64,000 nucleotides of DNA from the NCBI RefSeq assembly GCF_041438865.1, contig NZ_CP109450.1, forward strand, positions 1,054,001 to 1,118,000. The letters are read 5' to 3'. The notes under the pieces were generated by a model. It was not told the DNA's origin. It made no database searches and saw only the letters and a list, made by a program, of their open reading frames with translations. Numbering within the stretch: position 1 is the first letter of the stretch; every line of letters starts with the position of its first letter. The position numbers and the translations under genes were made by a program. Shown here in pieces: positions 1-64,000 of the stretch. This DNA comes from Streptomyces sp. NBC_01471 (GTDB lineage Bacteria; Actinomycetota; Actinomycetes; Streptomycetales; Streptomycetaceae).

Positions 1-426
1 GATGTGCGTGTCGACGCCGCCCGCGGTGGCGATCAGGTGCTCGCCGGATATCACCTCGGTGCCGGGGCCGATGACGAGCTTGGGGTCCACGCCGTTCTGG
101 AGCTGCGGGTTGCCGGCCTTGCCGACCCCGACGATCAGACCGTGGCGGACACCGATGTCGCCCTTGACGACGCCGAGCACCGGGTCCATGACCACGACGT
201 TGGTGATGACCAGGTCGAGGGCGCCCTCGCGGTTGAGCGCGGACGGGTCCTGCGCCATGCCGTCACGGATGGCTTTGCCGCCGCCGTAGACGGCCTCTTC
301 CCCGTAGGAACCGGCGTTGTGGTCGTACTCGACCTCGACGACCAGGTTGGTGTCGGCGAGGTGGAACCGGTCGCCCACGGTGGGGCCGAACAGGTCCGTG
401 TACTGCTTGCGCGGAATGATCGCCAT
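1..426 (-). CDS. ureC: Urease alpha subunit, N-terminal part (cut by window edge)
   Basis: First 142 codons of the urease alpha subunit, the cytoplasmic nickel enzyme that hydrolyses urea to ammonia and carbamate. The frame opens [19 protein letters not shown], a standard UreC start, and leaves the window just as the first metal-ligand motif begins (GGVDTHI, first half of the HxH pair). Its ATG shares one base with the ureB stop (TGATG), so the two are probably translationally coupled. Accessory genes ureF, ureG and ureD would be expected further left but cannot be seen here. Confidence 0.96.
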
Positions 427-875
427 CAGTGCTGAGTCCCCTCGGTGCCCGCGGTGCTGTCGGCGCCGGGCGTGTTCCCTGTGCTGTCCGTACCGGCAGC
501 GCTGCCGGCGTGTGCGAATCCCAGCTCCGTCGCCCGGCGCAGCGCGTTGCGCCTGGTGTCGGGCGCCGACAGGCCCCCGTTGACGAGCCCGGCGAATCCG
601 ACGAGCCGCCCGGCGCCGGCGAAGGCACACAGGTCGACCTCCCGGGTGTCACCGGGCTCGAAGCGCACGGCGGTACCGGAGGGGATGTCCAGGCGCATAC
701 CGAAGGCGGCCTCACGGTCGAAGCGCAGCGCGCGGTTGATCTCGAAGAAGTGGTAGTGCGACCCGATCTGGATGGCACGGTCGCCGGTGTTGGCGACCGT
801 GAGCCTGACCGTGGCCCGGTTGGCGTTGATCTCCACGGGGTCATCTCCGTAGAGGTAATGGGCTCCGCCCGACAT
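426..875 (-). CDS. ureB: Urease beta subunit
   Basis: Small structural subunit of urease, 149 residues. The core ([15 protein letters not shown], then the [13 protein letters not shown] block and the [11 protein letters not shown]-like stretch) is the canonical UreB fold. The last roughly 30 residues are a low-complexity Ala/Gly/Ser/Thr tail beyond the usual ~105-residue length, a common extension in actinomycetes and probably disordered. It lies 32 nt downstream of ureA and overlaps ureC by one base, so it is the third gene of the transporter-ureA-ureB-ureC transcript. Confidence 0.96.
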
Positions 876-907
876 CTCTGTCTCCTCGGTGGTTCAGGCT
901 TCAGGGT

Positions 908-1213
908 TCAGGCGCTGATCGGGTCGTGGCAGGTGACCAGCTTCGTCCCGTCGACGAACGCCGTCTCGACCTGGAGGACCGTGAGCATCTCGCGCACCCC
1001 GGGCATCACGTCCTCCTGGGTGACGATCTTGCGGCCCAGCTCCATGCACTCGGCGACGGTGTGGCCGTCCCGGGCTGCCTCCAGGACGGCCTCGGTGATC
1101 AGCGCGGCAGCCTCGCTGTAGTTGAGCTTGGTCCCCCTGGCCCTGCGGCGGCGGGCCAGGTCGGCCACCACGTAGACGTGGAGTTTGTCGATTTCGCGTG
1201 GTGCGAGATTCAT
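908..1213 (-). CDS. ureA: Urease gamma subunit
   Basis: Smallest urease subunit, 101 residues, full length for the family. The sequence reads [20 protein letters not shown], followed by the [21 protein letters not shown] and [14 protein letters not shown] blocks typical of UreA. It begins 4 nt after the stop codon of the upstream urea transporter gene, so transporter and enzyme are almost certainly on one mRNA. The product assembles with UreB and UreC in the cytoplasm. Confidence 0.97.
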
Positions 1214-1217
1214 GGCG

Positions 1218-2171
1218 TCACTCTGCTTTCTCGAATGAGATGCCGGGCCGGCCCAGCGCTGGACCCGCCGCGAGGAAGAGCCAGGTCGTCACAACGAACG
1301 GCCAGGTGAAGGGGGATCCGCCGGACGGCCGGGTGAACGCTTCCCAGGCGGCGGTGAAGGGGACCGAGGCCACTACGGCGAGTGCGGCGTATCCGGCGGT
1401 CCACCGGGTGAGGGTCAGGAAGGTGGCCGCCAGCGCTATGGCGCAGAGCACCCCGTTGTAGCCGTAGAGGCCCTGGGTGATCCGGTCGGCCGGCAGTCCG
1501 GCGGCGCAGGCGGTCAGCAGTGCGAGGGCGCTGGCACCGGCCGCCGCGACGGCGGCGGCCCGCGAGGTGACCAGGAGCCCGACGAGCAGGATCAGGCCCG
1601 CGTACCACTTGTCGAGGAAGAAGATCTGCCCGATGCTGTCGCAGAACGCCCGGCCGGCCTCCGAGGCGGTCAGTGTGGTGAACCCGCCGACCCGCGCGGT
1701 GGCCGTGGCGGCCGCCGGGGCCGTCGGCAGCGCGATCATCAGCACACTGGCGACCAGGCAGTACGGGGCGGTCAGCACAGGCAGCCCGACACGCCCGAAC
1801 AAGCGGCTGCCCGCGGCGCTCAGCACCGAGCAGACCGCCGCGCCGACGACCGTGAGCAGGACCGTACGTCCCGATGAGCCGAACGTGACGAGGAGGGCGA
1901 TACCGGCCAGGCAACCGCAGTAGCCCTCAAGGCCCTTGACGAGATTCCCGCGGTCGGCGCCCAGCAGGGCCGCGGTGGCGGTGGACACGCCCGCGCCGAG
2001 CAGCCCGTACACGCCGGTGCGCCATCCCTCTGCGAACAGCGCGACGGTGAACAGCAGTCCGGTCCACGGGTTGGCACTGAGTGTGACCTGAGCGATGCCC
2101 CGCAGCTGCACTTGCCCGAGCTGGAGCGGCGTCCGGCCCTTCGCCTGCACCGCCTGTTCCGCCGCAGACAT
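1218..2171 (-). CDS. Urea transporter (UT family)
   Basis: Integral membrane protein of 317 residues with about ten hydrophobic segments and the two-fold internal repeat of bacterial UT channels (compare [18 protein letters not shown] in the first half with [18 protein letters not shown] in the second). It would let urea enter for the urease encoded directly downstream. The ATG at 2171 follows a good ribosome site (GGGAG, 5 nt spacing). It is the first gene of the urease operon. The region upstream holds short inverted repeats but no operator I can name with confidence. Confidence 0.9.
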
Positions 2172-2208
2172 GTCTACTCCCTTGAGGGCATGGCGAATTC
2201 ACCAGATA

Positions 2209-2254
2209 CCCCCACGTCAGGGGGGATTGGCGCTAGATCAACTTTCTGTTGAAA
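2209..2254 (-). promoter_or_regulatory. Leader/promoter region of the urease operon
   Basis: Between the urea transporter start and the next gene are two short dyads. One is CCCCC-N6-GGGGG at 2209-2225, which would be a small hairpin about 40 nt ahead of the start codon in the mRNA. The other is TTTC-tgtt-GAAA at 2243-2254. In Streptomyces urease is known to be under nitrogen control by GlnR. The second dyad is weakly reminiscent of a GlnR half site, but I cannot match the full consensus. Confidence 0.3.
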
Positions 2255-2721
2255 ACGGTACGCCCGGCGCAAGCGGAGCAAGGTCCCGAACATCGGACAC
2301 CGAGCGTGTCCGGGGCGGTACGGTACGGCATAACCGCTGTTGGGATGTGGCGCTGGACCGGCCCACCGCGGTCTGCCCCCCGTCGGCCCGGCCGTAAGTC
2401 TTGGTAAGAGGTTGAACTTTTTTTGAATGCTTCATACCTGTCATTTGACCGAACTGGGTCTGGACTGCCGTGCGCCCCGCCGACCAGGCATTTCAGCCCG
2501 GGAAAAACACCGGGTTGCGGGGCCGCCGCGCCGCGGCCATCCTGGAACGGCTTCGGCAGGCTCTGCCCCCTATGTCCCCACCGCTCAGGCAGCACGACAC
2601 CCCGACCGGCGCGACCGCGTCCGGCGTCGCCGTCGCCGCACAGGCCGTGTGAGGACCACCGCAGCCGGCCCCCGGGCGGCTCGCCCCGACACCGCCTCCG
2701 ACGAGCCGAAGGAGCCCCGCC
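2255..2721. other. Intergenic region, no gene seen
   Basis: About 470 bases between the urease operon and the next plus-strand gene. The stretch around 2400-2450 is clearly richer in A and T than its surroundings, with a run of seven T, and is a plausible promoter zone for the minus-strand urease operon. Open frames across it have no ribosome site or recognisable protein signature. Confidence 0.5.
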
Positions 2722-3111
2722 ATGCACTCCGCCCTGATGCGTACCGCGCTCGCCGCGGCAGCCCTGTGCGCCACCCTCACCGCAGGCGCGATCAACCCGG
2801 GCCATGTGCTCAGCCCCGCGACCGCGAAACCGTCGGCGCCCCGGACGGATGCGCCCCGGACGGATGCGCCCCGGGCCGACGCCCCCGGGACCGATGCACA
2901 CGGGACCGGCGCTCCCAGGACGGAGGGGGACACCAATCCGCCTCCGTACGACCGGCGCGCGTTCACCGAGCAGACCGTGCGGCTCAGCTGGAAGGGCACC
3001 ACGGCGGCCGGGCGCGCCCGGATGTGCGCGCATCCGGACAGCTTCTCCAGCCCGGCCCTCGACGCGCGCTACGCCGCGCGGCTGATCAGGGCGGAGTGCC
3101 GGACGCGCTGA
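2722..3111 (+). CDS. Small secreted protein with pentapeptide repeats
   Basis: A 129-residue protein of unknown function. Residues 1-~28 form a signal peptide (hydrophobic LAAAALCATLTAGA). They are followed by about six copies of a five-residue repeat (APRTD, APRTD, APRAD, APGTD, AHGTG, APRTE) rich in Pro and Asp that should be an extended linker, then a C-terminal block ending with two cysteines (ARMCAHPDSF and RAECRTR) that could form a disulfide. An AGGAG-like ribosome site lies just upstream of the ATG. A terminator hairpin follows. I do not recognise the family. Confidence 0.7.
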   Translation: MHSALMRTALAAAALCATLTAGAINPGHVLSPATAKPSAPRTDAPRTDAPRADAPGTDAHGTGAPRTEGDTNPPPYDRRAFTEQTVRLSWKGTTAAGRARMCAHPDSFSSPALDARYAARLIRAECRTR

Positions 3112-3116
3112 GACCG

Positions 3117-3146
3117 GGCCCCGGCGCTCGCCACACCGCCGGGGCC
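3117..3146. terminator. Bidirectional terminator hairpin
   Basis: Perfect 10-bp stem, GGCCCCGGCG paired with CGCCGGGGCC, 10-nt loop, between two convergent genes ending at 3111 and 3173. There is no T tract, as is usual in Streptomyces. Confidence 0.75.
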
Positions 3147-3172
3147 GCCCCTGGTACGGCGTGCCGGGTCGG

Positions 3173-3658
3173 TCAGGACGCGCCGTGGGCGGTACGGCGG
3201 CGCAGGTGGAGGACGCCGCCGAGGGCCGCCGCGATCAGGACACCGCCCGCGACCAGCTCGGTGGTGTCCAGGTCGGTGAGCGAACCGCTGAGCACCGCCC
3301 TGATGCGCTTGTCCGGCGTGCCCGACAGCAGCAGCGGCGCGCTTCCCCGCTGCCCCGCGCACGCGAACGTCACGTCGTACCGCTTCCCGGCTTCCGCACC
3401 CGGGTCGACGACGACGGACGCGGGGTGTCCGTGACGGAGGGTGACCGGGCCGAAGAGGCCGGACGAGACGGTGACGCCGGGCGCCCGGCAGCCGGTGGCA
3501 CCGAGGGTGACCGTGCCGCCCGGAGCGACCGATCCGGGTGACACGGTGAAACCGAACGGCGGGGCCCCGCCGTTGTCGTCGGCCGACGCGGCCGGCGCGG
3601 CCACCGACAGCAGAGCGGCGCCCAGCAGGGCGGCAGACCCGATACTCGTCAAGCGCAT
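3173..3658 (-). CDS. Secreted, membrane-anchored Ig-like protein
   Basis: A 161-residue exported protein of unknown role. It has an N-terminal signal peptide (residues 1-~27, ending APAASA). A middle domain with a beta-sandwich look (FTVSPGSVAPGGTVTLGATGC, then a second Cys in VTFACAGQ) resembles the small Ig-like surface modules common in Streptomyces. Near the C terminus is a hydrophobic helix followed by RRR, i.e. a membrane anchor with a cytoplasmic tail. I see no LPxTG sortase signal. The ATG at 3658 has a strong GGAGG site. It is divergent from the carboxypeptidase-like gene at 4028. Confidence 0.75.
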   Translation of the reverse strand: MRLTSIGSAALLGAALLSVAAPAASADDNGGAPPFGFTVSPGSVAPGGTVTLGATGCRAPGVTVSSGLFGPVTLRHGHPASVVVDPGAEAGKRYDVTFACAGQRGSAPLLLSGTPDKRIRAVLSGSLTDLDTTELVAGGVLIAAALGGVLHLRRRTAHGAS

Positions 3659-4027
3659 TGGGGGACCTCCGGGCACACGATGCGGGTACAGGACCGCGGC
3701 AGCAGGCCGGTGCGGGGCGGGGCGGCAACCGGGCTGCGGCCAACAGGGATGCGCGGCAAAGGAGCACGCGCGCGGACCTGCCCGTGCCGCGGCCGCGCGC
3801 TGAGCGGGAAACGCACACCACTGCCGGGCCACGGTAGGCCGCTCCGGCGTGGTCTGGCGAGCCCGGCCACCCGTACGGGGCGTCAGGTTGCGCCGGACAG
3901 GCCAGCGGCGCGGTCCGGGTGGTCCCCCGGGGCCGGTCCGGCCGCGCGGCAGCCGGGTGTCGGCCGTTCGGACTTCCCGGCGTACGCCCGAGATGCGGGC
4001 AACCCGCAGTGTTTTTAACGTAACTGA
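3659..4027. other. Divergent intergenic region, no gene seen
   Basis: About 370 bases separating the start of the anchored protein (minus) from the start of the carboxypeptidase-like gene (plus). It should hold both promoters. The last 15 bases before 4028 are AT-rich (gtttttaacgtaactga) and lack a clear ribosome site, so the downstream start codon is less certain. No repeats or RNA structures stood out. Confidence 0.5.
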
Positions 4028-5173
4028 ATGATCTTCAGACCAGTCGTACGAAGCCTCTGCACCGGAGCGGTGGTACTGGCCGCCGGTGTCACCGCGATCG
4101 CTCCCTGCGCCGCGCTGGCCCCGCAGACCGGCCACCGTTCGCCCGGCAGCGGCACCGGCAGCGGCACCCGTGCCCCGGCGCTGCCGGGGCAGGTTTCGGC
4201 CCTGTCCTGGGTGGTGGCCGACGCGACCACTGGCGACGTACTGGCGTCCAAGGACGCCCACCGCCATCTGCCCCCGGCCAGCACCCTCAAGACGCTCTTC
4301 GCCCTGACGGTGCTGCCCCATCTGCCCGCGCGGCAGCTGCACACCGTCACCGGCGCGGATCTGGAGGGTCTCGGTGAGGGGAGCAGCCGCGTCGGGGTCG
4401 TCGAGGGGCACACCTACCGGGTGGACGACCTGTGGCGCGGGGTCTTCCTCAGTTCGGGCGGCGACGCGGTGCATGTGCTGGCGTCCATGAACGGCGGCTG
4501 GCAGAAGACCAGGGACGAGATGCGCAGGCGGGCCGCCCAGTTGGGGGCCGGGGACACCCGTGTCATGTCCCCGGACGGCTACGACACCCCCGGCCAGTAC
4601 TCCTCCGCCTTCGATCTCGCGGTCTTCGGCCGCACCGGCCTGGCCGACCCGGCGTTCGCCCGGTACTGCTCGACGAGCGTCGCGGAGTTCCCCGGCGGGC
4701 TCGACAAATCCGGCCGGGCCGAAGCCCCCTACGAGATCCAGAACACCAACCGACTGCTGGCGGGCACGCAGGACGTCAGCCCCTACCCGGGTCTCATCGG
4801 GGTCAAGAACGGCTACACCACCGCGGCGGGCAACACCCTGATCGCCGCGGCCCACCGGGGCAGCCGCACGCTGATCGTGACCGTGATGAACCCTCAGGAG
4901 GGCACCGTCTACGAGGATGCCCGCTCGCTCCTCGACTGGGGCTTCGCCGCATCCGGCAAGGTCCGGCCGGTCGGCTCGCTCCGGCCGCCCGTCGCGAGGA
5001 CCACTACGGCGTCGGCTCCGGGACCCGCGCAGGGGGCGGGCGCAGCGCTGGTGGCGGCCCACCGCTCCACGACCAGGAAGGCCTCGGTACTGGGAGGCTT
5101 CGCGGCGGTCGGGGCCCTGCTCGCCTCGCTCTCCGCGTCACTCTGGCTGCTGCGGCGGCGGATGCGGCGCTGA
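4028..5173 (+). CDS. D-alanyl-D-alanine carboxypeptidase-like protein (peptidase S11) with altered motifs
   Basis: 381 residues in the low-molecular-weight penicillin-binding protein family, which trims the terminal D-Ala of peptidoglycan stem peptides outside the membrane. It has a signal peptide (1-~30), an S11 domain (~55-320), then a C-terminal transmembrane helix and RRRMRR tail. The nucleophile motif is intact (S85-T-L-K88). The second motif, normally S-x-N, reads S143-G-G-D, so the Asn is replaced by Gly; the third, normally K-T-G, reads K260-N-G. K-N-G occurs in relatives, but loss of the Asn is unusual and may reduce or change activity. It ends convergent with the UbiA gene of the phenolic-lipid locus. 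Confidence 0.88.
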   Translation: MIFRPVVRSLCTGAVVLAAGVTAIAPCAALAPQTGHRSPGSGTGSGTRAPALPGQVSALSWVVADATTGDVLASKDAHRHLPPASTLKTLFALTVLPHLPARQLHTVTGADLEGLGEGSSRVGVVEGHTYRVDDLWRGVFLSSGGDAVHVLASMNGGWQKTRDEMRRRAAQLGAGDTRVMSPDGYDTPGQYSSAFDLAVFGRTGLADPAFARYCSTSVAEFPGGLDKSGRAEAPYEIQNTNRLLAGTQDVSPYPGLIGVKNGYTTAAGNTLIAAAHRGSRTLIVTVMNPQEGTVYEDARSLLDWGFAASGKVRPVGSLRPPVARTTTASAPGPAQGAGAALVAAHRSTTRKASVLGGFAAVGALLASLSASLWLLRRRMRR

Positions 5174-5254
5174 CCCGGAAACTCCTGGCAGGCCGAGGGC
5201 CGAGGGCTGAGCGGGGCCGTGTCCGGACGATGACGGCTGCGGGGGCGACCGTGT

Positions 5255-6124
5255 TCAGACGATGGCGGCGCCGTTGAACAGCAGCAGCGCCACATCGACC
5301 GCGGCGACGCAGACCGCGGAGGCGAACGCCGCCCGCTCCCGGCGGCGGCCCAGCAGCGTCCCCGCGACGGCGACCGCGGCGGCCGCGGTGAGCGCCGCCA
5401 GGGACCGGCCGGAGGGCGGCCCGGCGGGTCCCAGCACGAGGACGGCGGACGCAGCGACCAGCGGGACCGGGAGCAGCAGCCGCGCGCCGTCGGGACCGAG
5501 CCGGTGCGGCCAGCCGCGCACTCCGAGTGCCAGGTCACTGCGGATGTCGGGCAGCACGTCCCCCAGGTGGGCACCGATCCCCAGCAGCGCGCCCGCCGTG
5601 ACGATCCACCAGACGGGCCGCGGCTCTCCCGGCAGCCCGAGTGCGACAAAGGCGGGCAGTGCGGCGAAGCCCACCGCGTACGGCAGCCAGGACCAGGCGG
5701 TCGCCTTGAGGCCGAGATCGTACGCCCAGGCCAGCGCGACGCCGGTCAGATGGACGGCGCCCGCCCACGCGCCGCAGCCGAACGACAACGGCACACAGAG
5801 CGCCAGCGCGGTGAACGCGGCGGCCCACACGGTGCGTACGCCGACCGTGCCGTCGGCGACCGGCTTGCCCGTGCGGCCCGCCGCGATGTCCCGGCGGGCG
5901 TCGACCGCGTCGTTGCACCAGCCCACGGACAGCTGACCGGTGAACACGGCCGCGGCGGTCAGCGCGCACCGCGCGGGGCTCTGCCCCGCGGACACGGCGA
6001 GCGCGGCCAGCAGCGCGGTGACCGCCACGACCGGGCCGGGGTGGCACGATCCGGCCAGGGCTGCCGGGACACCGCCCCGCGGGACGGCGGATCCATCTGC
6101 CAGGGGCTGCTCGGGAGTTCCCAC
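5255..6124 (-). CDS. UbiA-family prenyltransferase
   Basis: 289-residue polytopic membrane protein, about eight or nine hydrophobic helices. Both aspartate motifs of the superfamily are visible: N71-D-A-V-D75-A-R-R-D79 and D189-V-L-P-D193-I-R-S-D197, which bind the Mg-prenyl diphosphate. Members attach an isoprenoid chain to an aromatic or other acceptor. The GTG at 6124 is the likely start. It is divergent from the type III polyketide synthase gene 166 bp away, suggesting that it prenylates the resorcinol or quinone made there. That link is inference; a role in a housekeeping quinone or another lipid is possible. Confidence 0.85.
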   Translation of the reverse strand: MGTPEQPLADGSAVPRGGVPAALAGSCHPGPVVAVTALLAALAVSAGQSPARCALTAAAVFTGQLSVGWCNDAVDARRDIAAGRTGKPVADGTVGVRTVWAAAFTALALCVPLSFGCGAWAGAVHLTGVALAWAYDLGLKATAWSWLPYAVGFAALPAFVALGLPGEPRPVWWIVTAGALLGIGAHLGDVLPDIRSDLALGVRGWPHRLGPDGARLLLPVPLVAASAVLVLGPAGPPSGRSLAALTAAAAVAVAGTLLGRRRERAAFASAVCVAAVDVALLLFNGAAIV

Positions 6125-6290
6125 CCGGTGATCGTAGGTGCGGGCACCCTCCCGGCACGGTTCCGCGCGCTCTCCACGCGTACGGGCGAATCGGCGCAGG
6201 GCTCCGGGGCACCGGCCAGGGTGTCGGGGGCCGTGCCGGGGGCAGGGATGCTGCAATGCAGGGCACGTCATCCCCGAGGCGGGAGAACAT

Positions 6291-7358
6291 ATGACCCGGA
6301 TCGCAGCCGTCCACGGTGTCCTGGCACCGCATCGCCACGCCCAGCACGAGATCACCGACATGGTGGCCCGCGTCTGTCTGCCCGACGGCGCCGACCGGCG
6401 GGTCCTCGACCGGCTGCACCACAGCTCCCGGGTCCGCTCCCGCCACATGACGCTGCCGCTCGACGCGTACGAGAAGCTGGACGGATTCGGGGCCGCCAAC
6501 GACGCGTTCATCACCGGCGCGACGGAGCTCGGCGCCACGGCGGTCCGGGGCGCGCTGCACGCGGCGGGGCTGCGCCCCGAGGACGTGGACCTGCTGATCT
6601 TCACTTCGGTCACCGGAATCGCCACCCCCTCGATCGACGCGCGGCTGGCCGGGCGGCTCGGGCTGCGCCCCGACGTCAAGCGGCTGCCGCTCTTCGGGCT
6701 CGGCTGCGCCGGGGGCGCGGCGGGGCTGGCCCGCGCGCACGACTATCTGCTCGGTCATCCGGACCAGGTCGCGGTGCTGCTCTCCGTCGAGCTGTGCTCC
6801 CTCACCTTCCAGCGCGACGACAGCTCGATGGCCAATCTGATCGCGACCGCCCTCTTCGGGGACGGCGCCGCCGCGGTCGTGGCCTGCGGTCCGGACCGCT
6901 CCACCGGGGAGCGGGAGCCGGCGGGGCCGACCGTCGTGGACACCCGCAGCCGGCTCTACCCCGACACCGGTCACGTCATGGGCTGGAACATCACGAGCTC
7001 CGGCTTCCAGGTGGTGCTCGACCCGTCCGTGCCGGATGTGGTCCGCCGTCACCTCGCCGCGGACGTCACGGGTTTCCTCGCCGGTCACGGGCTCAAGCCC
7101 AAGGATGTGTCGGCCTGGGTCTGCCATCCGGGCGGGCCCAAGGTGCTGGAGGCCGTGACCGAGGCGCTCGGGCTGTCCGGCGAAGCGCTCGGCGTGACCT
7201 GGCGGCACCTCGCCGACGTGGGCAATCTGTCCTCGTCGTCGGTGCTGCACGTGCTGCGCGACACCCTGGCCGGGGACCCCCCGGCGCCGGGGACACCCGG
7301 GCTGCTGCTGGCGATGGGCCCGGGCTTCTGCTGCGAACTGGTTCTGCTGCGCTGGTAG
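6291..7358 (+). CDS. srsA: Type III polyketide synthase, alkylresorcinol synthase type (SrsA-like)
   Basis: 355 residues, thiolase fold of chalcone-synthase enzymes. The Cys-His-Asn triad is visible: C139 in FGLGCAGG, H279 in WVCHPGGP and N312 in DVGNLSSSS. These enzymes extend an acyl-CoA starter with malonyl units and cyclise the chain. The next two genes match the order of the Streptomyces griseus srsABC operon (synthase, methyltransferase, flavin hydroxylase), which makes methoxylated phenolic lipids reported to reside in the envelope and confer penicillin resistance. I therefore favour alkylresorcinol synthesis over naphthalene synthase (RppA) or germicidin-type activity. ATG 6291 is chosen because the homologous sequence begins there (MTRIAAVHGV). 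Confidence 0.85.
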   Translation: MTRIAAVHGVLAPHRHAQHEITDMVARVCLPDGADRRVLDRLHHSSRVRSRHMTLPLDAYEKLDGFGAANDAFITGATELGATAVRGALHAAGLRPEDVDLLIFTSVTGIATPSIDARLAGRLGLRPDVKRLPLFGLGCAGGAAGLARAHDYLLGHPDQVAVLLSVELCSLTFQRDDSSMANLIATALFGDGAAAVVACGPDRSTGEREPAGPTVVDTRSRLYPDTGHVMGWNITSSGFQVVLDPSVPDVVRRHLAADVTGFLAGHGLKPKDVSAWVCHPGGPKVLEAVTEALGLSGEALGVTWRHLADVGNLSSSSVLHVLRDTLAGDPPAPGTPGLLLAMGPGFCCELVLLRW

Positions 7359-7428
7359 GCCGGCGTTCCCCCTCAGCCGGAACGAGCCGCCCGAACGAGC
7401 CTGAGGACGCCGTGATTCGGAGGACCCC

Positions 7429-7971
7429 ATGATCTGGTACGTGCTGCTGGTGGCCGCTGTCGCCGCCGAGCGCATCGCCGAACTCGTCGTCGCCCGGCGC
7501 AATGAGCGCTGGAGCATGGCGCGCGGTGCGACCGTCGCCGGACAGGGCCACTATCCGGCGATGGTCGCACTGCACACCGGGCTGCTCGCGGCGTGCGTGG
7601 CCGAGGTCTCGCTGGGCGGCCGGCCGTTCCTGCCCGCGCTGGGATGGCCGATGGCCGCCGTGCTGGTGGCCGCCCAGGGGCTGCGCTGGTGGTGCATCGG
7701 GACCCTGGGGCCGCGCTGGAACACCCGGGTGATCGTCGTGCCCGGCCTGCCGCTGGTGCAGGGCGGCCCCTACCGGTGGCTGCGGCACCCGAACTACGTG
7801 GCCGTGGTCGCCGAGGGGGTGGCGCTGCCGCTGGTGCACACCGCGTGGATCACCGCGCTGGCGTTCACGGTGCTCAACGCGGTACTGCTGACCGTCCGCA
7901 TCCGCTGTGAGAACACGGCGCTGGCGGGCTCCTGGGCGGCGTCCGGTCCGGCGGGGGACGTCACGGCGTGA
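7429..7971 (+). CDS. srsB: Membrane methyltransferase of the ICMT family (SrsB-like)
   Basis: 180-residue membrane protein, about five hydrophobic segments, with the C-terminal isoprenylcysteine carboxyl methyltransferase signature (GGPYRWLRHPNYVAVVAEG) that binds S-adenosylmethionine. In the srs pathway the homologue O-methylates the alkylresorcinol. The ATG follows GGAGG with suitable spacing, 70 bp after srsA. Its stop overlaps the next start by 4 nt (GTGA), so synthase, methyltransferase and flavoprotein form one operon. Confidence 0.85.
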   Translation: MIWYVLLVAAVAAERIAELVVARRNERWSMARGATVAGQGHYPAMVALHTGLLAACVAEVSLGGRPFLPALGWPMAAVLVAAQGLRWWCIGTLGPRWNTRVIVVPGLPLVQGGPYRWLRHPNYVAVVAEGVALPLVHTAWITALAFTVLNAVLLTVRIRCENTALAGSWAASGPAGDVTA

Positions 7972-8981
7972 TCGACGTACTGGTGGCGGGCGGCGGTCCC
8001 GCCGGGCTGGCCACCGCCGTCCATGCCGCGCTGGCCGGTCTGGAGGCCGTCGTCGTGGAGCCCAGGACCACGCCGGTGGACAAGGCCTGCGGCGAGGGGG
8101 TCATGCCCGGCGGCGCCGCCGCGCTGCGTGCGCTGGGGGTGGCGGTGAGCGGGCGGGAACTGCGCGGCATCCGCTATCTCGACGGCCGGCGCAGCGCCGA
8201 GGCGGCGTTCCGGGGCGGGACCGGACTGGGGATCCGCCGCACGGCGCTGCACTCCGCACTGCACGAGCGCGCCCGCGAGCTGGGCGTACGGATGGTCACG
8301 GGCAAGGTCGGCGAAGTACGCCAGAGCGCCGGGAGCGTCACGGCGGCCGGGCTCACCGCGCGCTGGCTGGTGGCCGCCGACGGCCTGCACTCACCGCTGC
8401 GCCGGGGTCTCGGGCTCGATCTGCCCGGCCGCTCCCCCGGCCGGTACGGGCTGCGCCGCCACTACCGGTGTGCCCCCTGGACCGACTTCGTGGAGGTGCA
8501 CTGGTCCGCGGACGGTGAGGCGTATGTGACCCCGGTCGGCGACGAGCTGGTCGGGGTCGCGGTGCTCAGCCGCAGCCGTCGCGGATACGACGCGCACCTG
8601 GCCGGGTTCCCGGCGCTCCACGCCGCGCTGCACGGGCCGCACGCGAGCGCCGTACGCGGCGCGGGACCGCTCCGCCAGCGGGCAAGGCGCCGGGTAGCCG
8701 GACGGGTGCTGCTCGTCGGGGACGCCGCGGGGTACGTCGATGCCCTCACCGGCGAGGGCATCGCCCTGGCCCTGGCGACCGCCGGAGCGGCCGTGCGCTG
8801 TCTGGCCGCCGGCCGGCCCGCCGACTACGAGGGTGCCTGGCAGCGGCTGACCCGGCGTCACCGGCTGCTGACCGGAGCCCTGCTGTCCTTCAGCGGCAGC
8901 CCGCGGACCGCGGGTCTCGTCGTGCCCGCGGCCGCCCGGATGCCCGCCGCCTTCGCGGCCGCCGTCCACGCGCTCCAGTAG
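7968..8981 (+). CDS. srsC: FAD-dependent oxidoreductase/hydroxylase (SrsC-like)
   Basis: 337 residues. The N-terminal dinucleotide motif GGGPAG (~8-13) and the second FAD motif GDAAGYVDALTGEGI (~245) place it in the group that includes aromatic hydroxylases and geranylgeranyl reductases. The CGEG motif (~43-46) is typical of that group. In the S. griseus pathway SrsC hydroxylates the methylated alkylresorcinol toward a quinone. Because a UbiA prenyltransferase sits next to the operon, reduction of a prenyl chain is an alternative. The GTG start overlaps the srsB stop by 4 nt. Confidence 0.82.
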   Translation: MIDVLVAGGGPAGLATAVHAALAGLEAVVVEPRTTPVDKACGEGVMPGGAAALRALGVAVSGRELRGIRYLDGRRSAEAAFRGGTGLGIRRTALHSALHERARELGVRMVTGKVGEVRQSAGSVTAAGLTARWLVAADGLHSPLRRGLGLDLPGRSPGRYGLRRHYRCAPWTDFVEVHWSADGEAYVTPVGDELVGVAVLSRSRRGYDAHLAGFPALHAALHGPHASAVRGAGPLRQRARRRVAGRVLLVGDAAGYVDALTGEGIALALATAGAAVRCLAAGRPADYEGAWQRLTRRHRLLTGALLSFSGSPRTAGLVVPAAARMPAAFAAAVHALQ

Positions 8982-9185
8982 CCGCACCCTCACGGCACCG
9001 CCTCACCACCCCACCGCAGTGCGGTTCTTGCAGGTGGAGCGGCTCCCATGACGACTTCTCTCACGGACTTGCGGCGGAGCCGGTTCCGCACGCCCCCACC
9101 GCCCTGACATGAACCCGTCGATTACCTCGGTCGGATCTGTAGACCTCCGTACAACTCTCTGCAATTCTCCAACAATTGAACGCAA

Positions 9186-9198
9186 GAAGTCGAACTTC
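9186..9198. promoter_or_regulatory. Inverted repeat ahead of the glucanase gene
   Basis: GAAGT-cga-ACTTC, 20 bp before the ATG at 9218, inside an unusually AT-rich 60-bp stretch that is the likely promoter zone. Its position over or after the start of transcription would suit a repressor. No family can be assigned. Confidence 0.35.
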
Positions 9199-9217
9199 AT
9201 GAGTATGGGGACAGTAG

Positions 9218-12200
9218 ATGACGCGTCACAGAAGAAGTTGGCGGTCCCTGACGGCCGCCTTCGCGACAGCCCTGTTACTGCTCGGACTGCCGGCCCTGTC
9301 CGCCTCGGCCGCGGGCGGACCCGACCTCGCGTCCGGCCGGCCCGCCCGGGCCGCCAGTGCGGCGGCCGAGTACGGAGCGGCGAACATCACCGACGGCAAC
9401 TCCAGCACGTACTGGGAGAGTTCCAGCAGCTCGTTCCCCCAGTGGGTGGAGGCCGACCTCGGCTCGACCGCCCGGGTCGACCAGGTCGTGCTGAAGCTGC
9501 CGGCCGGCTGGGAGAGCCGCAGCCAGACCCTCTCCGTGCAGGGCAGCACGGACGGCACCGGCTACAGCACCCTCTCCGCGTCCGCCGCCCACACCTTCGG
9601 TCCCGGCAACAGCAACACCGTGACGGTCGACTTCCCGGCCACCCGGACCAGATACGTCCGTATCGACATCACGGCCAACTCCGGCTGGCCCAAGGCACAG
9701 CTCGCCGAGCTGGAGGTCCACGCCGCCGACGCCTCGGACTCCTCGGGCAACCTCGCCCTGGGCAGGACGCTGACGGCCGGCAGCTACACGGAGACCTACA
9801 CGGCGGCCCAGGCGAACGACGGCAACCGCGCCACCTACTGGGAGAGCAGGAACAACGCCCTCCCGCAGTGGATCCAGGCCGACCTCGGCGCAGCGGTGCG
9901 GGTCAACCAGGTCGTCCTGCGGCTGCCTGACGGCTGGGGATCACGTACCCAGACGCTGAAGATCCAGGGCAGCACCAACAACACGGACTTCACGGATCTG
10001 ACCGCGTCCAGGGACTACACCTTCAACGCGGCGGGCGGGCAGTCGGCGACGATCTCCTTCGACGCCACCACCACCCGGTACGTGCGGGTGCTGATCACCG
10101 CCAACTCCGCGCAGCCCGCCGGCCAGTTGTCGGAGCTGGAGATCTACGGCCCGGCGGCCGGCGACGTGACCGCACCGACGGCCCCGCAGGGCCTCTCGTA
10201 CACCGAGCCCGCGGGCGGGCAGATCAAGCTCGGCTGGCAGGCGTCGACCGACGCGGTGGGTGTCACCGGCTATGACATCTACGCCAACGGCGAGCTGCGG
10301 TCCTCCGTCGCCGGGAACGTGACGACATACACCGACACCCAGCCGGCCGGGACGACGGTCGCCTACTACGTACGGGCCCACGACGCCGCGGGCAACCAGT
10401 CGGGCAACAGCAACACCGTGACGCGCAAGGGCGACACGGGAGACACCCAGGCCCCCACCGCTCCCGCCAATCTGGCGTTCACCCAGCCGTCCAGCGGTGA
10501 CATCAAGCTGACCTGGGGCGCCTCCACCGACAATGTGAAGGTCACCGGGTACGACATCTACGCCGACGGCGAGCTCAGCAAGTCCGTCGCCGGTGATGTG
10601 ACCACGTACACCGACAGCCGGCCCGCCGACACCACGGTCTCCTACTACGTGCGGGCCAGGGACGCGGCGGGGAACGTCTCGGGCAGCAGCAACACCGTCA
10701 CCCGCCCCGGCGCCACCGGATCCGGTTCCGACCTCGCCAGGTCGAAACCGATCAGCGCGTCGTCCACCGTCTTCACCTTCGCCGCCGAGAACGCCAATGA
10801 CGGTCAGACCAGCACCTACTGGGAAGGCGCCGGGGGCAGCTACCCGAACACACTGACCGTGAAGCTCGGCGCCAACGCCGATGTCGGCTCGGTCGTGCTC
10901 AAGCTCAACCCGGACAGTTCCTGGGCCACCCGGACCCAGAACATCCAGGTCCTGGGGCGCGAACAGAGCGCCACCGCGTTCACGAATCTCGCGGCGGCCA
11001 AGGACTACACCTTCAATCCGTCGAGCCAGAACACCGTCACCATCCCGGTGAACGGACGGGTCGCCGATGTCCAGCTGAAGATCACCTCCAACACCGGTTC
11101 CGCCGCGGGGCAGATCGCGGAGTTCCAGGTCATGGGCGTCCCCGCCCCCAACCCGGACCTCCAGGTCACCAAGATCACGTCCTCGCCGGCCGCGCCGGTC
11201 GAGTCCGACGCCATCAGCCTCTCGGCCACGGTCACCAACAGCGGCACCCAGGCGTCGGCCGCCACCGACCTGGACTTCAGCCTCGGCGGCACCAAGGCGG
11301 GGTCGGCCGCGGTGCCCGCACTCGCCGCGGGTGAGTCGAAGACCGTCTCCGGCTCCATCGGGGCCCGGGACGCGGGAAGTTACCCGCTGAGCGCCGAGGT
11401 CGACCCGGCGGACAAGGTCGTCGAGACGAACGAGGGCAACAACACCTACACCGGTCCGGACCCGCTGGTGGTCAAACCGGTCGCCAGCTCCGATCTGGTG
11501 GCATCCCCGGTCAGCTGGTCGCCCGGCTCCGCCTCCGCCGGTGACACGGTGAAGTTCTCGGTGGCGGTCAAGAACCAGGGCACGGTCGCCTCCGCACCGG
11601 GCGCCCATGCCGTCACCCTGACCGTGACCGACTCGAAGGGCGCCACCGTCAAGACCCTCACCGGCTCGTACTCCGGGGCGATCGCGGCGGGCGGCACCGC
11701 TCCCCCGGTGGACCTCGGCAGCTGGACGGCGGTCAACGGCAGCTACCAGGTGAAGACCGTGATCGCGGACGACGCCAATGAGCTGCCGGTCAAACGGGGC
11801 AACAACACGACCACGCAACCGCTGTTCATCGGGCGGGGCGCGGACATGCCGTACGACAGCTACGAGGCCGAGGACGGCGTCCTGGCGGGCGGCGCCAAGG
11901 TCGTCGGGCCGAACCGGACCGTGGGCGACCTCGCGGGCGAGGCCTCCGGCCGCAAGGCGGTGACGCTCGACAGCACCGGTCAGTCGGTCGAGTTCACCAC
12001 CAAGGCCAGCACCAACACCCTGGTCACCCGGTTCTCCATCCCGGACGCACCGGGCGGTGGCGGCATCAACTCCACCCTGGACCTGTACGTGGACGGCACC
12101 TTCCTCAAGGCCGTCGACCTCACATCGAAGTACGCCTGGCTGTACGGCGCGGAGACCGGCCCCGGGAACGACCCGGGATCCGGCGCCCCCCGCCACATCT

Positions 12201-13513
12201 ACGACGAGGCGAACGTCCTGCTGGGCATGACCGTCCCGGCAGGCCACAAGATCAAGCTCCAGAAGGACGCCGCCAACACCTCGGCGTACGCGATCGACTT
12301 CATCGACACCGAGCAGGCGACAGCGGCGGCGAACCCGGACCCGGCCGCGTACACGGTCCCGGCCGGCTTCTCCCAGCAGGACGTGCAGAACGCACTGGAC
12401 AAGGTACGGATGGACACCACCGGCAAGCTGACCGGTGTCTATCTGCCCGCCGGTGACTACGAGACGTCCAGCAAGTTCCAGGTGTACGGCAAGGCGGTCC
12501 ACGTGGTGGGAGCGGGACCCTGGTTCACCCGGTTCCGCGCACCGTCCTCGCAGGACAACACCGACATCGGCTTCCGCGCCGAAGCCACGGCCAACGGCTC
12601 CTCGTTCGCCGGCTTCGCCTACTTCGGGAACTACACCTCACGGATCGACGGTCCCGGCAAGGTCTTCGACTTCTCCAACGTCTCCGACATCACCATCGAC
12701 AACGTCTGGGACGAGCACACCGTCTGCCTCTACTGGGGTGCCAACACCGACAGCGTCACCATCAAGAACTCCCGGATCCGCGACACCTACGCCGACGGCA
12801 TCAACATGACCAACGGCAGCACGGACAACCACGTGACCAACAACGAGTCACGGGCCACCGGGGACGACAGCTTCGCGCTGTTCTCGGCGATCGACGCCGG
12901 GGGCGCGGACGAGAAGAACAACGTCTTCGAGAACCTGACCTCGCTGCTCACCTGGCGTGCGGCGGGGGTGGCCGTCTACGGGGGCTACGACAACACCTTC
13001 CGCAACATCAGGGTCGCGGACACGCTCGTCTACGCCGGTGTCACGGTCAGTTCGCTGGACTTCGGCTACGCGATGAACGGCTTCGGCACCGATCCGACCA
13101 CCCTGGAGAACATCACCCTGGAGCGGACCGGCGGCCACTTCTGGAACGGCCAGACCTTCCCGGGGATCTGGCTGTTCTCCGCGTCGAAGGTGTTCCAGGG
13201 CATCCGGATCAACGATGTGGACATCGTCGACCCGACGTACAGCGGGATCATGTTCCAGACCAACTACGTGGGAGGGCAGCCGCAGTTCCCGATCAAGGAC
13301 ACGATCCTGACCGACGTCACGATCACCGGCGCCAGGAAGAGCGGCGACGCCTATGACGCCAAGTCCGGCTTCGGCCTCTGGGCGAACGCGATGCCGGAGT
13401 CGGGCCAGGGGCCTGCGGTCGGCGAGGTCACGTTCCACAACCTCAAGATGAGCGGCAACGCCCAGGACATCAAGAACACCACGTCGACCTTCACGATCAA
13501 CAACCAGCCGTAG
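9218..13513 (+). CDS. Secreted multidomain GH87-like alpha-1,3-glucanase (mycodextranase type)
   Basis: 1431 residues, exported by a signal peptide (1-~31, ending SASAA). Order as I read it: two discoidin/F5-8C domains (~36-170, ~178-312), two fibronectin III domains (~317-400, ~411-495), a third discoidin domain (~503-640), two CARDB domains (~645-755, ~758-865), a carbohydrate-binding beta-sandwich starting YEAEDGVLAGG (~878-1035), and a C-terminal right-handed beta-helix (~1045-1431). In the helix, D1193 (YADGIN) and D1216-D1217 (ATGDDSF) have the same 23/24 spacing as the catalytic aspartates described for GH87 alpha-1,3-glucanases. Such enzymes degrade fungal wall alpha-1,3-glucan or dextran-like polymers. 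Family assignment is from architecture and these residues; another beta-helix polysaccharidase is the alternative. Confidence 0.8.
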   Translation: MTRHRRSWRSLTAAFATALLLLGLPALSASAAGGPDLASGRPARAASAAAEYGAANITDGNSSTYWESSSSSFPQWVEADLGSTARVDQVVLKLPAGWESRSQTLSVQGSTDGTGYSTLSASAAHTFGPGNSNTVTVDFPATRTRYVRIDITANSGWPKAQLAELEVHAADASDSSGNLALGRTLTAGSYTETYTAAQANDGNRATYWESRNNALPQWIQADLGAAVRVNQVVLRLPDGWGSRTQTLKIQGSTNNTDFTDLTASRDYTFNAAGGQSATISFDATTTRYVRVLITANSAQPAGQLSELEIYGPAAGDVTAPTAPQGLSYTEPAGGQIKLGWQASTDAVGVTGYDIYANGELRSSVAGNVTTYTDTQPAGTTVAYYVRAHDAAGNQSGNSNTVTRKGDTGDTQAPTAPANLAFTQPSSGDIKLTWGASTDNVKVTGYDIYADGELSKSVAGDVTTYTDSRPADTTVSYYVRARDAAGNVSGSSNTVTRPGATGSGSDLARSKPISASSTVFTFAAENANDGQTSTYWEGAGGSYPNTLTVKLGANADVGSVVLKLNPDSSWATRTQNIQVLGREQSATAFTNLAAAKDYTFNPSSQNTVTIPVNGRVADVQLKITSNTGSAAGQIAEFQVMGVPAPNPDLQVTKITSSPAAPVESDAISLSATVTNSGTQASAATDLDFSLGGTKAGSAAVPALAAGESKTVSGSIGARDAGSYPLSAEVDPADKVVETNEGNNTYTGPDPLVVKPVASSDLVASPVSWSPGSASAGDTVKFSVAVKNQGTVASAPGAHAVTLTVTDSKGATVKTLTGSYSGAIAAGGTAPPVDLGSWTAVNGSYQVKTVIADDANELPVKRGNNTTTQPLFIGRGADMPYDSYEAEDGVLAGGAKVVGPNRTVGDLAGEASGRKAVTLDSTGQSVEFTTKASTNTLVTRFSIPDAPGGGGINSTLDLYVDGTFLKAVDLTSKYAWLYGAETGPGNDPGSGAPRHIYDEANVLLGMTVPAGHKIKLQKDAANTSAYAIDFIDTEQATAAANPDPAAYTVPAGFSQQDVQNALDKVRMDTTGKLTGVYLPAGDYETSSKFQVYGKAVHVVGAGPWFTRFRAPSSQDNTDIGFRAEATANGSSFAGFAYFGNYTSRIDGPGKVFDFSNVSDITIDNVWDEHTVCLYWGANTDSVTIKNSRIRDTYADGINMTNGSTDNHVTNNESRATGDDSFALFSAIDAGGADEKNNVFENLTSLLTWRAAGVAVYGGYDNTFRNIRVADTLVYAGVTVSSLDFGYAMNGFGTDPTTLENITLERTGGHFWNGQTFPGIWLFSASKVFQGIRINDVDIVDPTYSGIMFQTNYVGGQPQFPIKDTILTDVTITGARKSGDAYDAKSGFGLWANAMPESGQGPAVGEVTFHNLKMSGNAQDIKNTTSTFTINNQP

Positions 13514-13542
13514 CTGTCCCGTCAGGATCGGAGCGGGCCTGC

Positions 13543-13572
13543 GGGCCCCGGCCGGGATTCCGGCCGGGGCCC
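13543..13572. terminator. Strong terminator after the glucanase gene
   Basis: 13-bp perfect GC stem (GGGCCCCGGCCGG with its complement) and a GATT loop, 30 bp after the stop at 13513. An outer CGGAGC/GCTCCG pair lengthens it. It also lies 17 bp beyond the end of the convergent monooxygenase gene. Confidence 0.85.
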
Positions 13573-13588
13573 GCTGCTCCGTGCCGGG

Positions 13589-14992
13589 TCAGCCGGTCGC
13601 CGAGCCGGCCAGGGCGGTCGCGGTGCGGTCCCCGCTCCGTGCGGGAGTGTCGAACCACTGGTTGGCGGGGCGCGGCAGACCGTAGTGGTCGCGCAGCGTG
13701 CGCCCCGTGTACTCGGTGCGGAACAGTCCGCGCTCCTGGAGGATCGGCACCACCCGGTCCACGAAGGTCTCAAGACCGGAGGGCAGCACGGCGGGCATGA
13801 TGTTGAACCCGTCGGCCGCTCCGCTGTCGTACCAGTGCTCGATGGTGTCGGCCACCTGCTCCGGCGTACCCGCGAAAGTGCGGTGTCCACGGCCGCCGCC
13901 CAGCCGTCCGATGAGCTGCCGCACCGTCAGCCGTTCGCGCCGGGCCAGCTCCACGACGAGGGTGTACCGGCTCTTCGCCCCCTCGATCTCGTCCTCGGTG
14001 GGAATGCCGTCGGGCAGTTCCTCGTCCAGTGCCAGGTCGTCGGGGGCGATCCTCAGCCGCTCGGCCAGCTGGCGCTTGGCGTACTCGGGCATGATCAGCC
14101 GGTCCAGTTCGGCGTCCAGTTCGCGCGCCTCGGCCTCGGTGTCGCCGATGACCGGGACGATCCCCGGCAGGATCTTGATGCCGACCGGGTCACGGCCCGC
14201 GGCCTGCGCGCGCCGCTTGACGTCCTGGTAGAAGGCGATCCCCTCCTCCAGTGTCTGCTGGGCGGTGAACACCGCCTCCGCGCAGCGGGCCGCGAAGTCC
14301 TTCCCGTCCTCGCTGGAGCCTGCCTGCACCAGCAGCGGATACCCCTGCGGCGGGCGCTGGACGTTCAGCGGTCCGTCGACGCGGAAGTACTCGCCGCTGT
14401 GGTCGATGCGGCGTACGCGGTCCGCCAGTGCGTGCACCCCGCGCTCCTTGTCGGCCACCACGGCGTCGTCGGCCCAGCTGTCCCACAGTTTGGTCGACAC
14501 CTCCACGAACTCGGCGGCCCTGCGGTACCGGTCGCGGTGCAGCGGGGTGTCGTCCAGTCCGAAGTTGCGGGCCGCGTCGGCGCCCGCGGTGGTGACGATG
14601 TTCCAGCCGGCCCGGCCCCCGGAGACATGGTCGAGCGAGGCGAACCTGCGGGCCAGGTTGTACGGCTCGTTGTAGCTGGTGGAAGCGGTGGCGATGAGAC
14701 CGATGTGCTCGGTGGCGCCCGCCAGTGCGGTGAGCAGGACGGTGGGCTCCAGCTTCGCCGCCGGCCGCCTGCCCGGGTCGCCCATCAGGACGGGGCTGTC
14801 GGCGAGGAACAGTGAGTCGAGTCTGCCGCGCTCGGCGATCCGGGCGAGGTTCTTGTAGTGCTCGATGTCGGAGTCGGCGCGCGCCGGGCTCTCGGCGAGC
14901 CGCCAGGACGCCTCGTGGTGCCCGGTGGACATCAGGAACGCGTTCAGGTGCAGCGGGGTGCGGCCGGGGGCGGTACCAGGGGTACGTGGCAT
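13589..14992 (-). CDS. FMN-dependent monooxygenase, NtaA/SnaA/DszA family
   Basis: 467-residue luciferase-like flavin oxidoreductase. The blocks LHLNAFLMSTGHHEASWR, YKNLARIAERGRLDSLFLAD and SGGRAGWNIVTT are characteristic of the nitrilotriacetate/pristinamycin/dibenzothiophene-sulfone monooxygenases. These are two-component enzymes that need FMNH2 from a separate reductase, here supplied by the flavin reductase at the head of the same operon. With an Ssu-type ABC importer between them, the natural role is probably oxidative release of sulfur from an organosulfur compound. The exact substrate cannot be read from the sequence. Start ATG at 14992. Confidence 0.88.
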   Translation of the reverse strand: MPRTPGTAPGRTPLHLNAFLMSTGHHEASWRLAESPARADSDIEHYKNLARIAERGRLDSLFLADSPVLMGDPGRRPAAKLEPTVLLTALAGATEHIGLIATASTSYNEPYNLARRFASLDHVSGGRAGWNIVTTAGADAARNFGLDDTPLHRDRYRRAAEFVEVSTKLWDSWADDAVVADKERGVHALADRVRRIDHSGEYFRVDGPLNVQRPPQGYPLLVQAGSSEDGKDFAARCAEAVFTAQQTLEEGIAFYQDVKRRAQAAGRDPVGIKILPGIVPVIGDTEAEARELDAELDRLIMPEYAKRQLAERLRIAPDDLALDEELPDGIPTEDEIEGAKSRYTLVVELARRERLTVRQLIGRLGGGRGHRTFAGTPEQVADTIEHWYDSGAADGFNIMPAVLPSGLETFVDRVVPILQERGLFRTEYTGRTLRDHYGLPRPANQWFDTPARSGDRTATALAGSATG

Positions 14993-15101
14993 GACGGTGT
15001 CGTCTCCTCAGGAGATACGCGGGTGTACTCGGGGGTGCGCGGGCGTGCCTCAGTAGGTCCCTGGGCACTTGAGCGGGCGTCCGGGGCTGGCGGTCAGGGG
15101 G

Positions 15102-15860
15102 CTAGGAAAGGGCGTCGGCCCGGGGCTCGGGCTCCGTCACGCCGAGGGCGGCGAGCAGGATGTCGCGGTACTCCTGGAACCGGGGATCGCGCCGGGTCCG
15201 GGGTGCGGCGAGGTCGACGGTCAGATCGAGGGAGATCCGGCCGCCGTCCAGGACCAGCACCCGGTCGGCGAGTTCGACCGCCTCGTCGACGTCGTGGGTC
15301 ACGAGCAGCACGGCCGGCCGGTGGCGTTCGTACAGCTCGCGCAGCAGCCCGTGCATCCTGATCCGGGTGAGTGCGTCCAGCGCGCCGAACGGCTCGTCCG
15401 CCAGGAGCAGTTCGGGGTCGCGGACCAGGGCGCGGGCGAGGGCGGCGCGCTGTTGCTCGCCGCCGGACAGTTCGTGCGGCCAGGCCCGCTCGCGGCCCGC
15501 CAGGCCGACCTCGTCCAGGGCGGTCAGCCCGCGCTCCCGGACCCCGGGGCCGCGCACCCCGAGCACCACGTTGTCCAGCAGGCGCAGCCAGGGCAGCAGC
15601 CGGGAGTCCTGGAAGGAGAGCGACACCCGCTCGGGGACGCTGAGTCCGCCCGAGCCGTCGACCGTGTGGTCGAGGCGGGCCACGGCCCGCAGCAGGGTGG
15701 ACTTGCCCGAGCCGCTGGGGCCCAGGAGCGCGGTGAACTCGCCCCGGGCCAGCGTCAGGTCGAGCTCGTGCAGGATGGTCCGGTCGCCGAAGCGGCGCAC
15801 CAGCTTCGTCAGCCGTACGGCCGGAGGCGCGGCGGTCAGCCCGCCAGGGTGCGTCGCCAC
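15102..15860 (-). CDS. ssuB: ABC transporter ATP-binding protein, sulfonate type (SsuB-like)
   Basis: 252 residues from a GTG start that overlaps the permease gene by 25 bp. Walker A GPSGSGKST at 47-55, Q-loop SFQDSRLLPW, signature LSGGEQQR and Walker B LLLADEP are all intact. This is the cytoplasmic ATPase of an importer whose other parts are encoded immediately upstream. The length and the QDSRLLPW block match nitrate/sulfonate/taurine transporters. Confidence 0.9.
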   Translation of the reverse strand: MATHPGGLTAAPPAVRLTKLVRRFGDRTILHELDLTLARGEFTALLGPSGSGKSTLLRAVARLDHTVDGSGGLSVPERVSLSFQDSRLLPWLRLLDNVVLGVRGPGVRERGLTALDEVGLAGRERAWPHELSGGEQQRAALARALVRDPELLLADEPFGALDALTRIRMHGLLRELYERHRPAVLLVTHDVDEAVELADRVLVLDGGRISLDLTVDLAAPRTRRDPRFQEYRDILLAALGVTEPEPRADALS

Positions 15861-16810
15861 GACAGGGCCCTCCTTCCGATCGCCTGGACCAGGGCGTCCG
15901 ATGCGAAGCCGAAGACCCCGTAGACCACAAGACCGACGATGATGACGTCGGACTGCGCGTACTGCTGGGCCTGGAACATCATGTAGCCGATTCCGCTGGT
16001 GGCGTTGATCTGCTCGACCACGATCAGGCCGAGCCAGGAGGCGGTCACACCCAGCCGCAGCCCGACGAAGAAACCGGGCAGCGAACCGGGGCCGACCACC
16101 TTGCGGATGAACTGGACGCGGCTGAGCCCCAGGGATTCCGCCAGCTCCACATACCGGCTGTCGATGCCGGTCAGCGCGGCGTACGTGTTGACGTACACCG
16201 TCACCGCGACCCCGAGGGCGATGACGGTGACCTTCATCTGCTCGCCGATGCCCAGCCAGAGGATCAGCAGCGGCAGCATCGCCAGCGAGGGGATGGCCCG
16301 CTTGATCTGGAGCGGACCGTCGAGCAGGTACTCCCCGGTGCGGCTCAGGCCGGCCGCCACCGCGAGGGCCGTTCCGGCCGCCACCCCGAAGAGGAGCCCG
16401 AGCCCGGCGCGCTGGAGCGAGATCAGCACGTTCGCCTGGAGCCGTCCGTCGGCGGCCAGATCGCCCGCGGTGGAGAGCACGGTGCCGGGCCCGGAGAGGA
16501 TCCTCGGGTCGAGGCAGCCGAGGGCCGACGCGCCCCACCACACGACGACCACGAGTGCCGGTCCGATCAGCCGTCCGAAGGGCACGGCCCGGCCGGGCCC
16601 CAGCCGCCTGCGGGCGGAGCGGCCGGGGGGCCGGGTGCGGGACGGCGGTACGGACTCGGGGTGCTCCGGGCGGGGGCGCGCGGACTCAGGCTGTACGGAA
16701 TCAGGGCGTACGGAATCGGGTCGGGCGGAATCGGGTCGGGCGGCATCGGGGCGTACGGAGTCCGGATGCGCCGGGTCACGGAGCCGGGCGTCCGGCAGTA
16801 CTTCGGTCAT
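15836..16810 (-). CDS. ssuC: ABC transporter permease, sulfonate type (SsuC-like), with repeat N terminus
   Basis: 324 residues. Residues ~75-324 are a standard permease with six hydrophobic helices and the EAA loop (VELAESLGLSRVQFIRKVVGPGSLP). Before it lies a hydrophilic ~70-residue extension made largely of a five-residue repeat (RPDSA, RPDSV, RPDSV, QPESA, HPES), encoded by imperfect 15-bp DNA repeats at about 16670-16770. Family permeases normally lack this. The ATG overlaps the substrate-binding gene stop (ATGA). Confidence 0.88.
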   Translation of the reverse strand: MTEVLPDARLRDPAHPDSVRPDAARPDSARPDSVRPDSVQPESARPRPEHPESVPPSRTRPPGRSARRRLGPGRAVPFGRLIGPALVVVVWWGASALGCLDPRILSGPGTVLSTAGDLAADGRLQANVLISLQRAGLGLLFGVAAGTALAVAAGLSRTGEYLLDGPLQIKRAIPSLAMLPLLILWLGIGEQMKVTVIALGVAVTVYVNTYAALTGIDSRYVELAESLGLSRVQFIRKVVGPGSLPGFFVGLRLGVTASWLGLIVVEQINATSGIGYMMFQAQQYAQSDVIIVGLVVYGVFGFASDALVQAIGRRALSWRRTLAG

Positions 16811-17871
16811 GATCCCTCCCGGTAGGCGGCGGGCACGGCATCGGCCGCCAGCCGCTCGAAACGCCGGTCGAACCGCTTGGTGACGTCCTGCCGGGGGACG
16901 AAGCCGCCCGCGGCCATCAGGTCGGCGGTCTCCTGCTCCCAGGCGATGGCCCGGTCCCAGCGTGTGGTGAACACCGGTCTGCCCAGGGAAGCGACGATGC
17001 GCCTGCCGTCCGCGGCCGTGACGCCCTGGTCCTTGACGTAGTACCGCTCGATCCACCGGTCGGGGTGCTCCCACGCCCAGACCTGGCCGCGGGCCCAGAG
17101 CGGGATGAAGTCCCGGACGGCGGCGGCCTTCGCCCGGTCGTCCAGCACCTCGTCCGGTGCCCAGAGAACAGTGAGCAGGTCGACCACATCGGTGTGCACG
17201 CCCCGGGCGCCGTCCTTGGTGTACTGGCTGAGGTACTTGGTGAGCGTGGGCTCCGCGAGCGGGGCCACATCCACCTGTCCGGACTGGAGTGCGGTGAGGA
17301 ACTGGGTGCTGGGCAGGGCCACGAGTGTGACGTCGCTGTTGCGCAGACCGGCCTTCTTCAACGCCCGCAGGACGACCACGCCTTGTGCCTGGCCCTGCGA
17401 GAAGCCGATCTTCCTGCCCCGGAAGTCCGCGGCCTTCCTGATCGACGAGCCCGGGGCGGTGGCGAAGACGTACGCCGGGCGGTTGCGCTGCTGGACCGCC
17501 ACGATCCGCGCGCCGACCCCGATCGCGGCGGCCTGGATCGGGGGAATTCCCGCATTGGCCGCGAGGTCGATGGAGTGGGCGCGAAATCCCTGGATGATGT
17601 CGGGTCCCGCATTCAGATTCGGCCAGTCGGAGACAGTGAACCGGAGCTCCTTTTTCAGTCCGGACGGGGCAAGTTGAAGTTGTGTGGTCCGGACGGCCAC
17701 CGAGAGTTTCGTTCCCGGTGGCGGCGCGCCGGACGGGAGTTTCCCGAGCGGTTGCCCACTGGCTGCGGTACTGGTCTGCGGAGCGCTCCCGGCGAGACCG
17801 AGTACCGCTCCGCCCATGAGGGCGAGAAAGGACCGGCGGCCGGCGGGAACGGATGGCGGGAATGCTGGCAT
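16807..17871 (-). CDS. ssuA: ABC transporter substrate-binding protein, sulfonate type (SsuA-like)
   Basis: 354 residues with an N-terminal signal carrying twin arginines (GRRSFLALMGGAVLGLAGSA), so Tat export is likely. The periplasmic-binding fold is recognisable from GPDIIQGFRAHSIDLAANAGIPP and DFRGRKIGFSQGQ, like SsuA/TauA proteins that capture sulfonates. It follows the flavin reductase by 44 bp and overlaps the permease by 4 nt. Ligand specificity is unknown; with the monooxygenase it should be an organosulfur compound. Confidence 0.88.
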   Translation of the reverse strand: MPAFPPSVPAGRRSFLALMGGAVLGLAGSAPQTSTAASGQPLGKLPSGAPPPGTKLSVAVRTTQLQLAPSGLKKELRFTVSDWPNLNAGPDIIQGFRAHSIDLAANAGIPPIQAAAIGVGARIVAVQQRNRPAYVFATAPGSSIRKAADFRGRKIGFSQGQAQGVVVLRALKKAGLRNSDVTLVALPSTQFLTALQSGQVDVAPLAEPTLTKYLSQYTKDGARGVHTDVVDLLTVLWAPDEVLDDRAKAAAVRDFIPLWARGQVWAWEHPDRWIERYYVKDQGVTAADGRRIVASLGRPVFTTRWDRAIAWEQETADLMAAGGFVPRQDVTKRFDRRFERLAADAVPAAYREGS

Positions 17872-17915
17872 GGTGATTCCTGGTCAGTGGGCGGACGGCG
17901 GCACGGACAGCGGGT

Positions 17916-18437
17916 TCAGAGCGACCGGTAGGTACCGTCGTGGAACACCAGCGGGCCGCGGCCCCCGTCGAGCCAGGAGTCCTCGACCCGCGCCACCACG
18001 ATCCGGTGGTCCCCGGCGGGCACGGTCTGCTCGACGCGGACCCGCAGCCAGCCGGCCACCCCGCCGAGCACCGGCTCACCGCCCGGCAGCCGCCGCCACT
18101 CGGTGGGCGCGGCGAACCTGTCGATGCCGCTCGTCGCGAACGTTCTGGCCAGCGGCTCCTGGTCGGAGCCGAGGAAGTTGACCACGGCTGTGGTGGCGCG
18201 CTCGATGTGCGGCCAGGAGGAGGCGGTCTCCGCGATACCGAAGGACACCAGCGGCGGATCGAGGGAGAGCGAGGTGAGTGAGGTCGCGGTGAACCCGACC
18301 GGCCCCCGGCCGGAGTCGGCGGTGACGGCGACCACCCCGGCGGGATAGCGGCGGAACACCTGCCGGAACCGCTCGGGAGCGATTCCGGGTGCGGAGTACG
18401 AGGACGGCGCGGGATACGGAGCAGCGGTGACGGTCAT
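17916..18437 (-). CDS. Flavin reductase (FMN reductase partner)
   Basis: 173 residues of the flavin reductase domain family (FRQVFRRYPAGVVAVTAD, TATSLTSLSLDPPLVSF, FAAPTEWRRLPGGEPVL). It supplies reduced FMN to the two-component monooxygenase encoded at the other end of the operon. It is the first large gene of the transcript. Its start lies ~25 nt after a hairpin and ~150 nt after a short cysteine-containing leader ORF, suggesting attenuation control. Confidence 0.9.
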   Translation of the reverse strand: MTVTAAPYPAPSSYSAPGIAPERFRQVFRRYPAGVVAVTADSGRGPVGFTATSLTSLSLDPPLVSFGIAETASSWPHIERATTAVVNFLGSDQEPLARTFATSGIDRFAAPTEWRRLPGGEPVLGGVAGWLRVRVEQTVPAGDHRIVVARVEDSWLDGGRGPLVFHDGTYRSL

Positions 18438-18461
18438 GGTCTCCCCAGGGGAAATCGGCCC

Positions 18462-18491
18462 CGGGCATGCCGGATCAGCACGGCGTGCCCG
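18462..18491 (-). promoter_or_regulatory. Hairpin before the sulfur operon, possible attenuator
   Basis: 11-bp stem with one G-U pair and an 8-nt loop, in the mRNA reading CGGGCACGCCG-N8-CGGCAUGCCCG. It sits between the leader peptide ORF and the flavin reductase start, with a pyrimidine-rich tract (CTTTCCTTCATTCTTTTTCC) just before it. It could terminate transcription or mask the ribosome site. Confidence 0.5.
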
Positions 18492-18589
18492 AGAGCAGGA
18501 AAAAGAATGAAGGAAAGCGCGAGGGCGAGAATGCGGGAAAGCGGGGGATGCGCACGCTCTTCAGTGGGAGCGGGCGGGACACCCGGCTG

Positions 18590-18712
18590 TTATCGGGGCA
18601 CCCGGACGGGGCGACAACAGAAAAGGCGGGTGAAGACGCCGGCCGGCGCAGCCGCGCGGCAGTCGCATGCCCCATGGGGCATGCGCTGGGAAATCCGCTG
18701 CGGTCCGGTCAT
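18590..18712 (-). CDS. Cysteine-containing leader peptide of the sulfur operon
   Basis: 40-codon ORF: ATG at 18712, TAA at 18590-18592, GAGGA ribosome site 7 nt ahead. It has four cysteines, in ACDC (residues 15-18) and FCC (31-33). The adjacent pair is coded TGT TGT, a rare codon in this GC-rich genome. Actinomycetes are known to place short Cys-bearing reading frames ahead of sulfur assimilation genes, where stalling for lack of Cys-tRNA turns on the operon. Position, same-strand orientation and downstream hairpin all fit that. It has no resemblance to a structured protein. Expression and function are inferred. Confidence 0.6.
   Translation of the reverse strand: MTGPQRISQRMPHGACDCRAAAPAGVFTRLFCCRPVRVPR
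18664..18685. promoter_or_regulatory. Perfect 22-bp palindrome, candidate operator
   Basis: Arms CGCATGCCCCA and TGGGGCATGCG with no spacer. It lies inside the leader ORF, about 230 bp upstream of the flavin reductase gene and ~105 bp beyond the end of the ROK regulator gene. It could bind the ROK protein or a sulfur regulator, or fold in the leader RNA. Confidence 0.55.
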
Positions 18713-18791
18713 GAATCCATCCTCGCGTTCCGTTTCCCGCCCGGTCAACAATGCAACGTTCTGAATTAATCCGGTGCGCCGCCGGGGCCGG

Positions 18792-20063
18792 TCAGCACAC
18801 GGCGGACACTGCGGGCCAGGGGCCGAGCGGGTCCGCGTACAGGGCGCCCAGCGCCACCGCGCCGCCCGCGGTGGCCAGCACCGATCCGCTGAAACTGCCG
18901 GGCACCACCGCCTGTTCGGGGTCGTCACAGACCAGGGAGCGCTCGCCCGCCGCCGCCCTGAGCACGGCCAGACACTCCGGCAGCCGGGCGGCTCCCGGTT
19001 CGACGACCACCAGGACCTCGGGGTCGAATGTGTCCAGCAGCAGGGCCGCCGCCCGGCCGACGTACCGGGCCCGGTGCCTGAAGAGGTCCCGCGCTCGGGG
19101 TTCACCGGCCAGGGCGAGATCGAGCAGGGCGCTGAACGACGTTACGCACAGGCCCTGTTCGGCTGCCCGGCTCAGCAGTGCGGACTCCGAGGCCACGGAG
19201 TGGAGGCAGCCGGGCCTGGCACACATGCAGGCCACCGGGGCACCGGTCCGGCAGTCCGGGCCGACCGGCAGGTGCGCCACGCTCCCCGCACCGGCGCGCG
19301 GCCCCAGATGGACCGTCCCGGCGGAGGTGAAGGCTGCGTCGATGACGGCGCCGACGAAGAGCAGGACCGCGCTGGCGCGGGTGGTCACCTCACCGAACAT
19401 CTGCTCCGCGCGCGCCAGCGCCCGTGCGTGGCTGTCGACATGGACCGGCAGCCCGGTGGCTGCGGCGAGGTGCTCGCGTACCGGCACATCGCGCCAGCCG
19501 AGTTGGGGATGGTCCACGATCGTCCCGGCCGCGGGGTCGACCCGGTTCCCGGTGGCCACACCGAGCCCGAGCACGGTGCGGCCGCCCGCGTGCGCGGCGA
19601 CCAGCCCGGGCAGCCGCGCGGCCAGCCCGCCCAGCACCCGCCCGGGGGCCGTGTCCCGGTGCGGCTGCCGGTCCTCGGCCACGATCCGGCCGCGCAGGTC
19701 CATCAGCGAGAGTGTCGAGTGCGCCACGGCGATGTGCGCACCGGCCACCAGCCACTGACCGGTGTCGATCTCCACGGGGATGTGCGGCCGCCCGAGACCG
19801 CGGGGCCCCGCGGTCTCGGCGGCCTCCCGTATCAGCCCGCGCGCCAGCAGCTGTCTGGAGTGGCCGGTGACCGATGCGGGCGACAGCCCGGTGAGCCGGG
19901 CGACGGTGGAGCGCGCCACCGGCCCGTGGTCGAGGATCGCGGCGAGTACGGCGCCGGTGGCACCGCCGGCAGCACGGCGCTGCGGCCCGGCGGCCGGAAT
20001 GTCGGAGCGGCGGAAGGGGGCGGGGCGGCGGGCGGGCGCGGGCGGACGGTCCACGGATGGCAT
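18792..20063 (-). CDS. ROK-family transcriptional regulator
   Basis: 423 residues from the ATG at 20063. An N-terminal winged helix (GAVLAAILDHGPVARSTVARLTGLSPASVTGHSRQLL, ~50-90) precedes a ROK sugar-kinase-like domain. The ROK zinc motif is present as CMCARPGCLHSVAS. Such proteins act as ligand-responsive repressors or activators. It sits directly upstream of, and in the same direction as, the sulfur operon, so it is a good candidate for its regulator. A longer in-frame start at 20288 exists, but the added residues look random and family length favours 20063. Confidence 0.85.
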   Translation of the reverse strand: MPSVDRPPAPARRPAPFRRSDIPAAGPQRRAAGGATGAVLAAILDHGPVARSTVARLTGLSPASVTGHSRQLLARGLIREAAETAGPRGLGRPHIPVEIDTGQWLVAGAHIAVAHSTLSLMDLRGRIVAEDRQPHRDTAPGRVLGGLAARLPGLVAAHAGGRTVLGLGVATGNRVDPAAGTIVDHPQLGWRDVPVREHLAAATGLPVHVDSHARALARAEQMFGEVTTRASAVLLFVGAVIDAAFTSAGTVHLGPRAGAGSVAHLPVGPDCRTGAPVACMCARPGCLHSVASESALLSRAAEQGLCVTSFSALLDLALAGEPRARDLFRHRARYVGRAAALLLDTFDPEVLVVVEPGAARLPECLAVLRAAAGERSLVCDDPEQAVVPGSFSGSVLATAGGAVALGALYADPLGPWPAVSAVC

Positions 20064-20449
20064 CCCGTTGCTCGGTGGGTGGCACTCCAGTCGGGCTCCG
20101 CTGCGGAGCCGCACGGCAGACCCCGCCGGCGAGCGGCCGGCCGAGCTCTGCTTCTTCCGGGGAGGGCGCCGCGCTGCCGGGAGGAACCGGTACGAGGAGA
20201 TGGCATCAGCGGACGGCGCCGTACAGCCAGGGCGTTCAGGCCCGGTGACACGCCGCGGAGCACACACGCTTGAGGTCGACATGACCACGAGTCGTCAGGT
20301 GTGCGGAGGGCTGCATGGCGCGCAACGTATCCGGCACGGCTGAACCCGGTCAAACCACCGACCACATCATGGACGGCCGGGACAGTGGGCCGCTGCGCCC
20401 CGGCCGGGGCGATGTGCGGCCCGTACGCAGCCGTGGTCCGCCCCGCGGA
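20064..20449. other. Intergenic region, no gene seen
   Basis: About 385 bases between the ROK regulator start and the end of the P450 gene (both minus). It should contain the ROK promoter. Open frames here are extensions or shadows without ribosome sites. I see no notable repeats. Confidence 0.5.
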
Positions 20450-21697
20450 TCACCGGGGCGGTGCGCACCGGTCGGGGCCGAGCCGTACGGGGAGCTCGCG
20501 CACCCCGTTCCCCACGAAACCCGTGTGCCGGGGCAACTCCCCCTCGGGCAGGGCCAGTTCCACTGCGGGAAAGCGGGCGAAGAGCCGTTCCAGGGCGACG
20601 GTGGCCTCCAGCCGGGCGAGCGGTGCGCCGAGGCAGAAGTGCGGGCCGTGCCCGAGGGAGAGATGGCGGGCGTCCCGGGTGATGTCGAACCGGTCGGCGT
20701 CCGGTCCGTGGGCGGCCGGGTCGCGGCCCGCCGCCGAGTACCCGGCCAGCACCGGGGTGCCGCGCGGAATCACGGTGCCCGCGATGGACAGGTCGCGGGT
20801 CGGGTAGCGGAAGGGAAAGAAACTGACGGGGCTGTCCCACCGCAGTGTCTCCTCGACGACATCCAGCCAGGTGGCCCGGCCCGCCATGACCAGGGCGAGC
20901 TGGTCCCGGTGGGCGCAGAGCGCCCGGACCGCGTTGACGACGAGGTTCAGCGTCGTCTCGTGACCGGCGACGATCATCAGCAGCAGGGTGCCGATCAGCT
21001 CCGGCTCGCTCAGCCGGTCGCCGTCCTCCTCGCGGGCCGTGATCAGCGCGCTGGTGAGATCGTCGCCGGGCCGCTCGCGCCGCGCCGCCGCGACCTCGGC
21101 CAGCACGGCGGCCATCTCCTGATTGGCGGCCACCACCTCCTCGGGTCCGATGCCGGTGGAGACCACCTGATCGGAGAGGTGGTGCAGCCGCTCCCGGTAC
21201 TCCGGGCCGACCCCGAGGAGTTCGCAGATGACACCCATCGGCAGCGGCAGCGCGTAGTGCCGGCGCAGATCGACCGTGCCGTCCCCGTCCGCCGCGGCCG
21301 CCATGCCGTCGAGCAGCCCGGCGGCGAGCGTCTCGATCCGCGGCCGCAGCGACTCCACCCGGCGCCCGGTGAAGGCCCGGCTCACCAGCGAGCGCAGTCT
21401 GCGGTGGTCCGCGCCGTCGGCCGTGGTCATGGACCGCACGGTGGCGAAGGTCCGCAGCGGCCAGCCCTCCTCGATCCGCCCCTCCCGGAGGGCGGTGAAG
21501 TGCTCAGGCCCCTTGGCGATGTCGGGGTGCGCGAGGAACTCCCTGAGCGCCGCGTGCCCGAGGACCGCGGCCCCGGCGACCTCGCCGGGCAGGACGACCG
21601 GGACCACGGAGCCGCCGGCCAGGAGCCGCGCGTTGTCGGCGTGCGGACAGCCGCCGGACGGGTCCATCCGGTGCGGGGAGACAGGTGAGGTGTTCAA
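20450..21697 (-). CDS. Cytochrome P450
   Basis: 415 residues, standard for soluble bacterial P450s. I-helix AGHETT, ExxR in VVEETLRWD, and heme-binding loop SLGHGPHFCLGAPLAR with the thiolate Cys at ~355. Activity needs ferredoxin and ferredoxin reductase partners, none encoded nearby. The TTG at 21697 is chosen because AGGAG lies 8 nt before it; MDPSGG a few codons later is an alternative. It is divergent from a 59-residue ORF with which it shares a 136-bp promoter region. The substrate is unknown. Confidence 0.93.
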   Translation of the reverse strand: MNTSPVSPHRMDPSGGCPHADNARLLAGGSVVPVVLPGEVAGAAVLGHAALREFLAHPDIAKGPEHFTALREGRIEEGWPLRTFATVRSMTTADGADHRRLRSLVSRAFTGRRVESLRPRIETLAAGLLDGMAAAADGDGTVDLRRHYALPLPMGVICELLGVGPEYRERLHHLSDQVVSTGIGPEEVVAANQEMAAVLAEVAAARRERPGDDLTSALITAREEDGDRLSEPELIGTLLLMIVAGHETTLNLVVNAVRALCAHRDQLALVMAGRATWLDVVEETLRWDSPVSFFPFRYPTRDLSIAGTVIPRGTPVLAGYSAAGRDPAAHGPDADRFDITRDARHLSLGHGPHFCLGAPLARLEATVALERLFARFPAVELALPEGELPRHTGFVGNGVRELPVRLGPDRCAPPR

Positions 21698-21833
21698 CTC
21701 GGGACTCCTGGCTGGGGCGGGCGGGTCCGGTTCCCCGGTCCGATGGGCGCGGAGCGGCGGGATCGTGCATGGTCCGGCGCTTTCCGGGCACCAGCGGCTG
21801 GACAGGAACCCGAGATCTAAGGAACGTACGACA

Positions 21834-22013
21834 GTGAGCTACCTCTCCACCCCAGGTTCGCCGATATACGACCAGCTGGTCCAGGAGCAGGGCGACGTTC
21901 TCGCCGAGGCGCGGAAGCTCGCCGAGGAGGCCCTCCAGCAGGCGGACCCCGCGCAGTACTGGGAGGGCGCGCTGACCCACCGGCGCACGTCCGGGAAGGT
22001 CCCGCAGGCCTGA
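21834..22013 (+). CDS. Small 59-residue protein divergent from the P450
   Basis: GTG start with AAGGAA 9 nt upstream, and strongly GC-biased third codon positions, so it is very probably translated. The product starts (V/M)SYLSTPGSPIYDQLV, continues as a charged amphipathic helix (ARKLAEEALQQAD), then has QYWEG and a basic tail (THRRTSGKVPQA). No signal peptide or membrane segment. I do not recognise a family. Possibilities are a partner or regulator of the P450 or a peptide substrate of it; the tail lacks the aromatic core seen in known P450-modified peptides, so the last is weak. Confidence 0.65.
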   Translation: MSYLSTPGSPIYDQLVQEQGDVLAEARKLAEEALQQADPAQYWEGALTHRRTSGKVPQA

Positions 22014-22213
22014 GCCCTACACCGGCCCGCACCCTTGTGGCGGGTCCGACTCACCACCGTTCGGTTCCTTTTCGAGCGGAATGACCCGTTGCCGCAAAGT
22101 CTGAATCGGTTTGGTCACGACAGGCAACCCCGTCGCCCTCACCACCGTTCTTCATGGGTAGCGATTTCCGGAGGGAAATCGCCGTTCGCACGACAGACAC
22201 GGAGTGAATGACG

Positions 22214-23197
22214 ATGGTCCACCTTTCGGTTGTCGTACCGTGCTACAACGAAGCAGAGGTGATCGGCGACTTCCATACCGCGCTGGTCGCCGCGCTCGAA
22301 CCGACCAGGGAGACATTCGAGATCTGCTACGTCGACGACGGCAGCGGAGACCGGACCCTGAGCGAACTCCGCCGGCTCGCAGCCGACGACTCACGGGTGC
22401 GCTTCACCTCCTTCAGCCGCAACTTCGGCAAGGAGTCGGCGATGCTCGCCGGCCTGCGGATGACAGCGGGTGACGCGGCCGTCCTGATGGACGCCGACCT
22501 CCAGCATCCGCCCACGCTCCTGCCGCGCATGCTCGACCTGCACCGGCACGGTTACGACCAGGTCGTCGCCCAGCGCGACCGTACCGGCGAGGGCGCGCTG
22601 CGGTCCGCGCTCAGCCGGATGTACTACCGGCTGGTCCGGCGCTGCATGGACGTCGAAGTCATCGACGGAGCGGGTGATTTCAGGCTGCTGTCCCGCCGCG
22701 CGGTGGACAGTGTGCTGTCGCTCCCGGAGAGCAACCGCTTCTCCAAGGGGATCTTCTCCTGGATCGGTTTCAACACCGTCAGCTTCACCTACCAGAACGT
22801 CGAGCGAGCCGCCGGTGAGTCGAAGTGGGGCGGCCGTCACCTGCTCAACTACGGCATCGACGGGCTGCTCTCGTTCAACAGCAAGCCGCTCCGGCTCGCC
22901 ATCCACACAGGTCTCTGCCTCTTCCTCTCGGCGCTCGTCTACGCGATGTACATCATCGGGAACGTCGTGCTCGACGGGGTCGACACCCCCGGATACACGA
23001 CGCTCCTCACCGCGATCGTCGCGCTCAGCGGGATCCAGCTCGCCACGCTCGGGGTCATCGGCGAGTACGTCGGACGGATCTACCACGAGTCGAAGCGCAG
23101 GCCGCACTACGTGGTCAGCGAGACCGACGACCGCCCGAGGGACTTCTCGCCGCGCTCCCCGCTGGAGGCCGCGGGCCAGGTGCGGCCGACCTCATGA
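22214..23197 (+). CDS. GtrB/DPM-type glycosyltransferase (GT2)
   Basis: 327 residues. An N-terminal GT2 domain ([23 protein letters not shown], metal-binding MDADLQHPP) and two C-terminal transmembrane helices (~235-300), as in GtrB/undecaprenyl-phosphate glucosyltransferases. It should transfer a sugar from a nucleotide donor to a polyprenyl phosphate on the inner membrane face. The ATG at 22214 has better spacing from GGAG than the one at 22208. Its stop overlaps the next start (ATGA), coupling it to the GtrA-like flippase. Confidence 0.9.
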
Positions 23198-23679
23198 GCC
23201 CCGACGCAGCGCGCACCCCGCCCGCGGCTCCCCCGCCGCCGTCCTCACCGGCCGCGAAGAAACGCACGCTCCGGCAGTTCGTCACGTTCGCGGCGATCGG
23301 GGTCGCCAACACCGGTGCCTACTACGCGGTGTTCGCCACGCTCAACCACTGGATGCCGTATCTGGCGGCCCATGTGCTGGGCTGGGCCGTGGGCATCACC
23401 GTGTCGTTCCTGCTCAACTCGTACATCACCTGCCGTACCCGCCCCACCTGGCGCGCGTTCGCCCGCTATCCGCTCTCCGGCCTGGTCAATGTGGCGGGCA
23501 GCGGGATCCTGCTCTACCTCGCGGTGAGCATGCTCGGGATGAACGAGGACATCGCGGCCATCACGGCCGGTGTCCTCGTCACCCCCGTCTCGTTCCTGCT
23601 GGCCCGCTGGGCCATCGACTCGGGCGCGGCGCCGCCGCCCGGAGAAGACCGGGTCAGGGCAGCCGCTTCGCGTGGGTGA
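23194..23679 (+). CDS. GtrA-family membrane protein
   Basis: 161 residues with four hydrophobic helices and the GtrA pattern ([42 protein letters not shown]). Proteins of this kind are thought to flip polyprenyl-phosphate sugars across the membrane. A Pro/Ala-rich N-terminal tail precedes the first helix. It overlaps gtrB by 4 nt, and its last 26 bp overlap the end of the convergent GtrC-like gene. Confidence 0.9.
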
Positions 23680-25150
23680 CCCGGTCGACGTGGTAGTAGT
23701 CGGCGACGCAACTGGCGGGCCATCCGTGCGGCTTCTTGCTGAAGGGCTCCAGCATCTTGGCCACATGGAGCGGCTTGTACGGCAGCACCTTCGCCCCGCC
23801 CGCCGACTGCTTCCGCATCCACTGGTCCTGGCGGTCCCACTTCTCGGCCCTGACGTGCATCTGATGGCCGAGGGTGTGCAGCGGGACGGCCAGCGACACG
23901 CAGACCCCGGCGCAGACGACGCACGCCGCGGCCGTCGCGGCCAGCGCCCCGGGCGGGCGCAGCCGGATCGCGCGCCCCAGCAGCGCGCCGATGCCGACGA
24001 GCAGCAGGACGTACAGCAGCAGATAGTCGTTCCAGGTCCGCTGGGTGGTCAGCACGTGCTTCCCGAACACCGGGTACGTGATGACGGTGCACACGAAACC
24101 GGAGAGGAGGAACGCCAGCAGCGCGGCGCCCGTGAGGAGGAACGGGCGGCACGGCAGCAGGACTCCGGACTTCTCCCGTCGCGCCACCAGGCCGAGCACC
24201 AGCCCGGCCGCCACCGCTCCCAGGTACTGCCAGGTCGACAGGACCGTCCAGAGGATGTGGGCGTACAGGTGCAGTGAGGCGGAGAGCGAATGAGGGGCCA
24301 GCATCGAGGTCCCGGCGCCGAACTTCTCCCGGCGCTCGCGCGAGCCGGGTGACGTCACCAGGAGCAGTACACCGATGGCCACCCCTGCCATGGTGGCGAG
24401 CGCCCAGCGGCGGACGAAGCTCCGTACACCGGCGGTGAAGACCTGTCCGGCGAGGAGCACGACGCCCGCGAGGACCACCATGAGCACCACCGAGGTCTCC
24501 TCGGACAGCGTCCCCAGGAACGTGCCCGCGAATACCGCGGCGACGAGGGCCGCGATCCGGCCCCGGGGGCTGCGGGCCAGCAGTGCCGGGATCAGCGCGG
24601 CGAAGGCGAGCACGGGCGCCACGGTGTGCGAGACGGAGGCCGCGGGCCAGAAGAACGTCTTGTACGTGTTGGTGGTGGCGAGGAGGAACACCACGGCGGT
24701 GACGGAGGCCACGAGCAGCGGTACGCCGCGCGGCACGGTGAGCCGGCCGGCCCGGACGGCCAGGGCGATCACCGCCCACAGCAGCCCCACCATCACCACG
24801 CCGCTGACCAGCCCGAACCACTGGTGGCCCGGGACCCCCGGCTCGGCGTAGAGGCCGACGAGCCAGCCGTTGGCGATCCGGCCGTTGTCGTGGAAGTAGA
24901 ACTTGCCGGTGAGCCCGGAGATGCCGTGGTCGCGTACGTACGGCAGGAAGCACCACTCGTCGGCGCTGGGGCGCACGTACTGCCCGTACCAGGCCGCCGC
25001 GGAGAGCAGGCCGAGCGGTACCAGGGAGAGGACGAGCGCCCACGACCCGGCCAGTTCCCGGAGCGGTCCGCCGCGCCCGGGGCCTCTCGACGTCCGGTCG
25101 CCGTCGCCCGGTTGCCTGGGGACGGTGACGCTCGATGCGTCGACGGCCAT
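23654..25150 (-). CDS. Polytopic membrane protein, GtrC-like/DUF6056-type glycosyltransferase
   Basis: 498 residues with about eleven membrane helices and an early extracytoplasmic motif (RPSADEWCFLPYVRDHG) in the position of the acidic catalytic loop of GT-C enzymes. The C-terminal ~100 residues are soluble. Together with the adjacent GtrB and GtrA proteins it completes a three-part glycosylation system: charge the lipid, flip it, transfer the sugar to a cell-surface acceptor. The acceptor is unknown. ATG 25150 (MAVDASS) is preferred over upstream starts because the earlier residues look random. Family naming is tentative. Confidence 0.75.
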   Translation of the reverse strand: MAVDASSVTVPRQPGDGDRTSRGPGRGGPLRELAGSWALVLSLVPLGLLSAAAWYGQYVRPSADEWCFLPYVRDHGISGLTGKFYFHDNGRIANGWLVGLYAEPGVPGHQWFGLVSGVVMVGLLWAVIALAVRAGRLTVPRGVPLLVASVTAVVFLLATTNTYKTFFWPAASVSHTVAPVLAFAALIPALLARSPRGRIAALVAAVFAGTFLGTLSEETSVVLMVVLAGVVLLAGQVFTAGVRSFVRRWALATMAGVAIGVLLLVTSPGSRERREKFGAGTSMLAPHSLSASLHLYAHILWTVLSTWQYLGAVAAGLVLGLVARREKSGVLLPCRPFLLTGAALLAFLLSGFVCTVITYPVFGKHVLTTQRTWNDYLLLYVLLLVGIGALLGRAIRLRPPGALAATAAACVVCAGVCVSLAVPLHTLGHQMHVRAEKWDRQDQWMRKQSAGGAKVLPYKPLHVAKMLEPFSKKPHGWPASCVADYYHVDRVTHAKRLP

Positions 25151-25305
25151 GTGCACCACTGCCTCTCGGGGTTGTTGCCGGTCAGCCCCGAAGACGTGTT
25201 TCGATGCCTGCGCGTTCCACCCCGTACCCCCGCAGGCCACCTAATTGCCCCGATCGGGTGAAGCCGGGCAGTGCGTGTCCCCCGCGCACGCACTGCCCGG
25301 GGGTG

Positions 25306-26457
25306 TCAGGCGACGGAGCCTATCCGTCCGGCCGGACCCGTCGAGCCGTCGTGGTGGATGGGGGTGTGCGCGCCGGTGAGCGGGGCGCCGGTGCCACCGC
25401 GCCGGTGGGCGACGATCTCGGCGCCGATCGAGAGGGCGGTCTCCTCGGGGGTCCTGGCGCCGAGGTCCAGGCCGATGGGCGAGCGGAGCCGGGCGAGTTC
25501 CAGCTCGGTGACGCCTACCTCGCGGAGCCGGGTGTTCCGGTCGATGTGGGTACGGCGGGAGCCCATCGCGCCCACGTAGGCGACCGGCAGGGTGAGGGCC
25601 AGTTTCAGCAGCGGCACATCGAACTTGGCGTCGTGTGTGAGGACACAGAGCACGGTCCTGCTGTCGACCTCGGTGGACTGCAGATAGCGGTGCGGCCAGT
25701 CGACGACGATCTCGTCGGCGTCCGGGAAGCGGACGGCCGTGGCGAAGACCGGGCGGGCGTCGCAGACAGTGACCCGGTAGCCGAGCAGTTTGCCGACGCT
25801 GACCAGGGCGGAAGCGAAATCGATCGCGCCGAAGACGATCATCCGGGGCGGCGGCACGCTCGACTCGACCAGCAGGGTCAGCGGGCGGCCGCAGCGGGAG
25901 CCGTCCTCGCCGATCGTGACGGTCTCGGTGCGGCCGGCGTCCAGCAGGGCCATCGCCTCGGCGACGGCGGTACGGTCCAGCTCCCGGTGGCCGCCCAGCG
26001 TTCCTTCGTACGATCCGTCGGTGTGGACCAGCACGGCGCGGCCCAGCAGGTCGTCCGGGCCGTCGGTGATCCGGGCCACGGCTGCCGACGTGCCCTCGGC
26101 GGCGGCGGCCAGCGCGGCCACGTACGTCTCCCGCGAGGGTGCGCCGGCGCGGAGCGGGGTGATCAGTATGTCGATGACTCCGCCGCAGGTCAGACCCACG
26201 GCGAAGGCATCCTCGTCGCTGTAGCCGAAGCGTTCGACGACGCTGCGGCCCGTTTCCAGGGCTTCCTGGCACAGCTCGTAGACCGCCCCTTCCACACAGC
26301 CGCCGGAGACCGACCCGATCGCTGTGCCCTCGGTGTCCACCGCGAGTGCGGCTCCCGGGCGGCGCGGTGCGCTTCCGCCGACCGCCACGACTGTGGCGAC
26401 GGCGAATTCGCGTCCCTGCTCGACCCACCGGTTCAGTTCTTCGGCGATGTCCAGCAT
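25306..26457 (-). CDS. xdhC: XdhC/CoxI-family maturation protein
   Basis: 383 residues. The N-terminal XdhC domain (VATVVAVGGSAPRRPGA, GSVSGGCVEGAV) and the C-terminal Rossmann domain (AYVGAMGSRRTH) are clear. XdhC-type proteins bind the molybdenum cofactor, promote its sulfuration and hand it to xanthine dehydrogenase. It is the last gene of the purine catabolism cluster, 36 bp after the permease gene. Confidence 0.93.
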   Translation of the reverse strand: MLDIAEELNRWVEQGREFAVATVVAVGGSAPRRPGAALAVDTEGTAIGSVSGGCVEGAVYELCQEALETGRSVVERFGYSDEDAFAVGLTCGGVIDILITPLRAGAPSRETYVAALAAAAEGTSAAVARITDGPDDLLGRAVLVHTDGSYEGTLGGHRELDRTAVAEAMALLDAGRTETVTIGEDGSRCGRPLTLLVESSVPPPRMIVFGAIDFASALVSVGKLLGYRVTVCDARPVFATAVRFPDADEIVVDWPHRYLQSTEVDSRTVLCVLTHDAKFDVPLLKLALTLPVAYVGAMGSRRTHIDRNTRLREVGVTELELARLRSPIGLDLGARTPEETALSIGAEIVAHRRGGTGAPLTGAHTPIHHDGSTGPAGRIGSVA

Positions 26458-26493
26458 GTCGGTCTCCTCACGGATGTGTGAAAGGGGGATGGG

Positions 26494-27972
26494 CTAACTG
26501 ACGCCCAGCCAGCTCTCGATGGGATGGAGTGCGAAGTAGGCCAGGAACACTGCGGTGAGCACCCACATCAGCCAGCCGATCTCCCGGAACTTGCCCTGGA
26601 CGGCCTTGATGAGGACGTGGGAGATGACGCCGGCCGCGATGCCCACGGTGATGGAGTAGGCGAACGGCATCAGAACGGTGGTCAGGAACACCGGGATGGA
26701 GGTGGCCTGGTCGTTCCAGTCGATGTGCTTGGCGTTGGTCAGCATCATCGAGCCGATGACGACCAGCGCGGCGGACGCGACCTGGGTGGGGATGAGCTGG
26801 GCGAGCGGGGTGAAGACCAGGCAGAGCGCGAAGCCGAGGCCGGTGACGACGCTGGCGAGGCCGGTGCGCGCACCGTCGCCGACGCCCGCGGTGGACTCGA
26901 CGAAGACCGTCTGGCCCGACGCTCCGGCGAGACCGCCGACGATGCCGCCGGCGCCGTCGATGGTCAGGGCCTTGTTGAGGCCCGGCATCTTCCCGTCCTT
27001 GTCGACGAGGTTGGCCTGCTGGCCGACGCCGATGATCGTGCCGATCGCGTCGAAGAATCCGGCGAGGACCAGGGTGAAGACGATGACGCCGACGGTGATG
27101 CCACCGACGTGACCGATACCGCTGAACGAGACACTGCCGAAGAGGCCGAAGTCCGGCGCGCTGACGGGCGAGCCGTGGAGCGCGGGGGCGTTGAGTCCCC
27201 AGTCCTTCTGGCTGAGGCCGGCGACCTGGTGGACGATCGCGGCGAAGACGGTCCCGCCGACGATGCCGATCAGGATCGCGCCGGGGACCTTGCGGACCTG
27301 GAGGGCGAAGATCAGCAGGAGGGTGACAGCGAAGCAGACCACCGGCCAGCCGGTGAGCATGTCACTGGTGCCCAGCTGGAGCGGCTTCGCCCCGGTGACG
27401 CCGCCGGGGCCCTTCATCCCGGTGACGAACCCGGCCTGGATCAGGCCGATGAGGCACACGAAGAGGCCGATTCCCATGGTGATGGCGTGCTTCAGCGCCA
27501 GTGGGATGGCGTTCATGATCAGTTCACGCAGGCCGGTGACGACCAGGAGCACGATGATGGCGCCGTAAATGAGGCACATCGCCATGGCGTTGCCCCAGGT
27601 CATCTCGGGGGCGACCTGGTACGCCATCACGGCCGAGACACCGAGCCCCGCCGCGAGGGCCAGCGGCACGTTGCCGATGAAGCCCATCACGAGGGTGGTG
27701 ACGGCCGCGGCGAGGGCGGTGGCGGTGGTGATCTGGCCGCCGTTGAGGTGGTGGCCCGTGACATCGGCCCCGGAGAGGATCACCGGGTTCAGGAGGATGA
27801 TGTACGCCATCGCCATGAAGGTGGTGATGCCGCCGCGGACCTCCGTCGCGACGGTCGACCCTCTCTTGGTTATGTGAAAGTACCGGTCCAGCCAAGACCT
27901 TCCGGCCGGCTGGCGCGTGCCCGCGCCGGCGTCTTCCGGCACGGTCTCTGGCTCGAGGGACTGCTGGGTCAT
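26494..27972 (-). CDS. NCS2/AzgA-type purine permease
   Basis: 492-residue membrane transporter with about 12-14 helices. Signature stretches RGGITTFMAMAYIILLNPVIL, AAGLGVSAVMAYQV and FFDAIGTIIGVGQQAN identify the AzgA/PbuG-type hypoxanthine-guanine permeases. It imports purine bases for the xanthine dehydrogenase encoded upstream. ATG 27972 is chosen; the TTG 15 bp earlier is the ribosome site itself (TTGGGAG). Confidence 0.93.
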   Translation of the reverse strand: MTQQSLEPETVPEDAGAGTRQPAGRSWLDRYFHITKRGSTVATEVRGGITTFMAMAYIILLNPVILSGADVTGHHLNGGQITTATALAAAVTTLVMGFIGNVPLALAAGLGVSAVMAYQVAPEMTWGNAMAMCLIYGAIIVLLVVTGLRELIMNAIPLALKHAITMGIGLFVCLIGLIQAGFVTGMKGPGGVTGAKPLQLGTSDMLTGWPVVCFAVTLLLIFALQVRKVPGAILIGIVGGTVFAAIVHQVAGLSQKDWGLNAPALHGSPVSAPDFGLFGSVSFSGIGHVGGITVGVIVFTLVLAGFFDAIGTIIGVGQQANLVDKDGKMPGLNKALTIDGAGGIVGGLAGASGQTVFVESTAGVGDGARTGLASVVTGLGFALCLVFTPLAQLIPTQVASAALVVIGSMMLTNAKHIDWNDQATSIPVFLTTVLMPFAYSITVGIAAGVISHVLIKAVQGKFREIGWLMWVLTAVFLAYFALHPIESWLGVS

Positions 27973-28132
27973 GGTGCCTACTCCCAAGGTTCAAAGGGGC
28001 ACCCGCCTGGAGATTGGAGACGCGGGATTTGGGATGCTGCTAGGGCTGCACGACCCGGGGGACGGCCCGAGACGGGGTACTGCAATGTGGGGACTGTGGG
28101 GGCAAGGACCGCGAGCGGGGCGGTACTGGGGG

Positions 28133-28190
28133 CTCCGGGCGGCGCGCGCTGGGAAGTGTGACGTTCCTAGGAGGCACACGCCGCCCGGAG
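28133..28190 (-). terminator. Hairpin between xanthine dehydrogenase genes and permease
   Basis: 12-bp inverted repeat CTCCGGGCGGCG / CGCCGCCCGGAG with a 34-nt loop, just after the Mo-subunit stop at 28204. It could terminate or attenuate transcription before the permease gene. Confidence 0.55.
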
Positions 28191-28203
28191 AGCCTGGGGC
28201 CGG

Positions 28204-30588
28204 TCAGGTGGCCGTGAGGTGCTCCGGCCTGACCGGTGTCCGGTTCAGTTCGAGCCCGGTCGCGTTGCGGATCGCCGCGAGGACGGCCGGCGTCGAGGAC
28301 AGGGTCGGGGCCTCGCCGATACCGCGCAGACCGTACGGCGCGTGCTCATCGGCGAGTTCGAGTACGTCGACGGGGATCGTCGGTGTGTCGAGGATCGTCG
28401 GGATGAGGTAGTCCGTGAAGGAGGGGTTGCGCACCCTCGCGGTCTTCGGGTCGACGATGATCTCCTCCATCACCGCGACGCCCAGGCCCTGGGTCGTACC
28501 GCCCTGGATCTGGCCGACGACGGAGAGCGGGTTGAGCGCCTTGCCGACGTCCTGGGCCACCGCGAGTTCGATGACCTTGACCAGGCCGAGCTCGGTGTCC
28601 ACCTCGACGACCGCACGGTGCGCGGCGAACGAGTACTGGACGTGGCCGTCGCCCTGACCGGTCACCAGGTCGAAGGCGACCGTGGGACGGTGGCGCCACT
28701 CCAGTTCCAGGTCCACCGCCTCGTCCTCCAGCACGTCGACCAGGTCCGCCAGGACCTCGCCGCCGTCGGTGACGACCTTGCCGCCCTCCAGGAGGAGTTC
28801 GGCCGTCGCCCAGGCCGGGTGGTACGTGCCGAGCTTGGCGCGGCCGATCTCCAGGACCTTCTCGCGGACCGCTTCCGCGGTGTTCTTGACCGCGCCGCCG
28901 GTCATGTACGTCTGCCGGGAGGCGGACGTCGAACCGGCCGAGCCGACCTGGGTGTCGGCCGGGTGGATGGTCACCTGGTTGACGCCGAGTTCGGTGCGGA
29001 CGATCTGCGCGTGGACGGTGACGCCGCCCTGGCCGACCTCGGCCATCGCGGTGTGCACGGTCGCGACGGGCTCGCCGTTGATGATCTCCATCCGCACCCG
29101 GGCGGTGGAGTAGTCGTCGAAGCCCTCGGAGAAACCGACGTTCTTGAGGCCGACCGCGTAGCCGACACCGCGTACGACGCCCTCGCCGTGCGTGGTGTTG
29201 GAGAGCCCGCCGGGCAGGGCGCGGACGTCCGCGTCCTCACCGGCCGAGAGCCACTGCTGCTCGGGCGGCAGCGGACGCGACTTGACCAGCCGCAGCAGCT
29301 CGGCGACGGGCGCGGGCGAGTCACAGGCCTGGCCGGTCGGCAGCAGCGTGCCCTGCTCCATGGCGTTGAGCTGGCGGAACTCCACCGGGTCCATGTCCAG
29401 CTTCGCCGCGAGCTTGTCCATCTGGGCCTCGTACGCGAAGCACGCCTGGACCGCGCCGAAGCCGCGCATGGCGCCGCAGGGCGGGTTGTTGGTGTACAGC
29501 GCGACGGCCTCGATGTCGACGTCCTCGATGACGTACGGGCCCACGGCGAGCGAGGCGGCGTTGCCGACGACGGCCGGGGACGCGGACGCGTACGCGCCGC
29601 CGTCCAGCACGATCCGGCACTTCATGTGGGTGAGCTTGCCGTCCTTGGTGACCCCGTGCTCGTAGTGGAGCTTCGCCGGGTGGCGGTGCACATGGCCGAA
29701 GAAGGACTCGAACCGGTTGTAGACGATCTTGACCGGCTTGCCGGTGCGGAGCGCCAGGAGGCAGGCGTGGATCTGCATCGACAGGTCCTCGCGGCCGCCG
29801 AACGCGCCGCCGACGCCGGAGAGCGTCATCCGGACCTTGTCCTCGGGGAGGCCGAGGACGGGGGCGATCTGCCGGAGGTCGGAGTGCAGCCACTGGGTGG
29901 CGACGTACAGGTCGACGCCGCCGTCCTCGGCGGGCACCGCGAGACCGGACTCCGGGCCGAGGAAGGCCTGGTCCTGCATGCCGAAGACGTAGTCGCCGGA
30001 GACGATGATGTCGGCGCGCTTCGCGGCCTCGTCGGCGTCGCCGCGGATGACCGGCTGGCGGTGCACGATGTTCGGGTGCGGGACGTGGCCGATGTGGTGG
30101 TCGTCGCGGCCCTCGTGGATGAGCAGCGCGTCCGGGCCGGTCGCCGACGCCTCGTCGGTGATGACGGGCAGCTCGACGTACTCGATCTTGATCTTGGCGG
30201 CGGCCCGGCGTGCGGTCTCCGGGTGGTCGGCGGCGACGATGGCCACCGGCTCGCCGTGGTGGCGGACCTTGCCGTGAGCGAGAACCGGGGTGTCCTGGAT
30301 CTCCAGGCCGTAGTTCTTCATCTCGGTGGGCAGGTCGTCGTAGGTGAGCACGGAGTAGACGCCGGAGGTGGCGAGCGCCTCCGAGACGTCGATCGACTTG
30401 ATCTCGGCGTGCGCGGTGGTGGAGCGGAGCGTGAAGCCCCAGAGCATGTCCTCGTGCCACATGTCGGACGAGTACGCGAACTCGCCGGTGACCTTGAGGG
30501 TGCCGTCGGGGCGGAGCGTGGACTCGCCGATGCCGCCCTTGGTCTTCGACCTCTGCTGGATGTTGGTGGGTGAACCAGTGACGCCCAT
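28204..30588 (-). CDS. Xanthine dehydrogenase, molybdopterin-binding subunit
   Basis: 794 residues of the xanthine oxidase/aldehyde oxidase large subunit. It contains the Mo-cofactor loops (GVGGAFGGRED, CGAMRGFGAVQ) and the catalytic glutamate E759 in GLRGIGEAP. It oxidises hypoxanthine and xanthine to uric acid, using the Fe-S and FAD subunits encoded just upstream for electron transfer. It starts 2 nt after the Fe-S subunit stop. Residue-level specificity (purine versus aldehyde) is inferred from the permease, XdhC and PucR context. Confidence 0.93.
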   Translation of the reverse strand: MGVTGSPTNIQQRSKTKGGIGESTLRPDGTLKVTGEFAYSSDMWHEDMLWGFTLRSTTAHAEIKSIDVSEALATSGVYSVLTYDDLPTEMKNYGLEIQDTPVLAHGKVRHHGEPVAIVAADHPETARRAAAKIKIEYVELPVITDEASATGPDALLIHEGRDDHHIGHVPHPNIVHRQPVIRGDADEAAKRADIIVSGDYVFGMQDQAFLGPESGLAVPAEDGGVDLYVATQWLHSDLRQIAPVLGLPEDKVRMTLSGVGGAFGGREDLSMQIHACLLALRTGKPVKIVYNRFESFFGHVHRHPAKLHYEHGVTKDGKLTHMKCRIVLDGGAYASASPAVVGNAASLAVGPYVIEDVDIEAVALYTNNPPCGAMRGFGAVQACFAYEAQMDKLAAKLDMDPVEFRQLNAMEQGTLLPTGQACDSPAPVAELLRLVKSRPLPPEQQWLSAGEDADVRALPGGLSNTTHGEGVVRGVGYAVGLKNVGFSEGFDDYSTARVRMEIINGEPVATVHTAMAEVGQGGVTVHAQIVRTELGVNQVTIHPADTQVGSAGSTSASRQTYMTGGAVKNTAEAVREKVLEIGRAKLGTYHPAWATAELLLEGGKVVTDGGEVLADLVDVLEDEAVDLELEWRHRPTVAFDLVTGQGDGHVQYSFAAHRAVVEVDTELGLVKVIELAVAQDVGKALNPLSVVGQIQGGTTQGLGVAVMEEIIVDPKTARVRNPSFTDYLIPTILDTPTIPVDVLELADEHAPYGLRGIGEAPTLSSTPAVLAAIRNATGLELNRTPVRPEHLTAT

Positions 30589-30590
30589 GA

Positions 30591-31184
30591 TCAGACCGTC
30601 TCTTCCTGGCGAGCGGCCGCGAGGCGGACCGCGTCGAGGATCTTCTCGTAACCGGTGCAGCGGCAGAGGTTGCCGGAGAGCGCCTCACGGATGTCCGCGT
30701 CGGACGGCGAGTCGTTCTGCTCCAGCAGTTCGTCGGCGGCGACCAGCAGACCCGGGGTGCAGAAACCGCACTGCACGGCGCCGGCGTCGATGAACGCCTG
30801 CTGGATCGGGGAGAGTTCGCGGGTCTCGCCGGAACGGCCGTCGGTCGGCTTGGACTGCCAGCGCTTGGCGTCGTCCAGGCTGGTGCCGCAGCCGGAGGAG
30901 CCGCAGCCGGTGCCGGGGTGGGCGCCCTCGCGGTGCTTGGCGTAGTCCGCCAGGCCCTCGACCGTGACGATCTCGCGGCCCTCGGCCTGCCCGGCGGCGA
31001 CCAGGCAGGAACAGACCGGGACGCCGTCGAGGCGCACCGTGCAGGAGCCGCATTCGCCCTGCTCGCAGGCGTTCTTGGAACCGGGCAGGCCCATGCGCTC
31101 GCGGAGCACGTAGAGCAGGCTCTCGCCCTCCCAGACGTCGTCGGCCTCCTGCGGACGGCCGTTGACCGTGAAGTTCACGCGCAT
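30591..31184 (-). CDS. Xanthine dehydrogenase, [2Fe-2S] subunit with cysteine-bearing insertion
   Basis: 197 residues. The plant-type cluster uses C40, C45, C48 and C60 (CEQGECGSC). The second cluster uses C139, C142, C174 and C176 (CGFC and CRC). Between the two domains, ~residues 83-124, is an insertion with two further cysteines (TGCGSSGCGTS, C94 and C99) not found in the usual ~160-residue subunit. ATG 31184 overlaps the FAD subunit stop by one base (TAATG). Confidence 0.93.
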   Translation of the reverse strand: MRVNFTVNGRPQEADDVWEGESLLYVLRERMGLPGSKNACEQGECGSCTVRLDGVPVCSCLVAAGQAEGREIVTVEGLADYAKHREGAHPGTGCGSSGCGTSLDDAKRWQSKPTDGRSGETRELSPIQQAFIDAGAVQCGFCTPGLLVAADELLEQNDSPSDADIREALSGNLCRCTGYEKILDAVRLAAARQEETV

Positions 31185-32074
31185 TATGCGACTCCCTCTG
31201 TGCTGCGGCCGTTGCCGCGGTACGACTCCCAGGTCCAGCCGAGCGTGCGGCGGGCCATGATGCCGACGGCGTGGCGGCGGTAGCTCGCCGTACCGCGGAC
31301 GTCGTCGATCGGGTTCGCCGCGCCGGAGACCAGCTGAGCGAACTGCTTGGCGATCGACGGAGTGATGATCTTTCCGCTCTCCCAGAAGCCGCCCTCGTCG
31401 AGCGCCGCGTTCAGGAAGTCCTCGGCCGCCTTCGCCCGGATCGGGGTCGGCGCCGCCGATCCGATGCCGGTGCGGACGGTGCGGGTCTCGGGGTGCAGCG
31501 CGATACCGAAGGCGCACACCGCGATGACCATGGCGTTGCGGGTGCCGACCTTGGAGTACTGCTGCGGGCCGTCGGCCTTCTTGAAGTGGACCGACTTGAT
31601 GAGCTCGTCGGGGGCGAGCGCGTTGCGCTTCACCCCGGTGTAGAAGTCGTCGATGGGGATCAGCCGGGAGCCGCGCACCGACTCGGCCTCGACCTGGCAG
31701 TCGGCGGCGAGCAGCGCCGGGTGGGCGTCACCGGCGGGCGACGCGGTGCCGAGGTTGCCGCCGACACCGCCGCGGTTGCGGATCTGCGGGGAGGCCACGG
31801 TGTGGGACGCGAGCGCGAGACCGGGCAGCTCGGTGCGCAGGTTCTCCATGATCTTGGCGTACGGAACGGACGCGCCCAGCTGGACGGTCTCCTCGCCGAC
31901 ATGCCACTCGCTGAGGAGGCCGATGCGGTTCAGGTCCAGGAGGTACTGGGGCCGGCGGTGGTCGAAGTTGATCTCCACCATGATGTCGGTACCACCGGCG
32001 ATCGGCACAGCCGTGGGGTGCTCGGCCTTGGCGGCGAGCGCCTCCTCCCAGCTGGCGGGGCGAAGGAAGTCCAT
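31184..32074 (-). CDS. Xanthine dehydrogenase, FAD-binding subunit
   Basis: 296 residues of the CoxM/XdhB type. FAD-binding motifs PIAGGTDIM (~25-33) and NRGGVGGNLGTASPAGD (~97-113) are intact, and the C-terminal CO dehydrogenase flavoprotein domain follows. It passes electrons from the Fe-S subunit to NAD or another acceptor. It is the first gene of the purine catabolism operon, divergent from pucR. Confidence 0.93.
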   Translation of the reverse strand: MDFLRPASWEEALAAKAEHPTAVPIAGGTDIMVEINFDHRRPQYLLDLNRIGLLSEWHVGEETVQLGASVPYAKIMENLRTELPGLALASHTVASPQIRNRGGVGGNLGTASPAGDAHPALLAADCQVEAESVRGSRLIPIDDFYTGVKRNALAPDELIKSVHFKKADGPQQYSKVGTRNAMVIAVCAFGIALHPETRTVRTGIGSAAPTPIRAKAAEDFLNAALDEGGFWESGKIITPSIAKQFAQLVSGAANPIDDVRGTASYRRHAVGIMARRTLGWTWESYRGNGRSTEGVA

Positions 32075-32242
32075 GTAGTGGCTCTCTTCTTCTCATTCGG
32101 GGTTGTTCGCTGGGGCCTGGACGGCCGGCCCTCGACTGGACGTTCATCTGCTGTTAACGCTTGACGGCACAAGTACACAAGCCGGGCCGCGCGGGGTGCA
32201 GTCACCGAAACCATGAAGGAGTTGGCTGGTGACCTTGGTCGT

Positions 32243-32267
32243 CTTGTATGTTCGAACGAAAGACAAG
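32243..32267. promoter_or_regulatory. Imperfect inverted repeat between xdh operon and pucR
   Basis: CTTGT and ACAAG flank an internal TTCG-AA-CGAA dyad, all within 25 bp in the 285-bp divergent region. A good candidate for the PucR operator serving both promoters; I know of no consensus to match it with. Confidence 0.45.
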
Positions 32268-32359
32268 GTTCAGTTACCTCTTGGCTTTCCTCTGGAAACG
32301 ACAAGTTCCGCCGACCGGCTGCACCGGATCGGCGGACGATACGGATCGGCGGCGACGAG

Positions 32360-34063
32360 ATGCGGCTGCGCGCACTGCTGGACACGGACGCGCTGGGCCT
32401 GCGGCTGCTCGGCGGTGAGGACGAGCTGGACCGCACGGTCCGCGGCGTGATGACCACGGACCTGCGTGACCCGAGCCGGTATCTCACCGGTGGTGAACTG
32501 GTCCTGACGGGGCTCGCCTGGCGGCGCTCCGCGGAGGACTCCGAGCCGTTCGTACGAATCCTGGCGGGCGCCGGGGTCGTGGGGCTGGCGGCGGGCGAGG
32601 CGGAGCTGGGGGGCGTCCCCGACGACCTGGTGGAGGCCTGTGTGCGCCACCGGCTGCCGGTCTTCGCGGTGGAGGAATCGGTCGCCTTCGCCGTCGTCAC
32701 CGAATACGTGGTGCGACAGGTCTCGGGCGAGCGGGCCGGGGACCTCGCCGCCGTCGTGGACCGGCACCGCAGGCTGATGACCTCGGGCCCGGCGGGCGGC
32801 GGCCCCGACGTGGTGCTCGACCTGCTGACCACCGACCTGGACCTGCACGCCTGGGTGCTCTCGCCCACCGGCCGGCAGATCGCCGGAGCGGGCGACCCGC
32901 TGCCGGAGGGGACCGGCGCCGTACTGGCGGCCGGGCATCTCGCCGCGACCCGGACGGGGCGCCGGGGTCCGCACCGGGTCACGGTGGACTCCACCTCGTA
33001 CTCGCTGTTCCCGGTGCGGGGCGGCGGGCGCGGTGTGGCGTCCGGCCCGCGCGATGTGCGCGAGACGGTGCTCTCCGACTGGCTGCTCGCCGTCGAGGCG
33101 GACGCGGGCGACTGGCCCGCGGCCCGGCTGGATCTGCTCCAGGGTGTGACCCAGCTGATCGCCGTCGAGCGCGACCGGCGCGACGCGGCCAGGACCGTAC
33201 GGCGCAGGCTCGCCCAGGAAGTGCTCGAACTGGTCCAGACGGGTGCGCCGCCGGCCGAGATCGCGGCCAGGCTGCGGGTGGCCGCGCCGGTGCTGATGCC
33301 GGGCATCGGGACGGCCCCGCGCTGGCAGGTGGTCGTCGCCCGGGTCGACTGGGACCAGCAGGACGGACCCGTGATCGACGCGGGCCCGGTGGCCCAGTCC
33401 CTCCTTGAGGAGATCCTGGTCGAGCAGGCGCTGCCGGGCGGCTCGGGCCCGGGTTCGTCCGACCGGATCGCGGTGGCCCACACGGGCGACGAGGCCATCG
33501 CGCTCGTCCCCCTGCCGCCGCTCGCCCCGGAGGCCGGTGAGGACGACGCGGACCAGGACTCGGACGTCGGGCTGCACGCGGACGAGCTGCTCACCGCCGT
33601 ACGCGAACCGCTCACGGCCGGGCTCGCCGACGACGGGCGGCTGACACTCGGGATCTCCGCCTCCGTGCACTCGGCCGAGGGGCTGCGCGGCGCCCTGGAG
33701 GAGGCCAGACACGCCCGGCGGGTGGCCGCGGCCCGGCCCGGCCGGGTCTGCGCGGCGGGCCACCACGAGCTCGCCTCGCACGTGCTGCTGCTGCCGTTCG
33801 TCCCCGACGACGTACGCCGGGCGTTCACCGCCCGGCTGCTCGACCCGCTGCGGGACTACGACCGGCGGCACCGGGCGGAGCTGATCCCGACCCTGGAGGC
33901 CTTCCTGGACTGCGACGGTTCGTGGACCCGCTGTGCGACCCGGCTGCACCTGCATGTCAACACGCTGCGCTACCGCGTCGGCCGGATCGAGCAGTTGACG
34001 GGGCGTGATCTCTCTCGCCTGGAGGACAAGCTCGATTTCTTCCTGGCCCTGCGGATGAGCTGA
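32360..34063 (+). CDS. pucR: PucR-family purine catabolism regulator
   Basis: 567 residues: N-terminal PucR sensor domain (~1-125, RALLDTDALGLRLLGGEDELDRTV), central GGDEF-like region (~300-440) and C-terminal PucR helix-turn-helix (LIPTLEAFLDCDGSWTRCATRLHLHVNTLRYRVGRIEQL in outline). Homologues control purine and allantoin degradation. Divergent placement beside the xanthine dehydrogenase operon strongly implies control of it. ATG 32360 is the first codon of the conserved domain but has only a weak ribosome site; a start as early as 32213 is open. Confidence 0.9.
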   Translation: MRLRALLDTDALGLRLLGGEDELDRTVRGVMTTDLRDPSRYLTGGELVLTGLAWRRSAEDSEPFVRILAGAGVVGLAAGEAELGGVPDDLVEACVRHRLPVFAVEESVAFAVVTEYVVRQVSGERAGDLAAVVDRHRRLMTSGPAGGGPDVVLDLLTTDLDLHAWVLSPTGRQIAGAGDPLPEGTGAVLAAGHLAATRTGRRGPHRVTVDSTSYSLFPVRGGGRGVASGPRDVRETVLSDWLLAVEADAGDWPAARLDLLQGVTQLIAVERDRRDAARTVRRRLAQEVLELVQTGAPPAEIAARLRVAAPVLMPGIGTAPRWQVVVARVDWDQQDGPVIDAGPVAQSLLEEILVEQALPGGSGPGSSDRIAVAHTGDEAIALVPLPPLAPEAGEDDADQDSDVGLHADELLTAVREPLTAGLADDGRLTLGISASVHSAEGLRGALEEARHARRVAAARPGRVCAAGHHELASHVLLLPFVPDDVRRAFTARLLDPLRDYDRRHRAELIPTLEAFLDCDGSWTRCATRLHLHVNTLRYRVGRIEQLTGRDLSRLEDKLDFFLALRMS

Positions 34064-34064
34064 C

Positions 34065-34090
34065 GCGCGGGGCCCCGCGGGGGCCCGCGC
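34065..34090 (+). terminator. Terminator after pucR
   Basis: GCGCGGGGCCCC pairs with GGGGCCCGCGC with one bulged G and a 3-nt loop, starting 1 bp after the stop codon. Confidence 0.75.
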
Positions 34091-34200
34091 GGAGCCGCAA
34101 CATTGTGAATTGATTCACTCAACCCCTTGGCCCGGCATGCCAATCCGTGCTGAGATGCGCCCAGACTCAACAGCTCAATGGTGCGCTCGGGGAGGGCAAT

Positions 34201-34986
34201 GTGGCCTATACCGCCATGTCTGGTTACGGAACGACAGCTGATGACGATCCTCCACTCCAGACCGCGGTATGGCGGCTGCGTTCGCGCGGCTGCTGGGCGG
34301 ACGCGGCCGCCCTGCTGGAACCGCACGCGAAGCACGACGCCGAAGCAGCCCTGCACCGGGCCGCGCTGCTGATCGAGCGGTGTCTCTACACGGAGCAGGG
34401 CTGGACGGACGCGGAGGACGCCCTGCGGACGGCCGAAGCGCTCGCCCGCAGCGACGAGGCACGCGGTGCCGCGGCCTGCGAACGCGGCCAGCTCGGTTAC
34501 GCGTCGACCCTCCTGGGCGTCCGGGACCGGGCCGACGAGGCACGGGCCGCGATGGGCAGGGCCGCCGCCCTGATCGCGCCCGGGTCTCCGGGCCGGCCGC
34601 TCCTGGACTTCCGCCGCGGGCTCATCGCCCAGAACCTCGCGGACTCGGCCCAGTCGGCGCGCGCCGCCTACCGCCGGGCCCACGCGGGCGCCACGGCGCA
34701 CGGTCAGACGCTGCTGCTCTCCTTCACCTGGCGCCATCTGGCCTCACTCGCGCTGCGGGAGGGCGAACTCGCCGAGGCCAGGCACGGCTTCACCGAGTCC
34801 CTGCGGATACGGGAGGAGCTGGGCTACCTCGTCGGTACGGCCCCGGCACTCGCCGCGCTCGCCGACGCGGAGCCCGAACCGGAGGCGACCAGGCTGCGGG
34901 CCGAGGCGGCCCGGCTGTTCCGGCTGCTCGACGGCGTTCCGACCTGGCTGGCGGCGCAGCTCACCCCGCCGGCCGCGGCGGTGTGA
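34201..34986 (+). CDS. TPR-like hypothetical protein
   Basis: 261 residues, soluble and Ala/Glu/Arg-rich. From residue ~20 it is a series of helical hairpins with tetratricopeptide character (AALLEPHAKHDAEAALHRAALLIER, LRTAEALARSDEARGAAACERGQL, HLASLALREGELAEARHGFTESL). No enzymatic motif is visible; such proteins mediate protein contacts. The GTG at 34201 has GGAGG 5 nt upstream and better codon bias than the earlier start at 34147. It is flanked by its own terminators, so probably monocistronic. Confidence 0.75.
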   Translation: MAYTAMSGYGTTADDDPPLQTAVWRLRSRGCWADAAALLEPHAKHDAEAALHRAALLIERCLYTEQGWTDAEDALRTAEALARSDEARGAAACERGQLGYASTLLGVRDRADEARAAMGRAAALIAPGSPGRPLLDFRRGLIAQNLADSAQSARAAYRRAHAGATAHGQTLLLSFTWRHLASLALREGELAEARHGFTESLRIREELGYLVGTAPALAALADAEPEPEATRLRAEAARLFRLLDGVPTWLAAQLTPPAAAV

Positions 34987-35050
34987 GCCCACGGCGGTAC
35001 TGCGGCGCGGTACGGAAGCCCCGCACCGGCGGCCCAGACCGGGCCGCGCC

Positions 35051-35094
35051 GGCTGAACCGGAGCTCCCAGTGCACCGGATGCTCCGGTTCAGCC
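35051..35094. terminator. Bidirectional terminator between convergent genes
   Basis: Perfect 14-bp stem GGCTGAACCGGAGC / GCTCCGGTTCAGCC, 16-nt loop. The right arm contains the stop codon of the GntR gene. Confidence 0.8.
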
Positions 35095-35754
35095 GGGTGC
35101 GCCCGTGAAGTGCTCCCGTACGAGCGACTGGACGACCGTCAGGTCGCGGGCGATCAGGGCGTCCAGCAGGGCGGTGTGCTCCGACGCGTCCGCGAGGAGG
35201 TCGGCGCGCCGGGTGACGGGCGCGCTCACCAGCGGCCACTGGGCCTTGCGGTGCAGGTCGTCGGCGACGGCGACCAGCTGCTGGTTCCCCGAGAGACCGA
35301 GTACGGCCCCGTGGAAGGCCCGGTCCGACTCGGCGTAGCGGGCACGGTCGCCGACCGCGGCGGCGGAGACCGTGGCCTCGGCGAGCGGCCGCAGCTCGGC
35401 CCAGCGGTCCGCCGGGACGGCGCGCGCCAGCCGCAGCATCACCGGGACCTCGATCAGTGCCCGTACCTCGGCCAGCTCGGCGAGTTCCCGAGCGCTCCGC
35501 TCGGCGACCCGGAAGCCTCGGTTCGGCACGACCTCGACGGCGCCCTCGACCGCGAGCTGCTGCATGGCCTCCCGTACCGGGGTGGCCGAGACGCCGAAGC
35601 GCTCGCCGAGCGACGGGCCGGAGTAGACCTCGCCGGGGACCAGCTCGCCGTCCACCAGGGCGGTGCGCAACGCGTCGAGGATCTGACCGCGCACCGAATG
35701 GCGCCGCACCTGCTTCGTCTCAGGGGCCGCCGGGATGCCGGTACCTCCGGACAC
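35089..35754 (-). CDS. GntR-family regulator (FCD type)
   Basis: 221 residues from the GTG at 35754. The winged helix-turn-helix (VRGQILDALRTALVDGELVPG, LGERFGVSATPVREAMQQLAVEG) is followed by an all-helical FCD ligand domain (YAESDRAFHGAVLGLSGNQQL, LLDALIARDLTVVQSLVREHF) with the usual metal-ligand His residues. The frame is open to a GTG at 35922, but the extra 56 residues are Pro/Arg-rich without family similarity and the shorter form has normal length. Target unknown; the nearest divergent gene is the FhuF-like reductase, which has its own iron box. Confidence 0.85.
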   Translation of the reverse strand: MSGGTGIPAAPETKQVRRHSVRGQILDALRTALVDGELVPGEVYSGPSLGERFGVSATPVREAMQQLAVEGAVEVVPNRGFRVAERSARELAELAEVRALIEVPVMLRLARAVPADRWAELRPLAEATVSAAAVGDRARYAESDRAFHGAVLGLSGNQQLVAVADDLHRKAQWPLVSAPVTRRADLLADASEHTALLDALIARDLTVVQSLVREHFTGAPG

Positions 35755-35996
35755 CGGCCGCACCGTCCCCGCGGCCGGCTCGCAGCGGCGGTGCTCACCA
35801 CGGTCCGGTCCTGCGGTTTCACGCTGTTCGGGGCTGCGGGCGGGATCGGGGATCCGGGCCGGGCCGGGCGGATGCGCGGACGCGTGCGGCTGTACCGCGT
35901 CGCATCCTCTGCCCTGTTCCACCTGGGTCCTCCTCCGGCGTCCTGTTCAGCACGATAGGCGGACTGGGCTCCAGTTCAAACATCGATCGGATCGGA

Positions 35997-36015
35997 TAAG
36001 GTAAGGCTTACCTGT
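35997..36015 (+). promoter_or_regulatory. DmdR1/IdeR-type iron box
   Basis: TAAGGTAAGGCTTACCTGT. The core AGGTAAG-G-CTTACCT is a perfect 15-nt dyad, and 14 of 19 positions match the consensus TTAGGTTAGGCTAACCTAA. It lies 28 bp before the FhuF-like start, where bound iron repressor would block transcription. Confidence 0.85.
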
Positions 36016-36042
36016 CAACGATCGCGATTCGGTGGTCCTTGC

Positions 36043-36891
36043 ATGCCCGTCTCCACCTTGCTGCGCTCCCCCGTCACCGCCGCCTACGAACGGCTGGCCG
36101 GGGTGTTTCCCGGCCTGTCCGTCACCGAGCCCGCGGACGGGCTCGCCCCGTCCGGCGGCGGCTGGGTGTCCGCCGCCGACCTCGCGGCGGGCGGCAGCGC
36201 GCTCGACGCCTTCCTCGACTGGGACAGCGCCCAGGTGCTGCGGGACTACGGACAGCGGGCCCGGCCCGACGTCATCGCCAGCTTCGGCTTCCACCGGTAC
36301 GCCTGGCCCGCCTGTCTGCTGATCACGGTCCCGTGGTTCCTGCACCGCAGGGTGCCGAGGCTCCCGGTCGGCGCCGTCGCCTTCCAGCGCACGCTGGGCC
36401 GGATGGCCGTACGGACCGACACGTTCGCCTGTCTTCCGGACGACCCGGCGGCCGGGGCGCCCGGCGCGCGCGTGGTCGCGGACGAGGACGCGCTGCGGGC
36501 CGAGGTGCGGGCGGCGGTCGCCGAGCATCTGGAGCCGGTGCTCGACGGCTTCGGGCCGCGGATGCGCCGCGGCCGGCGGGCGCTGTGGGGGATGGCGACC
36601 GACGAGATCGTGGAAGGCCTCTGGTACATCGGCCATCTGCTCGGCGAGGAGTCGCGCGCGGTGGCGGAGCTGGAGCTGCTGCTGCCGGGGGCCACCGCGC
36701 CGTATGTCGGCACGGCCGGCTTCCGGGAGCTGACCGGGCCTCAGGGCCGGCCGCTGCCGACCCGCGACCGCGCGAGCTGCTGCCTCTTCTACACCGTGCG
36801 CCCCGGGGACACCTGCGTTACCTGCCCCCGCACCTGCGACGCCGACCGAGTGGCCAGGCTCAGCGCTGACACCCCTCCTTCGGCTGACTGA
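36043..36891 (+). CDS. FhuF-like ferric-siderophore reductase
   Basis: 282 residues. The C terminus carries the FhuF [2Fe-2S] pattern C-C-x10-C-x2-C as C246, C247, C258 and C261 (SCCLFYTVRPGDTCVTCP). Such cytoplasmic proteins release iron from imported ferric siderophores by reduction. The iron box just upstream predicts derepression in iron starvation. No transporter or siderophore gene is adjacent; the NRPS at 60041 is far away. A strong ribosome site is lacking, but ATG 36043 matches the domain start. Confidence 0.85.
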   Translation: MPVSTLLRSPVTAAYERLAGVFPGLSVTEPADGLAPSGGGWVSAADLAAGGSALDAFLDWDSAQVLRDYGQRARPDVIASFGFHRYAWPACLLITVPWFLHRRVPRLPVGAVAFQRTLGRMAVRTDTFACLPDDPAAGAPGARVVADEDALRAEVRAAVAEHLEPVLDGFGPRMRRGRRALWGMATDEIVEGLWYIGHLLGEESRAVAELELLLPGATAPYVGTAGFRELTGPQGRPLPTRDRASCCLFYTVRPGDTCVTCPRTCDADRVARLSADTPPSAD

Positions 36892-37057
36892 ATTCGAACC
36901 CAACCCAGCTCGCACGCAAGGCAGTTCGACCAGATCGCCCCTATCCGGTGTTCCCCGCACTCCGTTGGCGTGCTCTTGCCCCGAAACGCTCGGAGCGTCC
37001 CGGGATCTGAGCCAATATTGCGGCCGCAAGGCACTGACGCGATGCAAGGGACACCGC

Positions 37058-38128
37058 ATGCGACTGACCGACATATCTCTGGACTGGCTGCTTCCCGGTG
37101 GCGTGATGATCGCGGGGGTCCTGGTCGCGGTGGCGGTGCTCGTGCGCGGCAGGCGCTCCGCCGACAAGGGATCGGCCGACGACACCTGGGAGCGCAGCGA
37201 GGAACGCAGACGGCACAAGGAGGCGGTCTACGGAACCGCCTCGTATCTGCTGCTGTTCTGCTGCGCGGCGGTTGCCGCCGCGCTGTCCTTCCACGGACTG
37301 GTCGGCTTCGGCCGGCAGAACCTCAACCTCACGGGCGGCTGGGAGTACCTGGTCCCGTTCGGCCTCGACGGCGCCGCCATGTTCTGCTCCGTGCTGGCCG
37401 TGCGGGAGGCGAGCCACGGTGACGCGGCGCTCGGCTCCCGGCTGCTGGTGTGGACGTTCGCCGGCGCGGCGGCCTGGTTCAACTGGGTGCACGCACCGCG
37501 CGGTCTGGCCCACGCGGGCGCCCCGCAGTTCTTCGCGGGGATGTCGCTCTCGGCCGCGGTGCTGTTCGACCGCGCGCTGAAGCAGACCCGGGTGGCGGCG
37601 CTGCGCGAGCAGGGGCTCGTCCCCCGCCCGCTGCCGCAGATCCGGATCGTACGGTGGCTGCGTGCTCCCCGGGAGACCTTCGGCGCCTGGTCGCTGATGC
37701 TCCTGGAGGGTGTGCGGACGCTGGACGAGGCGGTCGACGAGGTCCGTGACGACCGGCGCCAGAAGGAGCAGAACCGGCTCCGGAAGCGGGAGCACGACAA
37801 GCTGGAACGAGCCCACCTCAAGGCGATCAACCGGCAGCACCGGTCGCTGGGGCGCGGTCGCGGCAGCCGTCAGGTGGAGGCTGCGGGCTCGCCTCCGGCC
37901 GTGGGTGCGGCGAAGGCGGTATCGGAGCCTGCCATACCCGAGCCGGGACAACTGCCCTTACGCTCCAGGCCCTCCCTGCAGGCCGTGACGAGTCCTGACT
38001 CCGACCGGGCCACGACGGGAACGGACGCCGTGACCGTCGACCTCACCGCTGAGGACGACACCCAGACACTCCCCCGCCTCGACTCCCTGGAGCAGAAACT
38101 GAAGGATCTCGAACAGCAATTCGGCTGA
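37058..38128 (+). CDS. DUF2637 membrane protein (SpdB-like)
   Basis: 356 residues. N-terminal half with about five membrane helices (LLPGGVMIAGVLVAVAVLV, ASYLLLFCCAAVAAALSFHGLVG, WEYLVPFGLDGAAMFCSVLAV), then a long charged coiled-coil-prone tail (RRQKEQNRLRKREHDKLERAHLKA) and a Pro/Ser-rich end. The DUF2637 family is widespread in Streptomyces chromosomes and conjugative elements (Spd proteins), but its function is not established. No integration genes are nearby. It is followed by an 18-bp stem terminator. Confidence 0.85.
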   Translation: MRLTDISLDWLLPGGVMIAGVLVAVAVLVRGRRSADKGSADDTWERSEERRRHKEAVYGTASYLLLFCCAAVAAALSFHGLVGFGRQNLNLTGGWEYLVPFGLDGAAMFCSVLAVREASHGDAALGSRLLVWTFAGAAAWFNWVHAPRGLAHAGAPQFFAGMSLSAAVLFDRALKQTRVAALREQGLVPRPLPQIRIVRWLRAPRETFGAWSLMLLEGVRTLDEAVDEVRDDRRQKEQNRLRKREHDKLERAHLKAINRQHRSLGRGRGSRQVEAAGSPPAVGAAKAVSEPAIPEPGQLPLRSRPSLQAVTSPDSDRATTGTDAVTVDLTAEDDTQTLPRLDSLEQKLKDLEQQFG

Positions 38129-38144
38129 GCGATGCCGCATGACG

Positions 38145-38190
38145 CGTACCCCTGAATCCGGCGGAAGTCGCTGCCGGATTCAGGGGTACG
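38145..38190 (+). terminator. Terminator after the DUF2637 gene
   Basis: Perfect 18-bp stem (CGTACCCCTGAATCCGGC with its complement) and 10-nt loop, 16 bp after the stop at 38128. Confidence 0.9.
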
Positions 38191-38193
38191 GCC

Positions 38194-38232
38194 CGAAGGC
38201 GGTCAGGTGTGAGTCACACCTGACCGCCTTCG
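38194..38232 (-). terminator. 39-bp near-perfect palindrome over the ATPase stop codon
   Basis: Two 19-bp complementary arms around a single central G; the minus-strand gene's stop codon lies at 38214-38216. As RNA it folds into a tight hairpin that can terminate the anti-sigma-type gene. Its symmetry also suits a protein-binding site. Confidence 0.7.
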
Positions 38233-38672
38233 AGTTCGAACCAGACCGATTTCCCCACCTCGTGCGTCCGTACGCCCCAGGCGTCCGCGAGTGCCTGCAC
38301 CAGGACCAGGCCCCGGCCGTGCGTGCTCTCGTCGGTGGCCCGGCCCGGCTCCGGCTGCCCCGGTGTGAAATCCCTGACCTCCACCCGGAGCCCGGCCGGG
38401 CCGACCCCGGCCGTGACGACCGCCCCCCGGTCGGTGTGGATCAGTGCGTTCGTCACCAGTTCGCTGGTGAGCAGCTCGGCGACATCGGCACTGCTCTGGC
38501 TCCCGCACCGCCGCAGCAGTTCCCGGAGCCCGTGCCGTACGTCCTTCACCGCCGGCAGGTCCCCCCGGCCCAGTCTGCGGCGCAGCCGTCCGCTCCGGCG
38601 CCCCCCTGGCGTGCCGGATCCCTGGCCGCACCGGTCGGGTGCGGTACTCGTGCCACTGTGACGCCCCGTCAT
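38214..38672 (-). CDS. ATP-binding protein of the anti-sigma (RsbW/HATPase_c) type
   Basis: 152 residues from ATG 38672, which has GGGGG 3 nt upstream; ATG 38705 is possible. The ATPase core shows the N box ELLTSELVTNALIHT and the glycine-rich lid GRGLVLVQALADAWGV. In Streptomyces dozens of such solo kinase-like proteins act as anti-sigma factors or partners of DUF397 proteins. The first ~50 residues are basic and low-complexity. Partner unknown. Confidence 0.85.
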   Translation of the reverse strand: MTGRHSGTSTAPDRCGQGSGTPGGRRSGRLRRRLGRGDLPAVKDVRHGLRELLRRCGSQSSADVAELLTSELVTNALIHTDRGAVVTAGVGPAGLRVEVRDFTPGQPEPGRATDESTHGRGLVLVQALADAWGVRTHEVGKSVWFELEGGQV

Positions 38673-38843
38673 ATCCCCCGCCTGCAAGTCGTGGTGCTCT
38701 GTCATGCTCGAAGTCGTGCTCGAACAGCTCACGCAATGCATGCCCGGCAGGCGGGTGCTCACGCATGCCGGGCGGGTGCCGTGCGCTCCACCGGGGAAGG
38801 CAAGCGGGGAACGTCACGCCGATCCGATGCCGTAGGAGCCGCG

Positions 38844-41800
38844 ATGCACGACGACCGATCGCTGGTTGAGGGCCGCCTGGAACGGGCCCTGCACCAGTTC
38901 ATCCGCCCCGCGCAGTACACGGACCGGGTGGGGCTCGCCCTGTCCGTCTGGCATGCGCCGGGCGAGCCGGTGCCCGTGGCGGAGGCGTTGCGTGGCACGT
39001 ACGAGCCCTTCGCGGCCGGGACGCAGTGGGGGCGGCCCTGGTCGACCAGCTGGTTCCGGCTGGAGGGCGCCGTCCCCGACGCCTGGGCCGGCCGCCGGGT
39101 GGAGGCTGTGATCGACCCGGGATTCACCGGCGACGGCCCCGGATTCCAGGCCGAGGGGATGATCTACGACGCCGGGGGCGTGCCGGTCAAGGGCATCCAC
39201 CCGCGCAACCGCCACGTGCCCGTGGCGGCGCCCGCGGCGGGCGGCGAGCCGGTGAGTCTGCTGCTGGAGGCCGCCGCCAACCCCGCGGTGCTGCGGCACG
39301 GATTCGAACCGACGCGGCTGGGCGACGTACTGACCGCGGGCGACGATCCCGGCTACCGGTTCGCATCGGCGGATCTCGCCGTCCTGAACGAAGACGTCTG
39401 GCACCTGGTCACCGACATCGAGGTGCTCTCCGAGCTGATGCGGGAGCTGCCGGCCGACCGGAGCAGGCACCACGAGATCCTGCGCGCCCTGGAGGACATG
39501 CTGGACGCGCTGGACCTGCACGACGTGCCGGGTACGGCGGCGGCCGGGCGGGAGGCGCTCGCGCCCGCGCTGGCCAGGCCCGCCGAGGCGGGCGCGCACC
39601 GGATCTCGGCCACCGGCCACGCGCACATCGACTCGGCCTGGCTGTGGCCGCTGCGCGAGACCGTGCGGAAGGCGTCACGGACCTTCGCCAATGTGACGGC
39701 GCTGGCCGCCGACTATCCCGAGCTGGTCTTCGCCTGCTCGCAGGCCCAGCAGTACGCCTGGGTCAAGGAGCACCAGCCGCACATCTGGCAGCGCATCAAG
39801 AAGGCCGTGGCGGACGGCAACTGGGCCCCGGTCGGCTCCATGTGGGTCGAGTCGGACGCCAACATGCCGGGCGGCGAGGCGCTGGCCCGCCAGATCGTGC
39901 ACGGCAGGCGTTTCTTCACCGAGGAGCTGGGGGTCGAGACCGAGGAGATCTGGCTGCCGGACTCCTTCGGCTACACGGCGGCCTTCCCGCAGCTGGCCAA
40001 GCTCGCGGGAATCAGGTGGTTCCTCACCCAGAAGCTGTCCTGGAACCAGGCGAACCGGATGCCGCACCACTCCTTCTGGTGGGAGGGCATCGACGGGACC
40101 CGGGTCTTCACCCACTTCCCGCCCGTCGACACCTACAACTCCCAGCTGCACGGGTCCGAACTGGCCCACGCCGAGCGGAACTTCGCGGACAAGGGACGGG
40201 CGACCCGCTCCCTGGTGCCGTTCGGCTGGGGCGACGGCGGGGGCGGCCCGACCCGCGAGATGCTGGAGAAGGCGCGCAGGCTCCGGGACCTGGAGGGCTC
40301 ACCGCGCGTCGGGATCGAGAAGCCCTCGGCGTTCTTCGAGGCGGCCGAGAAGGAGTACGGGCGGCAGGCGCCCGTCTGGTCGGGCGAGCTCTATCTGGAG
40401 CTGCACCGCGCCACGTACACCACCCAGGCGAAGACCAAGCAGGGCAACCGCCGCAGCGAACACCTCCTGCGGGAGGCCGAGTTGTGGGCGACGGCGGCCG
40501 CGCTCCGGTCGGCGGCGTACGCCTATCCGCACGATGAGCTGGACCGGATCTGGAAGACCGTACTGCTGCACCAGTTCCACGACATCCTGCCGGGTTCGTC
40601 GATCGCCTGGGTCCACCGGGAGGCCCGTGATACCTACGCGCGGCTGCGGGAGGAGCTGGAGGCGGTCATCACCGGGGCGGTCGCCGCACTCGAACTGGGC
40701 CCGGACGTAAGGCCGCCGAGCGGATCCCACTCCCCCAGGACCGTGCTCAACGCCTCACCGTACGGGCGCCGCGAGGTCGTCCGTACCGCGGACAGCACCG
40801 GAGGCACGGCGGACGGCGGCACCCTCGCCTTCGTCGACGTACCGCCCCTCGGGTCCGCGCCGCTCAGCGGCGCGGCGGCCGGCGCCGCCGCCACAGTGAC
40901 CCGGGACGGCCCGGCGGTCGTCCTCGACAACGGGCTGCTGCGGGTCACGGTGGACTCCGACGGGCTGCTGTCCTCGGTGCGCGATCTGACGGCGGGCCGC
41001 GAGGTCCTGGCACCCGGGAGCCGCGGCAATCTGCTCCAGCTGCACCCGGACCACCCCAACCAGTGGGACGCCTGGGACATCGACCGGCACTACCGGCGCA
41101 GCCGCACCGATCTCACCGCCGCCGATTCGGTGGAGGTCGTCGGCACGGGGCCGCTGCGGGCGGCGGTGCGGGTCGTGCGGACCTTCGGAGCCTCGCGTAT
41201 CACCCAGGAGCTGCGGCTCGACGCGGAGAGCCCGCGCCTCGATGTCGTCACGGAAGCCGACTGGCAGGAGTCCGAGAAGGTGCTCAAGGCCGCCTTCCCG
41301 CTCGATGTGCACGCCGAACGGTCCACGGCGGAGATCCAGTTCGGCCATGTGCACCGCGCCACACACGCCAACACCAGCTGGGACGCGGCCCGGTTCGAGA
41401 TCTGCGCGCACCGCTGGCTGCGGGTCGCCGAACCGGGGTACGGGGTCGCGGTGCTCAACGACTCGACGTACGGCCACGATGTGACGCGGGCGGAGCACCG
41501 GGACGGACTTGGCACGACCGTACGGCTGACGCTGCTGCGCGCCCCGCACAGCCCGGACCCGGAGACGGACCTGGGGACCCACCGGTTCAGCTACGCGCTG
41601 TACCCGGGGGCGGGGGTGACCGGCGCCGTACGCGAGGGTCTCGCGCTCAATCTGCCGCTGCGGACGGCGGACGCCCCGGCGCTGGCGCCGCTGGTGACCA
41701 CGGACCATCCGGCCGTGACGGTGGAGTCGGTGAAGCTCGCCGAGGACCGCAGCGGGGATGTGGTGGTGCGGCTCTACGAGTCGGCGGGCGGGCGCGCGGA

Positions 41801-41951
41801 CGCCACGGTCGGCTTCGGATTCCCGGTGGGACGTGCCGAGATCACCGACCTGCTGGAACGGCCGCTGCGGGAGGTGACGGCCGGCGGGGACGCGCTCGCG
41901 GTGGCGCTGCGGCCCTTCCAGATCCTGACACTCCGGGTGCGCCCCGCCTGA
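38844..41951 (+). CDS. Alpha-mannosidase (GH38)
   Basis: 1035 residues, intracellular (no signal peptide). The GH38 catalytic domain (~245-540) shows the zinc motif GHAHIDSAWLWP, the nucleophile D373 in WLPDSFGYTAAFPQ and FHDILPGSS. A middle helical bundle and large C-terminal beta-sandwich domains follow, as in the Escherichia coli and Bacillus-type cytosolic mannosidases. It should remove alpha-linked mannose from imported glycans. ATG 38844 follows TAGGAG; the frame is open to 38139 but that stretch is non-coding. Expressed divergently from the ATPase gene, with its own terminator. Confidence 0.93.
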   Translation: MHDDRSLVEGRLERALHQFIRPAQYTDRVGLALSVWHAPGEPVPVAEALRGTYEPFAAGTQWGRPWSTSWFRLEGAVPDAWAGRRVEAVIDPGFTGDGPGFQAEGMIYDAGGVPVKGIHPRNRHVPVAAPAAGGEPVSLLLEAAANPAVLRHGFEPTRLGDVLTAGDDPGYRFASADLAVLNEDVWHLVTDIEVLSELMRELPADRSRHHEILRALEDMLDALDLHDVPGTAAAGREALAPALARPAEAGAHRISATGHAHIDSAWLWPLRETVRKASRTFANVTALAADYPELVFACSQAQQYAWVKEHQPHIWQRIKKAVADGNWAPVGSMWVESDANMPGGEALARQIVHGRRFFTEELGVETEEIWLPDSFGYTAAFPQLAKLAGIRWFLTQKLSWNQANRMPHHSFWWEGIDGTRVFTHFPPVDTYNSQLHGSELAHAERNFADKGRATRSLVPFGWGDGGGGPTREMLEKARRLRDLEGSPRVGIEKPSAFFEAAEKEYGRQAPVWSGELYLELHRATYTTQAKTKQGNRRSEHLLREAELWATAAALRSAAYAYPHDELDRIWKTVLLHQFHDILPGSSIAWVHREARDTYARLREELEAVITGAVAALELGPDVRPPSGSHSPRTVLNASPYGRREVVRTADSTGGTADGGTLAFVDVPPLGSAPLSGAAAGAAATVTRDGPAVVLDNGLLRVTVDSDGLLSSVRDLTAGREVLAPGSRGNLLQLHPDHPNQWDAWDIDRHYRRSRTDLTAADSVEVVGTGPLRAAVRVVRTFGASRITQELRLDAESPRLDVVTEADWQESEKVLKAAFPLDVHAERSTAEIQFGHVHRATHANTSWDAARFEICAHRWLRVAEPGYGVAVLNDSTYGHDVTRAEHRDGLGTTVRLTLLRAPHSPDPETDLGTHRFSYALYPGAGVTGAVREGLALNLPLRTADAPALAPLVTTDHPAVTVESVKLAEDRSGDVVVRLYESAGGRADATVGFGFPVGRAEITDLLERPLREVTAGGDALAVALRPFQILTLRVRPA

Positions 41952-41953
41952 GG

Positions 41954-41989
41954 GCCGCCCGCTCCGAGGTGTATTCCGGAGCGGGCGGC
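41954..41989 (+). terminator. Terminator after the mannosidase gene
   Basis: 13-bp perfect stem GCCGCCCGCTCCG / CGGAGCGGGCGGC with 10-nt loop, 2 bp after the stop. Confidence 0.85.
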
Positions 41990-42191
41990 GCCACTTCTCC
42001 CTCACGCCCTGCGGCCCGGGCCTGTCGCGCAGCGGCTGTACGAGGAGCGGGCAGAGCCGTGGTCAGCCGACCTCATCGACTCGCACGGCCCTGCCGCCCC
42101 TCACCCGCGCGACCGGCTGTGTGACGAGCAGCCGCACGGGGGCTTCAACTGGTATCGAGTGGCCCCGGCGTCATGGGTGCTGGATCTTCCA

Positions 42192-42389
42192 TCACCACGC
42201 CTTTGGCCGGTATTCCCCCTGACCGACCTTGTCGACGTCCGCACCGGCATGGATCGGACACGTACACGCCGGCCAGACCGACGACGCCTCAGGCGCCTCC
42301 AGAGGAGCCACGGATCGCGGCCCGGAGATCTGCGTACGCTCACCCGTACGGCGGTCCACGCGGTAGACGCGAATGCTCAAGTGCGGCAC
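42192..42389 (-). CDS. Small hypothetical protein of an XRE/DUF397 locus
   Basis: 65 residues from a GTG that overlaps the preceding gene by 13 bp, with AGAGGG upstream. The sequence LSIRVYRVDRRTGERTQISG followed by a WPACTCPIH segment has a beta-hairpin look and two cysteines. Small proteins like this are seen beside XRE/DUF397 genes in Streptomyces, from memory, but no function is known. Overlap with the next small gene implies an operon. Confidence 0.6.
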   Translation of the reverse strand: MPHLSIRVYRVDRRTGERTQISGPRSVAPLEAPEASSVWPACTCPIHAGADVDKVGQGEYRPKAW

Positions 42390-42601
42390 GTGAGAACCCT
42401 CTTGGTGTGGGGGTGATCCCTGATTTCAACCGCGACGTCCGACGCGTGCGACGGGTCGTACCCGGGGCTCGTCGGCGCCATCGAATACCGCCAGTCCTTG
42501 TACAGCACCCCACACACGCCGCAACCAGCTACCGGCTCAGGCGGGTCGATGAACGGCTCCGATAAATAGACCGGATCGCTCATAGATGTCTCATCCGCCA
42601 C
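42377..42601 (-). CDS. Small hypothetical protein with paired cysteines
   Basis: 74 residues from the GTG at 42601, which has GGAGG 9 nt ahead; ATG 42583 is an alternative. Visible features are an acidic start (MSDPVYLSEPFIDPPEP), a CGVC pair inside VAGCGVCGVLYKDW, and a C-terminal EIRDHPHTKR. Three nearby cysteines suggest metal binding or redox. It is divergent from the XRE regulator and probably functionally tied to it. Family not recognised. Confidence 0.6.
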   Translation of the reverse strand: MADETSMSDPVYLSEPFIDPPEPVAGCGVCGVLYKDWRYSMAPTSPGYDPSHASDVAVEIRDHPHTKRVLTCRT

Positions 42602-42813
42602 AATCCACCGCCTCCTCAACTCTGCACGTGATCACTCAGCGTGCCTGGACTGGCACCGTCAGTGTGGCGTAACTTAAGTCGAGAACGCAACCGCAAAATC
42701 AAAAACGAAGAATTGCACATTGATGGCGCCGCAGAGTCTGCAACTGTGGAATCCTGTAGCCCTGCCGCTCCATCTGGCGGCAGAATGCAGGGACTTGAAG
42801 TGGAGGAGCCGGC

Positions 42814-43674
42814 ATGAGTGAACCGACAGTTCGACGGCGTCGTCTCGGCTCGGAGCTCAGAAGGCTGCGTGAAGAGGTGCATGGGCTGAGAGTTGAGGAC
42901 GTGGTGGCGAAGTCGACTACCGGCCTCAACTCGTCGAAGATCAGCCGCATCGAGAACGCCACCGTGGGCGTGAAGGTGGCGAGCCTCGACGAACTCCTGA
43001 ATCTGTACGGGGTGGACGACTCAGAACGTCGGGCGGCGCTTCACGGTCTCGCACGGGACGGTGCCCGTCGCGGGTGGTGGCAGAGCTACCGTGACGTCAT
43101 TTCTCCGGCATACGCAGACCTGATCAGCCTGGAGTCGGACGCCAAGAGCATGCGGTCGTATCAGACAACGTTGATCCCTGGGCTGCTCCAGACGTCTGCA
43201 TATGCTCGCGCGACCATCTCGGCCATCAACATGTCAGATACCGCAGAGCGCGTGGAGCAGCTCGTTCAGGTCCGCCAGGCTCGCCAGTCGGTGCTCACAC
43301 GTCCAAATCCGCTGGAGCTGTGGGCAATCGTTCACGAGTCCGCGCTACACACTCGGCTCCCCGACAAGTCAGTGATGCGGGATCAGCTCCAGCGTCTGTT
43401 GGATCTTCAGGAGCTGCCGACTGTGACCATACAAGTACTGCCCTTGGTCGCTCCTCCACACCCTGGGATGGCGGGCTCTTTTACCGTGCTCGGCTTCCCG
43501 GAGACAGCGGACCTCGACGTCGTACACGTGGAGAGCCTGACGTCAGCGCTGTACGTGGAAGACCTCGCCGAAGTGTCCGTTTATGGAAGCGGATTCGAGC
43601 GTCTTCGCGCCAGTTCGCTACCGTTCGACGAGTCAGCCGACCTCATCGCAAGACTGAAGGACAAGATCACATGA
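42814..43674 (+). CDS. XRE helix-turn-helix regulator with DUF5753 domain
   Basis: 286 residues. N-terminal HTH (LGSELRRLREEVHGLRVEDVV, TTGLNSSKISRIENA; ~10-65), then the DUF5753 domain (~95-280) with RSYQTTLIPGLLQTSAYARA and PGMAGSFTVLGFPE. These WhiJ-type regulators pair with a DUF397 protein and influence development and antibiotic production. Third-position GC is lower than in the rest of the window. It overlaps the DUF397 gene by 4 nt (ATGA). Confidence 0.92.
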   Translation: MSEPTVRRRRLGSELRRLREEVHGLRVEDVVAKSTTGLNSSKISRIENATVGVKVASLDELLNLYGVDDSERRAALHGLARDGARRGWWQSYRDVISPAYADLISLESDAKSMRSYQTTLIPGLLQTSAYARATISAINMSDTAERVEQLVQVRQARQSVLTRPNPLELWAIVHESALHTRLPDKSVMRDQLQRLLDLQELPTVTIQVLPLVAPPHPGMAGSFTVLGFPETADLDVVHVESLTSALYVEDLAEVSVYGSGFERLRASSLPFDESADLIARLKDKIT

Positions 43675-43883
43675 CTCACATCGGTAACGCCGCTGCTTCT
43701 GGTCTCACCTGGCGCAAGTCCTCGTACAGCGGGGGGCAGAGTGACTGCGTGGAGGTGGCCCACGGCGTCACGTCCGCGATGCCCGTCCGCGACTCCAAGA
43801 ACCCCGCCGGTCCCGCCATCGTCATCCGTGACACCGCGTGGGGCGCGTTCATTGACGCCGTCGTGACAGACACGCTCGCCTGA
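43671..43883 (+). CDS. DUF397 protein
   Basis: 70 residues with the family pattern LTWRKSSYSGGQSDCVEVA and MPVRDSKNPAGPAIVI. DUF397 proteins are small partners, possibly antagonists, of the XRE regulators encoded next to them. Translationally coupled to the upstream gene, and followed by a long terminator stem. Confidence 0.93.
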   Translation: MTHIGNAAASGLTWRKSSYSGGQSDCVEVAHGVTSAMPVRDSKNPAGPAIVIRDTAWGAFIDAVVTDTLA

Positions 43884-43887
43884 TCCG

Positions 43888-43938
43888 CACCACGGCAGAG
43901 CCCCCGGCCGGCGAACGGTCGGGGGCTCTGCCGTGGTG
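43888..43938. terminator. Bidirectional terminator
   Basis: 19-bp perfect stem (its arms contain CACGGCAGAGCCCCCG and the complement) with a 13-nt loop between the convergent DUF397 and pyruvate oxidase genes. Confidence 0.9.
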
Positions 43939-43948
43939 TCAGTCCCGG

Positions 43949-45691
43949 CTACGGCCTCGGCATGTTCCGCAGGTTGGAGCGGGCCATCTGCACCATCCGG
44001 CCCACGCCGCCGTCCAGCACGATCTTGGACGCGGAGAGCGCGAAACCGCTGACCATGTCGGCGCTGATGCGCGGCGGGATGGAGAGTGCGTTCGGGTCGG
44101 TGACCACGTCCACCAGGGCGGGACCCTTGTGCTTGAAGGCGTCCGTCAGCGCCCCGGCCAGCTGTTTCGGCTTCTCCACGCGCACGCCGTAGGCTCCGGC
44201 GGCCCGCGCGATGGCCGCGAAGTCCGAGTGCTGGTGGGTGGTGCCGTACGCGGGCAGGCCGCCCACCATCATCTCCAGCTCGACCATGCCGAGCGCGGAG
44301 TTGTTGAAGACGACGACCTTCACCGGCAGGTCGTGCTGCACGAGGGTCAGGAAGTCGCCCATCAGCATCGAGAAGCCGCCGTCGCCCGACATCGCGACGA
44401 CCTGCCGGTGCCGGTCGGTGAACTGGGCGCCGATGGCCTGCGGCAGGGCGTTGGCCATCGACCCGTGGCTGAAGGAACCGATCACCCGGCGGCGGCCGTT
44501 GGGGGTGAGATAGCGGGCCGCCCACACGTTGTTCATTCCGGTGTCCACGGTGAACACGGCGTCGCCGTCGGCTACTTCGTCCAGGACGGACGCCACGTAC
44601 TCGGGGTGGATCGGGGTGTGCTTCTCGACCTTGCGCGTGTAGGCCTTGACGACACCTTCCAGCGCGTCGGCGTGCTTCTTGAGCATCTTGTCGAGGAACT
44701 TGCGGCTGGTCTTCTCCTTCACCTGCGGTGTCAGGGCCAGCAGCGTCTCGCGCACATCGCCCCAGACGGCGAGGTCCAGCTTGGTACGGCGGCCGAGGTG
44801 CTCCGGGCGGATGTCGACCTGGGCGATCTTCACGTCGTCGGGCAGGAAGGCGTTGTACGGGAAGTCGGTGCCGAGCAGGATCAGCAGGTCGCACTCGTGC
44901 GTGGCCTCGTAGGCGGCCCCGTAGCCGAGGAGGCCGCTCATGCCGACGTCGTACGGGTTGTCGTACTGGATCCATTCCTTGCCGCGCAGCGCGTGGCCCA
45001 CCGGGGACTTGATCCGCTCGGCGAACTCCATCACCTCGGCGTGCGCGCCGGCCGTGCCGCTCCCGCAGAAGAGCGTCACCCGTTCGGCCTTGTCGATCAG
45101 ACGGGCCAGCTTCTCGACCTCCGCCTCACCGGGGCGCACCGAGGGGCGCGAGGTGACCAGTGCGGTCTCACCGGTACGGTCCGGGGCAGGGGCGCCCGCG
45201 ATGTCGCCGGGGAGGGTCACCACGCTGACACCGCTCTGGCCGATGGCGTGCTGGATGGCCGTCTGGAGCAGCCGGGGCATCTGCTGCGGGCTGGAGATCA
45301 TCTCGCTGTAGTGGCTGCACTCCTGGAACAGCCGGTCGGGATGGGTCTCCTGGAAGTACCCGAGGCCGATCTCGCTGGAGGGGATGTGCGAGGCGAGCGC
45401 GAGGACCGGTGCCATGGAGCGGTGGGCGTCGAACAGGCCGTTGATCAGATGCAGGTTCCCGGGGCCGCAGGATCCGGCGCAGGCCGCGAGCTTCCCGGTG
45501 ATCTGGGCCTCGGCTCCTGCCGCGAACGCGGCGGTCTCCTCGTGCCTGACCTGGATCCAGTCGATGGCCGAGTTGCGCCGGATGGCGTCCACGACAGGGT
45601 TCAGGCTGTCGCCGACGACTCCGTACAGGCGCTCCACACCCGCGCGGACGAGGATGTCGACGAACTGCTCCGCAACGTTCTGTTTGGCCAT
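43949..45691 (-). CDS. poxB: Pyruvate dehydrogenase (quinone)/pyruvate oxidase, ThDP-dependent
   Basis: 580 residues, three ThDP-enzyme domains. The catalytic glutamate lies in VRHEETAAFAAGAEA (~46-60). The ThDP-Mg motif runs GDGGFSMLMGDFLT to VVFNNSALGM. It resembles PoxB, which decarboxylates pyruvate to acetate with transfer of electrons to the quinone pool. The C-terminal membrane-binding helix of E. coli PoxB is not obvious (end reads RMVQMARSNLRNMPRP, an amphipathic basic stretch that may do the job). It is 41 bp downstream of the monooxygenase gene on the same strand. Confidence 0.9.
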   Translation of the reverse strand: MAKQNVAEQFVDILVRAGVERLYGVVGDSLNPVVDAIRRNSAIDWIQVRHEETAAFAAGAEAQITGKLAACAGSCGPGNLHLINGLFDAHRSMAPVLALASHIPSSEIGLGYFQETHPDRLFQECSHYSEMISSPQQMPRLLQTAIQHAIGQSGVSVVTLPGDIAGAPAPDRTGETALVTSRPSVRPGEAEVEKLARLIDKAERVTLFCGSGTAGAHAEVMEFAERIKSPVGHALRGKEWIQYDNPYDVGMSGLLGYGAAYEATHECDLLILLGTDFPYNAFLPDDVKIAQVDIRPEHLGRRTKLDLAVWGDVRETLLALTPQVKEKTSRKFLDKMLKKHADALEGVVKAYTRKVEKHTPIHPEYVASVLDEVADGDAVFTVDTGMNNVWAARYLTPNGRRRVIGSFSHGSMANALPQAIGAQFTDRHRQVVAMSGDGGFSMLMGDFLTLVQHDLPVKVVVFNNSALGMVELEMMVGGLPAYGTTHQHSDFAAIARAAGAYGVRVEKPKQLAGALTDAFKHKGPALVDVVTDPNALSIPPRISADMVSGFALSASKIVLDGGVGRMVQMARSNLRNMPRP

Positions 45692-45732
45692 GCCTCCATC
45701 AACCCATGGGCGCCACGGTCGCGCCTGCGCTG

Positions 45733-46869
45733 TTACGCCTTCTCATGCGGCCGGTCCTGTCCGGTGAACATGTTGATCAGGCTGTGGGGTGTGTCGTCGC
45801 CGAAGAGCAGCTCGTGGAGCTGGGTGCCGTCGGTGGCGGCTTCGGTGCTGCGGGGGAACATGGCCTGTTCGTATGCGGTGAGGGCGGCTTCGGTGTCGTC
45901 GGGGTGTGCGGCGAGGGCCTGGGCGAGTTCGGCGCCGTCGTACATGGCCAGGTTGGCGCCTTCGCCGTTCGGGGCGGAGAGGTGGGCGGCGTCGCCGAGC
46001 AGGGTCACGCCCGGCACCCGGTCCCACCGGTGCCCGGCCGGCAGCGCGTGCAGGGTGCGCAGGACCGGCGGGGTCCGGCCGTCAGTGATGAGCGCGGTGA
46101 GCTCCGGCGCCCAGCCCTCGAACTCCCCGGCGATCCGTGCCGCGGCCGCGGCGGCATCGGTGAAATCAATACCGGCGAACCATTCCTGCGTCCGGGTGAG
46201 TGCCACGTAGGTGTGCAGGGTGCCGCCGTTCTCCCGGTGGGCCTGGATGCCCCTGCCCGGCGCGAGTGCGAACATCGCCCCGCCGCCGACCGCCTTCGCG
46301 GTGGCGGGGTGACGGGTGTCGGCGTCGAACAGATAGGTCTCGACGAACGAGACGCCGGTGTACTCGGGCGCGGCGCCGGACAGCAGCGGCCGGACCCGCG
46401 ACCACGCACCGTCCGCCCCGACCAGCAGACTCGTGACGACGGTGCCACCGTCGGCGAAAACCACCTCGTGACGGCCCTCACCCAGAGCACGGGTGGCGCT
46501 CACCTTGTGACCCCACCGGACGGTGCCGGCCGGAAGCGATGCGAGCAGGACCCGCCGCAGCTCACCCCGCAACACCTCCGGGCGTCCCCGTGTGCTGTCG
46601 TCGTCGTACAGAACGGTCCCGTCCGAGGCGAGGACGCGTGTGGCCTCGCGGCCCTCCAGGACGAGGCCGCGGAACTCGTCCATCAGGCCCGCCGCCTCCA
46701 GAGCCGCCTGGCCGTTCTCCTCGTGGATGTCGAGCATCCCGCCCTGAGCACGAGCCGCAGGGGAGGACTCGGCCTCGTAGACCGTGGCCGGGATTCCGTG
46801 GACGTGCAGGACGCGGGCGAGCGTGAGGCCGCCGAGTCCGGCGCCGATGATCGTGACGGGGGTGGGCAT
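45733..46869 (-). CDS. FAD-dependent monooxygenase, TetX-like
   Basis: 378 residues. FAD motif GAGLGGL (~8-14), the DG-type block VGADGAWSRVRPLLSG and the GD motif VTLLGDAAHLSAPNGEGANLA place it with class A flavoprotein monooxygenases. The GGMLDIHEENGQAALEAAGL stretch is typical of TetX/tetracycline-destructase relatives. Substrate unknown; drug inactivation or antibiotic tailoring are both possible. ATG 46869 has AAGGAG 7 nt upstream. It is divergent from a TetR gene with two operator-like sites between. Confidence 0.88.
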   Translation of the reverse strand: MPTPVTIIGAGLGGLTLARVLHVHGIPATVYEAESSPAARAQGGMLDIHEENGQAALEAAGLMDEFRGLVLEGREATRVLASDGTVLYDDDSTRGRPEVLRGELRRVLLASLPAGTVRWGHKVSATRALGEGRHEVVFADGGTVVTSLLVGADGAWSRVRPLLSGAAPEYTGVSFVETYLFDADTRHPATAKAVGGGAMFALAPGRGIQAHRENGGTLHTYVALTRTQEWFAGIDFTDAAAAAARIAGEFEGWAPELTALITDGRTPPVLRTLHALPAGHRWDRVPGVTLLGDAAHLSAPNGEGANLAMYDGAELAQALAAHPDDTEAALTAYEQAMFPRSTEAATDGTQLHELLFGDDTPHSLINMFTGQDRPHEKA

Positions 46870-46916
46870 CGTGGCTCCTTCGGGATCGAGGCTCCGGTGA
46901 GTCCGGCCGACCTCTA

Positions 46917-46954
46917 TGGAATGTCGTTCCAATCCATGTTGGAACAACGCTCCA
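46917..46954. promoter_or_regulatory. Two tandem 15-bp operator-like sites
   Basis: TGGAATGTCGTTCCA at 46917-46931 and TGGAACAACGCTCCA at 46940-46954: each is a dyad and the two start 23 bp apart, about two helical turns. A third dyad, GTTCCAA-N6-TTGGAAC, spans the inner half sites. They fill the 104-bp gap between monooxygenase and TetR genes. Confidence 0.75.
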
Positions 46955-46973
46955 GACATGTCAAAATGGCGGC

Positions 46974-47723
46974 ATGGCAACGCGGACGCGCCGCTCGCAG
47001 CGGCGCACAGAGGCGCTCTCCCTGGAGCGCATCGTCGAGGCCGCCGTCGAGCTGCTCGACGCGGCCGGCGAGGGCGGGCTGACGTTCCGGGCGCTGACCG
47101 AGCGTCTGTCCACCGGACCCGGGGCGATCTATTGGCATGTGGCGAACAAGGCTGAGCTGCTCGGCGCCGCGACCGACGCCGTCGTCGCCGCCGCTCTGGC
47201 CATCGAGCCCGCCGGGTCCCCGGGCTCACCGCAGGAGGAGATCCGCACTGTCGCGCTCGGCCTGTTCGACGCGATCGACGCACATCCGTGGCTCGCCCCA
47301 CAGCTCTCGACGCAGCTCTCCCGCAATCCCTCGGGATCGGTGACGCCGCGGATCTTCGAAAGCATCGGCCGGCAGGTCCGCGCACTGGGCGCGCCCGAGG
47401 CAGGCTGGTTCACGGCGACCTCGCTGCTGGTGCACTACGTCCTCGGCGCCGCCGGCCAGAACGCGGCGAACACCGCGAACGCCCCCGGGCCCGGCGTGGA
47501 GCGCGCCGAGTTCCTCGACACCGTATCGACGGCATGGGAAGGGCTCGACCCCGACGCGTACCCGTTCACCCGGGCCGTCGCGGACCAGCTGCGCGAGCAC
47601 GACGACCGCGAGCAGTTCCTCGCCGGGATCGATCTCGCCCTCAGCGGCATCACCGCACTCCGGCAGCCGGGTGGACCGGCGGACACCCCACCGGCCAACC
47701 CTCCTGGACGGCCGGGCCGGTAA
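46974..47723 (+). CDS. TetR-family repressor
   Basis: 249 residues. HTH domain (SLERIVEAAVELLDAAGEGGLTFRALTERLSTGPGAIYWHVANK in outline, ~17-60) with the long C-terminal ligand domain of the TetR/ActII type. The recognition helix motif GPGAIYWHVANKAELL is classical. It very likely represses itself and the divergent FAD monooxygenase through the sites at 46917-46954, with the enzyme's substrate as natural inducer. The last ~20 residues are Pro/Gly-rich. Confidence 0.92.
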   Translation: MATRTRRSQRRTEALSLERIVEAAVELLDAAGEGGLTFRALTERLSTGPGAIYWHVANKAELLGAATDAVVAAALAIEPAGSPGSPQEEIRTVALGLFDAIDAHPWLAPQLSTQLSRNPSGSVTPRIFESIGRQVRALGAPEAGWFTATSLLVHYVLGAAGQNAANTANAPGPGVERAEFLDTVSTAWEGLDPDAYPFTRAVADQLREHDDREQFLAGIDLALSGITALRQPGGPADTPPANPPGRPGR

Positions 47724-47735
47724 CAGCGGCCAGGC

Positions 47736-49259
47736 CTACGTCTCCCAGACCGCTGCGGCGGTGCGGTCGTCGGCGTACCCCTTGACACGTACCTGGGCAT
47801 CGGCCAGGAACTCGGCGAGCCCCGGCGGCTCGGTCGGCGCCCAGCGCGCGGCCAGTTCACCGGAGAGCGCGGGCTCGCCGCGCAGCGGTTCGGCGAGGCC
47901 CGCGCTGCACAGCAGCAGCGTGTCTCCCGGCCGGGCCACCGACGCACGGAAGCGGAACGGCTCGGCGGACGGCGGCAGCGGGGGCCCGTGTCGTCCGGAG
48001 AGCGGCGCCGCCGTACCGAAGTCCATGGTCAGCCGGTCGGCGTCCGGGGCCCAGGACGGCGCGGAACCGAAACCGACCACGGCCTCACCGGCGGTTCCGG
48101 AGGGCCCCGGCGGCTCGGGCTCCAGGTCCTGCCAGGCGCCGTCACGGAGGCGGAAGAGCCCGCCGCCCCCGACCCCGAAGAAGACCCGGGTGCGGCAATC
48201 GGGATCTCCGGAGAGCAGCAGACAGCGCAGGGACGCCGTGTACTCGTCCGGTTCGAGGCCCAGTTCGGCGGCGCGGGCCCGCAGCTTGCCGAAGCCGCGC
48301 CCGGTGAGCCGGTGCAGCCCCGATTTGAGGTCGCCCCTGCGGCCCTCCCTGATGTCCTCGGCGAGCCGCAGCCTGCTGCGTCCGACGGCTGCGCCGATCC
48401 ACCGGCAGGCGTCGGCCGCAGCCAGGTGCGCCCCTTCCGAAGCCCGGGCACCGCTGGCGACGGCGACCAGCACGAGTGCGGTGTCGCCGCTGCCGAAACG
48501 GGCGGTGAGCAGGGCGTCCCTGCGGGGCTCGCCCCGATACCGTGCGGAGTCCCCGCGTACGGAGGTGGCACGCACGGTGTACGAGCCGTAGCAGGCACCG
48601 TCGAGGACAGTGTCGGCGACGAGCTCGTCGAGAGCGTCGGGGTGCGCGTCGGGCAGGGCCGTGGGCTCGGCGTCGTAGGTGGGCGGCCCCTCACCCACAT
48701 GGGCGACGGCGGGGCGCGGGACGGAGGGCGCGGCTGTGGCTGTGTCCGGTGGGGCCGTTGAGGCTGGGGTGGGTACCGGTCCGGCCGGGGGCCTGCGTCG
48801 GGGAAGGGGCGGTGGGGCAGCCGGGCCGGCATCCGGCGGGGACACCGTCTCCAGCGGTTCCGCGGCGTCCGGCCCAGTGGCCGCGGGCGTACCACCGCTC
48901 CTCCCCCGCTGGAAGGGGATGGTGCGGGAAGGCAGTACGCCGTCCGCGGGTGGTTCCCACGGTGCCCGGTCCGGCGGTTCAGCAACCGGCCGCGGAGCGG
49001 GAGCGGGCCGGGACAGCGAGCCCGCCGCGGGCGGCAACTCCGCCTCCGGAACCGGTGGTTCAGGCCGGTCCGCACCAGGCCGGTCCGCACCGGGAGCCGC
49101 TCCCCGTACGGCACCCACCGTCCCCGCCGCGGATGCGAAGCGGTCGTCCAGGCTGTCGCCCTTGTCGGCGGTCGCCCGGTCCTCTGCGGTCTCGTCGTAC
49201 AGCCGGCCCCACCAGTCGTCGGCGGTGGCGGGCTGCTCCTGCTCCCCCTGCTGACTCAT
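47736..49259 (-). CDS. PP2C-like protein with proline-rich N-terminal region
   Basis: 507 residues from ATG 49259 (MSQQGEQEQ). Residues ~30-220 are Pro/Ala/Asp-rich and probably disordered. The C-terminal half (~225-505) follows the PP2C outline: GACYGSYTVRATSVRGDSARYRGEPRRDALL, then VLVAVASGARASEGAHLAAADA, and a final DDRTAAAVW like the usual DN-T-VVV end. However, the metal-binding Asp-Gly of active phosphatases reads A-S-G here, so catalysis is doubtful. It could be a pseudo-phosphatase or binding module. Convergent with the TetR gene (12-bp gap). Confidence 0.75.
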   Translation of the reverse strand: MSQQGEQEQPATADDWWGRLYDETAEDRATADKGDSLDDRFASAAGTVGAVRGAAPGADRPGADRPEPPVPEAELPPAAGSLSRPAPAPRPVAEPPDRAPWEPPADGVLPSRTIPFQRGRSGGTPAATGPDAAEPLETVSPPDAGPAAPPPLPRRRPPAGPVPTPASTAPPDTATAAPSVPRPAVAHVGEGPPTYDAEPTALPDAHPDALDELVADTVLDGACYGSYTVRATSVRGDSARYRGEPRRDALLTARFGSGDTALVLVAVASGARASEGAHLAAADACRWIGAAVGRSRLRLAEDIREGRRGDLKSGLHRLTGRGFGKLRARAAELGLEPDEYTASLRCLLLSGDPDCRTRVFFGVGGGGLFRLRDGAWQDLEPEPPGPSGTAGEAVVGFGSAPSWAPDADRLTMDFGTAAPLSGRHGPPLPPSAEPFRFRASVARPGDTLLLCSAGLAEPLRGEPALSGELAARWAPTEPPGLAEFLADAQVRVKGYADDRTAAAVWET

Positions 49260-49311
49260 GCCCCTATTGTCCATCGATGGGGTGGTCCTGGTACAGGGTG
49301 CGCGGAATGGC

Positions 49312-49353
49312 CCGTTGGGCCACACCGCCCCCCACGGGGGTGCGGCCCAACGG
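49312..49353. promoter_or_regulatory. Hairpin in the divergent region before the HTH regulator
   Basis: CCGTTGGGCC / GGCCCAACGG, 10-bp stem enclosing a second GC-rich dyad. It lies 53 bp upstream of the PP2C-like start and 140 bp before the regulator gene. It may be an operator or a leader structure. Confidence 0.4.
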
Positions 49354-49492
49354 AGTCGCGGAGCGAGCCGCTGCAAACCGCCCGATACGGTCAACCGGAC
49401 CGGCCCGGAAGGCGGGTTCTGTTACACCAGTTCGAACACCCTGGCAGAAACCGGAGTTGAACGGCGATGATGTGCCGCGGCGGAAACCCGCC

Positions 49493-50569
49493 GTGACTCA
49501 AAGCCGCCACCGGATCGGGGTTCACTTGCTCGGCGTCATAGGTCTGGACGACCTCCAGGAGTCGGCGTACCGCGCACTCGTCGCGCTGGGCGCGGCCGAA
49601 GTGGCCGATCTCGCGCACCGGCTCCAGCTCTCCGAGACCGACACGGAACGCGCCCTGCGCCGCCTCGAACGGCACGGTCTGGCCGCGCAGTCGTCGGCCC
49701 GGACGGGCCGGTGGGTGGCGGCGCCGCCGGGGGTCGCGCTCGGCGCGCTGCTCACCCAGCACCGCCACGAGCTGGAACAGGCCGAGCTGGCGGCCGCGTT
49801 GCTGGTCGAGGAGTTCAGGGCGGAGGCCAAGGAGCCTGCGGTGCTCGACCTGGTGGAGGTGGTCACCGGGGCGAACGCGGTGTCCCAGCGCTTCCTGCAG
49901 TTGCAGCTGGGCGCCACCGAAGAGGTCTGCGCGCTGGTGACGGGCGGCCGTCCGCTCGCGGTGTCCGGCGGTGACAACGATGCCGAGGAGCGGGCGGCGA
50001 CGCGCGGGGTCTCCTACCGGGTGGTGCTGGAGCGGGTCGTGCTGGAGGAGCCGGGCGGGATCGCGGAGCTGGCTGACGCGCTCGGCCGCAAGGAGCAGGT
50101 ACGCGTCGTCGACCGGGTGCCGACGAAGCTGGTGATCGCGGACCGGAGCCTGGCGATGGTGCCGCTGACCGGGCGGGGCGCGCAGCCCTCCGCGCTGGTC
50201 GTCCACGAGAGCGGTCTCCTGGAATCACTGCGGGGACTGTTCGAAGCGGTGTGGCGGGAGGCGCTTCCTCTGCGGCTTGGCCGGAGCGGCGAGGTCGCCG
50301 AGGACGGCGAGCCCGGCCCCGACGCCACGGATCTGCAGATCCTCTCGCTGCTGCTCGCCGGGATGACGGACGCGAGCGTCGCCAAACAGCTGGAGCTGGG
50401 GCTGCGGACGGTGCAGCGGCGGGTGAAGGGCCTGATGGAGCTGACCGGGGTCACCACCCGGCTGCAGCTCGGCTGGCACGCGTACGAGAAGGGGTGGGTC
50501 GCCAGGACGCCCGACCGGAACACGCCGGGCCGGAACACGCCGGCCGACTCCGCCGACGGGGGCGGCTGA
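49493..50569 (+). CDS. Transcriptional regulator with TrmB-like and LuxR-type HTH domains
   Basis: 358 residues. N-terminal winged helix of TrmB type (LQESAYRALVALGAAEVADLAHRL, ERALRRLERHGLAAQ; ~13-65). C-terminal LuxR HTH (TDLQILSLLLAGMTDASVAKQLELGLRTVQRRVKGLMELTGV in outline, ~280-330), with a short TPDRNTPGRNTPAD repeat tail. This layout is common in Streptomyces orphan regulators. The start is uncertain: GTG 49493, or TTG 49526 nearer the domain. Target unknown; the divergent PP2C-like gene is closest. Confidence 0.82.
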   Translation: MTQSRHRIGVHLLGVIGLDDLQESAYRALVALGAAEVADLAHRLQLSETDTERALRRLERHGLAAQSSARTGRWVAAPPGVALGALLTQHRHELEQAELAAALLVEEFRAEAKEPAVLDLVEVVTGANAVSQRFLQLQLGATEEVCALVTGGRPLAVSGGDNDAEERAATRGVSYRVVLERVVLEEPGGIAELADALGRKEQVRVVDRVPTKLVIADRSLAMVPLTGRGAQPSALVVHESGLLESLRGLFEAVWREALPLRLGRSGEVAEDGEPGPDATDLQILSLLLAGMTDASVAKQLELGLRTVQRRVKGLMELTGVTTRLQLGWHAYEKGWVARTPDRNTPGRNTPADSADGGG

Positions 50570-50697
50570 CCGGGGCGGGGCGACCGCACCCCGCGCACCT
50601 GCCGGGTGCCCGCACCCGATCCGTACACCCGGCCGGGCCTGCGGCCGGGGCCCGGCGCCGCGCTGCGGGAGACGGTCGCTTACTGCACGCTTGGCAG

Positions 50698-51180
50698 ATG
50701 AGTCTGTGGCAGCTCGTCGCGGTCGGCCTGGTGATGCTGCTCGGCCTGGTGGGGGTCCTGGTTCCCGGTGTGCCGGGGCCGGCGATCGTGTGGGCCGCCG
50801 CCGCGTGGTGGGCACTGACCGACACGACCGGCCTGGCCTGGGGCATTCTCGCCGGCGCGACCGCGCTGCTGCTGCTGAACCAGGCGCTCCGTCCGCTGCT
50901 GCCCACGCGCCGCCCGCGTGAGTCCGGGGCACCGCGCAGGACGGTGTACACGGGCGGGGCGGCGGGCATCGTGGGCTTCTTCGTCGTGCCCGTGCTCGGC
51001 GGTATCGCCGGTTTCATCGGAGGGATCTACGGGGCGGAGTGGGCACGGCTCGGCAGCCACCGGGCCGGCTGGGCCTCCACCCGTACCGTCATGCGGGCCA
51101 TCGGGACGGCGGTTCTCGTCGAACTGCTCGCCTGCCTGAGTGTCACCGGCGCCTGGCTCGGCGCGCTCATCTGGGGCTAG
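50698..51180 (+). CDS. DUF456 membrane protein
   Basis: 160 residues with four to five hydrophobic segments, including two glycine-rich hairpins (VMLLGLVGVLVPGVPGPAIVWAAAAWW and GGAAGIVGFFVVPVLGGIAGFIGGIYGAEW in outline) characteristic of the DUF456 family. The function of the family is not known. A hairpin-rich 128-bp gap separates it from the regulator gene, so it is probably transcribed alone. Confidence 0.85.
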   Translation: MSLWQLVAVGLVMLLGLVGVLVPGVPGPAIVWAAAAWWALTDTTGLAWGILAGATALLLLNQALRPLLPTRRPRESGAPRRTVYTGGAAGIVGFFVVPVLGGIAGFIGGIYGAEWARLGSHRAGWASTRTVMRAIGTAVLVELLACLSVTGAWLGALIWG

Positions 51181-51313
51181 CACGCAACGGACCCCACGGA
51201 CTCGCAATACATGGGATCTCTCCCGACTCATTGACGCACCTCAGCGCCCTGTCTACCTTTCTCCGGGGGATAGCTCGGATGATTTCTTGGGTTACGAGCC
51301 GCCGGGAGGCGTC

Positions 51314-53668
51314 ATGGCCGCTGTACCTGAACCACCGAAACGACGCACCGTTCTCGCCACCGGCACCGCCGTCGGCGGCGCCCTGCTCACCGGGGGCCTG
51401 ACCGCCGTACCCGCGCGGGCCGCCCCGGAGAGCTCCATCACGACGTCGCCCGGCCTCACGCCGACCGCCGTCCAGTCGTCGGACGACAGCTGGAAGGCGA
51501 TTCTCGACGACGCCGACCTCGTCTGGCAGCGGATGCCGCAGACCTGGTACGAGGGCCCGTACCTCGGCAACGGCTACCTCGGCTCGGGCATCTACGCCGA
51601 GCCCGGCAGGAACGCGGTCCGCTTCAACGTCCAGCACTCCGAGGTCACCGACCACCGCCCCGAGTTCGGCTCGCTGTTCGGCCTCGCCCGGCTGCCCATC
51701 GGCTACTTCACCCTGGAGCCGGTCGGCACCATCACCGCCCTCGACTGGCGGCTGGGGCTGCGCGACGCCGAACTGACCGGCACGCTGACCACCGACCGAG
51801 GCACCCTCACCCTGCGCGCCCTGGTCCACAACTCGCTCTCCGTGCTGGCCGTCGAGATCACTCCGACCAAGGGCGAGAAGAACTTCCGCTGGGTCTTCCA
51901 CCCGGCCGAGGCGATCAGCCCGCGCGCCGCGTCGAAGCCCCTCCCCGACGGCTACACGGCCAACCCGCCCGCCGTGACCGAACAGCACAGCGGGGTGACG
52001 GCCGCCGTGCAGCCGCTGCTCGCGGGCGGCCGGCACGTGACCGCGTGGCAGGAGCGCACCCACGGCGCGCGGCGCACCCTGTACGCCACCGTGGCGCACT
52101 CCCACCCGCAGAACACCGCCACCGACCGGGCCGTACGGCTGATCCGCGGGGTGGCACCGGTCCCCTTCGGCGTACACGCCCTCACCCACCGCGCCTGGTG
52201 GCACCGCTACTACCGCAAGAGCTTCGTCTCGGTACCCGACGCCCGCATCCAGCGCTTCTACTGGATCCAGCTCTACAAGGTCGCATCCGCCGCCCGCGCC
52301 GACGCACCCGTCATGGCGACGTCGGGACCGTGGCTGGAGCCGACCCCCTGGCCCAACACCTGGTGGAATCTCAACGTCCAGCTGGAGTACTGGCTGATCC
52401 ACGGTTCGAATCATCTGGAACTCGACGCGGTGACAAGGGCGTTGGGCGAATTCCGGGAGAACCTGTCGAACCAGCTGGCGGCTCCGTACCGGAAGGACTC
52501 GGCCGGCATTCCGCGCACCACCGACCCCCAGCTGGTCAACGGGGCGGCGGTCGCCAACGGCGGTTACGGCGTGGGCATCCCCGGCGAGGACCCGCCGACG
52601 CCCGAGGTCGGCAACCTCACCTGGGCGCTGCACAATGTCTGGCTGAGCTACCGCCACACCATGGACGAGCGGATCCTGCGCGACACGCTCTTCCCGCTGC
52701 TGCGCAAGGCCGTCACCTATTACCTGCACTTCCTGACCCCGGGCAAGGACGGCAAGCTGCATCTGCCGGCCACCTTCTCACCCGAGTACGGGGTCGACGC
52801 GCCGGACACCAACTACGACCTGATGCTGCTGCGCTGGGGCTGCCGCACCCTGGTCGATTCTGCCGCCACCCTCGGCATCAGGGACCCGCTGAAGGAACGC
52901 TGGCAGGAGGTGCTGGCCAGACTGGTGCCGTACCCGGTCGACGAGAACGGCTTCATGATCGGCTCGGGCGTCCCCTTCGCCATGTCCCACCGTCACTACT
53001 CGCATCTCCTCGCGGTCTACCCGCTGTACGAACTGACCGGCCGCACCCCGGACGAACGCGCGCTGATCGAGAAGTCGCTGGCCCACTGGGTCGGCTTCGA
53101 AGGGGCCCTCCAGGGCTACACGTTCACCGGCGCCGCCTCGATGTCCGCGCTGCTCGGCAAGGGCGAGGACGCCCTGAAGTACCTCGGTGAGCTGATGACC
53201 CGCTTCATCCAGGCCAACACGATGTACAAGGAGTCAGGCCCGGTCATCGAGACTCCGCTGTCCGCGGCGCAGTCGCTGCACGACATGCTCTGCCAGTCGT
53301 GGGGCGGTGTGGTCAGGGTCTTCCCCGCGGTCCCGGCGGCCTGGCGCGACCTCGTGCTCCACGACTTCCGGACGCAGGGGGCGTTCCTGCTCAGTGCGGT
53401 CCGGGAGAAGGGGGTGACCCGCTGGGTGAGGGTGACCAGCGAGGCGGGCGCTCCGTGCGCCGTGCGCCACGGGATCGCGGGTCCCCTCGACGTACGCGAC
53501 GGCCACGGGCACACGCTGCGGTACGAGGACACGGGCGACGGCACCGTCGTCATCGCTCTCCGCAGGGGCGAGTCGGCGCTCATCACCGCGGCGGGCGACC
53601 GCCCGGATCTGACGGTGCGGCCGGTCGCTCCGAACGAGCAGGCCGCCCGCTGGGGTCTGCCCGCCTGA
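51314..53668 (+). CDS. Secreted GH95-type glycoside hydrolase (alpha-L-fucosidase/galactosidase family)
   Basis: 784 residues. A twin-arginine signal (KRRTVLATGTAVGGALLTGG, ending ARAA) implies Tat export. An N-terminal beta domain begins GNGYLGSGIYAEPG, as in GH95. The (alpha/alpha)6 barrel contains W-W-N352-L-N354, with the N-x-N spacing of the catalytic Asn pair of GH95, and E491 in TFSPEYG at the place of the general acid. I cannot assign the remaining Asp. Substrate is probably a terminal alpha-L-fucosyl or L-galactosyl residue on plant or microbial polysaccharide. ATG 51314 follows GGGAGG. Confidence 0.82.
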   Translation: MAAVPEPPKRRTVLATGTAVGGALLTGGLTAVPARAAPESSITTSPGLTPTAVQSSDDSWKAILDDADLVWQRMPQTWYEGPYLGNGYLGSGIYAEPGRNAVRFNVQHSEVTDHRPEFGSLFGLARLPIGYFTLEPVGTITALDWRLGLRDAELTGTLTTDRGTLTLRALVHNSLSVLAVEITPTKGEKNFRWVFHPAEAISPRAASKPLPDGYTANPPAVTEQHSGVTAAVQPLLAGGRHVTAWQERTHGARRTLYATVAHSHPQNTATDRAVRLIRGVAPVPFGVHALTHRAWWHRYYRKSFVSVPDARIQRFYWIQLYKVASAARADAPVMATSGPWLEPTPWPNTWWNLNVQLEYWLIHGSNHLELDAVTRALGEFRENLSNQLAAPYRKDSAGIPRTTDPQLVNGAAVANGGYGVGIPGEDPPTPEVGNLTWALHNVWLSYRHTMDERILRDTLFPLLRKAVTYYLHFLTPGKDGKLHLPATFSPEYGVDAPDTNYDLMLLRWGCRTLVDSAATLGIRDPLKERWQEVLARLVPYPVDENGFMIGSGVPFAMSHRHYSHLLAVYPLYELTGRTPDERALIEKSLAHWVGFEGALQGYTFTGAASMSALLGKGEDALKYLGELMTRFIQANTMYKESGPVIETPLSAAQSLHDMLCQSWGGVVRVFPAVPAAWRDLVLHDFRTQGAFLLSAVREKGVTRWVRVTSEAGAPCAVRHGIAGPLDVRDGHGHTLRYEDTGDGTVVIALRRGESALITAAGDRPDLTVRPVAPNEQAARWGLPA

Positions 53669-53750
53669 TCCAGCGGGTGCCCGGGGCCTTCCGTCCGGCT
53701 CCGGCCGCGCCGCCGATGCGGTGGCGGGGTCCGCGCGCGATGCTGGGCAC

Positions 53751-54116
53751 ATGAGTGAATTCACCGATGCCGAACGCGCGTATCTCGCCACCCAGCGCCT
53801 GGGGCGGCTGGCCACCGTCGACCCCAGGGGGCAGCCGCAGGCCAACCCCGTCGGCTTCTATCCGCAGGAGGACGGGACGATCCTGATCGGCGGGTACGCC
53901 CTCGGCACGACAAAGAAGTGGCGGAACCTGCAGGCCAATCCGAAGGTCGCGCTGGTCGTCGACGACGTGGTGAGCGTGCAGCCGTGGGCGGTGCGCGGGG
54001 TGGACATCAGGGGTGAGGCCGAGCTGCTGACCGGGCCGCACGAGCTGGGCCCGCACTTCAGCGACGAGCTGATCCGCATCCACCCGTCGAAGATCCACAG
54101 CTGGGGCCTGGAGTGA
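53751..54116 (+). CDS. PPOX-fold, probably F420- or FMN-dependent oxidoreductase
   Basis: 121 residues, one split-barrel flavin-binding domain (AYLATQRLGRLATVDPRGQPQANPVGF, TTKKWRNLQANPKVALVVDD). Small proteins of this class in actinomycetes often use coenzyme F420. The substrate is unknown. It follows the GH95 gene by 82 bp but functional linkage is unclear. Confidence 0.82.
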   Translation: MSEFTDAERAYLATQRLGRLATVDPRGQPQANPVGFYPQEDGTILIGGYALGTTKKWRNLQANPKVALVVDDVVSVQPWAVRGVDIRGEAELLTGPHELGPHFSDELIRIHPSKIHSWGLE

Positions 54117-54207
54117 CCGGTGGACACTCCCCCGGCGTACAACCGCCCTGCTGCTCACGGCTGATCGGGCGCTGGAGCTGACCGGGGTGCTCACGCCGGC
54201 CGGGTAC

Positions 54208-55542
54208 TCACGGCTGATCGAGCCACAGGTGGCGCTGCGCGTACGAGCGCCAGGGCCGCCAGATCTCCCCGCCGGGCTCACCGGTGAGCGGGACGTCCGG
54301 GTCCCCCAGCGCCCGCATCCGGATCAGCGCCGACGTCCGCAGGGTCATGCCGGGCAGGCCGAGAAGCGCCTGTTCGGTCTCGTCGCGGTCGGCTCCCGGG
54401 TCGAGGCGTACGCCGGAGACGGCGCCCAGTGAGGGTTCGTCGTCGAGGAGTTCGGCCGCTGCGGGGAAGAGGTGGGTGAGTCCGCCGCAGGGCTGGTCGA
54501 GCGCTGTGCCGTAGCGCTCGACCAGCCACTGCGACTTCTCCCGCCCGGCCAGCGCCCGTACCGCGAACTCCTCGGACTCCGCGGTAGCGGGCGAGCGCAG
54601 CCCCGGACGGCGCGCGACGAGCGGCGCGAGGCGCGGGTCGGCGGAGAGGCGTTCGTCGATGGCGTACGGGTCGGCGTCCAGGTCGAAGAGCCGGCGCAGC
54701 CGCTGTACCGCGGTGGTCAGGTCCCGCAGATCGGTGAGGTGGATCCGCGCGTCCAGCCAGCGCCCGGCCGCCCGCTCACCGACGGCGGCGATGCCCGAGC
54801 CGTACGGGAGCCGCAGGGTACGCCGGTAGGTGCGGGAGCCGGGCTTGCCGAGTATCTCCTCGATGCGCGGGATCGCCTCCCGCGCCAGCAGGTCGAAGAC
54901 CTCCCGTGCCGCGTAGCGGCCACGGTGGGCGAGCCGCAGCGGGATACCGGCTGCCGTCCCGGCGGGGGCACCAGGTACCGAGGTGACCGCCTCGCCCCGC
55001 AGCTCGCTCGGCGTGCGGGCGTAGATCTGCCGGATGGTGTCGTTGAACTGCCGCACGCTCGCGAAACCGGCGGCGAACGCGATCTCCGTGACGGGCAGCC
55101 GGGTGGTCTGGAGCAGGACGCGCGCGGTGTGCGAACGCTGGGCGCGGGCCAGCGCGACCGGGCCCGCGCCGACCTCGGCGGTCAGCTGCCGCTGGACCTG
55201 CCGGGTGCTGTAGCCGAGCCGTACCGCGAGGCCCGGCACACCCTCGCGGTCGACCACCCCGTCGCCGATCATGCGCATCGCGCGGCCGACGACGTCGGCA
55301 CGGACGTTCCAGGCGGCAGAGCCGGGGACGGCGTCCGGCCGGCAGCGGCGGCAGGCGCGGAACCCGCCGCCCTGGGCAGCCGCCGCCGTCGGGTAGAAAC
55401 AGACGTTCCGGCGTTTGGGGGTCACCGCCGGACAGCTGGGCCGGCAGTAGATCCCGGTGGTGCGCACGGCGAAGAAGAACTCTCCGTCGAAACGCGCGTC
55501 GCGGCTGCTCACCGCCTCGTACCTGGTCTCTTCATCCATCAC
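54208..55542 (-). CDS. Ada-AlkA-type fusion with degenerate glycosylase domain
   Basis: 444 residues. N-terminal Ada zinc domain (~10-78) with the methyl-accepting cysteine region FFFAVRTTGIYCRPSCPAV and ACRRCRP; AraC-type HTH (~85-175, LGYSTRQVQRQLTAEVGAGP, FASVRQFNDTIRQIY); AlkA N-terminal beta domain (~195-280). The helix-hairpin-helix glycosylase part is shortened. The usual GQQVS block reads GREKSQ, the GIGPWTA hairpin reads GLPGMTLRTSA, and the catalytic Asp expected after DPDV is missing (VPLTGEPGGE). Base excision is therefore unlikely; it may serve as an alkylation-responsive regulator. Neighbouring genes give no clue. Confidence 0.85.
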   Translation of the reverse strand: MMDEETRYEAVSSRDARFDGEFFFAVRTTGIYCRPSCPAVTPKRRNVCFYPTAAAAQGGGFRACRRCRPDAVPGSAAWNVRADVVGRAMRMIGDGVVDREGVPGLAVRLGYSTRQVQRQLTAEVGAGPVALARAQRSHTARVLLQTTRLPVTEIAFAAGFASVRQFNDTIRQIYARTPSELRGEAVTSVPGAPAGTAAGIPLRLAHRGRYAAREVFDLLAREAIPRIEEILGKPGSRTYRRTLRLPYGSGIAAVGERAAGRWLDARIHLTDLRDLTTAVQRLRRLFDLDADPYAIDERLSADPRLAPLVARRPGLRSPATAESEEFAVRALAGREKSQWLVERYGTALDQPCGGLTHLFPAAAELLDDEPSLGAVSGVRLDPGADRDETEQALLGLPGMTLRTSALIRMRALGDPDVPLTGEPGGEIWRPWRSYAQRHLWLDQP

Positions 55543-55621
55543 GGAGACCAGTGTGCCCCGGGCCCCGGGCCGCGGCCGGCGGGAAACGGACAGCGCGCCC
55601 GGGGCCGGGGAACCGATCCGT

Positions 55622-56761
55622 TCAGGCCTTTCGGACCTTGCCGCGTTTGGCCTCCATGTTGGCCCGGCCCTCCGCCCCCTTCATCTTCCAGTCCCGCCGG
55701 ATCTCGGCGCGCAGCCGGGCGTCGGTCCTGGCGAGGATGCGCTGGTTCTCCCGGAGCAGCTTGCGGTAGCTCTCCAGGCGGCGGGCCGGCAGCGAGCCGT
55801 CGTCGAGTGCCGCGAGTACCGCGCACCCCGGCTCCGTCTCATGGGCGCAGTCGTGGAAACGGCACCCGTCGGCGAGCGTGTCGATCTCGGAGAAGACCTG
55901 GCTGACCCCGTTCGACGCGTCCCAGAGCCCGACACCGCGCAGCCCCGGGGTGTCGATGAGGACGCCACCGCCGGGCAGGACCAGCAGATTGCGGGTCGTG
56001 GTGGTGTGCCGGCCCTTGCCGTCCACATCGCGGGTGGCCCGGGTGGCCTGCACCTCCATCACGTCCGCGCCGGCCAGCGCGTTGGCCAGGGTCGACTTGC
56101 CCGCTCCGGAGACTCCGAGCAGCACGCTCGTCCCTCCGGCGACCACGGCGGCCAGGACGTCCACCCCGTCGCCGGTGGCGGCGCTGACGGGCAGCACCTG
56201 TACGCCCGGTGCGGTGGTCTCGACATCTTCGACGAGATACGAGAGGGCGGTGGGGTCCGGTACCAGGTCGGCCTTGGTGAGGATGATCAGCGGCATGGCG
56301 CCGGACTCCCACGCCAGGGCGAGGAACCGTTCGATCCGGCCGAGGTCGAGCTCGACGGCGAGCGACACGGCGATGATCGCGTGATCGACGTTGGCGGCGA
56401 GGATCTGGCCCTCGGACCGCTCGGACGACGTCGAACGCACGAAGGCGGTCCGGCGCGGCAGCAGCGCCCGCGCGAACTGCGGGTCTCCGGACGGGTCGAC
56501 CGCGGCCCAGTCACCGGTGCACACGACCCGCATGGGGTCGCGCGGTACGACGTACTCGGTGTCGGCCCGCACCGGCCCGGCCGTGGTGATGACATCGCAC
56601 CGCCCGCGGTCGACGCGTACGACCCGGCCGGGCAGCAGCCCCTGTGCGGCGTAGGGGGCGAACTCGGCCTCCCAGCCCGCGTCCCAGCCGTACGGGACGA
56701 GCGGGTGTGCGGAAGCAGCGGAGGACACCTCGGAAGAGGAGTGAGGAGACAGAGAAGACAA
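55622..56761 (-). CDS. rsgA: Ribosome small-subunit GTPase RsgA (YjeQ)
   Basis: 379 residues, circularly permuted GTPase: OB-fold (~45-110), G4 ILTKADL, then G1 GVSGAGKSTL, G3 DTPGLR, and the C-terminal zinc finger GCRFHDCAHETEPGC. It assists late maturation of the 30S subunit. A basic C-terminal tail (KMKGAEGRANMEAKRGKVRKA in outline) fits RNA binding. The TTG at 56761 is chosen because GAAGGG lies 7 nt upstream; a TTG at 56776 is part of that site. Confidence 0.93.
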   Translation of the reverse strand: MSSLSPHSSSEVSSAASAHPLVPYGWDAGWEAEFAPYAAQGLLPGRVVRVDRGRCDVITTAGPVRADTEYVVPRDPMRVVCTGDWAAVDPSGDPQFARALLPRRTAFVRSTSSERSEGQILAANVDHAIIAVSLAVELDLGRIERFLALAWESGAMPLIILTKADLVPDPTALSYLVEDVETTAPGVQVLPVSAATGDGVDVLAAVVAGGTSVLLGVSGAGKSTLANALAGADVMEVQATRATRDVDGKGRHTTTTRNLLVLPGGGVLIDTPGLRGVGLWDASNGVSQVFSEIDTLADGCRFHDCAHETEPGCAVLAALDDGSLPARRLESYRKLLRENQRILARTDARLRAEIRRDWKMKGAEGRANMEAKRGKVRKA

Positions 56762-56994
56762 GGGGGAACCCTTCAAGGGGCAGCCCCGGCAGGCGACTTA
56801 CAGAAGGGTCGCCCGGGGACCGCGGGAGAGAGGAACGACTGGCTGAGTGCGGGCAACGCCCACCGCGGAAACGACAGTCATCGGTCACACCTCCCGGGTC
56901 ACACAGGAATCGGCCACGGCCATGGCGTACTGCGCCGGCGCCGTGCGGAACGAGACGGACACTAGCCCGGCCGCCCGCACGGCACCACCTGTTT

Positions 56995-57028
56995 TTCTCG
57001 GCACGTCACATGTTCTCGGCACGTCACA
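56995..57028. repeat. 18-bp tandem direct repeat over the ltrA stop
   Basis: TTCTCGGCACGTCACA occurs twice (56995-57010 and 57013-57028), unit length 18 bp. The second copy covers the stop codon of the minus-strand ltrA gene. It looks like a local duplication. Confidence 0.85.
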
Positions 57029-58238
57029 CGACGGCCCCCGGCGCACCGGGCTTCCGGTGGGCCAGGCAGACGCCCACCGCGACCGTGGCGGCGACGACCA
57101 GACCGGCCAGCGGCACCGCCCAGTGCCCGGCGAAGGTGGCCGCGAGCACCAGCGGCACGCTGACCGGCAGGACCGCCCGCTCGGCCGCACCCCGTTTGAA
57201 GTGGCGTGTGTGCAGCAGCGACACCGTGAGCAGGAACAGCGCGGTGGGCACGGTGGCCGCCGCCGCTGCCGCGACCGCCGGGATGTGCGCGTGGCCCGTC
57301 ACCTGCTCGACGGTGACCTCGATGCCCGAGCCGATCGCGGCGGCCGATCCGAAGACCAGATAGTGGCCGTACCCCCAGAGGAACGCCTGCCGGTTGGAGG
57401 CAAGGTGCTCGTGGATGGGTACCGCGAAGTAGATCCAGTAGGCGCCGAAGACGATGACGAGACCGCCCGCCGCGATCGGCAGCAGCTCGCCCAGTGCGGC
57501 CGACTCGTCCACCGCCGACTGCACCGCGACGGTGGCGGCCGCGACGGTCTCCCCGAGCATGATGATGGTGAAGAGCCCGTAGCGCTCGGCGATGTGGTGC
57601 GGATGCCAGGGGGTCCGGTGGCGGTGCTCGGCGAACCCGGGCACCGCCAGATCGGCGGCGGCCATGGGCACGAAGCCCCACTTCCACGCCGCGCCGGGGA
57701 GCAGCAGCAGGACGACCCAGCCGATCTGTACGACCACCAGCCCGGCCGCGTACCGCAGGGCCGCGGTCCTGGCGGCGCCCGTCTCGCTGCGCGCCGCCCT
57801 GAGCCACTGGAGCGTCAGCACGAGGCGCATGATCAGGTAGCCGACGATCGCGATCCCGTAGTCGGCGTGGTCGAAGGCGCGCGGTACCCCGGCGGCGAGG
57901 ACGAGGACCCCAGCGATCTGGACCAGGGTGGCGACCCGGTAGAGCACGTCGTCGGTGTCGTACGCGGACGCGAACCAGGAGAAGTTGACCCAGGCCCACC
58001 AGATCGCGAAGAACACGACCAGATAGCCGGTGATCCCGTGGGCCGGGTCGCCGTCGGCCAGCGCGTGCACCAGCCGGCCGCCCGCCTGTGACACCGCGAC
58101 GACGAAGCACAGGTCGAAGAAGAGCTCCAGCGGGGTGGAGGCGCGGTGCGGCTCACCGGGGTCGCGGGCCCGCATCGGGAGTCCGGGAAGCGGGAACCGG
58201 CCGCTTCCCGCACCCGGCGCCGTCGTCTCGTCGCTCAT
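57024..58238 (-). CDS. ltrA: LtrA-family membrane protein
   Basis: 404 residues, about eleven hydrophobic helices. Family signatures TPLELFFDLCFVVAVSQ, AIWWAWVNFSWFASAYDTDD and AERYGLFTIIMLGET are all present. The family is named for a Listeria low-temperature growth mutant; biochemical function is unresolved. The upstream gene remnant (58356-58691) and rsgA downstream are on the same strand but widely spaced. Confidence 0.92.
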   Translation of the reverse strand: MSDETTAPGAGSGRFPLPGLPMRARDPGEPHRASTPLELFFDLCFVVAVSQAGGRLVHALADGDPAHGITGYLVVFFAIWWAWVNFSWFASAYDTDDVLYRVATLVQIAGVLVLAAGVPRAFDHADYGIAIVGYLIMRLVLTLQWLRAARSETGAARTAALRYAAGLVVVQIGWVVLLLLPGAAWKWGFVPMAAADLAVPGFAEHRHRTPWHPHHIAERYGLFTIIMLGETVAAATVAVQSAVDESAALGELLPIAAGGLVIVFGAYWIYFAVPIHEHLASNRQAFLWGYGHYLVFGSAAAIGSGIEVTVEQVTGHAHIPAVAAAAAATVPTALFLLTVSLLHTRHFKRGAAERAVLPVSVPLVLAATFAGHWAVPLAGLVVAATVAVGVCLAHRKPGAPGAVV

Positions 58239-58355
58239 CGGCGTCCCGCTCCTCCGCTCGCACCCGGTACCGGCCCTGTTCCGGGCCTCGGCACCTCACC
58301 CTGGCGCAGATCACGGCGTGACGCACCGCCGACGCGGCAGCTCCGGGGGCGGAGT

Positions 58356-58691
58356 TCAGACGGCGAGGAACATCCCGACGGACTCCGGTGCCGTCTGTAC
58401 GAACCCGAACTTCTCGTAGAGGAGGCGGGCGTCCCGGTCGGCGATGAGCGAGCCATAGACACCGGCGGGTGCGCGGCGCGCGAGTTCGCCGGGGGTTCCG
58501 CCATGATCCGCTTGCCGAGGCCCCTGCCCTGGTGCGCGGGCGTCAGACAGATGTCGACGATCTGGAAGAAGCAGCCGCCGTCACCGGTGACGCGGCCCGG
58601 GCCCCAGACCGGCCGCGGCCCGCAGGCTCAGACAGGTCCCGGCCGACGGCACCCCGGCCCGGACCGCGTAAGGCTCAATAGCACTATTCAC
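58356..58691 (-). pseudogene. GNAT acetyltransferase, frameshifted remnant
   Basis: Three fragments of one GNAT protein lie in order in different frames. The first, from GTG 58691, reads YAVRAGVPSAGTCLSLRAAA. The second contains the acetyl-CoA loop IVDICLTPAHQGRGLGKRIM. The third reads ELARRAPAGVYGSLIAD, then LLYEKFGFVQTAPESVGMF, to a stop at 58356. The first junction lacks ~40 residues, the second is a 1- or 2-base shift near 58495. Both lesions together make a sequencing error unlikely as the sole cause. The intact relatives are small cytoplasmic N-acetyltransferases. Confidence 0.75.
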
Positions 58692-58749
58692 CTACTACAG
58701 GCTACGGGTCGTCCGCTCCGCGGACAACAGCCGCGGGCCCGTACGCGAA

Positions 58750-58777
58750 CCGGCCCGCAGCGAGCGCTGCGGGCCGG
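58750..58777. terminator. Terminator after the L,D-transpeptidase gene
   Basis: CCGGCCCGCAG / CTGCGGGCCGG, 11-bp perfect stem, 6-nt loop, 30 bp beyond the stop at 58807 of the minus-strand gene. Confidence 0.8.
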
Positions 58778-58806
58778 GAAGCCGTCGGGACGGTACTGCG
58801 GGTGGG

Positions 58807-59790
58807 TCAGCCGGTGGCCGTCGTCTGCTGACCGGTGGCGCTGTCCTTCAGCCACTGGTCCCAGGAGAGGTTGAAGTCGGCGTAGCCGTTGTCACCGGCC
58901 GCCTTGCCGCGCGGGGAGCCGGTGATGGTGATCGGGTCGCCCTGCTTGACGAAGTCGTAGAACCACTTGGCATCGGCGAGCGACAGGTGGACACAGCCGT
59001 GCGAGCCGTAACTGTGGCCCGGGTAGGGGTCGCCGGTCGAGTAGTGGATGTAGGTGCCGGAGTTGGTGAGGTGCACGTCCCACGGCAGGGTCAGGTCGTA
59101 GAAGTCGGGGCTGCCCTTGGTGCAGCTGATGCCGACACTGCACGAGGTCATGTGGACCTCACGCGCCTTGTCCATCACGGCCATCGTGCCGTCCCAGGAC
59201 GGGAAGCTGGGGCTGCCCGCGTCGATCGGCAGGGTGCGGACCGTCTTGCCGTCGCGCGTCACCTTCATCGAGTGGCCGGGGACCGATGCGGTGGCCTCGA
59301 CGTCGTCACCGATGGTGAACTTGTGCTGGTAGTTGTGCGTGCCGTAACGGCCGTTGCCGTTGCCCACGTCCTTCAGGTCCGCGTCCAGCGTCACCTTGGT
59401 GCCGGGCTGCCAGTACTTCTCGGGCCGCCAGTCGGCGCGGGTGCTGCTGAACCAGTGCCAGGCGCCGGCGACCGGCGCGGACGCGGAGACCTTGAGGTGC
59501 TTCTCGACCTTGGCGCGGGCCGAGGTCGCCACCGGGTTGGTGAAGACCACCGAGATCGGCATCGCGACCCCGACGGTCGCACCGGTCTTGGGGGCTATGG
59601 TCTCCAGCAGCATCGGCGGGCCCGCCGGGTGCGTCGGTGAAGGGCGCGCGCTCGCCGATGCCTTGGCCGACCCCCCGTTCGCGGAGTCACCCGAGGCGGA
59701 CGCCGAGGCATTTCCCCCACAGGCGCTCGTGCCCGCCAGTACCGCGCTGACCAGCAGTCCGATTCCTATGCTGCCCTTGACCCGGCCCAT
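58807..59790 (-). CDS. L,D-transpeptidase (YkuD), probable lipoprotein
   Basis: 327 residues from ATG 59790 (GGAG 7 nt upstream; ATG 59796 overlaps that site). A signal peptide ends with a lipobox-like LAGTSACGG, then a Ser/Ala-rich spacer. An Ig-like domain (~50-140) starts TIAPKTGATVGVAMPISV. The YkuD domain has the catalytic HxxxxxxxSHGCVHLS motif with the Cys ~60 residues before the end. It would form 3-3 cross-links in peptidoglycan outside the membrane, a beta-lactam-tolerant alternative to penicillin-binding proteins. Divergent from the NRPS gene. Confidence 0.92.
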   Translation of the reverse strand: MGRVKGSIGIGLLVSAVLAGTSACGGNASASASGDSANGGSAKASASARPSPTHPAGPPMLLETIAPKTGATVGVAMPISVVFTNPVATSARAKVEKHLKVSASAPVAGAWHWFSSTRADWRPEKYWQPGTKVTLDADLKDVGNGNGRYGTHNYQHKFTIGDDVEATASVPGHSMKVTRDGKTVRTLPIDAGSPSFPSWDGTMAVMDKAREVHMTSCSVGISCTKGSPDFYDLTLPWDVHLTNSGTYIHYSTGDPYPGHSYGSHGCVHLSLADAKWFYDFVKQGDPITITGSPRGKAAGDNGYADFNLSWDQWLKDSATGQQTTATG

Positions 59791-59900
59791 GCCCATGCTC
59801 CGCTCACATTACTTCCCGCTGGATACAACACCCCTAGAGACAGTTGTCCGGGCGGTGCGGTTGCAGGGGTTCTCGTAAAGCGCAGGCCAAGTCTTGGTAG

Positions 59901-59931
59901 GGGACGGGCCACCCGGTGCGAGGCCCGTCCC
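59901..59931. promoter_or_regulatory. Hairpin between L,D-transpeptidase and NRPS genes
   Basis: 10-bp perfect stem GGGACGGGCC / GGCCCGTCCC, 11-nt loop. On the transpeptidase side another GGGACGGGC copy follows directly (59935-59943 region). It lies in the divergent promoter region, 110 bp from each gene, with no T tract. Confidence 0.45.
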
Positions 59932-60040
59932 GGACGCCCGTCCCAAAGAGTTTCGCCCCGGACCAATACACCTGTCCCGTGACGCTCGTTGGCCCTGATG
60001 GCCCGTAGAGACCAAGCACCTGCGTCAGGAGACGGCACGC

Positions 60041-63000
60041 ATGAACAGGAAGTCCGGCAGCCGGAACGGTCGCTTGCCGCTGACCGCCGCACAGACGGGA
60101 ATGTGGTTCTCCCAGGAGCTGGACGCGGAGAACCCCAACTACCGCGCGGCCGAGTTCGTCGAGATCCGCGGCCCGCTCGACCTGGAACTGCTGGAGGAGT
60201 CCCTGCGTGAGGCGGTCGGCGAGACGCAGGCGCTGCGGGCCGGGTTCGAGACCGACGGCGAGGGGCGCACCTGGCAGCGCGTCGGACCGGCGCCGCAGTG
60301 GTCGCTGCCGCTGGTGGATCTGCGGGGCGGGGACGACCCGTGGGCCGCCGCGCACACCTGGATGTGGGACGACATGCGGTGCCCGCTGGACCTGGCATGT
60401 CCTCCGCTCTTCACCTTCGCGGTGCTCAGGACCGCCGATGACTGCTTCCTCCTCTACATCAGCGTGCACCACATCGCGCTCGACGGTTACGGCTTCTCCC
60501 TCTTCATCCAGCGGGTGGCGGAGCTCTACTCCGCGCTGGAGTCCGGCCGGTTCCGCCCCGATCCCAGCTGGGGGACGCTGGAGGAACTGCTCGCCGACGA
60601 GGCCGCGTACCACGCCTCGGAGCGGTTCACCGAGGACCGGGAGTACTGGGCCGCGCAGCTCGCGGGCCTCCCGGCGGCGCCCGACGCGGCGGGGCGGCTG
60701 AAGTCGGTCCCGCACCGCTTCGTGCGGGAGAGCGGCCCGGTCGGCGCCCCGGCCGCCGCCGGGCTGCGGGCCCTGGCGAGGCAGGCGCGGACGAGCCTGC
60801 CGTCGGTCGCGATGGCGGCGCTCGCGCTGTACGTGCACCGGCTCAGCGGACAGGACGAGGTGTCACTGGACCTGACGGTGACCGCCCGCACCGGAGCGGT
60901 GGCCCGTACGGTCCCGGTGATGCTGGCCAACGTGCTTCCGCTGTCGGTACGTCCCGGGCCCGGCGCCACCGTGTCCGAGCTGGTGCGCCACACCGCACGG
61001 CAGGCGCGCGGGCTGCTGCGCCACCAGCGCTACCCGGCGCCGTATCTCGTCAAGGACCTCGGCGGCATCCCCACCGGCGGGTACCTGGGCGACTGGGGCA
61101 TCAACATCATGGGGTACGACCCGCAGCTGACGTTCGGCCGGCACCCCGCGGTCCTGCACAACCTCTCCAACGGCCCGGTGACCGGACTCGGCGTGAACGT
61201 GTACGACCGCCCCGCCGACGGTTCGCTGCGGATCGACTTCAACGCGGATCCCGCCCTGTACAGCGCGGACGTCACGGCCGCGCACCACCGCCGGTTCCTG
61301 GCCCTGCTCGACACGCTGGCCACGGCCGGTCCCGACCGGCCCGTCGCGGAGATCGGGCTGCTGACCCCCGACGAGCGGCACCGGGTGGTGAGCGGCTGGA
61401 ACGAGACCGGGCGCCCGGTGCCCGCCGACACACTGACCACGCTGTTCGAGGCCCACGCCCGCCGCGCGCCGGAGGCGACCGCGCTGGTGTGCGGCGCGAG
61501 CGTCCTCACGTACGGCGAACTCAACGCGCGTGCCAACCGGCTGGCCCGGCTGCTGATCTCACGCGGTGCGGGTCCCGAGACCTTCGTCGCGCTGGCCCTG
61601 CCGCGCACCGCCGACTATCCGGTGGCGCTGCTCGCGGTGCTGAAGTCGGGCGCGGCGTGCGTACCGGTGGACCCGGAGCACCCCGCCGAGCGCATCCGGT
61701 ATCTGCTCACCGACGCCGCTCCGCTCTGTGTCGTCACCACCGCCGCTGCCGCCCCCGGGCTGCCCCCGGCCGTGCCCGCGCTGCTGGTCGACGCCCCCGC
61801 TACCGTCCGCGAACTGGCTGCCGGGCCGGACACCGACCCCCGGGACAGCGACCGCCGTGCCCCGCTGCTGCCGCACCACCCCGCCTATGTGAGCTACACG
61901 TCCGGGTCCACCGGAGCGCCCAAGGGCGTCGTCGTCGAGCACCGCTCGCTCAGCAATCTCTGCGCCGACCACCACAGCGAACTCATCGCACCGGCAGCCG
62001 CGGCGGCGGGCCGGCCGCTGCGGTCGGCGCTCACCGCGACGTTCACGTTCGACACCGCGTGGGAGGGCCCGCTCTTCCTGGCGGCGGGCCAGGAACTCCA
62101 TGTGATCGACGACGCCGTACGGCTCGATCCGGCGGCGCTGGCCCGCTATGTCGACCGGCACGGGATCGACTTCCTGGATGTCACGCCCTCCTATCTGCAC
62201 CAGCTGATCGCCGCCGGTCTGCTCACGGGCACCCGCCACCGCCCCCGGCTGCTGATGGTCGGCGGGGAGCCGCTGGACGAGAGGCTGTGGCGGACGCTGC
62301 GGGAGTGCCGGGACACGACCGCGTACAACTACTACGGCCCGACCGAGTGCACGGTCGACGCCGTGTACTGCCGGCTGGACCGGGAGGGTGACCTGCCGGT
62401 CATCGGGCGGCCGGGGCACAACGTCCGCGCCTACGTCCTGGACCCCGCCCGGAACCCGGTGCCGCCCGGGGTGCCCGGTGAACTGCACCTGGCCGGTGCG
62501 CAGGTGGCGCGCGGCTACCTGAACCGGCCCGCGCTGACGGCCGAACGTTTCCTCGCTGATCCGTTCGGTGCGCCGGGCAGCCGGATGTACCGCACCGGCG
62601 ATCTCGTGCGGTGGACCGCCCAGGGCACGCTGGAGTACCTCGGGCGCACCGACGACCAGGTCACGCTCCGGGGGCTGCGGATCGAGCCAGGTGAGATCGA
62701 GGCGGCCCTCACCCGGCACCCCGGGGTGGCCCGCGCGGCGGTCGCGGTACGCGAGACCCCGCAGGGCGAGCCGGTCCTGGCCGCGTACGTGGTGCCCGTG
62801 GGCCGGCCCGCGCCGCGGGCGGTCCCGGCGCCGAGGTCCGCGGCCGACGGGGCCCTCGACGCAGCCGCACTGCGGACCTGGGCGACGGAGCGGCTGCCGG
62901 GGTACATGGTCCCCGCCTCGTATCTGCTGCTCGGCACGCTGCCGCTCACCCCGCACGGCAAGCTCGACCGGGCCGCGCTCCCGGCGCCGGAGGCGGCGGC

Positions 63001-64000
63001 CGAACGGACGGGGAGGCCCGCCCGCAGCGCGCAGGAGAGGACGCTCTGCGCCCTCTTCGCCGAGGTGCTGGGCGTCGGTGACGTCAGCATCGACGACGAC
63101 TTCTTCGCCCTGGGCGGGTACTCGCTGCTGGCCGCCCGGCTCATCGGCCGGATCCGCTCCTCGCTCGGCACGGCCCTCTCCATCGGCGCGGTCTTCGAGG
63201 CTCCGACCGTGGCCGGACTGGCCAGGCTGCTCGACAGCGGCGCGGCCCAGGACCCGTTCGCGATGCTGCTGCCGCTGCGCACCGACGGCTCCCGGCCGCC
63301 GCTGTTCTGCGTCCACCCGGCCGGGGGCCTGAGCTGGTGCTATGCGGGAATGCCCCGTCATCTCGCGGCCGACCTCCCGGTGTACGGGCTGCAGGCGCGG
63401 GGGCTTTCGGGGCCGGGAGGGCTGCCGGCGACCTTCGAGGAGATGGTCGCCGACTATGTGGCGCACATCCGCTCCGTACAGCCGTCCGGCCCCTACCACC
63501 TGCTGGGCTGGTCGCTGGGCGGTGCGCTGTCCCACGCCATCGCGGTACGGCTCCAGGACCGGGGCGAACGGGTCGCCCTGCTGGCCATGCTGGACTCCCG
63601 CCCCATCGACCCGCGCGGCCGGCTCCGGTCGCTGCCCGACGACCACGCGGCGCTGGCGCTGCTGCTCGAAGCGGCCGGGCACACCCCGCAGGGCCCCGGT
63701 CTCTCGGCGCTGACCGCCACGGATGTCGCCGCGATCCTCAGCAGCGACGGCGGCAACGGGCGCCCGGCCGCGCTCGCCGAGCACCACGGGCTCGCCGAGC
63801 ACCACGTGGCAGCGATGACCTCCGTCCTCACCAACTCGGTCCGGCTCCAGCCGACCTTCGTCGAGGGCGTGTTCGAAGGAGATCTGCTGTACTTCCACGC
63901 CACCCAGGGAAAGTCGGCGCAGGCGCTCACCGGGGAGGCGTGGCGCCCCTGGGTGACCGGGCGGATCGAGTCGCACGACATCGCGTGCACCCACCACGCC
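60041..64000 (+). CDS. Nonribosomal peptide synthetase, one module C-A-T-TE (3' end cut by window edge)
   Basis: Open frame of 1320 codons continuing past the right edge, ATG 60041 with AGGAG 9 nt upstream. Condensation domain (~12-435) with HHIALDG at 143-149. Adenylation domain (~460-960) with [10 protein letters not shown] at 620-629, [21 protein letters not shown] and HGKLDR. Thiolation domain with LGGYS, carrier serine S1028. Thioesterase (~1085-end) with GWSLGG (S1158) and, in the last codons, the terminal His pair CTHH. This EntF-like layout makes a short or oligomeric ester/amide product. A condensation domain at the start means it accepts an acyl group from a partner enzyme not in the window. 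No iron box seen in its promoter. Confidence 0.92.

Follow-up and report, generated by a model that had tools for sequence, protein, structure and literature searches.

Leaderless upstream ORFs rich in Cys codons have been described in mycobacteria (PMC4633059), and their response to cysteine is credited to Canestrari 2020 in later accounts (PMC9094748, PMC9031893, PMC13236596). The locus discussed here, which lies in a 64-kb window (the whole stretch of Streptomyces DNA that was analysed), resembles the mycobacterial polycysteine leaderless sORF attenuators in that a short ORF stands first in a sulfur operon, with Cys codons clustered near the stop of that ORF and a leaderless start, the last of these being predicted. 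It differs from them in that the group-1 peptide of Streptomyces (typically 40 codons, MTSRQRN...CCRPCPG) has no match among the leader models of NCBIfam, and in that the leader has an internal covarying hairpin and an operon-specific promoter element.

Other Cys leaders without terminators, for which Rho was proposed, have been predicted for Mycobacterium, P. acnes and B. longum (PMC1262725). They have in common with the present leader the Cys codons near the stop and the lack of a conserved terminator, and the pyrimidine motifs reported for them suggest Rho; the cases described in that paper are cys operons of Mycobacterium and P. acnes and cbs of B. longum, whereas those treated here are ssu operons of Streptomyces.

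In C. glutamicum, the ROK-type regulators SsuR and CysR control sulfonate and sulfate genes, and leaderless transcripts have been reported for cysR, ssuR and the sulfonate-use genes (PMC2580772). A ROK-family regulator is tied to sulfonate or sulfate genes in both organisms, the window's ROK protein being likened to SsuR and CysR by family and gene position; the C. glutamicum system was studied there as transcription activation. Finally, leaderless leader peptides, some of them without U-tract terminators, are described for S. lividans (PMC8079986), where Table 4 lists Leu, Trp, Ala, Ile, Met and Thr leaders and holds no Cys leader or ssu operon. One entry of that table, the metL leader before metNIQ, is listed as Met-dependent and has CMCRRMC near its end, so that it might also sense cysteine. 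No title describing the present leader was found among the matches listed in the open-licence literature.

The leader ORF ahead of the organosulfur operon

The features of the locus are as follows.

18792-20288, minus strand: ROK-family transcriptional regulator, upstream of the leader (PF00480, E 2.2e-26)
18590-18712, minus strand: leader ORF, 40 codons with 4 Cys codons, predicted leaderless
18659-18667, minus strand: Cys codons TGC-GAC-TGC (TGC at 18665-18667 and TGC at 18659-18661)
18614-18619, minus strand: TGT TGT, two neighbouring Cys codons that form the conserved cluster near the C terminus
18440-18446, minus strand: Shine-Dalgarno sequence (SD) GGGGAGA of the flavin reductase
17916-18437, minus strand: flavin reductase, first gene of the operon (PF01613, E 1.4e-38)
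16807-17871, minus strand: SsuA-like sulfonate-binding protein (TIGR01728, E 1.5e-29, below the curated cut-off)
15836-16810, minus strand: SsuC-like permease, start not fixed (PRK11365, E 6.2e-51, below the curated cut-off)
15102-15926, minus strand: SsuB-like ATPase, start not fixed (PRK11247, E 1.2e-70, below the curated cut-off)
13589-14992, minus strand: NtaA/DmoA-family FMN-dependent monooxygenase (TIGR03860, 558.7 bits, over the cut-off)

The leader ORF, whose peptide is MTGPQRISQRMPHGACDCRAAAPAGVFTRLFCCRPVRVPR followed by the stop, sits between the ROK gene and the flavin reductase gene, all on the minus strand. An earlier sequence-only reading had pointed to this ORF, with its 40 codons and four Cys codons including TGT TGT, as lying directly before a flavin reductase-Ssu-monooxygenase operon, and both are indeed in place: the same-strand genes that follow are matched by PF01613, TIGR01728, PRK11365, PRK11247 and TIGR03860, and the matches to SsuA, flavin reductase and monooxygenase identify a sulfur-metabolism operon. 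The Rfam search gave 0 matches at gathering score in the 64-kb window. A cytochrome P450 gene (20450-21697) lies upstream of the window's ROK gene and is kept in one other locus, L061.

The flavin reductase was tried as a search protein and dropped for SsuA, as its relatives reached at most about 54% identity and 29 of the 30 loci fetched with it (flanks up to about 1.5 kb) had no ssuA match, the single one that did being the window itself. The SsuA search (E 1e-40) found a match in 145 of 392 genomes of the genus, with 80 named loci. Among the 110 loci examined (L031-L140), 68 had both the ROK and the flavin reductase matches needed to delimit the spacer, and these retain the order ROK, leader, flavin reductase; removal of spacers at least 97% similar left 55 non-redundant loci. 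The same reading had staked itself on conservation of the ORF and its Cys codons in relatives, and 55/55 of these loci (order ROK, leader, flavin reductase, ssuA) have, at the same place, a short ORF that contains two or more Cys codons. For L048, L049 and L051 the start was taken as the ATG at 30-31 nt; the automatic choice of start, which fell on a wrong upstream ATG in these three, gave 52/55.

The leaders are mostly 37-43 codons long (range 18-56), a typical group-1 peptide being MTSRQRNS...RSCRAAAP...ARRSCCRPCPGNR, and they hold two (11 leaders), three (13), four (20), five (8) or six (3) Cys codons. In the reading frame of the leaders, 199 of 2155 codons (9.2%) encode Cys, against 61 and 39 of 2100 in the other two frames and 294 of 21817 (1.35%) in the portions counted of the ROK and reductase genes on either side. 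The choice of codon is also reversed, with 148 TGT and 51 TGC in the leaders versus 56 and 238 in the neighbouring genes; the leader rows are related by descent, and neither the Cys nor the codon counts are independent events. Cys peaks at 5, 8 and 9 codons before the leader stop across the 55 loci, and this cluster near the stop of a short ORF, as in polycysteine attenuators, is found in the group-1 leaders and in those of the sister operons discussed below. The non-Cys codons of the leaders have a GC content of 0.70, 0.74 and 0.80 by codon position, which is a weak coding signal; G/C skew is described as lacking in mycobacterial Cys sORFs (PMC9094748).

Two smaller features of the alignment deserve mention. 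The first six codons (18 bases) are well conserved, some synonymous sites included, perhaps for leaderless initiation. In the window and its nearest relatives, small indels at 18590-18620 alter the conserved CPG and remove the third Cys, while ORF length and stop are kept.

The NCBIfam models NF042933, NF042934 and NF042936 gave no match among the seven group-1 peptides scanned (E 0.1 for the window peptide, E 1 for five other group-1 peptides and the L053 peptide), which agrees with the earlier remark that this leader is unlike the usual short Cys leaders. Judged from these comparisons, the conserved ORF is quite likely a cysteine-sensing leader, or attenuator, of the flavin reductase-ssu-monooxygenase operon. 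Among the points against this reading are that the window is without the third conserved Cys (CPG), that 11 of the 55 leaders have two Cys codons only, and that the translational route of mycobacteria was not reproduced by simple folding. Of the cysteine-responsive layout put forward from the sequence, the conserved Cys leader before the ssu operon is supported (55/55 loci), whereas the ribosome site and the palindrome as a control layer are not, as the following sections describe.

Promoter element and predicted leaderless start

Upstream of the leader ATG, three features were located.

18744-18769, minus strand: promoter element TTAATTCA-N13-TTGAC, candidate box of the ROK regulator, overlapping the -35 hexamer
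18743-18748, minus strand: -35 hexamer TTGACC, from the consensus of the aligned loci
18719-18724, minus strand: -10 hexamer GAGGAT, with 6 nt between it and the ATG; spacer 18, predicted transcript start 18712

The consensus before the ATG reads CCGAcTTAATTCAG-nnn-GTTGCATTGTTGACC, an 18-nt spacer, GANRAT, six bases (GGATTC) and the ATG. Of the 49 equally spaced loci, 48 have GANRAT at -12 to -7 and the other has AAGGAT, so that in 49/49 the second base of the hexamer is A and the sixth is T. An SD-like 4-mer precedes the leader ATG in only 16 of the same 49, and the "good ribosome site" credited to this ORF at first sight is not supported: GAGGAT is better read, on this alignment, as a -10 hexamer than as a ribosome site. 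Because the -10/-35 geometry is conserved, the predicted transcript start is the leader ATG itself, in 49/49 equally spaced loci as far as sequence predicts a start; the leader transcript thus probably begins on or next to the A of the ATG, as a leaderless mRNA. Against this, a generic sigma-70 scan lists no promoter between 18300 and 18900, GAGGAT having just 3/6 bases in common with TATAAT. For S. lividans, promoters with a -10 of TAnnnT and a -35 of nTGACn are described, and leaderless transcripts make up 17% of the total (PMC8079986).

The pattern TTAATTCA-N13-TTGAC has one exact site in the window's own genome and, across 150 genomes of the genus, 52 sites spread over 51 of them, with 0 occurrences of the reversed control pattern; a version with N14 spacing was wrong, missing the window's own site, and was replaced by N13. 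In 29 of the 30 sites fetched with the element, an ATG follows after 30-32 nt, and the ORF that begins there is no longer than 40 codons and includes two or more Cys codons. The chance of such an ORF at random positions is 0.17% (strict) or 3.3% (loose). The search does not depend on the ORF; many of its sites, however, adjoin SsuA matches, so that they are largely the same operons. The sole site without a following Cys leader is L181 (G167:C22:7541-7566).

Of the 110 loci fetched with SsuA, 41 beyond the main 68 (all but L101) were scanned for the promoter motif, which was present in 25, 24 of them with a Cys ORF (the exception is L106), and in none of the other 16. Motif and Cys ORF occurred together in 0 of 15 loci from other genera (L104-L116, L120, L139), Cys ORFs being sought only where the motif was present; the motif was also missing from two Streptomyces loci, L057 and L117.

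As ROK-type SsuR and CysR control sulfur genes in C. glutamicum, the adjacent ROK protein is a natural candidate for binding this element, which is probably the box of that regulator. Two superimposed layers of control had been suspected at this locus, with the palindrome as the second; that role falls more likely, from the sequence comparison, to the promoter element at 18744-18769 beside the ROK gene.

The palindrome within the leader

18664-18685, minus strand: 22-bp palindrome, RNA hairpin in the ORF; conserved core 18667-18682, covarying stem

The palindrome that had been noticed overlapping the ORF is real, and perfect 22-mer palindromes are rare in the window, with two per 64 kb (18664-18685 and 19795-19816). 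This rarity is what favours taking it as a DNA operator, with the ORF incidental. The relatives argue otherwise. In an ungapped alignment of 54 distinct sequences from the ATG, the stem 31-35 with 42-46 (in the window 18678-18682 with 18667-18671) keeps each pair in 49-53 of 54 sequences, while the outer pairs 28-49 and 29-48 are formed in 19 and 17 only. Most relatives are not palindromic through the loop, the pair 36-41 being standard in 12/54, and the stem bases change pairwise, with both sides altered in 19/54 and 14/54 at two positions.

When the pair 30-47 is added, 88.3% of cells are paired versus 78.3 after shuffling, double-change cells number 44 against a shuffled mean of 18.5, and the covariation score is 0.411 against 0.253; these three measures were equalled by 0 of 500 shuffles and the other two of the five were weaker (reached by 35 and 16 of 500), the rows being related, so that such shuffles can be exceeded through kinship. 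Slid controls gave 19-56% paired, RNAalifold unaided recovers four of the pairs, and the region folds relative to shuffles with z -1.15, the strongest among the regions compared. Because the palindrome sequence drifts while the pairing stays, it belongs to the leader as an RNA hairpin, and the window's perfect palindrome is, on this alignment, an extreme case of a covarying RNA hairpin in a coding sequence. With the ORF conserved independently of the palindrome, the operator reading was rejected as scarcely credible, and the palindrome is not supported as a separate control layer.

In the trp leader of E. coli, a polymerase pause hairpin keeps polymerase and ribosome together, and by analogy the hairpin in the present ORF may act as a polymerase pause. 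The second perfect palindrome, AGACCGCGGGGCCCCGCGGTCT at 19795-19816, lies within the ROK regulator gene.

From the leader stop to the flavin reductase

18447-18589, minus strand: C-rich, G-poor stretch from the leader stop to the reductase SD, candidate Rho-loading region
18463-18490, minus strand: predicted hairpin of high stability, immediately before the SD of the reductase, in the window and the three relatives closest to it

The C-over-G skew of the 110 nt ending 15 nt before the reductase start is 0.27 (54 leaders), against 0.08 for 126 regions upstream of other genes in these loci, with genes called by a rough ORF rule. Counted over up to 110 nt past the stop, the mean is 0.21, a value reached by 4.6% of same-size window stretches, and the window's own skew is 0.30, reached by 0.8% of them. 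The RNA after the stop is accordingly C-rich and G-poor, as in Rho-dependent tna-type control; yet the folding of the post-stop stretches slightly exceeds that of shuffles (z -0.68 and -0.69), which speaks against a fully open Rho site.

Classical attenuation through an intrinsic terminator and antiterminator appears improbable. Possible hairpins around and past the stop can be made out within clades (our own reading), but the GC-rich hairpin with a U-run between leader and gene that characterizes trp-type control was not found in the window, where no terminator-like site occurs within 18300-18900, and such sites are not enriched among the relatives, with 9 of 55 leaders having one against 7.6 expected by mononucleotide shuffling. 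As for a common fold around the stop, the bases look conserved within clades (one view on 30 loci), but the four pairs tested show hardly any covariation, and no such fold is claimed.

A second alternative is translational attenuation, in which the leader RNA masks the reductase SD and a ribosome stalled on the Cys codons frees it. Translation attenuation is the mechanism reported for the Cys genes of M. smegmatis (PMC13236596, citing Canestrari 2020), and the reductase SD is predicted to be mostly paired, with a mean unpaired probability of 0.14, a figure for these leaders alone; in the window it lies within a predicted local hairpin. Simulated stalling at the Cys codons, however, brought no change in SD accessibility in the 48 of 55 leaders folded (one with an uncertain reductase start and six with long spacers were left out): the unpaired probability was 0.136 when free, 0.145 when stalled at Cys and 0.135 with the ribosome at the stop, by static folding. 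Nor is the reductase region from -50 to +5 more folded than shuffles (z +0.20). The mycobacterial mechanism is described as translational, whereas folding here did not reproduce that route, which is possible for these leaders and rather unlikely.

On balance, a Rho-type route seems preferable to SD unmasking or an intrinsic terminator, because of the C-rich stretch, the lack of terminator enrichment and the unchanged SD on simulated stalling. Starting from what the sequences establish, namely the ORF with its Cys codons, the promoter element, the hairpin and the C-rich stretch, we infer the leaderless start, ROK binding, stalling, its direction and Rho in the following course. The promoter, with a -35 that overlaps the operon-specific element, would start transcription on the A of the leader ATG or beside it, and ribosomes would initiate at the 5'-terminal AUG. 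When Cys-tRNA is scarce, the ribosome would stall at the Cys codons, mostly UGU, shortly ahead of the stop; when cysteine is ample, it would reach the stop and depart. RNA polymerase may be held at the hairpin in the ORF until a ribosome catches up. How much operon mRNA or protein is made would depend on what the leader ribosome is doing, low cysteine presumably giving more. Once the ribosome is gone, Rho would end transcription, likeliest in the C-rich stretch after the stop. Taken alone, this Rho step has a little under an even chance, and it contains a gap, in that a stalled ribosome would leave most of the C-rich stretch uncovered.

The hairpin predicted at 18463-18490 fits the downstream hairpin of the earlier reading. 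It is shared, with a similar loop around TGATCC, by the window, L032, L061 and L062, and this clade may therefore differ from the other leaders.

Sister operons and other Cys leaders

The 29 element-fetched loci with a Cys leader comprise 5 of the window's type and 24 of a sister operon, in which SsuA is about 55% identical and the ROK gene precedes ssuA with no reductase gene between them. The sister leader is MSCRTLCC or a variant of 8-12 codons; a few genomes have MSSxRVQVPLTKCRVVDLMRVARTRCC instead, a peptide similar to the Ms5788A leader family but scoring far under the cut-off of that model. Against NF042933, two peptides of sister operons score no more than 15.8 and 14.6 bits (cut-off 45). 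A set of 43 distinct sister sequences, all selected for having two Cys codons or more, has Cys at the second-to-last codon in 43 and at the final codon in 42, with TGT used 83 times and TGC 45 times.

These sister leaders also bear on the idea that the ORF encodes a small Cys-rich protein acting in trans on metal or redox. The N-terminal codons of the window's type of leader are well conserved, as such a protein would have them, but conserved synonymous sites near the start (columns 6 and 15) point to nucleic-acid constraint, leader length varies from 18 to 56 codons while the residues between the Cys codons drift, and most sister operons have just 8-12 codons at the same place (27 in 3/43). 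A function in trans is very improbable on these grounds.

A cysteine leader is known in principle; what is new, within the literature searched, is the sequence family, the hairpin and the operon-specific promoter element. Its role is most likely to have the sulfur-scavenging enzymes made only when cysteine is short. If this is true, cysteine-responsive leaderless attenuation, described for cys-type genes of mycobacteria, would also cover the scavenging of organosulfur compounds by Streptomyces. The two kinds of leader, of about 40 and of 8-12 codons, form a large natural series under one promoter element, with which it can be tested how the ribosome on a leaderless leader controls the downstream operon in high-GC actinobacteria, and why the less used Cys codon is kept. 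The element, present about once per genome where it occurs, also finds such operons from DNA alone. More tentatively, and with clearly less than an even chance, the features may define a distinct Streptomyces class of cysteine attenuator, with a ROK-linked element about once per genome, a leaderless leader either of 40 codons with a pausing hairpin in its ORF or of the MSCRTLCC type, UGU selected over the commoner UGC for sensitivity to stalling and Rho acting on C-rich RNA past the stop.

The window's genome also holds, at G000:C1:4245105-4245161 (L185), an Ms5788A-like Cys leader, MKQQADLTKRRAVDLCRVAAMLCRAF, the translation being our own reading. It scores 42.2 bits, just under the cut-off of 45, for a family model that gives weak sub-cut-off signals in 7 of 14 unrelated control genomes. 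It lies about 190 nt before a rhodanese-like gene, named from our own reading of the sequence, and the organism probably uses this known kind of Cys leader too.
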